From Planctomycetaceae bacterium (GTDB taxonomy: Bacteria; Planctomycetota; Planctomycetia; Pirellulales; Pirellulaceae): DNA of 34,660 nt. Each line of letters begins with the position of its first letter. Positions within the stretch are counted from its first letter, which is position 1. The translations under genes were made by a program, and so were the position numbers. Where the stretch lies: the NCBI GenBank assembly GCA_005773145.1, contig SXHS01000238.1, positions 1 through 34,660 of the forward strand. Reading direction: 5' to 3'. This document shows, piece by piece, positions 1 to 34,660 of this stretch. The notes below the pieces were generated by a model. That model was not told where the DNA came from and did no database searches. It was given only the letters and a program-made list of their open reading frames with translations.

Positions 1-1329
1 GAGTCTGACGCTGAGGATGACGAGGACGCGACGGGCGGAGGAGGCCAGGTCGCTGGGATCTTTGTAGATGCGCGAGGCGTGTTGCACGCCCGCACGCAAG
101 TCGATTCCAGCGGTCAGCTGAGTCGGCAACGCATCACGCAGATGCGGGCCGCGTTGGATCCGCGGCTAGCACGTCCGAGCACCCTTCGCAAAGTGTCGCT
201 CAATCGCCTAGAGCGAGCTCTGGCGCGACGCGTGGCCGATGGACGCGGGGCGACGGAAGACATGCGGTACTTGGCCGGCTTAACCCACGTGCAGTACGTC
301 TTTTTCTTCCCGGAGACTCGGGACATTGTGTTGGCGGGGCCTGCGGAGGGGTATGGCCATGACACGTTAGGACATGCCATTGGACTGTGGAGCGGCGCCG
401 CGGTGCTGCATCTGGAGGACCTGGTCGTCGCGCTGCGGGCATTTGCCCCTGGTGAGAAGCCGACACGGGTGATCTCCTGCTCGATTGACCCCACGGCCGA
501 AGGTTTGCAGCGTATGCAGAAGTTCTTAGTCTCCGTGGGGGGGCGCATCACACCGGCAGATGACCAACGGATCGCCGCTGGCCTCCGCGAGTCACTCGGC
601 GCGCAGGTCATCACGCTCAAGGGCATCGCGCCGGGTTCGCACTTTGCCCAGGTGATGGCGCAGGCCGATTACCGCATGAAGTTGATCGGCATTGGCCTGG
701 AGCCACCGCCGGTCCCCATGGTGACCTTTATTGAGAAGGCAAGTCCCGCATCGGTTTCCCGCAACGCGCTCCAACGTTGGTATTTCGAGCCGGATTACGA
801 TTGCGTCAAGGTCAGTGACGACTTCCTGGCGATGGAGTTGGTCGGATCGGGCGTGAAGCTGGTGAGCGAGGACGAACATGTGGGGCAGGGGGGGGCGCGA
901 GTTCGTAGCGGACGCGTGGATCGGGCCAGCAAGGCGTTCGTGACCAGTTTCACACAAAAGTTTGGCGAGATTGCCAAGAAGTCACCGGTTTATGCGGAGT
1001 TGAGAAACGTGATTGGGCTGGCGGTTTCAGCCGCCTTCATTCAGCAGCAGGACTATTACACGCAGGCCGATTGGCGTTTGGGCGTACTTGCGGATGAACG
1101 CCAATTTCCGACGGAGATCTACCCGGCTCCGCGCCAGGTAGAATCGGCCGTCAATGTGGTTTGGAAGGGGCAGACACTGATGACACCGATTGGGGGCGGC
1201 GTGCACATGCAGCCCCTGCAAGCGATCGATAAGGGACGTGTGCAACCGGACGAAAAAGGCCAGTTGAACCAACTTCGTCAGCAGGTGCAACTCAGCGAAC
1301 TGGGGGACGATGTGTGGTGGTGGGACTGA
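1..1329 (+). CDS. DUF1598-type planctomycete protein (5' end outside window)
   Basis: The frame of ORF 79..1329 is open back to base 1 (ESDAEDDEDATGGGGQVAGIFVDARGVLHA...), so the gene is probably 5'-truncated by the window. The pattern 'YLAGLTHVQYVFFFPETRDIVLAGPAEGY' is recalled as DUF1598. Confidence 0.75.
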   Translation, partial: ESDAEDDEDATGGGGQVAGIFVDARGVLHARTQVDSSGQLSRQRITQMRAALDPRLARPSTLRKVSLNRLERALARRVADGRGATEDMRYLAGLTHVQYVFFFPETRDIVLAGPAEGYGHDTLGHAIGLWSGAAVLHLEDLVVALRAFAPGEKPTRVISCSIDPTAEGLQRMQKFLVSVGGRITPADDQRIAAGLRESLGAQVITLKGIAPGSHFAQVMAQADYRMKLIGIGLEPPPVPMVTFIEKASPASVSRNALQRWYFEPDYDCVKVSDDFLAMELVGSGVKLVSEDEHVGQGGARVRSGRVDRASKAFVTSFTQKFGEIAKKSPVYAELRNVIGLAVSAAFIQQQDYYTQADWRLGVLADERQFPTEIYPAPRQVESAVNVVWKGQTLMTPIGGGVHMQPLQAIDKGRVQPDEKGQLNQLRQQVQLSELGDDVWWWD

Positions 1330-1424
1330 TCCCCAATGGACAGGACCACGTAACCATCGTTTACCGCCCAGCCGTAGGCGCCGGCGGTTTCACGCGGAGT
1401 GAAGTACAACCGCTCCGGTTTCGT

Positions 1425-2837
1425 TTACGCAGTCGCTGGTAGCTCCGCCAACCGGAGTCGCACGGTGAACGTGCTGCCCTGGCCAAGCCGGCTCACGAGT
1501 TCGATCTGTCCGCCCATCGATTGCAAGAGATGTTTAACGATGGATAGGCCCAGGCCGGTGCTGCCCAATTCGCGCGATCTCGCCCGGTCGACCCGATAGA
1601 ATCGTTCGAATACCCGTTCTTGATCAGCGGCCGAGATGCCGATTCCCGTATCCACGACCTGAATGACGGCGAGTCCCTCCTCGCACCGGGCCGAAAAGAC
1701 GATGCGTCCGCCGTCGGGTGTGTACTTGATGGCGTTATCCAGCAGATTATCCAAGACCTGGCGTAGTCCTTCTCGATCTGCCAGTACCTGCACCTCGTCC
1801 GGGGGCCGTTCGGCAAATTCTAAATCCAGCTGTTTGGCACGGGCAGCGGTTTGATGGTGTCTCAGGCACTCGGCCATGGCAGCAGTCAAATGGATCGGTG
1901 TGATTTCCAAGGATGACGGGGCGGATTCGATGCGTGCCAAGCTGAGCATGTCCAAGATCAGCTCGTGCAGACGATCGGCCTGCTCTTCGATCCGCATGAT
2001 GAAACGTTGGCTTGTCTCGGGATCATCGATGGCGCCTTCACGCAGGGTTTCTGCGTAGGCCTTGATGGCACTGAGTGGGGTTTTTAACTCATGGGAGACA
2101 TTGGCCACAAATTGTTGGCGCAACTGTTCCAGGCGCCGAAGCTCGGTGATGTCGTGTAGAACCAACAGCACGCCTTCGCAGGGGTCTCCAGGAAGTCGTG
2201 TAGCATGGACTTGCAGAAGGTGCGGCGTGGGCCCCCCCACCTCCATTTCGGAAACTTGACGCCGTTGCTCAACTGCCGCGTCGCGGTCAAGTGTGACGCG
2301 CACGGCTTGTTGTAGGCGATGGGTACGCACGACTTCCAACAAATGGCGACCGACTGCTTGCTGTTGAGTAAAATGCAGCAGGCGGGCAGCTGCCTGGTTC
2401 GCCAGCAGGATGCGTTCGTGCACATCCACGGCCAGAACGCCTTCGGACATGGCATCGATCACGATGGTCAGCCGTTCGAGCGCCTCTCGCGACTGTCGGC
2501 GCTCGTGGCTCCAATCCCGCGCTGCCTTGGCAATCTGTTCCGCGACGTCCTCCCATTCGTCGGGGATTCGCAACGGGCTCAGCTGGGGCCCGCCGGCGGG
2601 CTGCCAATCGGCGGCGACTCCTTGCAGCCGTAGCAACGGTCGACGCATGCGGGAGGCGGCATACCAAGTCATCATGATCGTTCCGGCCAGGAACAAGCCC
2701 GCATGGACCACGAGCCAACGCGTGAGGTGTGTCGACGCTGACGGACTCGCGGCCAGCCACGCGCAACCGATTCCCAAGATTGCGTACCATGCCAGGTACC
2801 GCCAATAGAGTGACCAGACGGTTTGCTTGCGCCACAT
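1425..2837 (-). CDS. PhoR-like membrane sensor histidine kinase (PAS + HisKA + HATPase)
   Basis: Contains H-box 'FVANVSHELKTPLSAIKAYAETL', N-box 'LLDNAIKYTPDGGRI', G boxes 'DTGIGIS' and 'GSTGLGLSIVKHL', and N-terminal TM segments. The likely start is the internal Met (MWRKQTVWSLYWRY). Confidence 0.9.
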   Translation of the reverse strand: MWRKQTVWSLYWRYLAWYAILGIGCAWLAASPSASTHLTRWLVVHAGLFLAGTIMMTWYAASRMRRPLLRLQGVAADWQPAGGPQLSPLRIPDEWEDVAEQIAKAARDWSHERRQSREALERLTIVIDAMSEGVLAVDVHERILLANQAAARLLHFTQQQAVGRHLLEVVRTHRLQQAVRVTLDRDAAVEQRRQVSEMEVGGPTPHLLQVHATRLPGDPCEGVLLVLHDITELRRLEQLRQQFVANVSHELKTPLSAIKAYAETLREGAIDDPETSQRFIMRIEEQADRLHELILDMLSLARIESAPSSLEITPIHLTAAMAECLRHHQTAARAKQLDLEFAERPPDEVQVLADREGLRQVLDNLLDNAIKYTPDGGRIVFSARCEEGLAVIQVVDTGIGISAADQERVFERFYRVDRARSRELGSTGLGLSIVKHLLQSMGGQIELVSRLGQGSTFTVRLRLAELPATA

Positions 2838-2857
2838 ACGGAAGTCCTTCCATAAGG

Positions 2858-4255
2858 TTATGGCTGGGGACGGCGAACCAGCACCACGCGCAGATCGCAA
2901 ACATTGGTATGCGTGGGGCCGGTTTGCAGCAGTCCATCAACCTGTTGGAAGAAGGAATAGGCATCGTTACGGCGCAGGTAATCGGCTGGATCGAGTCCCC
3001 GCTGTCGGGCGGCACTTATGACTTCCGCTGTCAGGATGGCGCCGGCTGCATCTGTAGGCCCGTCCTCGCCGTCGCTGCCTCCGGACAGGAGTACCAACGA
3101 GGGACCGTGGGAGTTATCAAGGGCCGCAAGTTGTGGTTCGGTCCACAGTTCGGCCAGGGCGGCCAGCACGAGCTGCTGGTTGCGCCCCCCTTTCCCGCGT
3201 TGTTGCGCTTCGATCAGCTGCACAGTGGGCTCACCTCCGCTGATCAAGCAATCGGGGCCTGGGTTCGCCAGCATATGACGGGCCATTTGCAGCAGATGTC
3301 GTCCGGATTGCTCCGCCGTTCCCTCGGACGGAGTCCCCCCCAGCATCACATGCGAATAGCCGCGCCGTTCGGCCTCCTGTCCCGCTCCGTCCACGGCCGT
3401 GGCGGTGTTGCCCACGATCACATGCGTGCCGTGGCTGCTCGCGCGGCGCGTCACGGCCGGGGCCGGATCGCGAGTCGCCCGTTGCAAATGAGCCAGAACG
3501 TTGGGAGCGATACCTGCCGAGTCGGCGCCAAACTCACGCAAGATCCGCAGGGCCTGTTGTGGGTCCGGTGGTACATCGACGGTTGGGCCCGAAGCGATCA
3601 TGTCCAAGGGGTCCCCCAAGACATCGGAGATAATGAATGTGATCAGGTGGCCGGCTCGACAAGCGCGAGCCAAACCGCCCCCTTTGATGCGGCTAATGGC
3701 CTTGCGCACGGTGTTCAATTGGCGAATGTCGGCACCGGCTGCACTGAGAAATCGAGTCAGCGCCACCTTGTCTTCAAGCGTTACGCCGGGCACTGGAGCG
3801 GGGAGTAGCGCAGAGCCCCCCCCGGAGATCAGGCACAGGCAAACGTCCTGTGCCGACAATCCCGCCACCATCTGCAACATGTGCTCCGATCCGTGAATGC
3901 CCTCGGCCGTTGGTTCGTTGCAGCCTGCCGGCCGAGCCGGATGCAGATGAATTCGCCGCAAGGGCCGTAGACAATCGGCCGGAACATTCACCCATCCCGA
4001 TAGTTGCTTCTCTTGAAGCAGTGATTCACCGAGGGCCTGCTCAACGCCGGACGCCATGCTGGCCCCGGCCTTGCCAGCTCCCACCACCACCACGCGTCGC
4101 ACCTGATCGAGTCGCAGTCGCTGGTCGCCGAGGCGCAGCCAAGGACCCTCCACGGCCAAATGAGTGCGAACAAGCCGCTCCCCGCCTACCGCCTCCAATC
4201 CCGCGCGCCAAATCGCCTCAGCATCGTCTCGTAATTCAGCCGTTGATCGTTCCAT
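2858..4255 (-). CDS. Glycerate kinase, GckA/TtuD (MOFRL) type
   Basis: 'VVVGAGKAGASMASGVEQAL', 'CLISGGGSALLPAPVPGVTLEDK', 'LISGGEPTVQL...GGRNQQLVLAAL', 'LLSGGSDGEDGPTDAAGA'. Start chosen at MERSTAELRDD. Confidence 0.9.
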   Translation of the reverse strand: MERSTAELRDDAEAIWRAGLEAVGGERLVRTHLAVEGPWLRLGDQRLRLDQVRRVVVVGAGKAGASMASGVEQALGESLLQEKQLSGWVNVPADCLRPLRRIHLHPARPAGCNEPTAEGIHGSEHMLQMVAGLSAQDVCLCLISGGGSALLPAPVPGVTLEDKVALTRFLSAAGADIRQLNTVRKAISRIKGGGLARACRAGHLITFIISDVLGDPLDMIASGPTVDVPPDPQQALRILREFGADSAGIAPNVLAHLQRATRDPAPAVTRRASSHGTHVIVGNTATAVDGAGQEAERRGYSHVMLGGTPSEGTAEQSGRHLLQMARHMLANPGPDCLISGGEPTVQLIEAQQRGKGGRNQQLVLAALAELWTEPQLAALDNSHGPSLVLLSGGSDGEDGPTDAAGAILTAEVISAARQRGLDPADYLRRNDAYSFFQQVDGLLQTGPTHTNVCDLRVVLVRRPQP

Positions 4256-4477
4256 GGTCTGGTATTGTAACGCGTTCGAGCCGCCGACCCAACATCTCAG
4301 CCGCGAATCCACATGCTAGGGACGATCATTGACGGGGGCGACTGGCATTCAGTAGAGTGGGGGGGCCTGTGGCTGGCACATGGCACTCAGTGAGGACCGA
4401 AAGGTCGTCGTTCAATCGGCATTGGCACCCGGTTGGGATCATGCACACGGAACGTTAGACAAAGGGCAGGAAAGTCC

Positions 4478-6559
4478 ATGACCGATACCACTGGCATTGC
4501 GGACGTCGATCGGCTGGCCATTGATACCATTCGTACGCTGGCCATGGATGCGGTCCAACAGGCCAACAGTGGGCACCCGGGAACGCCCATGGCCCTGGCC
4601 CCAGTGACGTACGTCCTGTGGAACGAATTCCTAAAATACGATCCCACTCGCCCTCAGTGGCCGGTGCGCGACCGATTTGTCTTGTCATGCGGACACGCCT
4701 CGATGTTGCTCTACGCCATGCTGCATCTGGCGGGCGTGCGAAAGACGAAGCGGCAACCGAATGGAACGATCGTGGCCACGGACGAATGGGCCATTGGCGG
4801 GGAGGACCTGCGCAACTTTCGCCAGTTTGGCAGTCCTTGCGCCGGACATCCGGAATATGGTTATGCAGCTGGCATCGAGACCACCACAGGGCCGTTGGGG
4901 CAGGGCATTGGCAATTCGGTGGGGATGGCGATCGCGGCTCAATGGTTTGCGGCCCGCTACGGCCGTCCTGGCTTCGAGGACCTCTTTGCCTCGCGGGTCT
5001 ACGCGCTATGCAGCGACGGCGACATCATGGAAGGAGTTGGCTGTGAGGCCGCATCGTTGGCCGGCCATCTGAAGTTGGGCAATCTCTGTTGGATTTATGA
5101 CGATAATCGCATCACGATCGAGGGTAAGACGGAGTTGGCGTTTAGCGAAGATGTGGCGCGACGATTTCAAGGTCAGGGTTGGCACGTGCTGAGTGTCGAG
5201 GATGCCAATGACTTGACCGCAATACGCCAGGCTTTGACGCAGGCGTCGGGTCAGCAGTCCCAACCCACACTGATTGTGCTGCGCAGTGTGATTGCCTGGG
5301 GCTCCCCTGGCAAGGCAAATACGCACGGAGCCCACGGCTCACCACTGGGTGAGGACGAGGTGCGCCGCACGAAGCAAGTGTACGGGTGGCCGGAAGATGA
5401 GCACTTTCGGGTGCCGGAGGATGCGCGGCGGCATGTGGCCGAGACGTTGGGGGCGCGCGGCAAGTCGGCACGTCAGGCTTGGGATGTTCGTTATTCCCAG
5501 TATCAGCAGAAATTTCCGGATGCAGCCGCCGAGTTCCAAAGCGCGATCCACCATCAGTTACCCGCCGATTGGGAAACAGCGATTCCCACTTTCACCACGA
5601 AGGATCACCTGGCCACTCGCGTTTCCTCGGGCAAGGTCCTGAACGCCATCGGCAAGCGGCTTCCCTGGCTGGTGGGCGGGGCCGCCGATTTGGCCCCATC
5701 GACGAAGACTCTACTTGAGTTTGAGGGGGCGGGGCAGTTTTCCGCCGCGCAGCGCGGTGGCCGCAATTTGCATTTCGGCATTCGCGAACATGCCATGGCC
5801 TCGGCCGCCAACGGCATGTCACTCAGCGGACTCCGTCCCTATGTGGCCACATTCTTCGTGTTCAGCGACTATCTGCGTCCGGCGCTGCGACTCAGCGCTT
5901 TAATGCACCAACCGGTTTTGTACATCTTGACCCACGACTCGATCGGTCTGGGTGAGGACGGACCGACGCATCAACCGGTGGAGCAATTGGCCGCCTGCCG
6001 CGCCATCCCGGGATTGGTTGTGCTGCGGCCGGCCGATGCCAATGAGGTTGCCGAGTCCTATCGAGTGGCCATCCAGGGTTCCGATCGACCGGTGGCCCTG
6101 GTGCTAACACGCCAGGACGTTCCCACCTTCTGTCGGCAACGGTTTGCGCCGGCGACCGGGCTGGCACGAGGTGCCTATGTGATGGCCGAAGCGGGGAATG
6201 ACGTGCCCCAGGTCATCTTGATCGGAACGGGGAGTGAATTGCATTTGTGCGCCGAGGCTTACGATCGCTTGGTAGCGGCTGGTATTCGTGCCCGGTTGGT
6301 GAGTATGCCATCCTGGGAACTGTTTGAACAACAGGATGTGGCCTACCGGGAATCCGTGTTGCCGTCCCGTGTGACCGCACGCATTGCTGTGGAGGCGGGC
6401 ATACGCCAGGGGTGGGATCGGTATTTGGGGCCCCGTGGTCGGTTTCTAGGCATGGAGGGGTTTGGCTTGTCTGCCCCATATGAAGAACTCTACGCGCATT
6501 TCGGCCTGACGGTCGATCAAATCCATGCCACGGCGCTTGATCTCGTGGCCGACTCGTGA
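4478..6559 (+). CDS. tkt: Transketolase
   Basis: 'MDAVQQANSGHPGTPMALAPVTYVLW', 'GPLGQGIGNSVGMAIA', 'DGDIMEGVGCEAASLAGHLKLGNLCWIYDDNRITIEGKTEL', 'HDSIGLGEDGPTHQPVEQLAACRAIPGL'. An RBS-like gggcagga precedes ATG 4478. Confidence 0.97.
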   Translation: MTDTTGIADVDRLAIDTIRTLAMDAVQQANSGHPGTPMALAPVTYVLWNEFLKYDPTRPQWPVRDRFVLSCGHASMLLYAMLHLAGVRKTKRQPNGTIVATDEWAIGGEDLRNFRQFGSPCAGHPEYGYAAGIETTTGPLGQGIGNSVGMAIAAQWFAARYGRPGFEDLFASRVYALCSDGDIMEGVGCEAASLAGHLKLGNLCWIYDDNRITIEGKTELAFSEDVARRFQGQGWHVLSVEDANDLTAIRQALTQASGQQSQPTLIVLRSVIAWGSPGKANTHGAHGSPLGEDEVRRTKQVYGWPEDEHFRVPEDARRHVAETLGARGKSARQAWDVRYSQYQQKFPDAAAEFQSAIHHQLPADWETAIPTFTTKDHLATRVSSGKVLNAIGKRLPWLVGGAADLAPSTKTLLEFEGAGQFSAAQRGGRNLHFGIREHAMASAANGMSLSGLRPYVATFFVFSDYLRPALRLSALMHQPVLYILTHDSIGLGEDGPTHQPVEQLAACRAIPGLVVLRPADANEVAESYRVAIQGSDRPVALVLTRQDVPTFCRQRFAPATGLARGAYVMAEAGNDVPQVILIGTGSELHLCAEAYDRLVAAGIRARLVSMPSWELFEQQDVAYRESVLPSRVTARIAVEAGIRQGWDRYLGPRGRFLGMEGFGLSAPYEELYAHFGLTVDQIHATALDLVADS

Positions 6560-6575
6560 TCATTCCCACTCGTGA

Positions 6576-8339
6576 TCATGCCGTGTCTAAGAGAGCCAGG
6601 TCGGGGGCCAGGCGCTGGATCTGCGACGTCATGAAGCGTTTGATCTGCGTCGCGGTCTTGAACTCCAGGGCACGCTCCAACAGCCGTTCGGCCGTGCGTC
6701 GGTCGATCTTCTTGGCCAATTCCTTGATGGTGGGTATGAAAGCCGGGCTCATACTAAACCGCCTCAGCCCCATGCCCAACAACAGGGCAAATGACCGTGG
6801 TTGTCCAGCCATTTCGCCGCACAATGTCACGGGGATGTTGGCTCGATTACACGATCGAATGACTTGCGTTAACACGCGTAGCACAGGTGGACTGAGCGGC
6901 TCGCACAAGTGGCTAACCTTGGGGTTATCTCGATCGGCGGCCATCAGATATTGAACCAGGTCATTAGACCCGATGGATACGAAGTCGACCAAATCGAGCA
7001 TATAGTCGATCATTACGGCGGCGGCGGGAACTTCGAGCATCATGCCGACGGGGACTTGGCCGAAGGGTTTCCCCTCGTGGCGCAGTTGTTCGCATGTGCG
7101 GCGGACGATGCCCCGCAGACGGCGCATTTCTTCCAACGTGGTGATCATGGGGAACAAAATGCGCACTTTACCCCCCAATTTTTCCGCATGGGCCGCAGCT
7201 TGTAGGATCGCTCGAACCTGCACGGCGAAAAATTCGGGATGTTCAAACGATAAGCGAATGCTCCGCCAGCCCATGAAGGGGTTGGCCTCTTGATGGGTGT
7301 GTCCCAAGTAGGGGACCGTCTTGTCGCCACCGATATCCAGCGTTCGAATCGTGACCGATTGACCGGGGCTGGCCTCCACAATTTGCCGGTAGACCTCCAG
7401 TTGCTGGCCTTCGTCAGGGACGTCGGGATGCGTGAGATAGAGATATTCCGTGCGATACAGTCCCACGCACGACGCGCCCATGGCCTTGGCGGCGTCCGTG
7501 TCGCGTAAATCGTTGATATTCGCGCCTAGCTCCAGTGGAATCCCTTCGGAGGTACGTGCCGGTTGATCTCGATTCTCGGCCAAGTGGTCCTTGAGGTTGA
7601 AAAACTCTCGCTCGAGCTTGCGGTAGGCGGCAACCGTTTCGGCATTGGGATTGATGAGCACCAGGCCTTCGCGGCCATCCACCACCAGGGTATCCCCCGT
7701 CTTGACGTGGCGTAGGAGGCCGCTGATACCGGAGACAGCCGGAATGCCGCGGCTGCGAGCGATGATCGCCGCGTGGCTGGTTTGGCTGCCGGATTGCGTT
7801 ACGATCCCTTGTACGTCGATCTGTCCCAATGCCACGGCCTGCGAGGGGAGGAGTTCGTCGGCCGCGATGATCAGCGGCCCGTCTAGTGGGGTGGCCTGGG
7901 GTTGAAGGACGTCGGACAGCCGCACCCCAAGTCGCTCCACCACGTCCCGCAGGTCCGCCACTCGCTCTCGCAGGTACTCGTCCTTCATGCGAGCGAACTG
8001 GGACTGATATTCGTTGAGGAGCCGATGGAGCGCTGCTCCGGCTGTCATCCGGTCGTCGACAATCCAATCCCGGATTTTTTTGCGGAAGGCCACATCGCGG
8101 AGTATCGATTCGTGGACCCCAAAAATGGCCGCTTCCTCATGCCCCACCTGCCGCTCCACCTTGGTGCGCAGCGCCCGCAGGTCGATCGCCGCCTGGTCGC
8201 AGGCGGCCTCGTATTTGGCCAGTTCGGCTGTGACCTCGCTGTCCCGAAGCCGTTTGGTTTCCGGATTCACGAACACTTCGTGGATGCAATAAGCCGTTCC
8301 GACCGCGACTCCAGGGGATACAGGGATGCCACGGCGCAT
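6576..8339 (-). CDS. ptsP: Phosphoenolpyruvate-protein phosphotransferase (PTS enzyme I)
   Basis: 'GIVTQSGSQTSHAAIIARSRGIPAV' (phospho-His loop), 'GANINDLRDTDAAKAMGASCVGLYRTEYLYL', 'MMLEVPAAAVMIDYMLDLVDFVSIGSNDLVQYLMAADRDNPKVSHL'. Start taken at MRRGIPVSPGVAVG (8339). Confidence 0.95.
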   Translation of the reverse strand: MRRGIPVSPGVAVGTAYCIHEVFVNPETKRLRDSEVTAELAKYEAACDQAAIDLRALRTKVERQVGHEEAAIFGVHESILRDVAFRKKIRDWIVDDRMTAGAALHRLLNEYQSQFARMKDEYLRERVADLRDVVERLGVRLSDVLQPQATPLDGPLIIAADELLPSQAVALGQIDVQGIVTQSGSQTSHAAIIARSRGIPAVSGISGLLRHVKTGDTLVVDGREGLVLINPNAETVAAYRKLEREFFNLKDHLAENRDQPARTSEGIPLELGANINDLRDTDAAKAMGASCVGLYRTEYLYLTHPDVPDEGQQLEVYRQIVEASPGQSVTIRTLDIGGDKTVPYLGHTHQEANPFMGWRSIRLSFEHPEFFAVQVRAILQAAAHAEKLGGKVRILFPMITTLEEMRRLRGIVRRTCEQLRHEGKPFGQVPVGMMLEVPAAAVMIDYMLDLVDFVSIGSNDLVQYLMAADRDNPKVSHLCEPLSPPVLRVLTQVIRSCNRANIPVTLCGEMAGQPRSFALLLGMGLRRFSMSPAFIPTIKELAKKIDRRTAERLLERALEFKTATQIKRFMTSQIQRLAPDLALLDTA

Positions 8340-8435
8340 CACGGCAGTGTACCATGCGGCCGTGTGGGGACAACCGGTCGCCCCGACGGGCTGGGACGAC
8401 CGAGAAACCACATTGCGACAGCCCCAGAACCACGG

Positions 8436-8464
8436 TTGAGGGGTGGGCGGCAAGTCGTTATACT
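8436..8464 (+). promoter_or_regulatory. Putative sigma70-type promoter for the hotdog/ACP/KAS cluster
   Basis: TTGAGG (8436-8441), 17-nt spacer, TATACT (8459-8464), about 70 nt upstream of ATG 8534. Confidence 0.45.
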
Positions 8465-8533
8465 GTGCCCTTTTACCCCCGGCCGCATCGAGCCGCTAGG
8501 GGGGCCTGGGTTGGACCGACAGGGTCTTGGTTC

Positions 8534-9028
8534 ATGCGATTCACGTTACTTGATCGAATTGTTTCCCTGCGGCCGGGTGCCAGCATCGACGCGGTAAAAG
8601 GCTTGTCGTTGGCCGAAGAATACCTCAAGGATCACTTTCCATTATTTCCGGTGATGCCGGGCGTGCTGATGCTGGAGGCCATGTACCAGGCGAGTGCTTG
8701 GCTGTTGCGGGAAACGGATGACTTTGCCTACAGTCTGGTGACGTTGAAAGAGGCAAAAAATGTCAAGTATGCCGATTTTGTTGAGCCGGGCGAGGTCTTG
8801 CACCTGACGGCTGAGATCCAGAAGCGGGATGGGCGTCTGACTTGGTTTAAGGCACAAGGAACGGTAGATGGGCAGGTGGCGGTCAGCGCACGACTGGTTT
8901 TGGATCAGTGCAATTTGGCGGACGGCAATCCGGCCTTGCGATCGCAGGACTTGTACTTGATACGTCGGCTGCGCGAAGAATACGATTTGCTCAATCATAG
9001 TTGCATCAAGATGGGCTCCGTTACTTAG
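8534..9028 (+). CDS. FabZ-like 3-hydroxyacyl-ACP dehydratase (hotdog fold), catalytic His/Glu retained
   Basis: 'LKDHFPLFPVMPGVLMLEAMYQAS' matches the FabZ 'GHFPxxPVMPGVLxxEAMAQ' signature. Start MRFTLLDRIVSLRPG at 8534. Confidence 0.85.
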   Translation: MRFTLLDRIVSLRPGASIDAVKGLSLAEEYLKDHFPLFPVMPGVLMLEAMYQASAWLLRETDDFAYSLVTLKEAKNVKYADFVEPGEVLHLTAEIQKRDGRLTWFKAQGTVDGQVAVSARLVLDQCNLADGNPALRSQDLYLIRRLREEYDLLNHSCIKMGSVT

Positions 9029-9221
9029 TCTGGGATTCTTAGTCGGGGCTCCGCTGGATCCGGTTGACATGGTAGACCCGTTCAGCCAAGGGTATCGTTT
9101 GGATTCATAGGATTGCATGGACGATGGGTTGGGTGTTGGGATGTGTTGGGCATGAATGGGACGGTGCTGGCAAGTCATTGCCGGTCATTTGCATTACTCA
9201 CGTAAACGGAGGTTGGATCAG

Positions 9222-9608
9222 ATGCCAGCGTCGAAGGAAGAAGTTTTCAAGAAGGTACAGACCGCGCTGATTGATGCCCTGGGGGTGGACGAGGACGATG
9301 TGACCCCAGAGGCGACGCTGGTCGGCGACCTTGGGGCGGAGTCGATTGATTTTCTCGACATCGTGTTTCGCCTGGAAAAGGCCTTCAATATCGAAATTCC
9401 GCGGGCCGAGTTGTTCCCAGAGGACATCTTGACCAATCCTCAGTATGTGCAAGACGGTAAGGTGACGGCTAACGGGCTCACCGAATTGAAACGACGCATG
9501 CCCTTCGCAGACCTTACCAAGTTTGAGTCGAATCCAGCCGTGCAGGAGTTTGGCAACTTGTTAAGCGTGAGCGACATGTGCCGCTACGTGGAGTCCAAGT
9601 TGAAGTAG
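9222..9608 (+). CDS. Acyl carrier protein with an internal insertion
   Basis: 'DDVTPEATLVGDLGAESIDFLDIVFRLEKAFNIEIP' is an ACP helix II region with the pantetheinyl Ser in 'ESI'. 128 aa in total. Start at MPASKEEVFKK with upstream ggagg. Confidence 0.9.
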   Translation: MPASKEEVFKKVQTALIDALGVDEDDVTPEATLVGDLGAESIDFLDIVFRLEKAFNIEIPRAELFPEDILTNPQYVQDGKVTANGLTELKRRMPFADLTKFESNPAVQEFGNLLSVSDMCRYVESKLK

Positions 9609-9643
9609 GAATGGGATCGCGATAGAGAAAGAGCCTGCCGATC

Positions 9644-10216
9644 ATGCACTGGTATTGGTTTGATCGTTTTACGGAGTTCGAAAGTGGTCGTGCGGCCACG
9701 GCCATCAAGAATGTCTCGCTGGCCGAGGACCACTTGCATGACTACTTTCCAGGCTATCCGGTGATGCCCAATTCGCTGATTCTGGAAGGGATGGCCCAGG
9801 TCGCCGGTACCTTGGTCGGCGAGGTCAACGAGTTCGAAGAACGGGTTGTGTTGGCGAAGGTGTCCAACGTGCGGTTTCATGCACTGGCACAGCCGGGGGA
9901 TACCCTGACTTACAAGGCCACCATCGACAGCCTTGGACCCGATGGGGCTTTTATCGTCGGGACCAGTCATCTCGGAGATCAATTGCAGGCGGAATGCGAG
10001 TTTTGTCTCGCGTTCCTGGACGACCGCAACGAGACGCGCGAGCTGTTCAAGCCGGATGATTTTCTGCGGATGCTGCGGGTGTTTCGCCTGTTTGAGGTGG
10101 GACGCAACGCGGATGGGTCGCCGCTGCGCATTCCCGAGCGGTTGTTGCGAGCGGAACATGCTTCCAATAGCCAGGCGGTGATGGATCGCGCGGTGAACCG
10201 CGATGATAAGTTTTAG
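9644..10216 (+). CDS. FabZ-like hotdog protein lacking the canonical catalytic His
   Basis: 'LHDYFPGYPVMPNSLILEGMAQVAGTL' is FabZ-like, with Tyr in the position of the HFP histidine. Confidence 0.85.
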   Translation: MHWYWFDRFTEFESGRAATAIKNVSLAEDHLHDYFPGYPVMPNSLILEGMAQVAGTLVGEVNEFEERVVLAKVSNVRFHALAQPGDTLTYKATIDSLGPDGAFIVGTSHLGDQLQAECEFCLAFLDDRNETRELFKPDDFLRMLRVFRLFEVGRNADGSPLRIPERLLRAEHASNSQAVMDRAVNRDDKF

Positions 10217-10247
10217 ACTCGGGATCTGAAAGACCTAGGGTGGTGGC

Positions 10248-11534
10248 ATGCGTCGACGCGTGGTGGTGACCGGCGCGGGTTGTATCAACCCGATGGGACA
10301 CGATATCGAAACGGTGTGGCAGAATCTGCTCGCTGGTCGCTCCGGCGTGGACTATATCACGATCTTTGATGCCAGCCGATTTCCCACGCGTATTTCGGCC
10401 GAAGTCAAAAATTGGAGCGTCGCCGACGTTGGCGAGGACCCCGAAGTGTGGCGGTTCCGTGCACGCCATTCGCGATTTGCCGCGGGTGCAGCCAAACAGG
10501 CCATGCGGGCTAGCGGCCTATTGGATACGGCCATTGATCCCGTCTCCTTGGGGGTTTACCTGGGGAGTGGCGAAGGGGGACAAGACTTCGACTCCTTCGC
10601 GAAAATGATGGCCGCCGCCATGGATGGTGAGCAATTGGATATCGCCCGCTTCACCCGGGCCGGCATGGAATCGTTGCACCCCATGACCGAGTTGGAGCAG
10701 GAGCCCAATATGCCGGCGGGGCATCTGGCCGGTATGTTCAACGCACAGGGGCCTAATGCCAACTGCCTCACCGCCTGCGCCGCCAGCAGCCAGGCCATCG
10801 GAGAGGCCACCGAAACCATTCGTCGCGGCGATGCGGAGGTGATGCTCACTGGCGGCACCCATAGCATGATCCATCCGCTGGGGGTGACGGGATTTAGCCT
10901 GCTGACGGCCATCTCCACTCGCAATGACGAACCGACCCGCGCCTCGCGCCCCTTCGACCGGGAACGTGACGGCTTCGTGCTGGGAGAAGGCGCGGCCATC
11001 CTGGTCCTCGAGGAGCTGGAGCACGCGTTGCGCCGCGACGCGCCGATCCTGGGTGAGATTCTAGGCTACGGGTCCACCGCGGATGCTTACCGAATTACCG
11101 ATATTCACCCGGAAGGTCGGGGAGCCATCGCGTGCATGCGCATGGCCATTCAGGACGCGGGACTTCAGCCACATGACGTCCACTACGTCAATGCCCATGG
11201 CACTAGTACCACCGTTAACGACAAGGTGGAAACGTTGGCCTGCAAGCACGTCTTCGGTTCCGAGGCCGCTAAGGTCCCCATCTCGAGCACGAAGAGCATG
11301 ATGGGGCACCTGATCGCGGCTGCCGGGGCCACCGAACTCATCGTCTGTCTGATGGCCATCCGCGATGGTGTCCTGCCCCCCACCATCAACCTCGAGAATC
11401 CGGATCCCGACTGCGATCTCGATTACGTTCCCAATGTCGCCCGGCAAGCCCGCTGCGACGTGGCCCTCAGCAATAGCTTTGGATTCGGTGGACAAAACGT
11501 CTCGTTGGTCGTCGGTCGCTACCGGCCCCATTGA
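10248..11534 (+). CDS. fabF: Beta-ketoacyl-ACP synthase II family (FabF-like)
   Basis: Intact Cys-His-His pattern: 'NCLTACAASSQAIGEA', 'HYVNAHGTSTTVND', 'SSTKSMMGHLIAAAGATE'. Confidence 0.93.
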   Translation: MRRRVVVTGAGCINPMGHDIETVWQNLLAGRSGVDYITIFDASRFPTRISAEVKNWSVADVGEDPEVWRFRARHSRFAAGAAKQAMRASGLLDTAIDPVSLGVYLGSGEGGQDFDSFAKMMAAAMDGEQLDIARFTRAGMESLHPMTELEQEPNMPAGHLAGMFNAQGPNANCLTACAASSQAIGEATETIRRGDAEVMLTGGTHSMIHPLGVTGFSLLTAISTRNDEPTRASRPFDRERDGFVLGEGAAILVLEELEHALRRDAPILGEILGYGSTADAYRITDIHPEGRGAIACMRMAIQDAGLQPHDVHYVNAHGTSTTVNDKVETLACKHVFGSEAAKVPISSTKSMMGHLIAAAGATELIVCLMAIRDGVLPPTINLENPDPDCDLDYVPNVARQARCDVALSNSFGFGGQNVSLVVGRYRPH

Positions 11535-11577
11535 AGATCGACTTACTTAATCGACGATGGGCCCCTTTGATGACCGC

Positions 11578-12075
11578 TCAGTTGCCAATGCTGGGCGGGT
11601 TCTTCATCAGAAAATCGCGCGGTCCACGCACGGTGTAGTACGGATAGTGGACCGCCCCCATCGTCGGACCAGGCGCCAGTCCGCCCACTTGATTGCAATC
11701 GGCCCGCGATCGGCCTGCGAGACGCTGAAAAAAGCCGGGACGCGATTGGCCGTCCCCCGCGCCGCCACTGGCATACGCCGAATCCTCTACGGATGCCTGG
11801 TATCCGTCCGCGGGCACGCCCTCATCTCCGTGTCCCGACCATACCTCAGCCGAGTTACCTCCGCAGGCCTGGCAACCCGCGTCGCTACCAGCACATTGAC
11901 CCCCGGGGCAGCCGGAACCGCTATCTGCCAAGTAGTATTTGCCCGGCGTCCGCACGTCCTCCAGCAGGCCCCCCGAAAACGCCCCACGCAGGCCACAGCC
12001 GCCGCCCGAGCACGAACAGCCGACCATAGTCGATAACAATATCGCAGCCAACAAGGCAAACGTTCCCCCCCGCAT
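11578..12075 (-). CDS. Planctomycete-type Cys/Gly-rich lipoprotein of unknown function
   Basis: Start at MRGGTFALLAAILLSTMVGCSCSGGGC (lipobox-like). C-terminal tail 'GAVHYPYYTVRGPRDFLMKNPPSIGN' resembles a tail recalled from planctomycete secreted proteins. Confidence 0.65.
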   Translation of the reverse strand: MRGGTFALLAAILLSTMVGCSCSGGGCGLRGAFSGGLLEDVRTPGKYYLADSGSGCPGGQCAGSDAGCQACGGNSAEVWSGHGDEGVPADGYQASVEDSAYASGGAGDGQSRPGFFQRLAGRSRADCNQVGGLAPGPTMGAVHYPYYTVRGPRDFLMKNPPSIGN

Positions 12076-12354
12076 GATGGGCCTATCCTTTCTGTCGGTG
12101 CTGAAATGCAGGCCGGTCTCGTGGGCCTGGCGCCCCACAAAAACCTCTGCCAAGCTCTTCATCGGCCGCATAATGGGAGATATTCACACAATCGCTGCGA
12201 CGTGGAGAATCGCTGCCATTACACGAGTGACAGCGTCTGGTATGCTCCGTACGCTTGCAGTATGCTGGCAGCGGCGGGGCTGAGTCCCGATGGGCCGACC
12301 CCGTTTGCTGATCCTGATGACACGTGCGATCCATGAAGGAATAGGAGCCAAACC

Positions 12355-13371
12355 ATGCGTTTGTTGCCCGCACCCGTGATGGGAGAAAGTTCGAGTGCCG
12401 CGATTGCTTTGGTCGTTGTCATTGTCGTGGCGGTTTTCGGATTCGTGCTGCTGATCGCATTGCTCGCCTATGGCAAGCTGTGGTTTCAGGCCTACATGTC
12501 CGGAGCCGAGGTAGCCCTGGTCAGTCTGATTGGTATGGGCTTTCGGCAGGTCAAGCCACTGGTCATTGTGAATGCGAAGATTATGGCCGCGCAGGCGGGC
12601 CTGGATATTGGACGGCGGGCAGGCATTTCCACGTCGCGATTGGAGGCCCATTACTTAGCGGGGGGAAATGTCACGGGAGTGATCCATGCGATTATCGCCG
12701 CACATCGCGCGGGTATCGACCTGGACTTTGATCGTGCTTGCGCGATCGACTTGGCCGGCCGTGATGTGATGGACGCCGTGCGCACCAGCGTGCATCCTAA
12801 GGTCATCGATTGCCCGGATCCGCAGCGCAGTGGCAAAGCGACACTGAGCGCCATCGCACGCAACGGCGTGGAGTTACGCATTCGGGCCCGGGTTACGGTG
12901 CGCACCAACCTGGAACAACTGATCGGTGGCGCGACTGAAGAGACCATCATCGCGCGAGTCGGAGAAGGAATCATCACCTCCATCGGCTCCGCGGATAGCC
13001 ACCTGGAAGTGCTGGAGAACCCCGATCGGATCTCGCGTGCCGTGTTGGAACGCGGCCTTGATGCCCACACGGCCTTCGAGATCGTGTCGATTGATATCGC
13101 GGATATCGACGTCGGTGAAAATATTGGGGCGCGATTGCAGGCCGATCAGGCGGAGGCGGATACACGCGTGGCCCGGGCCCAGGCGGAACAGCGGCGCGCC
13201 GAGGCCGTGGCCATGGAGCAAGAGATGAAGGCCAAGGTCGCCGAAAATCGTGCTCGACTGGTCCTGGCCGAGGCGGAGGTTCCGCTGGCGATGGGAGACG
13301 CCTTTCGACAAGGAAATCTCTCGCGGCCCGATGCGGCGTCCACCACTTCGGCCCCGTCCACGTCCGCGTAG
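12355..13371 (+). CDS. floA: Flotillin-like protein FloA (SPFH family)
   Basis: N-terminal hydrophobic hairpin, then '[33 protein letters not shown]', '[34 protein letters not shown]' and '[37 protein letters not shown]'. Confidence 0.95.
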
Positions 13372-13398
13372 CTCGGTGCCGCATCCCGCAAGGGCAAC

Positions 13399-14175
13399 AT
13401 GTTTCCGATTCGCGACGATATCCCCTCTGGCCGTCTCCCCATTGTCAATTGGGTCGTGATTGGTATCTGTGCGGTCGTATTCTTAGCGCAGTGGCAAGAA
13501 TCCCAACGTCCGGGACCATCGTTGGTGGAACGCTTCGGCATGATACCGGTGCGCGTTCTGCACCCCGACCGGCCTGTCATGATTCCCGACGTTCAAGTCG
13601 TGCGCACACCATTCGGCTTACAACAACAGATGGACGAGCGGCTGGCCGCGCCCGCTGCGGTTCCCGACCCCTGGACCCTGCTGACGTGCGTGTTTCTTCA
13701 CGGTGGTTGGATGCATTTCCTGGGCAATATGTGGTTCCTATTTATTTTTGGGGATAACGTTGAGGATCGATTGGGCCATCTGGGTTACCTGTTGTTCTAC
13801 TTGGGATGTGGCCTGGCCGCCAGTTTTGCACATTTAGCGACCAACTCCACCTCCAACATGCCCACCATCGGCGCGAGCGGTGCCATCGCGGGAGTGATGG
13901 GCGCCTACTTTTACCTGTACCCGCGGGCCTCGGTGCTTACGCTGATACCGATCGTCTTTTATGTCGATGTGATTTCGCTACCGGCGCCGATTTTCTTGGG
14001 CATCTGGTTTGTCTTTCAGCTGGTGCAGGGAGTCGTAGCCTCATCGGTTGCTCAAGCCTCAACGGGGGTCGCTTGGTGGGCCCATATTGGAGGCTTTGCT
14101 GCCGGCGTGGCAGCCATGATGCTGTTTGCCCAAACGTTTGGCATGGTGGCACGTCCCGCTAAGGAGTCGACATGA
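13399..14175 (+). CDS. Rhomboid family intramembrane serine protease
   Basis: 'TLLTCVFLHGGWMHFLGNMWFLFIFGDNVED', 'IGASGAIAGVMGAYF' (catalytic Ser), 'VAWWAHIGGFAAG' (catalytic His). Ends in a 4-bp overlap with the next ORF. Confidence 0.92.
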   Translation: MFPIRDDIPSGRLPIVNWVVIGICAVVFLAQWQESQRPGPSLVERFGMIPVRVLHPDRPVMIPDVQVVRTPFGLQQQMDERLAAPAAVPDPWTLLTCVFLHGGWMHFLGNMWFLFIFGDNVEDRLGHLGYLLFYLGCGLAASFAHLATNSTSNMPTIGASGAIAGVMGAYFYLYPRASVLTLIPIVFYVDVISLPAPIFLGIWFVFQLVQGVVASSVAQASTGVAWWAHIGGFAAGVAAMMLFAQTFGMVARPAKEST

Positions 14176-15161
14176 AAGCTGCTTTTATTCGTCAGCCTGG
14201 TCCGGCTGAGAGCATCGTCTACGGTGATCTGCCGCTGCCGCTGCGTTCCCCCCAACAACTACTGATTCAAGTGACAGCCGCTGCGGTCAACCCGATCGAT
14301 ACCTACATTCGAGGCGGCGCGGTAGCGATGGAATTGCCTCAACCGTTTGTCGTAGGTTGTGACTTCGCCGGCGTGGTCGTTGAGGCCCCCAATGACTCGG
14401 CATTTCACGCTGGACAACGCGTTTGGGGGAGCAATCAAGGCATCTTGGGCCGACAAGGTACCTGCTGCGAGACCATTGCGGTCGATCCGTGTTGGGTATA
14501 CCCCACGCCCGACGAGGTCGCGGACGATGCGGCCGCCGCCGCCGCATTGGTCGGCATTACTGCCCATCTGGGGCTGTTTCGTGATGCCCGGCTGCAGGCA
14601 GGCGAAATTGTTTTGGTTCAAGGTGGTACGGGGGGCGTTGGCAACAGCGTTTTGCAGATGGCCAAGGCTGTCGGCGCCAAGGTGATGGCCACAGCGGGTA
14701 CCGATGAGAAAGTGGCCGCCTGTCTGGAGGCTGGAGCCGATTGGGCCATCAACTATCACGCCGAAGATTTCCTCGATCAGCTCCGTGCCCAGGTCCCGGA
14801 CGGTGTGGACGTCTGGTGGGAAACATCACGAAATCCAAACTTGGATGGCGCGGTGGCGGCACTGAAACGGCGCGGCCGCATCATCCTCATGGCCGGACGA
14901 GACGCCAAGCCACCCTTCCCCGTCGGCCCCTTCTATGTCAAGGAGTGCCGCTTGCTGGGGTTCGTGATGTTCTTGGCAACGGCCGCAGAACAACAACGGG
15001 CAGCCGAAGACATGAACCGCTGGCTCGTTGATGGCCGCCTAAGCACCACGATTGGGCGAACGTTTACGCTGGATCAAACGGCTGTCGCGCACCGTCTACA
15101 AGAGGACAGTACCATCCACGGGACGGCCACTCTGCAAGGCAAGATCGTGATTCGCCCCTGA
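14172..15161 (+). CDS. NADPH:quinone oxidoreductase / zinc-independent alcohol dehydrogenase-like (MDR family)
   Basis: 'VNPIDTYIRGG', 'VGCDFAGVVVEA', 'LVQGGTGGVGNSVLQMAKAVGAKVMATAGTDEKV'. ATGA overlap with the rhomboid gene. Confidence 0.9.
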   Translation: MKAAFIRQPGPAESIVYGDLPLPLRSPQQLLIQVTAAAVNPIDTYIRGGAVAMELPQPFVVGCDFAGVVVEAPNDSAFHAGQRVWGSNQGILGRQGTCCETIAVDPCWVYPTPDEVADDAAAAAALVGITAHLGLFRDARLQAGEIVLVQGGTGGVGNSVLQMAKAVGAKVMATAGTDEKVAACLEAGADWAINYHAEDFLDQLRAQVPDGVDVWWETSRNPNLDGAVAALKRRGRIILMAGRDAKPPFPVGPFYVKECRLLGFVMFLATAAEQQRAAEDMNRWLVDGRLSTTIGRTFTLDQTAVAHRLQEDSTIHGTATLQGKIVIRP

Positions 15162-15197
15162 CCGGCTGGCGACGAACGAGTTAAACAACCTACCGAA

Positions 15198-15287
15198 CTA
15201 CTTCTTGCGATGGCGGATTCTGGCCCGCATGCGGCGTTTTTTTCGGCCCAGTTTCCGACGGCCTCGGCCCGTTTTCTTAGTTCCCAC
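15198..15287 (-). CDS. 29-aa highly basic micro-ORF, possible ribosome-associated small protein
   Basis: Manual reading of the minus strand from GTG at 15287: (M/V)GTKKTGRGRRKLGRKKRRMRARIRHRKK*, preceded by a ggaga RBS-like sequence. Below the 60-aa cutoff of the ORF track. Confidence 0.5.
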   Translation of the reverse strand: MGTKKTGRGRRKLGRKKRRMRARIRHRKK

Positions 15288-15421
15288 GAGAAACTTTCTC
15301 CCTTAGTCCACAATGCGTGCGATGAATGATTCGGCTCTGAGTGTACCAGGAATCCGTCCCGCTCGAAATGCCCCTTGGCGACCGCTGGCGGGATGTTCGG
15401 ACGATGGTGGCCCAATGACCG

Positions 15422-17107
15422 TCAATCGAACAATGCGATGGCCCGGCCAGGGCCACCGTGGCACCCCTGGATCTTAATGGGGGCAAACAGAAAATAGGCG
15501 TTTTTGGGAATTTGTCCCACTTGTGTAAGAAATTCCACACCCACCATGCCCTTGGTTCCCAGTATCCAATAGGTCATGAGCGCACGGCGCGGATCCACGC
15601 CCCCCAGCGTGGGCGCGTCGGTGGCCACGCAGCGAATTCCCTTAGCGGCGAGACCGGCAATCACCTCGGGGCCGGGCGCTGGCCAACCTTCCGCGCGGCC
15701 ATTGAGCGGATCTTTCCAACAGCCACTCCCGTCTGGCAGGGGACGGAAGTGACGGTCGACGTGCCCCGTGTGAAAAATGACCACGTCGCCCGCCTTGAGT
15801 GGTCCCTGTTGCTGCTCTGCCCGGGCAATATCCGCCATGGTGATCGCCGGCGATTGCGGCCAAGATTTCGGTTGGGTCGATCCGACCAAATGTCGCACGT
15901 CGATTACCCGAGCGGGACCACAGGTCTGCTGAATGGGTACCTGTTCCGTTGTCGTGTCGCTGGTACCACGCGGGCCGAATTCGCGTTCATATTCAGCGAG
16001 CCACGCCTGCACTTCGGGGCTATATTCGTCGTTGGAAAAACCAGGGCTGGGCAGCGCGTAGGCGGGGGGTACCAAATGCGTCCCAACGTGGCTATCCATC
16101 ATGTGCGTGTGGTGGTAGGCCCCGGTGCCCTTCGCATACGCGAAATCGACCTTAATAAATGGATGTCGATGATTGCCGATCCCGATGCCGGGCGAGACAA
16201 CCGGCAGGTCGGGCGACAGGACAACCGACAGGTCGACCGCGTGGTGTTCGCGCGCCGACTTGATCAATCGCTGGGAGAGCGGGCCAGGCATGATGGCAAA
16301 CGCCCGCGCTTCGCCGTAGGGTGCCTGAGTGTAACGAGGCCCCATGGAACAATAGAGCGCACCCGTAGGCGGAAGCGTCTGCAGGCCCGTCGCGCCTTCG
16401 GTAAAAATCATCCCGTGCTTCAGACCAGCCAAGTGCGTGGGTTCACCCAAATTCGGTCGCGGCCCAATCGAGGGACTGTCCAACCCCACGTGTTTGACTC
16501 CCTGCTTGCCGAGTGCATCCATACAGGGAGGATCGGGACCTGGCCATGCTGGTGCCATGTTCGCCAGCGGATCGGCTAGGAATCGCCGCCCCTCCGGAAA
16601 GGGCCGATAATAGCGATCGGTGTAACCGCTGCGCATCAAGACGACATCGCCGGCGCCCAACCGTCGGTGCTGTTGTTCCCATTGCTGAACGCGGTCCGTC
16701 CCAATCAGGGGACTATGTCCATCGGGTGCTTTGTTCAAGAGATTTTGAACATCGATCACACACGCCTCGCCGCACAATTGCCACGCGGGTACTTTATCCG
16801 TGAACATGTCTCCTAACGGATCCGCGCCGGGCAATCCCGATTCAGGACGCGGGATCGAATGGGGCGGCACGTCGATCTGCGTCCCCGTGTTGCCATCGAC
16901 GGTCAAGATATCCACGTTGTAGGCGGATGCCCGACCGATGTGCCGAAAGTGCTTGATCTGTACGGGCGGGAAATCCTCTGGCCAGGTACACGGATACGAT
17001 TCGTTGACCATCAACGACAAATCCACGAAGGTTGGCGAATCGTCGCACCAGCCGAATTGGGCGAACAAGGTTAGCACCACCCATGCGAGTCCCATGCAAG
17101 GTTTCAT
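15422..17107 (-). CDS. Secreted protein with two tandem cyclase (kynurenine formamidase-like) domains
   Basis: Signal peptide 'MKPCMGLAWVVLTLFAQFGWC'. Domain 1 has 'VDGNTGTQIDVPPHSI...GDVVLMRSGYTDRYY'; domain 2 has 'MDSHVGTHLVPPAYAL...GDVVIFHTGHVDRHF'. Confidence 0.85.
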   Translation of the reverse strand: MKPCMGLAWVVLTLFAQFGWCDDSPTFVDLSLMVNESYPCTWPEDFPPVQIKHFRHIGRASAYNVDILTVDGNTGTQIDVPPHSIPRPESGLPGADPLGDMFTDKVPAWQLCGEACVIDVQNLLNKAPDGHSPLIGTDRVQQWEQQHRRLGAGDVVLMRSGYTDRYYRPFPEGRRFLADPLANMAPAWPGPDPPCMDALGKQGVKHVGLDSPSIGPRPNLGEPTHLAGLKHGMIFTEGATGLQTLPPTGALYCSMGPRYTQAPYGEARAFAIMPGPLSQRLIKSAREHHAVDLSVVLSPDLPVVSPGIGIGNHRHPFIKVDFAYAKGTGAYHHTHMMDSHVGTHLVPPAYALPSPGFSNDEYSPEVQAWLAEYEREFGPRGTSDTTTEQVPIQQTCGPARVIDVRHLVGSTQPKSWPQSPAITMADIARAEQQQGPLKAGDVVIFHTGHVDRHFRPLPDGSGCWKDPLNGRAEGWPAPGPEVIAGLAAKGIRCVATDAPTLGGVDPRRALMTYWILGTKGMVGVEFLTQVGQIPKNAYFLFAPIKIQGCHGGPGRAIALFD

Positions 17108-17220
17108 GGCCGTGAATCCTATTGCGCTGATCGCTGTCGCCGCCGCGTCAGCGATGCTTGTGATGAAGAGAGCCCCTGGTTAAGGTATCCAGGTGCTCCG
17201 TTACGGTCAAGTGGCAGCCA

Positions 17221-18609
17221 TCAGCGATCCGTCAAATACAGCAGCATGCCCAAGGCTACCGAGGCCCCCAGGGTCACGACCATGCCACGTTTCCAGTAGA
17301 ACGTCAACAGGCAGGCCAACATGCCAATGGACAGCGAACGAAGATGCAGCGTCGACCATTGAGGTACGCTCAAATGCAAAGGTCCCCAGTGTTGGGTATG
17401 GATCTCGGCAAACAGGGTGTGCATCGCGAACCAGACCGCCAGATGCGCGACAACCCCCAAAACGGTCGCCGTGATCGTAGCCAGTGCCGCGCGGAACCAA
17501 CGATTTTGGCGGCACCACTCCACGTAGGGTGCACCCAAAAAAATCCAAACAAAACAGGGTACAAACGTGACCCAGGTCGTCATCACGGCGCCGGCCACAC
17601 CGGCAACCCACGGATCGAATGGGCCGGGACGGCGGAAAGCGCCTAAGAAGCCGACGAATTGCACCACCATGATGAGGGGGCCAGGCGTTGATTCCGCGAG
17701 CCCCAGGCCATCCAGCATTTCGCCGGGATCCAGCCAGCCATATTTCTCCACCGCCTGCTGGCCGATGTAGGCCAGCACCGAATACGCACCACCAAACGTT
17801 ACAACCGCCGCCTTGCTAAAGAACAATCCCTCTTGGACCAAAATCGAGTCGCTACCCAGCCACAGGGAAGCCACTACCAGCGGGCCGAACCATAGAACTC
17901 CCCCCACAACGATTATCTTCAAGCTGCGGATCAGCGAGGGTTGAATCGCATGGTGGTCGGCGATCGGGGACCCCGACGATACCGATCGATCGTGTCCGTC
18001 GGCAAGGTGGCCGGACTTTGGCCGGGGCCCCAACAGGGCCGGAGCGTATTGCTCCATGAAAATGCCAAGTAATCCAGCGCACGCGATTAATATGGGAAAC
18101 GGAATATGAAGCAAGAAGATGGCGATGAACGACGCCACCGAGAGCCAAATCAACAGACGCCGGTTTAGAATCCGACGGCTGATGCGCAAGACCGCCTCAA
18201 AAACAATAGCCATTACAGCCGGCTTGAGTCCGAAGAACAGGGCCTGTAACAACTCGGTATCTTGGAAATACGCGTATGCGAAACTCAAAATCAGCATGGA
18301 AACAAAACCGGGAAGCACGAAGAGTGTGCCAGCCATCAGGCCGCCCCAAGTACCGTGCATGAGCCAGCCAATGTACACGGCCAGTTGCTGCGCTTCTGGA
18401 CCAGGGAGCAACATGCAGTAATTCAGCGCGTGCAAGAACCGTTCCTCGCCCACCCAACGCTTTTCGTCCACCAGAATCCGATGCATCACCGCAATCTGTC
18501 CGGCGGGACCTCCAAAGCTCAGGGCCGCCACGCGGCACCAAGTGGCGAAGGCCTGCGACCAGGCAACGGGGGGCGCCGTTTCAGGCGATGCGGCCGTGCG
18601 TTGCTTCAT
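17221..18609 (-). CDS. chrA: Chromate transporter, two-CHR-domain ChrA family
   Basis: 'FATWCRVAALSFGGPAGQIAVMHRILVDEKRWVGEERFLHALNYCMLLPGPEAQQLAVYIGWLMHGTWGGLMAGTLFVLPG' and second half 'KAAVVTFGGAYSVLAYIGQQAVEKYGWLDPGEMLDGLGLAESTPGPLIMVVQFVGF'. Start after ggaggttcgg at 18609. Confidence 0.95.
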   Translation of the reverse strand: MKQRTAASPETAPPVAWSQAFATWCRVAALSFGGPAGQIAVMHRILVDEKRWVGEERFLHALNYCMLLPGPEAQQLAVYIGWLMHGTWGGLMAGTLFVLPGFVSMLILSFAYAYFQDTELLQALFFGLKPAVMAIVFEAVLRISRRILNRRLLIWLSVASFIAIFLLHIPFPILIACAGLLGIFMEQYAPALLGPRPKSGHLADGHDRSVSSGSPIADHHAIQPSLIRSLKIIVVGGVLWFGPLVVASLWLGSDSILVQEGLFFSKAAVVTFGGAYSVLAYIGQQAVEKYGWLDPGEMLDGLGLAESTPGPLIMVVQFVGFLGAFRRPGPFDPWVAGVAGAVMTTWVTFVPCFVWIFLGAPYVEWCRQNRWFRAALATITATVLGVVAHLAVWFAMHTLFAEIHTQHWGPLHLSVPQWSTLHLRSLSIGMLACLLTFYWKRGMVVTLGASVALGMLLYLTDR

Positions 18610-18638
18610 CCGAACCTCCCTCAAAGTCCACCGGAAAC

Positions 18639-20309
18639 TTACCCAGTGGCCAGACGCTGCAAGGCGGTTGGCAGCAATCGACTCGAAAATAGGCAGAACG
18701 AAAACTCCCGGCTCGTCAACTGACGGTCCGTGCGGGCCTGATCCGTCAGCTCTTGAAGTTGCTCGAGCATCTGCTGCCGCTGGGGAGCCACCCATGCTCG
18801 CAGCTGACTATTGATCGCCTGCATGGCTTCGTGCCTCACCGAGGCTTCTTCTCGCGAGGCTGCCGCTGGCGCCTGGATCCATTCCCTTTTCTGTGCCAGG
18901 AGCGGGCCGGCAACCTCCGTGGGAACGGCCACCCCATCCAGGTGGCGTTCGGGATGATACCACAGATCACGCAATTGATGGCCAGCGGAGCGCAGTTCGT
19001 CTGGACCGACGGGGTTCGCAGTCAGTGGCAGACGAAACGTCGCGGAAAGCGTGACGAACCGGGGGCCTGGGCAACCAAATAGTCGAGCCATCAATTGGTC
19101 GGTGATCTCGTCGTATTTTGCGCCACCAATACCATGCAGGAATAGGTCGCTGAGCACGAGACGAAGATACATCGTGGTCACAATGGCGCGCGGGCGCAAA
19201 ATCACACCATCCCGTACACGCCAGTCGCGTAGCTGTGCCACGGCGCTCGATGCATCTCCCGTTTCGCTCAGCGATAAGGTCTGTTCACACACGGTAGCTG
19301 GGACTCGCCCGTGTTCATTCGGAGATTCGGCCCCACCCGCGCGCAATCGGACCTGTCCACTCCGCGTTTGCACAAACAAGGGCCGACGTTGTGGGTCGGA
19401 CGAGGACCAAATCCAAAAGGGTGCTTCCCGCCAACCATCCTGCTCTGCCAGGTCGGGGACCGGGTGACTGCGACTGCGCAGGCTGTTTGCCGAGCGGTAG
19501 GACCGCAGGGCCTCGTTGTACTCGTGGTGGACAATGGGGAGTCGTCCCAGCAGGTGGGCGGCGAAACGACGGAAGGCATCCGTATCGCAGAGGTGGCTCA
19601 TCGGAACTTCATAGGTTTGCAGCCCCCAATGCTGCTCAAGCACATGACGCGCCTCGGCCAATGCCTGTCCCAGACGAGCCCCACGTTGGCACGCAGCCTG
19701 GGCCGCGGGCCACATGGTCTCGATCAGTGGATCACGAATCCACGGTTGGACCCCCCTCCGAACTTGCTCCCCCAAGGCGGTGAACCGCTGCGGGTCGAGG
19801 ATCAGGCGATTTTCGTGCGGTAGGGCCGGCGCGGTTTGATCGTACGGCACCGTCGTTACTTGGGGTTGCGCAGGTGTGCCTGCGGGAACGTGAAGTGCCG
19901 GTTCACGCTGCATGTCATGATCGATCAACACATGGATGGGCACCGCGCGCAGATCCTGCGCCAATTGATGCAGAGCAAAGTGCTTGAACCACACGCCTGG
20001 ATGAACCAACTCAGGCTGATGGCCGCTCATGATTATTGGCGATGCACCATGGAGGTCGCACGGCGCGCTGACGTCGCGATAGGCCGATGTGTACGCTCCG
20101 GCCAAGCGGGCAATTTCAGCACGCGCTTCACGGCGCAGGTCGTGCAACGATTGGCCGTGCACGTCGTGGGATTCGGCAATCTGTAGCAATTGCCGGTTGG
20201 TGCGTAAAACGTCAACCGCCGTGGCTAACGGCGGATCACAAAGCGCTTCGCCGTGCCGAGTGGGCGCTCGTAGTCGCCGTGCGGGCTCTGGTGATTCATT
20301 GCGCAACAT
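18639..20309 (-). CDS. BshC-like protein (putative bacillithiol cysteine-adding-enzyme family)
   Basis: 'PIIMSGHQPELVHPGVWFKHFALHQLA' resembles the BshC GHQ(P/A)GL motif; 'PRAIVTTMYLRLVLSDLFLHGIGGAKYDEITDQL' resembles the BshC C-terminal core. Family membership is by eye. Confidence 0.5.
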   Translation of the reverse strand: MLRNESPEPARRLRAPTRHGEALCDPPLATAVDVLRTNRQLLQIAESHDVHGQSLHDLRREARAEIARLAGAYTSAYRDVSAPCDLHGASPIIMSGHQPELVHPGVWFKHFALHQLAQDLRAVPIHVLIDHDMQREPALHVPAGTPAQPQVTTVPYDQTAPALPHENRLILDPQRFTALGEQVRRGVQPWIRDPLIETMWPAAQAACQRGARLGQALAEARHVLEQHWGLQTYEVPMSHLCDTDAFRRFAAHLLGRLPIVHHEYNEALRSYRSANSLRSRSHPVPDLAEQDGWREAPFWIWSSSDPQRRPLFVQTRSGQVRLRAGGAESPNEHGRVPATVCEQTLSLSETGDASSAVAQLRDWRVRDGVILRPRAIVTTMYLRLVLSDLFLHGIGGAKYDEITDQLMARLFGCPGPRFVTLSATFRLPLTANPVGPDELRSAGHQLRDLWYHPERHLDGVAVPTEVAGPLLAQKREWIQAPAAASREEASVRHEAMQAINSQLRAWVAPQRQQMLEQLQELTDQARTDRQLTSREFSFCLFSSRLLPTALQRLATG

Positions 20310-21066
20310 CGTCGATCGATTGCGTTCCCCGTGGTTTCGCAGGCAAGAGTGTCGAGGGTATTAGCTTGCCGGCCTGCGGGCTGCGGTCCATGACCTGCCG
20401 GTAATATTCCAGCCGTGTATTCGCGTCGTCCAGAGCGCCTCCAAACGACCGCTTCTCGTCCAGGTAGATCAGGGGAACTGGAAGTTCCAGGATTTTCAGA
20501 CCCGCGTGCGCCGCGCGGACCCACAACTCCAGCGGCATGCCATATCCCGGCTCGACGGCCATGAGCTGCGGCAGGCAGGACACGCGGTAGGCTTTGAATC
20601 CACAAAAAGTATCCGTCAACGATAGACCCAGGCGCTCATTCACCTCGGCGGTAATCTGCTGATTGATCTTCCGCCGCTGTTCAGGAGGCTGGCTGGCCCC
20701 GGGCATCACCTGCAAATATCGGCTCCCGGACACGATGTCGACGTGACGACAGGCTTCCACAAATTGCGGGATGAGTTGGGGCTCGTGTTGTCCATCGCAA
20801 TCGATCGTTACCAGGACATCGAATTCTGGCGAATGGTCCACGGCATATTGAAACGCGGTGGCCAGCGCGGCGCCGTATCCTCGATTCGTGGCATGTTGGA
20901 TGAGGCGTATGTCGTCGCGTCGGGACAATCGGGAACTCGTGCCGTCGTCGGATCCGTCGTCCACCACGAGGATCTCGGAGCTGTACCTTCGGACCTGGTC
21001 CAAGACCGCATCGACCGTATTCACTTCGTTGTAAACGGGAAGTGCCGTGAGGTATCTTGTTGTCAT
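20296..21066 (-). CDS. Family 2 glycosyltransferase (DPM1-like)
   Basis: 'TALPVYNEVNTVDAVLDQVRRYSSEILVVDDGSDDGTSSRL', 'VLVTIDCDGQHEPQLIPQFVEA', 'VSGSRYL'. Confidence 0.9.
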   Translation of the reverse strand: MTTRYLTALPVYNEVNTVDAVLDQVRRYSSEILVVDDGSDDGTSSRLSRRDDIRLIQHATNRGYGAALATAFQYAVDHSPEFDVLVTIDCDGQHEPQLIPQFVEACRHVDIVSGSRYLQVMPGASQPPEQRRKINQQITAEVNERLGLSLTDTFCGFKAYRVSCLPQLMAVEPGYGMPLELWVRAAHAGLKILELPVPLIYLDEKRSFGGALDDANTRLEYYRQVMDRSPQAGKLIPSTLLPAKPRGTQSIDDVAQ

Positions 21067-21083
21067 GGATACGGCCACCCCGG

Positions 21084-21875
21084 TTAAACCTGCCAGAGTG
21101 GGTCGGCCTCCTGTTCGCTACACCAGACGCTCAACCCAGAGAATTGCTCGGCCAGCCTCTCTGCTAGCCACTCTAGGGCAAACCGCTCGCTGGCGAAGTG
21201 TCCACATAACAACAGATTCACTCCAAGGGCGATGGCTTCGAGGCACGTGTGGAAATTGGTTTCGCCCAAAATCATGGTGTCGCAGTTGGTGTCTCGCGCG
21301 GCCGTTAGGAGCGTCCCGGCACTGCCACAGCCGATCGCCACTCGATGAACCCAGCGATCACGCACCCCCACGGCTTCCATGTGATCGATGCCAAGCCGTT
21401 TCTTCAGGCGACTTGCCAATTCAACAAAAGGGACCGGCTGCGGTAGCGTGCCCCAACGGCCGCTCCCCAATCCCTGGGCATCACGGTCGCAGGGGATCAG
21501 CGGTTGTATTTCCTGGAGTCCCAGCCCCTCGGCCAATTGCTGATTGATGCCATGCGCGGCCGAGTCAAAGGCCGTGTGCGAACTGTAGACGGCTATATCG
21601 TGTTGCGCCAGATCCAAGAGCAGCCGGCCCGTGGTCGATTCGTCGGTGATGCGGTTGATGGGACGGAAGGGGAGGGGGTGGTGGACCACCACTAGCTGAG
21701 CCTGCCGGTCCACGGCCTCCGCGACCGCTGCGGGGGTCAAGGTGAGGCAGGTCATGACCGACGCCACCATTCGCTGCTGCCGGCCGACCAATAGACCCAC
21801 GTTGTCCCAAGCTTCCGCCAGGTGGAGCGGGGCCAACTGGCCCAGGAATTGGCTGATTTCTTGTAGCGTCGACAT
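21084..21875 (-). CDS. Nif3-like dinuclear metal center protein
   Basis: 'PLHLAEAWDNVGLLVGR', 'QLVVVHHPLPFRPINRI', 'DIAVYSSHTAFDSAAHGINQQLAEGLGL', 'LLLCGHFASERFALEWLAERL'. Start at MSTLQEISQFL. Confidence 0.93.
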   Translation of the reverse strand: MSTLQEISQFLGQLAPLHLAEAWDNVGLLVGRQQRMVASVMTCLTLTPAAVAEAVDRQAQLVVVHHPLPFRPINRITDESTTGRLLLDLAQHDIAVYSSHTAFDSAAHGINQQLAEGLGLQEIQPLIPCDRDAQGLGSGRWGTLPQPVPFVELASRLKKRLGIDHMEAVGVRDRWVHRVAIGCGSAGTLLTAARDTNCDTMILGETNFHTCLEAIALGVNLLLCGHFASERFALEWLAERLAEQFSGLSVWCSEQEADPLWQV

Positions 21876-22032
21876 GCGGGCCGGTCCTCTCGTGTCTGAT
21901 CCGCCATGGTAACTGGCCGACTCCGCCTCCACCATCCTCAATCACCCGATCTGGCTCCCTCCCCGTTGCGGCTCGTTGTACCACTTATCGAATTCGATTG
22001 AACTGTCAACGACGCACCGATATTGACTCTGA

Positions 22033-22260
22033 GGGGCAAAGCCCCGCTGTTTGCCTAGCCCAGTCCATCGGACTGGGTAAGAGGAAATCCGGGAACCGAT
22101 AGGGCCAACGGCCCGGCCCTTTGCTTGGGGAATCTACAAACGGTCGGGCCCTTGGCCCTGATGATCGACCGGCAACAACTTCCCAGGCATTCTGCCTGGG
22201 CTGTGCAAACGGATGGGCCGTTGGCCCGGAAACGACCGATACGGCGGTGCCCAACGGGCA
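22033..22260. repeat. Array of seven short perfect hairpins, each with a 3-nt loop
   Basis: 22033-22045 ggggc-aaa-gcccc; 22059-22077 cccagtcc-atc-ggactggg; 22102-22114 gggcc-aac-ggccc; 22146-22158 gggcc-ctt-ggccc; 22182-22200 cccaggca-ttc-tgcctggg; 22215-22227 gggcc-gtt-ggccc; 22248-22260 tgccc-aac-gggca. Confidence 0.85.
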
Positions 22261-22319
22261 ACGCGGCTGACTTATGTGGTACGATCAGGGCTTTGCTTTA
22301 GATCGAGTATACTGGCGGC

Positions 22320-23618
22320 ATGTTTCGGGCAAGGCAGCAATTAGGCAAGTATCGCATCGAGCGCAAGTTGGATGAGGGGGGCTTTGCGGCCGTCTTTCGC
22401 GCGATGGATACCATTGAGGGGACGCGCGTGGCGCTCAAGGTCCCTCATGCGCATCTCGTCAACGAATCGCTGCTGAATGATTTTCGCCACGAGGTGCGTT
22501 TAGCGGCCAAGATGGATCACCCCAATATCCTTCCGCTCCGCAATGCCAGCACGATCGAGGGTCATTTTGTGGTCGCCTTCGCGCTCGGCGATCGAACGCT
22601 CGATGATCGAATGGCCAATCGCATGTCGGTCGAGACGGCCTTGGATTTTGCCCAGCAAATGCTCGCCGGCGTGGCCTATGCACATGCGCACCGAATCATT
22701 CACTGTGATATCAAGCCCGGCAACATGATTCTGTTTGCCGATCAGCGACTCAGGCTGACTGATTTTGGCATCGCCCGCGTCGCGTTGCGAACGGTGCGTG
22801 CCTCGGGATCGGGTACCATGGGATACATGGCACCCGAACAGGCCATGGGACGCCTATCGTTCCGCTCCGATGTGTTTTCGTTGGGATTGATTCTGTACCG
22901 AATGTTCACCGGCCATCTGCCCGAATGGCCCTACGATTGGCCCCCCGCCGGCTTTCAGCGCTTGCGCAACAAAGTGCATGCGGAATTGATTCAATTGATC
23001 CAACGTGCGATTGAACCAGATCCCAAGAAGCGATTTACCGACGCCGGGCAGATGTTGAGCGCGTTCCTGCGGGCCAAGCCCAAAACGCTCCGCGATTTAC
23101 AGGCCAAACGAAAACCAGCCGAGAAGAGGACCACGCGCGACTGGCGCGAAATCCGCTATCACCAGTTTCAACGCCAATTCGGCAGCCAATTGGCCACGCA
23201 CGATCGCTGCCGTCAATGCCGCGGCCCGGTTTCCGAGACCATGCATGCCTGCCCCTGGTGCGGACGCAAACGCCACGTGGCTGAAGGAAAGACCACGTTT
23301 CCCCTACAATGTCGACGCTGCCGACGCGGCATGAAATTGGATTGGTCGTATTGCCCCTGGTGTTTTGGACCGGGGTACGAGCCCTACCAGCAGCGCAAGT
23401 ACCGAGATCGACGCTACCAGGCCCGCTGTGAAAACGCCCGTTGCCCCCGCGGAGACCTGATGCCCTACATGAAATATTGCCCTTGGTGTCGCCAGAAGGT
23501 CCAGCGAAAATGGAAAATTCCAGGATGCAAGGATCGGTGCCAACGCTGTAGCTGGGGATTCCTCAAGTCGTTCTGGACGTATTGCCCATGGTGCGGAAAA
23601 CGGGGGACCGCCCCCTAG
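22320..23618 (+). CDS. Ser/Thr protein kinase with four C-terminal zinc-ribbon modules
   Basis: Kinase motifs 'LDEGGFAAVF', 'VALKVPH', 'IIHCDIKPGNMILF', 'LTDFGIARV', 'GTMGYMAPEQ'. C-terminus: CRQC..CPWC, CRRC..CPWC, CENARC..CPWC, CQRC..CPWC. Confidence 0.93.
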   Translation: MFRARQQLGKYRIERKLDEGGFAAVFRAMDTIEGTRVALKVPHAHLVNESLLNDFRHEVRLAAKMDHPNILPLRNASTIEGHFVVAFALGDRTLDDRMANRMSVETALDFAQQMLAGVAYAHAHRIIHCDIKPGNMILFADQRLRLTDFGIARVALRTVRASGSGTMGYMAPEQAMGRLSFRSDVFSLGLILYRMFTGHLPEWPYDWPPAGFQRLRNKVHAELIQLIQRAIEPDPKKRFTDAGQMLSAFLRAKPKTLRDLQAKRKPAEKRTTRDWREIRYHQFQRQFGSQLATHDRCRQCRGPVSETMHACPWCGRKRHVAEGKTTFPLQCRRCRRGMKLDWSYCPWCFGPGYEPYQQRKYRDRRYQARCENARCPRGDLMPYMKYCPWCRQKVQRKWKIPGCKDRCQRCSWGFLKSFWTYCPWCGKRGTAP

Positions 23619-23671
23619 TCGAAATCCTACAGTTACAACCCTCAGTTACAACTCAGACTTAGGCCCAATGA

Positions 23672-24580
23672 ATGGGCTGGTGGTGGCGGATCATGTCGAG
23701 CGAACGGATGCCACAGACGCAATTGTATCTCGATGAAGACATGGATGTTGGGCAAGTGCTCGCCCTGCCTCAAGGGGAAATCGCGATTTATTGTGCGCGT
23801 TGTCCCGGCAGCAGCAGCGCCAACGAAGATGCGGCAGGCTTATTGCCAGTGAACGAACAGGCGTTGGTGCTGGTTGTGGCCGACGGGCTGGGAGGCGCGG
23901 TAGCCGGCGCTCGAGCGGCCAAAGTGGCGATCGGCTCGCTCCAGGAGGCTTTGCGCCCCGCCACGGACGACCAGTTGCTGCTCCGCAGTGCAATTATCAA
24001 CGGCATTGAAGAAGCCAACCAGGCCGTGCGATCCCATGGCACCGGTATGGCCACCACCTTGGCCGCCGTGGAGGTCTATGGGCGCACCATTCGCCCCTAC
24101 CACGTTGGCGACAGCATGGTAATGGTCGTGGGCCAACGAGGAAAAATCAAGCTACAAACGGTGTCACACTCGCCCGTTGGTTATGCCATTGAAGCGGGCG
24201 TGTTGGACGAAGCCGAAGCCATGCACCACGAAGATCGCCATCTGGTGTCCAATTATATCGGCAACCCCTCCATGCGAATCGAAGTCGGATCGGCACTCAA
24301 TCTGGCGGATCGAGACACCGTGCTCCTCGCCAGCGACGGGCTGTTCGATAACCTTCGATTGGATGAGATCGTGCAGACCATTCGCAAGGGACCGTTGCGA
24401 CTCGCCGTGTCGACCTTGGCCCGCGCAGCACGACAACGCATGGAAACCCCTAGCCAGAATCAGCCCTCCAAGCCCGACGATTTGACCATCGTCCTCTTTC
24501 GGCCGCCGGCCGCCATGCGGTCCACCAGCCGAAGATCCGCGAATCGCCGATCCGGCCGTTCGTCCGATGGTGACGAGTAG
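23672..24580 (+). CDS. PP2C-family Ser/Thr phosphatase
   Basis: 'SSANEDAAGLL', 'LVVADGLGGAVAGARAAKVA', 'GMATTLAAVEVYGRTIRPYHVGDSMVMVV', 'VLLASDGLFDNL', 'KPDDLTIVLFRP'. Precise start uncertain (MPQTQLYLDEDM is an alternative). Confidence 0.88.
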   Translation: MGWWWRIMSSERMPQTQLYLDEDMDVGQVLALPQGEIAIYCARCPGSSSANEDAAGLLPVNEQALVLVVADGLGGAVAGARAAKVAIGSLQEALRPATDDQLLLRSAIINGIEEANQAVRSHGTGMATTLAAVEVYGRTIRPYHVGDSMVMVVGQRGKIKLQTVSHSPVGYAIEAGVLDEAEAMHHEDRHLVSNYIGNPSMRIEVGSALNLADRDTVLLASDGLFDNLRLDEIVQTIRKGPLRLAVSTLARAARQRMETPSQNQPSKPDDLTIVLFRPPAAMRSTSRRSANRRSGRSSDGDE

Positions 24581-24740
24581 GGCGATTTCACCTATTTTTC
24601 TGGGGCCTATCGCAACCCCTGGCCACTGGATCCGATTGCGTGGCGCCTACCGGTCAACTAGGATAGATCAGGTGCCTGCCCCCGATCGACCCGACCGTGG
24701 GCGCGGCGATTGTAACTAGAATTGGGAGCTTCAGAATACC

Positions 24741-26015
24741 ATGCCCGCTCAATCCACCCGCCGTTGGCTGCGACTCTTGGTCACCAGTTCGGCCATGTGC
24801 TCGGTCAGTATTACGCCGACCATGGCCGCCCATTGCTGTGGCGGCGGTCTGGCAGTCTCCGCCCTGCCGGCCATTCGTCATCACGCGCTACGCGTGATAA
24901 CACCACCCTACGTCCGCTGCGGCACCGGACCCGTTTGGTACAGCAGCCCGGCGCCAACAACATGGCACAGCGGGCCGACCTGCTGCGGACCAACCGTTGT
25001 AACTTCCGTAGATTTCTGGTGTGATGGCTGCACATCAAGTTGTGCCAACTGTGGTTCCGCGACCTGCGACGGCTGCCTGGGTGAGGTTGTGGGCGAGGTG
25101 GTAAGTGGCGGTTGTGCCCATTGCCAAGTCAGTGAGGGTGTTGCCAGCGAAGCCACCGTAATGGACGGCGTTGTGGTGGAAGACACGTTGAGCCACGAAC
25201 ATTCAACAATGGACGAAGTGCCTGCTGCTCCGGCAGTTGAAGAAGCCATAGGCGATGCGCCGCTGCTGCACGAATCCGAATCCCCCAAGGTGGCCCCCAC
25301 ACCGAGCACAGACAAGTCCGCCGTTCAACCGGCCACGGGTGAAGCCGCAGATGCACCGCTTACCGAACCAAAGTCCAACGCTTCTGAAGAAAGCGATCTA
25401 TTTGACGACAATAGTGGTGACTCGGTTGCACCCGCAGAAGAAATGCCCTCGGGGGGCGCGGCGGACGTGCCACCCCTGCCGGAACCTGCCGCACCGGCTC
25501 CTGACAACAGTAGCCCCGACGCTGGTGATGGCGATGAGTTGTTTGACGACGCGGATTCCACCGATGCGGGATCCCCTGCGGAACCCAGCACGGATTCGGC
25601 CGCACCTGGCACCAATGATACCCTGCCCGCAGGCACGGAAACGCCCCTCCCGGCTGGAGAAGAATCGCCGACGGCTGATGGCGACCTGAATCCGTTTGGA
25701 CGCATTTCGACACCGGCCCGCTGGTACGTGGTTTCGGCCACTCCAGGAAAGGCGGGGCAAGCGCCTGCCATGCGGGCCTGGACCGATAACACGGGCAGGT
25801 TTCGCACCGAAGGCCGCTTGGTTGGAGTGACGAACGGCTACGTGCGTCTCCTGAAGGCCAACCAACGTTATTCAACGGTGCCCGTGCAGCGGCTCAGCAG
25901 CAGCGACTTGGACTATGTGCGTTTGCACATTTCCCATTTGGTTGCCGCAGATGGCAAATCAGACGGCCAGCAGCCGGTCGTGCGCGTGACGTCCTCGCAG
26001 TCCGTTCAGCGATAG
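24741..26015 (+). CDS. Exported Cys-rich protein with acidic/Pro-Ala-rich linker and C-terminal SHD1-like domain
   Basis: N-terminal signal-like region, Cys-rich 'CDGCTSSCANCGSATCDGC', low-complexity linker, then 'RAWTDNTGRFRTEGRLVGVTNGYVRLLKANQRYSTVPVQRLSSSDLDYV', an SLA1 homology domain 1 pattern. Confidence 0.75.
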   Translation: MPAQSTRRWLRLLVTSSAMCSVSITPTMAAHCCGGGLAVSALPAIRHHALRVITPPYVRCGTGPVWYSSPAPTTWHSGPTCCGPTVVTSVDFWCDGCTSSCANCGSATCDGCLGEVVGEVVSGGCAHCQVSEGVASEATVMDGVVVEDTLSHEHSTMDEVPAAPAVEEAIGDAPLLHESESPKVAPTPSTDKSAVQPATGEAADAPLTEPKSNASEESDLFDDNSGDSVAPAEEMPSGGAADVPPLPEPAAPAPDNSSPDAGDGDELFDDADSTDAGSPAEPSTDSAAPGTNDTLPAGTETPLPAGEESPTADGDLNPFGRISTPARWYVVSATPGKAGQAPAMRAWTDNTGRFRTEGRLVGVTNGYVRLLKANQRYSTVPVQRLSSSDLDYVRLHISHLVAADGKSDGQQPVVRVTSSQSVQR

Positions 26016-26107
26016 CAGTTGCGGATTGCCGTGCAGGAACGGCTGAGGATTTACAGAGTTGCCCTTTTCTTGGAATCTAACAAGTTCCTGGGGCACTCCG
26101 ACCGATA

Positions 26108-26779
26108 ATGGCTGCGCCGTACAAGTCGTCCGTCGTGGTCTCGGGTTCGGAGCAGGTTGGCATGGACGCCACAGCAATCACAGCCGTCGTGCCGTTGGCC
26201 ACCCAAGCCGTTCGACAGACGGGCGGAGCGATCGCCGGTGGCGTGCAGCGGTCGCTTGAGTTCATGCAGACCTTGCTGGCACCGAAGACCAAGGTGCCGA
26301 CGAGCGATTCGGCGGCGCTCGGTGACGATGTGAACCGCTGGACATTTGCAATTCGCCAGGGTCGAGTGGTTGCTAGCGAGAGCCAAGAGCAATCGCCTGC
26401 GGCCGCAGAACTAGCGAGCATGGCCCGCGAGCAACTGCAAGAGTTTCATGACCTATTGCAGCGACGCTGGTCAACACACCCGGAAGATGACGGTCAACCG
26501 GTTTCGATCAAGTGGGACGCATTTGGCGACCCAGTTGCCTCGGGCGGACCGAGCAGCGCGGCGGCACTGAATGACCTTCTCGCAGACGACCCAGAATTGC
26601 GGGCCGCGTTCGCACAGTTGACGTCCACCTTTCAACAGCTGCAACAACGGCGGACCATGCCGGCCGCTGCCGGACGCCCGGTTCCCCCCGGCCTCGAGGC
26701 GAGCTTGGAGCGATCTTCGCCGGCGGGTGTTCAGTTGTTTCTATCAGGCGATGCGGCGACCGTGATCGTGGGACACTGA
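26108..26779 (+). CDS. Hypothetical protein
   Basis: 223-aa ORF in the gap between the SHD1 gene and hemY with no convincing competing ORF. No family recognised. Confidence 0.55.
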   Translation: MAAPYKSSVVVSGSEQVGMDATAITAVVPLATQAVRQTGGAIAGGVQRSLEFMQTLLAPKTKVPTSDSAALGDDVNRWTFAIRQGRVVASESQEQSPAAAELASMAREQLQEFHDLLQRRWSTHPEDDGQPVSIKWDAFGDPVASGGPSSAAALNDLLADDPELRAAFAQLTSTFQQLQQRRTMPAAAGRPVPPGLEASLERSSPAGVQLFLSGDAATVIVGH

Positions 26780-26854
26780 TTATTTCCGGCGTTCCCTCAT
26801 CTGCACGGCGCACTTTCGTCTGTGCACCGCGCTCTGTCGCCTGCGTCTCAGCGT

Positions 26855-26927
26855 CTCTGCGTGAAATCGGCCCCCCTCGCATAACGAACATGCCCACATT
26901 GGCAAGGGAAAAATTTGGCACGCAGAG
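26855..26927. repeat. Inverted repeat CTCTGCGTG...CACGCAGAG between convergent genes
   Basis: Arms 26855-26863 and 26919-26927 are perfect reverse complements (9 bp), 55 nt apart. The sequence is of the 'cgcagag/cgtctctgcgtg' type. Confidence 0.6.
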
Positions 26928-26957
26928 CCGCAGAGGAGAGAGCGCGCACGTAGGGAA

Positions 26958-28394
26958 TCATTTCGCCAGGACCGCGATGATGCGATCGGCCGCCATTTGG
27001 CCACTGTGGATACATTGGGGGATGCCAACTCCAGAATACGCGTTGCCGGCCAGTTCCAGCCCGGGATGGTGGCTCAGCGTGTCGCGAATTTTTTGCACTC
27101 GCTGTTGGTGTCCCAGTTCGTACTGAGGCGTCCGTTGTCGCCAGCGAATCACAGTCGCGAATTGGGGGGAACCGGTGAAGCCGAGTAACGGTCGCAGCTG
27201 GTTCAGGGTTAGTTGTTGCAATTCCTCATCCGTCAGTTCGACGAGGTGTTCACGCCCAGCACCGCCGACAAACGCTCGCAAGAGCACATCGTCTTGGGGG
27301 GCACGGCCAGGAAATTTCTGGCTGGAGAAACTAATCGCGACGAGGGGAAGGCCTTCCGCAGAAGGGATGACCAGCCCAAAGGCATCCAGAGGATGAGTGA
27401 ATTGGGAGCGTTGGGCGCCAATGGCCACAATGGCGATGCTGGTGTAACGAATGTCACGGAGTTGATTTGCGAGTTGGTCGTCCATGTTGTCGACGACGTT
27501 GGCCGCTGCTGGGGCGGGGAGGGCCAGGATCACAGCGTCGTAATCGTGCCAGGTTCCATTCTCCATGCCGATTTGCCACGGGCCGTTGGGTAGCCGGCGG
27601 ATCTGCTGAACACGGCGGCTCACGCGAATCGTATTGTCTGGAAGGCGGGCTTCGATGGCATCGCATAATGTTCGCATGCCGCTACGGAGAGTTAGAAATA
27701 ATCGATAGCGTGCCCCCGATCGTTCTCGATCCTGTGGAGCGGTTGCCGGTTCAACACGCCGCTGCAAGCCGCGGGCAATACTGCCGTACTTCTGTTCCAA
27801 GTGCACAAATTGAGGGAGCGCAGCGGCCACGCTGAGTTTTTGAGGATCGGACGAGTAAATACCCGCGACGAGGGGCTCCACCAGCCATTGGAAGGCTTCC
27901 CGGCCGACGCGTCGTGTCGCAAATTGTTCTAGTGTCTCCTCGCAACCATCACGCCGTGGCCGCACAAACGGCTCGCACATCAATCGTAACCTGCCTGGGA
28001 TGGTGAGCAGCGGGCTGCGCAAGACGGGCCACCATTGTGTGGCACCCATCAGGTAAAATCCGCCGGGAATGGGGTGGAGGACTCCATCGCGAACGACCAA
28101 TGCCCGCTGGTTTTCCTGGGCCGTGCCGATCAGCTGTTGTTCCAAGCCCATGTGGACGGCCAGATCTTGCCCCCAGGGACTGTCAGGCCCGGACAAAAAA
28201 TTGTCCGGGCCGTGCTCAAGCAGATATCCCTCGCGGCTTGTTGTCCTCAACACGCCTCCGGTGCGATCGTCCGCCTCCCACAGTGTCACGGCGATGGGGG
28301 CTGGACATTCGGCCAGACGCAGGGCCGCTGATAGGCCCGTGATTCCGCCACCCACGACGGCTACACGACGTTTGGCCAGTCCCCCAGTGTTCAT
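26958..28394 (-). CDS. hemY: Protoporphyrinogen/coproporphyrinogen III oxidase (HemY-type, FAD)
   Basis: 'RRVAVVGGGITGLSAALRLAE', 'VTLWEADDRTGGVLRTTSREGYLLEHGPDNFL', 'EPLVAGIYSSDPQKLSVAAALPQFVHLEQKYGSI', 'LELAGNAYSGVGIPQCIHSGQMAADRI'. Confidence 0.94.
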   Translation of the reverse strand: MNTGGLAKRRVAVVGGGITGLSAALRLAECPAPIAVTLWEADDRTGGVLRTTSREGYLLEHGPDNFLSGPDSPWGQDLAVHMGLEQQLIGTAQENQRALVVRDGVLHPIPGGFYLMGATQWWPVLRSPLLTIPGRLRLMCEPFVRPRRDGCEETLEQFATRRVGREAFQWLVEPLVAGIYSSDPQKLSVAAALPQFVHLEQKYGSIARGLQRRVEPATAPQDRERSGARYRLFLTLRSGMRTLCDAIEARLPDNTIRVSRRVQQIRRLPNGPWQIGMENGTWHDYDAVILALPAPAAANVVDNMDDQLANQLRDIRYTSIAIVAIGAQRSQFTHPLDAFGLVIPSAEGLPLVAISFSSQKFPGRAPQDDVLLRAFVGGAGREHLVELTDEELQQLTLNQLRPLLGFTGSPQFATVIRWRQRTPQYELGHQQRVQKIRDTLSHHPGLELAGNAYSGVGIPQCIHSGQMAADRIIAVLAK

Positions 28395-28530
28395 CGAAAT
28401 GCATCCTGTGTGCCAATCGTGCGCAAGTCAAGTATTGTGCCTGTTATGATATCGTATATCCTATCGGTGTCGGCGGGATGTCCCGGCCAGCAGAAGGAGG
28501 GCCGGCGACAGTTGTGCACGAAGGAGGTCG

Positions 28531-29433
28531 GTGGTGTATATCGGATCAACGTTTGTCGAGGATAGTTTTGCGGAGGCATTTTCCATGCGCTACACCAGGA
28601 TTCTGGTGACGGCGCATGATTCCCACTGGCTTGAGGCGGCCGTACGTGAATTCAGCGGGTACGCATCGTCCGTGATTGCCTGCGACCTTGAAATCGGTGT
28701 GGAGAGACGCATCTTGGACGAGGAGTCCCCCGATGGCCGTCCTGGGGTCGCTTTATTGGCATTCGGATTTTCGGCGGATGCCATTGCAGGCGCGTTGTCC
28801 AACCGAATTGGCCAATGCGTGATGACCTGCGCGACCACGGCCGTTTTTGACGGCCTACCGCTGGCTGAGACGCGGATTCCGCTGGGGAAACACCTGCGTT
28901 TCTTTGGCGATGGTTATCAGAAGAGTAAGCAAGTTGGCGGCCGTCGGTACTGGCGCATTCCTGTCATGGACGGTGAATTCCTAGTGGAAGATGATGCCGG
29001 GGCTGCCAAGGGGGTGGCTGGTGGTAACATCATCATTCAAGCCGACAGCCAGGTCGCCGCGCTCGACGCGGCCAGGCGGGCGGTCGCGAGCGTGCAAGAG
29101 TTGCCCGGTGTGATCCTGCCGTTTCCAGGGGGCGTGGCCCGGAGCGGTAGCAAAGTGGGGTCGCGATACAAGAAATTAAAAGCGTCCACGGCCGACGCGT
29201 TTTGCCCATCCCTGCGCGGTCGCGTGCCAACTCGCTTAGTTGACGGAGCTCAGTGCGCGTTGGAGGTCGTGATGGATGGTGTGGACGAGAAGGCCGTTGG
29301 CGGTGCCATGCGGGCGGCCGTCGAGGCGGCCGCCGGGACCGGTGTGGTCGCAGTGACTGCCGGCAATTATGGCGGAAAGTTGGGGAAATTCCACTTTCCG
29401 CTGCGCCGCCTTTGGGATGCGAAGACCGAATAA
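28531..29433 (+). CDS. ftr: Formylmethanofuran-tetrahydromethanopterin N-formyltransferase
   Basis: 'STFVEDSFAEAFSMRYTRILVTA', 'MTCATTAVFDGLP', 'LGKHLRFFGDGYQKSKQVGGRRYWRIPVMDGEFLVED', 'PFPGGVARSGSKVGSRYKKLKASTADAFCPSL'. GTG start after aaggagg. Confidence 0.94.
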   Translation: MVYIGSTFVEDSFAEAFSMRYTRILVTAHDSHWLEAAVREFSGYASSVIACDLEIGVERRILDEESPDGRPGVALLAFGFSADAIAGALSNRIGQCVMTCATTAVFDGLPLAETRIPLGKHLRFFGDGYQKSKQVGGRRYWRIPVMDGEFLVEDDAGAAKGVAGGNIIIQADSQVAALDAARRAVASVQELPGVILPFPGGVARSGSKVGSRYKKLKASTADAFCPSLRGRVPTRLVDGAQCALEVVMDGVDEKAVGGAMRAAVEAAAGTGVVAVTAGNYGGKLGKFHFPLRRLWDAKTE

Positions 29434-29724
29434 CGGCACGGCGCTTGCCCCGTGTTGCCTGCAGGCAACATGATCCTTTCTCTGCGTTGCCGACGGGCCA
29501 CATAATCGCTGCCCAACGAACTGCATTTGACCCGCTGCCATTTTCGACGTAGATATTCAATAGAGATCCATGCCAACAAGATCCCTACGATCCATTGGGT
29601 GAATATCCGATGGACAGCATTTTGACCGTTGTCCGCGATCTTTCCCCTGTTGTTCTCCACGCCTTCGCGATTGAGGTGTTGGGGCGCTTAAGTCAGCGAC
29701 ACGGATACACGTCGTTTAGCATAA

Positions 29725-29764
29725 GCCAACGGCCGTTCTGCAAAGAACGGCCGTTGGCGTTTTT
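29725..29764 (+). terminator. Intrinsic terminator (15-bp perfect stem, 4-nt loop, T5)
   Basis: gccaacggccgttct-gcaa-agaacggccgttggc followed by g-ttttt. Confidence 0.85.
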
Positions 29765-29823
29765 ATCCGTTGGCGTAGTGCGCAGACTCCGGTGGATCCT
29801 GGGGTCGTTCCGCCAGTCCCGTG

Positions 29824-31509
29824 TCAACGCACGGGGTTCGCACCGTCACGCGCGGCGGCCCGCGCCGGCCGTCCTGTGCGGGCGCCGGTCCCCGGATCGG
29901 AGGGCGCGCCGAGCATTTCGGTGAGCTTTTTCTCTAATTGGGGACCGCGGACATGCAGCGCGGCGACGTTTCCTTGCCGATCCACCAACACGATAAACGG
30001 GATCGCCTCCACGCCGCAGCGCACTGCATTGGGGTTCTCAAACCCAGTCTTATCACCCGCGCTGAAGACAGTCGCCCACGGCAACTGCTGCGAGCTTAAG
30101 AAGTTCTGGACCTTCTGGGGATCATCATCCAGATTGATGCCTACGACCTCAAACCCCTGAGCGCGAAACTTTTCGAAATTCTTCCGAATATTGGGCAACT
30201 CGTTAAGACAGGGGCCGCACCAAGTGGCCCAGAAATCGACTAGGACAACTTTGCCGCGATAGTCGTTCCAAGTGAATGGTGTTCCGTCGGCCATGACGCC
30301 TTCGATGGGAAACGGTTTTCCAACGAGTCCAATTCGTTTGGCTGCCGAGGCAATGGCTGCCGCGCCTTCCTTTTTGAGCTGGGCATCCGGCAACTGCTTA
30401 TAGGCGGCTGAGGCCATGCCATATACCTTTTTAGCGGCGTCCAGATAGCCCGAGAATTCGAGCAACTGTGCGCCTTCCATCACGGCTGCCAAACGGTCTC
30501 CGCTGGGCGCTGCACCCGAGAGCATGCGCTGTATTTCCTTCAGCAGGGTCGGAATCGCATCCTTTTCATCCTGCAGCACGGCGGCCAATTTTTCCTGATA
30601 GGAAATCAATTCGGCATGGTCCGCGTATGTCAGGGACTTCTCGACCAATTGTGGATCGGGATGGTCCTTGTATGCGGCGGTTGTTTTCATTAGGACGTCA
30701 ATGGACTGTTGAGCATGCCCGGCCTGTTCCAGTACACCAGCCGCTTGGCCTGCGGCCGCCAAAATTTCCTCGCCTCGATCGGGTGCGGCCAACAGTGTCT
30801 GAACAGCCTCCACGATCGGGGCCGGATTCTCGCCGGGGTTCTTCATGAATCGATCAAGACGCAACTGAAACGAGCCCACTTGCCCCAATGACCGCAGCGA
30901 TGGCGTGCTGCTCTTCAACAGGGACTGCGCGTATTTCTCGCAGTTGGCCTCCGCGTTGGGCTGTTCAAGCATGGCCATGGCACGCAGCGATTCCAGTTTG
31001 GTCTCCACGGCCGCGCGCAAGTACTTTTCTTCTGGTTTGGCGGTAATGATCTTCTCTGCTGCCAACAAGCGCGCTTGCATGATGCGTCCAATATCCTGCA
31101 TGCGTTCTTGCTCGTTGGCTCCACGAGGATTTTGCTGAGCTAGTTGATTGATGAATGCCAACAACTGCTCGGGTGTGCCCTCAGGGACCTGATAGTCTCC
31201 GCTGGGCGTGACGGTCGGTTGAACGCCGGCCGGCGAGCGTTGCGCGACGCGCAATTCCGGCTGATCGGGACGCCCTTCGTCGGCAGCTTCAGGTACTGCG
31301 GCATCCGCATCATCAGGAACCGCCGGCGGAAGGCCGGCCGTCTCGGCGTCCCGGTCCGAGCTGGATTCGGGTTCCAACTGGCTGCTCTGCGAGCTGACCG
31401 GTTGCGAGGAATCGCCACATCCCACAAGAGATGCCACCATCCCAGCGATAGTCGTTCCCAACACCAAGCATGGCAGCGAATTTGTCATGCGATTCGACGT
31501 AAGCGTCAT
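29824..31509 (-). CDS. TlpA/AhpC-type thioredoxin-fold lipoprotein with long helical N-terminal region
   Basis: Lipobox-like 'GMVASLVGC'; C-terminal 'GKVVLVDFWATWCGPCLNELPNIRKNFEKFRAQGFEVVGINLDDD'. Start MTLTSNRMTNSL. Confidence 0.88.
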   Translation of the reverse strand: MTLTSNRMTNSLPCLVLGTTIAGMVASLVGCGDSSQPVSSQSSQLEPESSSDRDAETAGLPPAVPDDADAAVPEAADEGRPDQPELRVAQRSPAGVQPTVTPSGDYQVPEGTPEQLLAFINQLAQQNPRGANEQERMQDIGRIMQARLLAAEKIITAKPEEKYLRAAVETKLESLRAMAMLEQPNAEANCEKYAQSLLKSSTPSLRSLGQVGSFQLRLDRFMKNPGENPAPIVEAVQTLLAAPDRGEEILAAAGQAAGVLEQAGHAQQSIDVLMKTTAAYKDHPDPQLVEKSLTYADHAELISYQEKLAAVLQDEKDAIPTLLKEIQRMLSGAAPSGDRLAAVMEGAQLLEFSGYLDAAKKVYGMASAAYKQLPDAQLKKEGAAAIASAAKRIGLVGKPFPIEGVMADGTPFTWNDYRGKVVLVDFWATWCGPCLNELPNIRKNFEKFRAQGFEVVGINLDDDPQKVQNFLSSQQLPWATVFSAGDKTGFENPNAVRCGVEAIPFIVLVDRQGNVAALHVRGPQLEKKLTEMLGAPSDPGTGARTGRPARAAARDGANPVR

Positions 31510-31582
31510 CGATCCGTCCTTATGGAAAAAAGTCATCCCGTCCATTAGTTCTCGGCGTCGGCCGTCCGAGGTCGCTCACATT

Positions 31583-31870
31583 TTAGCGCCTCAAACCTGC
31601 CACGGGCACCCCAAAACTCGAGAAAATGCTAGCAGTTTTGGTCCCCACACCGCGGCGTCTTATCGTGCGGTGGGCCGAGATTGTCAAGATGAATTCTACC
31701 GTTGAGGTTCTTGACCACAACAAAGGCCGCCACGGCCATGATGTCGAGGGCGATGGCTCGTCCACAAGTCCATACACCAGAAGCGGAACGGCAAAGAGCG
31801 CGCCACCGCCACCAGTCAGCCCCAGCGCGAGACCAACCATCGCGCCAAAGATTATGGTGAGCCACAGCAT
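31583..31870 (-). pseudogene. Truncated/frameshifted sulfite exporter TauE/SafE family fragment
   Basis: 'MLWLTIIFGAMVGLALGLTGGGGALFAVPLLVYGL' matches the TauE/SafE first helix region, then the frame becomes unrelated (VDEPSPSTSWPWRPLLW...). The rest of the transporter is absent. Confidence 0.75.
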
Positions 31871-31882
31871 CGGAGGCCTCCG

Positions 31883-33193
31883 TCACTTCGTACAGGCCGT
31901 ACCGCAGGTGGTGGATACGTCATCGGACGGAGCTGATTCGGTGGGTAGGCTGGAAGCAATCCACGCCTTGATCCCTCCGACAAGATCAACGACGTTGGTC
32001 CAACCCGCGTCGCCCAACAAGCTCGCAGCAATTGCCGAGCGGTAGCCCCCTTCACAGTGAACCACGACCGAGCGGTCCCGAGGCACTTCGGCCAACCGTT
32101 CTTGCAACTCAGTCAAGGGAATATTGTGGCTACAAGCCAGATGTCCGGATAGCCATTCTTTCTTGGAGCGAACATCGATTACGAACGGACTCGGTTGCTC
32201 GGCCAATCGTCCCGCTAGTGCATGTGCGGTGATCCTGGCGATTGCCCGGATCAGTTCAGGCCGATTTTCAAGTGCTGCCATACCGCCTGCGAGGTAGCCC
32301 ACGACATTGTCGAAGCCAATGCGACCCAGCCGCATCACCGCCTCTTCTTCGCTCCCCGGCTCAGCAATCACTACGATCGGCCGGTCGTGGCCGAGAATCG
32401 CCCCGCACCAAGTGGCATACTTTCCTTTGAAGCCGATGTTGAGTGCACCGGCGAAATGCACACCCTCGAAATCGACCGCTTCGCGGACGTCGACCACTTG
32501 CGCCTGCTGGTTCTTCGACTGCAATACATCATCGACGCTCAGCGCTTTCAGCGACCTGCTGAGCGTTAACTCCAAGTCGGGGCGTTCTTGTCGATTTTTG
32601 ATGGCGTCGTATACGAAATATTCTGGTGCCTCCGGCTGGTCACTGGTCACAAGCTGCTTGAATTCAGGGAGACTCATAGGTTGTAGCGAGTAGTTGAATC
32701 GCTTTTGCTCGCCGATCGTCGAGACGGTTTCCGTGCTCAAGCTCTTGCCACACATCGATCCCGCGCCATGGGCCGGATAGACGAGCGTGGTATCCGGCAG
32801 GGCGCGCAGCTTATCAAGTGAGTGGTATAACATTTCGGCCAACTCGTCCGCCGTAACCCCGATGGAAGCTAAGAGATCGGGGCGTCCTACATCGCCGATG
32901 AACAGCGTATCACCAGTCAGGACCGCATGAGGTACGGTGGCATTCTGGGTGCAGCCGAACACCAGCAACGAAATTCCCTCGGGCGTGTGACCGGGCGTTT
33001 CCAGGAACTGGATACGAACATCTCCCAATTCAATCTTGTCGCCATCCTCTACGGCCTGAAACTCGAATTCGGGTTGTGCCCGGGCCCCCATCACGATGCG
33101 TGCCCCGGCCCGGTTTCGCAACTCAATGTGGCCCGCCCGACTTTGCGCACCTCGGCCAATGGTTGCCCGAGTGAAGTTGCAGGGGCACGTCAT
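31883..33193 (-). CDS. CstB/Blh-like MBL-fold protein fused to two rhodanese domains, N-terminally truncated MBL
   Basis: 'ELRNRAGARIVMGARA...FLETPGHTPEGISLLVF', 'TGDTLFIGDVGRPDL', 'VYPAHGAGSMCGKSLSTETVSTIGEQK'; rhodanese domain without Cys, then rhodanese 'VVVHCEGGYRSAIAASLL'. Start MTCPCNF overlaps the upstream stop (ATGA). Confidence 0.8.
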   Translation of the reverse strand: MTCPCNFTRATIGRGAQSRAGHIELRNRAGARIVMGARAQPEFEFQAVEDGDKIELGDVRIQFLETPGHTPEGISLLVFGCTQNATVPHAVLTGDTLFIGDVGRPDLLASIGVTADELAEMLYHSLDKLRALPDTTLVYPAHGAGSMCGKSLSTETVSTIGEQKRFNYSLQPMSLPEFKQLVTSDQPEAPEYFVYDAIKNRQERPDLELTLSRSLKALSVDDVLQSKNQQAQVVDVREAVDFEGVHFAGALNIGFKGKYATWCGAILGHDRPIVVIAEPGSEEEAVMRLGRIGFDNVVGYLAGGMAALENRPELIRAIARITAHALAGRLAEQPSPFVIDVRSKKEWLSGHLACSHNIPLTELQERLAEVPRDRSVVVHCEGGYRSAIAASLLGDAGWTNVVDLVGGIKAWIASSLPTESAPSDDVSTTCGTACTK

Positions 33194-33792
33194 CCACAGC
33201 ACGACGTCGACGACTGCCGCGAACCCTTGGGATTCTTGGTGTTTCCGCCGCACGCTGGGGTTTTCGGCCCTTGGTTCCACGGCATGCGGGCCAGCAGCAT
33301 TGCCATGCCGCAGGTATCCGTAATACCGGCAAACACGAGTCCGGCGCCGACGAACGCTGCCAAGCCAATCCAATAGGGACTGACGAACGCGCTCAGCGCC
33401 GATCCCACCAAGACCAGTGATCCGGCAGCGATCCTCACCTGGCGTTCGAGCGACATCGCTTTGGGGCCGCGGACGACCGGCAAACCGGCCTGATCCCAGG
33501 CCAGCGTCCCACCTTCCACGTTGACGACATGTGCAAGTCCGGCCATACGAAGTTTCTCGCAAGCCTGTTGTCCGCGAGCGCCGGATCGACAGATCACGTA
33601 CAGCGTTTGGGTCGTGCCGTTGCTTCCCGTGGCAATTTGCGTTGCGTCCAACTGATCGAGAGGCACATTGCGGGCGAATGCCACGTGAACTTCGCGGTAC
33701 TCGACCGGAGTTCGCACGTCGATCAATTCGACCGGCGCTCCGGACTGATTGAGCTCGAACAATCGCGCGGGGGTGATGGTGGTGACGCTCAT
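33190..33792 (-). CDS. Rhodanese + DUF2892-type membrane domain protein
   Basis: 'VELIDVRTPVEYREVHVAFARNVPLDQLD', active loop 'VICRSGARGQQACEKL', then a TM region 'VRIAAGSLVLVGSALSAFVSPYWIGLAAFVGAGLVFAGITDTCGMAMLLARMPWN'. Start MSVTTITP after aaaaggag. Confidence 0.9.
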   Translation of the reverse strand: MSVTTITPARLFELNQSGAPVELIDVRTPVEYREVHVAFARNVPLDQLDATQIATGSNGTTQTLYVICRSGARGQQACEKLRMAGLAHVVNVEGGTLAWDQAGLPVVRGPKAMSLERQVRIAAGSLVLVGSALSAFVSPYWIGLAAFVGAGLVFAGITDTCGMAMLLARMPWNQGPKTPACGGNTKNPKGSRQSSTSCCG

Positions 33793-33837
33793 CTTGGACT
33801 CCTTTTCAACAGGTGTGGCGATCAATACCAAAAAGGT

Positions 33838-33865
33838 GTAATATCGGAAAGTGTCGAACTGTTAG
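33838..33865 (-). promoter_or_regulatory. Second copy of the arsR promoter/operator-like element, upstream of the rhodanese gene
   Basis: Minus strand CTAACA-N16-TATTAC. Shares ACAGTTCG and CGATAT at identical spacing with the arsR element (19/28 identities by eye). Confidence 0.5.
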
Positions 33866-33881
33866 CGCACGAAAAAATCCG

Positions 33882-34214
33882 CTAGTAGTTCCGTGGGCGA
33901 TCGAACCGCTCTTCTATGCACTGGAGGATACTCTTCAGGTGCGGTTCGGCCACCTGGTAATACACCCGGCGGCCATCCTTTTGACTGGAGAGGAATCCGC
34001 AACGCTGCATCAGCCGCAGGTGCTCCGAGGCCATCGCAGTTGGCAACTCGCAGGCCTCAGCCAGCTCCGTCACCGTATGATCTCCCCGCAGCAGCAGCTG
34101 AATCATCCGCAGCCGATGCGGGTGGGCCAAGACGCGCAGGCATTCGGCGGCCCGTCCCAAGTCGTCTAGGCTCGTCAATCCCCGTTTGGTACCGGTGTTC
34201 TTCTTGCCAACCAT
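33882..34214 (-). CDS. ArsR-family winged-helix transcriptional regulator
   Basis: 'AAECLRVLAHPHRLRMIQLLLRGDHTVTELAEACELPTAMASEHLRLMQRCGFLSSQKDGRRVYYQVAEPHLKSILQCIEERF'. Start taken at MVGKKNTGTK because the upstream MQYM ATG lies inside the -10 box. Confidence 0.9.
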   Translation of the reverse strand: MVGKKNTGTKRGLTSLDDLGRAAECLRVLAHPHRLRMIQLLLRGDHTVTELAEACELPTAMASEHLRLMQRCGFLSSQKDGRRVYYQVAEPHLKSILQCIEERFDRPRNY

Positions 34215-34221
34215 ATACTGC

Positions 34222-34249
34222 ATTATATCGACAGGTTCCGAACTGTCAA
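34222..34249 (-). promoter_or_regulatory. Consensus sigma70-type promoter of arsR with dyad in the spacer
   Basis: Minus strand TTGACA (34249-34244), 16-nt spacer GTTCGGAACCTGTCGA, TATAAT (34227-34222). GTTC-G-GAAC dyad at the start of the spacer. Confidence 0.7.
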
Positions 34250-34411
34250 TTAGTAGTTCGCCCGATTCCCGAGCGAAACAGCGGTCGACTGGCCGATGGA
34301 TTCGACTTCCGCGCGGGAGGCGGAGCGTCCACCGAGCGTCCAGCGGAGGCAGCGACCGTGCGGGCGGGAGTTTTCGCGTGCGGCCATTGAAGTGAAACGG
34401 AGGCAGCCAGT

Positions 34412-34660
34412 GAAACGGAGGCAGCGACCGTATGGAGGGGGGCTGGGCAGGCAGGGCAATGTCGGCGGATTGGCGTGACTTGCGGCGGCTGGGCGACAGG
34501 CACATGACACGGAGGCTGCCAGCTGAAACAGGTGAGCAGGTGAGAAAGAGGGAGCAGGTGAGAAACGGAGGCAGCGACCGTATGGAGGGGGGCTGGGCAG
34601 GCAGGGCAATGTCGGCGGATTGGCGTGACTTGCGGCGGCTGGGCGACAGGCACATGACAC
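34412..34660. repeat. 99-bp perfect direct repeat, 150-bp period, running off the window end
   Basis: 34412-34510 and 34562-34660 read identically (gaaacggaggcagcgaccgtatggagg...caggcacatgacac). A shorter related unit cggaggcagcgaccgt also occurs at 34344-34359. Confidence 0.92.

Follow-up and report, generated by a model that had tools for sequence, protein, structure and literature searches.

A conserved pair of predicted operator-promoters around arsR in a putative planctomycete sulfide regulon

The window, the whole stretch of 34,660 nucleotides analyzed here, is an entire contig (C217) of a 3.32-Mb Planctomycetaceae draft genome that is 81% complete. At the contig end, the minus strand carries arsR (33882..34214), which encodes a 110-aa protein of the ArsR/SmtB winged-helix repressor family, followed by a gene for a 200-aa rhodanese with a YgaP-like transmembrane protein (33190..33792) whose Shine-Dalgarno sequence, AAAAGGAG, lies at 33806-33799. 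The rhodanese stop codon overlaps, in an ATGA, the start ATG of a CstB/ETHE1-like metallo-beta-lactamase/double-rhodanese gene (31883..33193), and a TauE/SafE remnant of 95 aa (31583..31870) comes last. Neither of the last two reading frames appears intact. The dioxygenase-like gene aligns to its relatives only from GHIELRN on, so that its N-terminal ~60-70 residues, the preceding THFHADF segment included, are missing, and a search of the draft genome for a second CstB/ETHE1-like copy returned none. The TauE frame is unrelated to its relatives after ~43 matching residues. Either the pathway is decaying in this organism or the draft is wrong at 31583-33220.

Immediately upstream of arsR lies P1 (34222..34249, minus strand), a predicted promoter of the sigma-70/A type in which TTGACA (34249-34244) and TATAAT (34227-34222) are separated by 16 nt and match the consensus at 12/12 positions. 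A prior reading made from the letters of this DNA (hereafter, the sequence-only reading) had described a perfect TTGACA-N16-TATAAT here, with a -10 box overlapping an upstream in-frame ATG (MQYM) and 7 nt between TATAAT and the next ATG (MVGKK). Each of these statements is borne out by the coordinates: the promoter is exact at 34249-34222, and the spacer GCAGTAT (34215..34221, minus strand) leads to an ATG at 34214. A pattern search of the 3.32-Mb draft genome found a single perfect TTGACA-N16-18-TATAAT, with 0.18 expected from composition. Inside P1, overlapping both its -35 and -10 boxes, is the predicted operator O1 (AGTTCGGAACCTGTCGATAT; 34225..34244, minus strand), with the inverted-repeat core TCG-N2-A-N2-T-N2-CGA, although the window's own O1 is a degenerate palindrome. 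The longer repeat form TCGNNANNTNNCGATAT has exactly two matches in the genome, at O1 and at a second predicted operator, O2, on the other side of arsR; the reversed control has none.

Most of 118 relatives have a clear arsR ortholog, and E values drop sharply, from about 1e-29 to 1e-14, between this subfamily and other ArsR proteins. We fetched 83 loci from the relatives and 80 from the GTDB collection, the latter including records of Blastopirellula marina, Lacipirellula limnantheis, Planctomicrobium, and Schlesneria. Removing identical loci left 151 non-redundant ones; near-identical loci remain among them, so the counts given here are not counts of independent events. Nearly all orthologs are preceded by TTGACA, two bases, TCG-N2-A-N2-T-N2-CGA, and TATATT, an inverted repeat set into a predicted sigma-70 promoter, and in most of them the register is that of P1. 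The sequence-only reading had named lack of conservation in related operons as evidence that would count against it, and it passed this test: the core lies in register within 250 nt upstream of arsR in 131/151 loci (20 shuffles gave a mean of 1.35 and a maximum of 4), and 99/151 carry the full string TTGACA-N2-TCG..A..T..CGATA. Rhodanese-YgaP is the next gene in 112/151. Where the rhodanese gene has room for a promoter of its own, with an arsR-rhodanese gap of at least 60 nt, a second operator scored at 7 of 8 positions or better is present in 86 of 99 loci, compared with 0 of 13 at shorter gaps, a contrast that is partly geometric because short gaps leave little room. The 87% rate nevertheless far exceeds the 3-4% that a hand estimate gives for chance in a 90-nt stretch.

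Because only 7 nt separate TATAAT from the ATG, the predicted transcription start of arsR falls at 34215/34214, at or next to the start codon, and together with the missing Shine-Dalgarno this makes a leaderless or near-leaderless mRNA plausible. Planctomycetes have leaderless-type signals in non-SD genes (PMC5397173); our literature search for a planctomycete transcription start site map found no evident one. Across the 138 loci with both a site and a start, the distance from -10 box to start is usually 14 to 32 nt, and an SD-like string is present in 101 of the 130 leaders of at least 14 nt. Spacings of 6-10 nt without an SD-preceded alternative occur in 6/138 (the window, L048, L061, L162, L187, and L095), a state that needs six separate changes on a weakly resolved arsR tree. 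The sequence-only reading of a leaderless arsR is therefore consistent with the spacing in the window, but the predicted layout is exceptional among orthologs and not the conserved feature. It is also conceivable, though rather doubtful, that arsR is not leaderless at all, its translation beginning at an in-frame TTG that lies 43 nt past the -10 box, or its transcription beginning further upstream. Conservation is poor N-terminal to residue 13 and the arsR frame is open far upstream, as this alternative would allow, but the TTG lacks a suitably spaced Shine-Dalgarno, P1 matches the full consensus at a position conserved in orthologs, and the distance from the ATG to the conserved core fits the N termini of orthologs.

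The second element occupies the arsR-rhodanese intergenic region. In a search of both strands of the window, CTAACAGTTCGACACTTTCCGATATTAC (33865-33838, minus strand) was the best non-self match to the P1 28-mer, with 19/28 identities, which confirms the diverged copy of the same internal spacing that had been reported there. The reverse complement of the element itself ranks next, a result of its partly palindromic sequence. Shuffling the DNA between the arsR and rhodanese genes gives a probability of 0.00025 for at least 19/28. The element comprises O2, an inverted repeat (AGTTCGACACTTTCCGATAT; 33841..33860, minus strand), and a weak putative promoter, P2, with CTAACA-N16-TATTAC (33838..33865, minus strand) in the same register as P1. 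In relatives, O2 often reads TCG..A..T..CGACAT, 3' of the arsR stop, with degenerate -35/-10 boxes in the P1 register and a weakly conserved AT at the predicted transcription start. The proposal that both operators overlap the RNA polymerase site fits O1, inside P1, and is less certain for O2, where the -35 and -10 boxes are weak.

A T6 tract (33872..33877, minus strand) lies 11 nt upstream of O2 in the window; relatives usually have T6-T8 at 7-8 nt. The position of this tract in relatives is tied to the operator (mostly 7-8 nt) and varies from 0 to 168 nt relative to the arsR stop, and the tract is probably an UP-element-like part of the second promoter. We consider it unlikely that O2 is instead a roadblock or auxiliary operator and the T-tract the U-run of an arsR terminator. 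Such an arrangement would suit the poor -35/-10 boxes at O2 and the strong hairpin found just before the T-tract in a few loci (L070, L089, and L165), but hairpin shuffles, in which a significant adjoining hairpin appeared in only 18% of loci, lent the terminator weak support and we set it aside. The T-tract spacing also follows the operator and not the arsR stop, O2 is absent at gaps below 60 nt, as expected if it served a separate promoter, and the AT at its predicted transcription start is weakly conserved.

The 20-bp operator occurs at 22 places in 16 relatives, with 0 control matches. Most of these are the arsR-flanking sites, and seven are unlinked to arsR, five of the seven with a TTGAC promoter context. 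These five precede gene sets coding for DUF1641-SQR, rhodanese-YgaP, rhodanese-TauE-dioxygenase, and, in two sister genomes, TauE-dioxygenase. The other two were discarded, L128 because the match falls where a coding sequence begins and L132 for want of promoter context. The sulfide:quinone oxidoreductase (SQR) encoded after the DUF1641 gene matches mitochondrial SQR chains at 1.5e-127, and the dioxygenase-like third gene of relatives matches 3r2u, which we take to be Staphylococcus aureus CstB (E 5e-63), and ETHE1 (4chl, E 4.5e-12). Relatives thus match the CstB/ETHE1 persulfide dioxygenase-rhodanese, whereas the window copy is without its metal-binding THFHADF. In L088, the whole set follows arsR: rhodanese, dioxygenase-rhodanese, TauE, DsrE, and SQR. 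Linked and unlinked predicted sites alike would place sulfide-oxidation genes under the control of this operator, and because the sites adjoin rhodanese, dioxygenase, TauE, and SQR genes, a sulfide or sulfane-sulfur signal is the likely input of the regulator. We found no paper in the open-access literature that joins ArsR, rhodanese, sulfide, and Planctomycetes. Two unlinked loci merit separate mention. At L216, the DUF1641 gene (4014-4772, minus strand) lies directly before the sulfide:quinone oxidoreductase gene under the same operator-promoter, a hint that DUF1641 may have a role in sulfide oxidation. At L217 (G018 C10, operator near 729564), the unlinked operator-promoter precedes a rhodanese-YgaP gene, and an in-frame ATG follows its -10 box by only a few nucleotides; another ATG lies further along.

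By domain and fold, the window ArsR is a member of the ArsR/SmtB repressor family: Pfam HTH_5 scores 34.7 bits (cutoff 22), and the AF2 model (pLDDT 92.7) has the alpha1-alpha4-beta-beta-alpha5 order and matches SmtB, HlyU, SqrR, and BigR with a Foldseek probability of 1.00, its best fold matches being SmtB proteins. The cysteines conserved in the family are Cys25 (alpha-1), Cys55, Cys72, and Cys99 (alpha-5). The persulfide sensors SqrR, BigR, YgaV, and HlyU form ArsR SSN cluster 4 and are defined by Cys in alpha-2 and alpha-5 (PMC10509353). That pair is absent here: the residue aligned with the BigR alpha-2 Cys is Gln39 in 138/138 sequences, and Cys99 is present in 133/138. Cys25 is invariant in 79 sequences, an observation independent of its use in selecting the rows of the 138-sequence set. 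The operator also departs from the ATTC-N8-GAAT of SqrR and YgaV (PMC9774250), being TCG-N8-CGA with the same N8 geometry. The persulfide-type label fits the predicted regulon, although the regulator is without the alpha-2 Cys that is canonical for known persulfide sensors.

Several known systems resemble this one in part. SqrR (Rhodobacter), BigR (Xylella), and SoxR (Hyphomicrobium) share its fold, its repressor-like layout, and sites adjoining SQR, rhodanese, dioxygenase-like, and TauE-type genes, but here Gln39 replaces their alpha-2 Cys, the conserved cysteines are in alpha-1 and alpha-5, and the operator is different. In Escherichia coli ygaVP, the gene after that of an ArsR-family repressor likewise encodes a rhodanese carrying a YgaP-like transmembrane domain, and the operator, an N8 inverted repeat, lies where RNA polymerase would bind for that operon (PMC9774250). 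The E. coli operator, however, is ATTC-N8-GAAT and not TCG-N8-CGA, YgaV is of the alpha-2/alpha-5 Cys class, unlike the planctomycete ArsR, and the planctomycete lineage adds a second operator before the rhodanese gene. The metal sensors SmtB, CadC, and ArsR have the same ArsR/SmtB fold, and metal- or arsenic-sensing members use an alpha-3 CxC or an alpha-5 DxHx10HxxE ligand motif (PMC10509353, PMC8960804). It is improbable that the present regulator answers a metal or an arsenical and not sulfane sulfur. NCBIfam does assign it to a generic metalloregulator ArsR/SmtB subfamily (81 bits, cutoff 55), and Cys25, Cys55, Cys72, and Cys99 could bind a thiophilic metal; yet neither motif is found in its sequence, which has EACELP and EPHLKSILQCIEERF instead, and the linked and unlinked neighbors encode SQR, rhodanese, dioxygenase-like, and TauE proteins, not metal efflux.

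The sequence-only reading also suggested that one regulator acts at two promoters, its own and that of the sulfur genes. This is supported by the conservation of the core and of O2 across loci (131/151, and 86/99 vs 0/13) and by the unlinked copies before sulfide-oxidation genes. Within loci, O1 and O2 agree in half-site type (TTCG type, 11/13 vs 6/86; Fisher p 7e-9, uncorrected for relatedness), and the window pair, AGTTCGGAA... and AGTTCGACA..., is of the TTCG type at both sites. Recognition helix alpha-4 of ArsR begins with residue 59, and a Thr stands there in 18/18 TTCG-type loci, as against 5/120 of the remainder. This covariation, which would fit one ArsR reading both sites, is only suggestive, because it represents one (well-supported) to five independent contrasts on the tree, too few for significance. 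That the elements belong to another regulator, with ArsR merely encoded between them and not binding, is very improbable: linkage alone is no proof of ArsR binding, but in the Pirellulales and allied lineages sampled the element keeps to this single ArsR subfamily, its half-site type varies with the residue that opens the ArsR recognition helix, and its N8 inverted-repeat geometry is that of the SqrR/YgaV site ATTC-N8-GAAT (PMC9774250).

Taken as a whole, the sequence comparisons indicate that the dual operator-promoter system of this predicted planctomycete sulfide regulon is real and conserved and is a variant of the ygaVP/bigR/sqrR theme, and they lend strong support to the proposed regulatory logic. 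Our preferred reading, to which we assign a probability of about 0.82, is that ArsR is an autoregulated repressor of a sulfide/sulfane-sulfur detoxification regulon acting at O1 and O2. An ArsR dimer would bind the 20-bp inverted repeat, with the consensus ATRTCG-N2-A-N2-T-N2-CGATAT and an AGTTCG variant in the window. On O1, inside the arsR promoter, it would exclude RNA polymerase; on O2, shortly before the rhodanese-YgaP gene, it would cover a weaker promoter that keeps the register of P1, where the T-tract at near-fixed spacing would act like an UP element. Reactive sulfur would modify ArsR, most likely via Cys25 and Cys99, and release it from both sites, raising expression of the regulator and of the rhodanese, dioxygenase, and exporter. 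In the window, where the arsR start codon would lie about at the transcription start, leaderless translation of arsR is probable, whereas most orthologs have a short SD leader. Because the dioxygenase-like and TauE genes look broken, this control may be partly vestigial in the present genome.

More tentatively, and at slightly less than even odds, these proteins could represent a planctomycete-wide ArsR class that senses sulfur through a Cys25-Cys99 dithiol, has an invariant Gln for the alpha-2 Cys and a TCG-N8-CGA operator, and relies on two kinds of operator-promoter, a consensus form driving the regulator itself and a T-tract-assisted form driving the enzymes. Such a class may add a second sulfur-sensing chemistry to the ArsR superfamily. 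The predicted Planctomycetota sulfide regulon has a named regulator, operator, and targets, of which we found no earlier account in the open-access literature, and it could be tested in relatives that can be grown in culture, Blastopirellula marina or Lacipirellula among them. Its arsR loci also form a natural series: under an unchanged promoter, the start codon appears to move from an SD leader to the transcription start, six times on the weakly resolved tree.

Two further observations concern arsR and the contig end. The window arsR is up to 82% identical to Planctomyces, Schlesneria, and Planctomycetaceae records, compared with up to 77% in its own order. The arsR tree (100 columns) is poorly resolved, and horizontal transfer from Planctomycetales, which have the nearest arsR at 82% identity, or paralogy is possible. 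Within the draft genome, the 15-mer CGGTCGCTGCCTCCG occurs only at the contig end (34344-34580, minus strand), in three copies, in a region that also contains a duplicated stretch.
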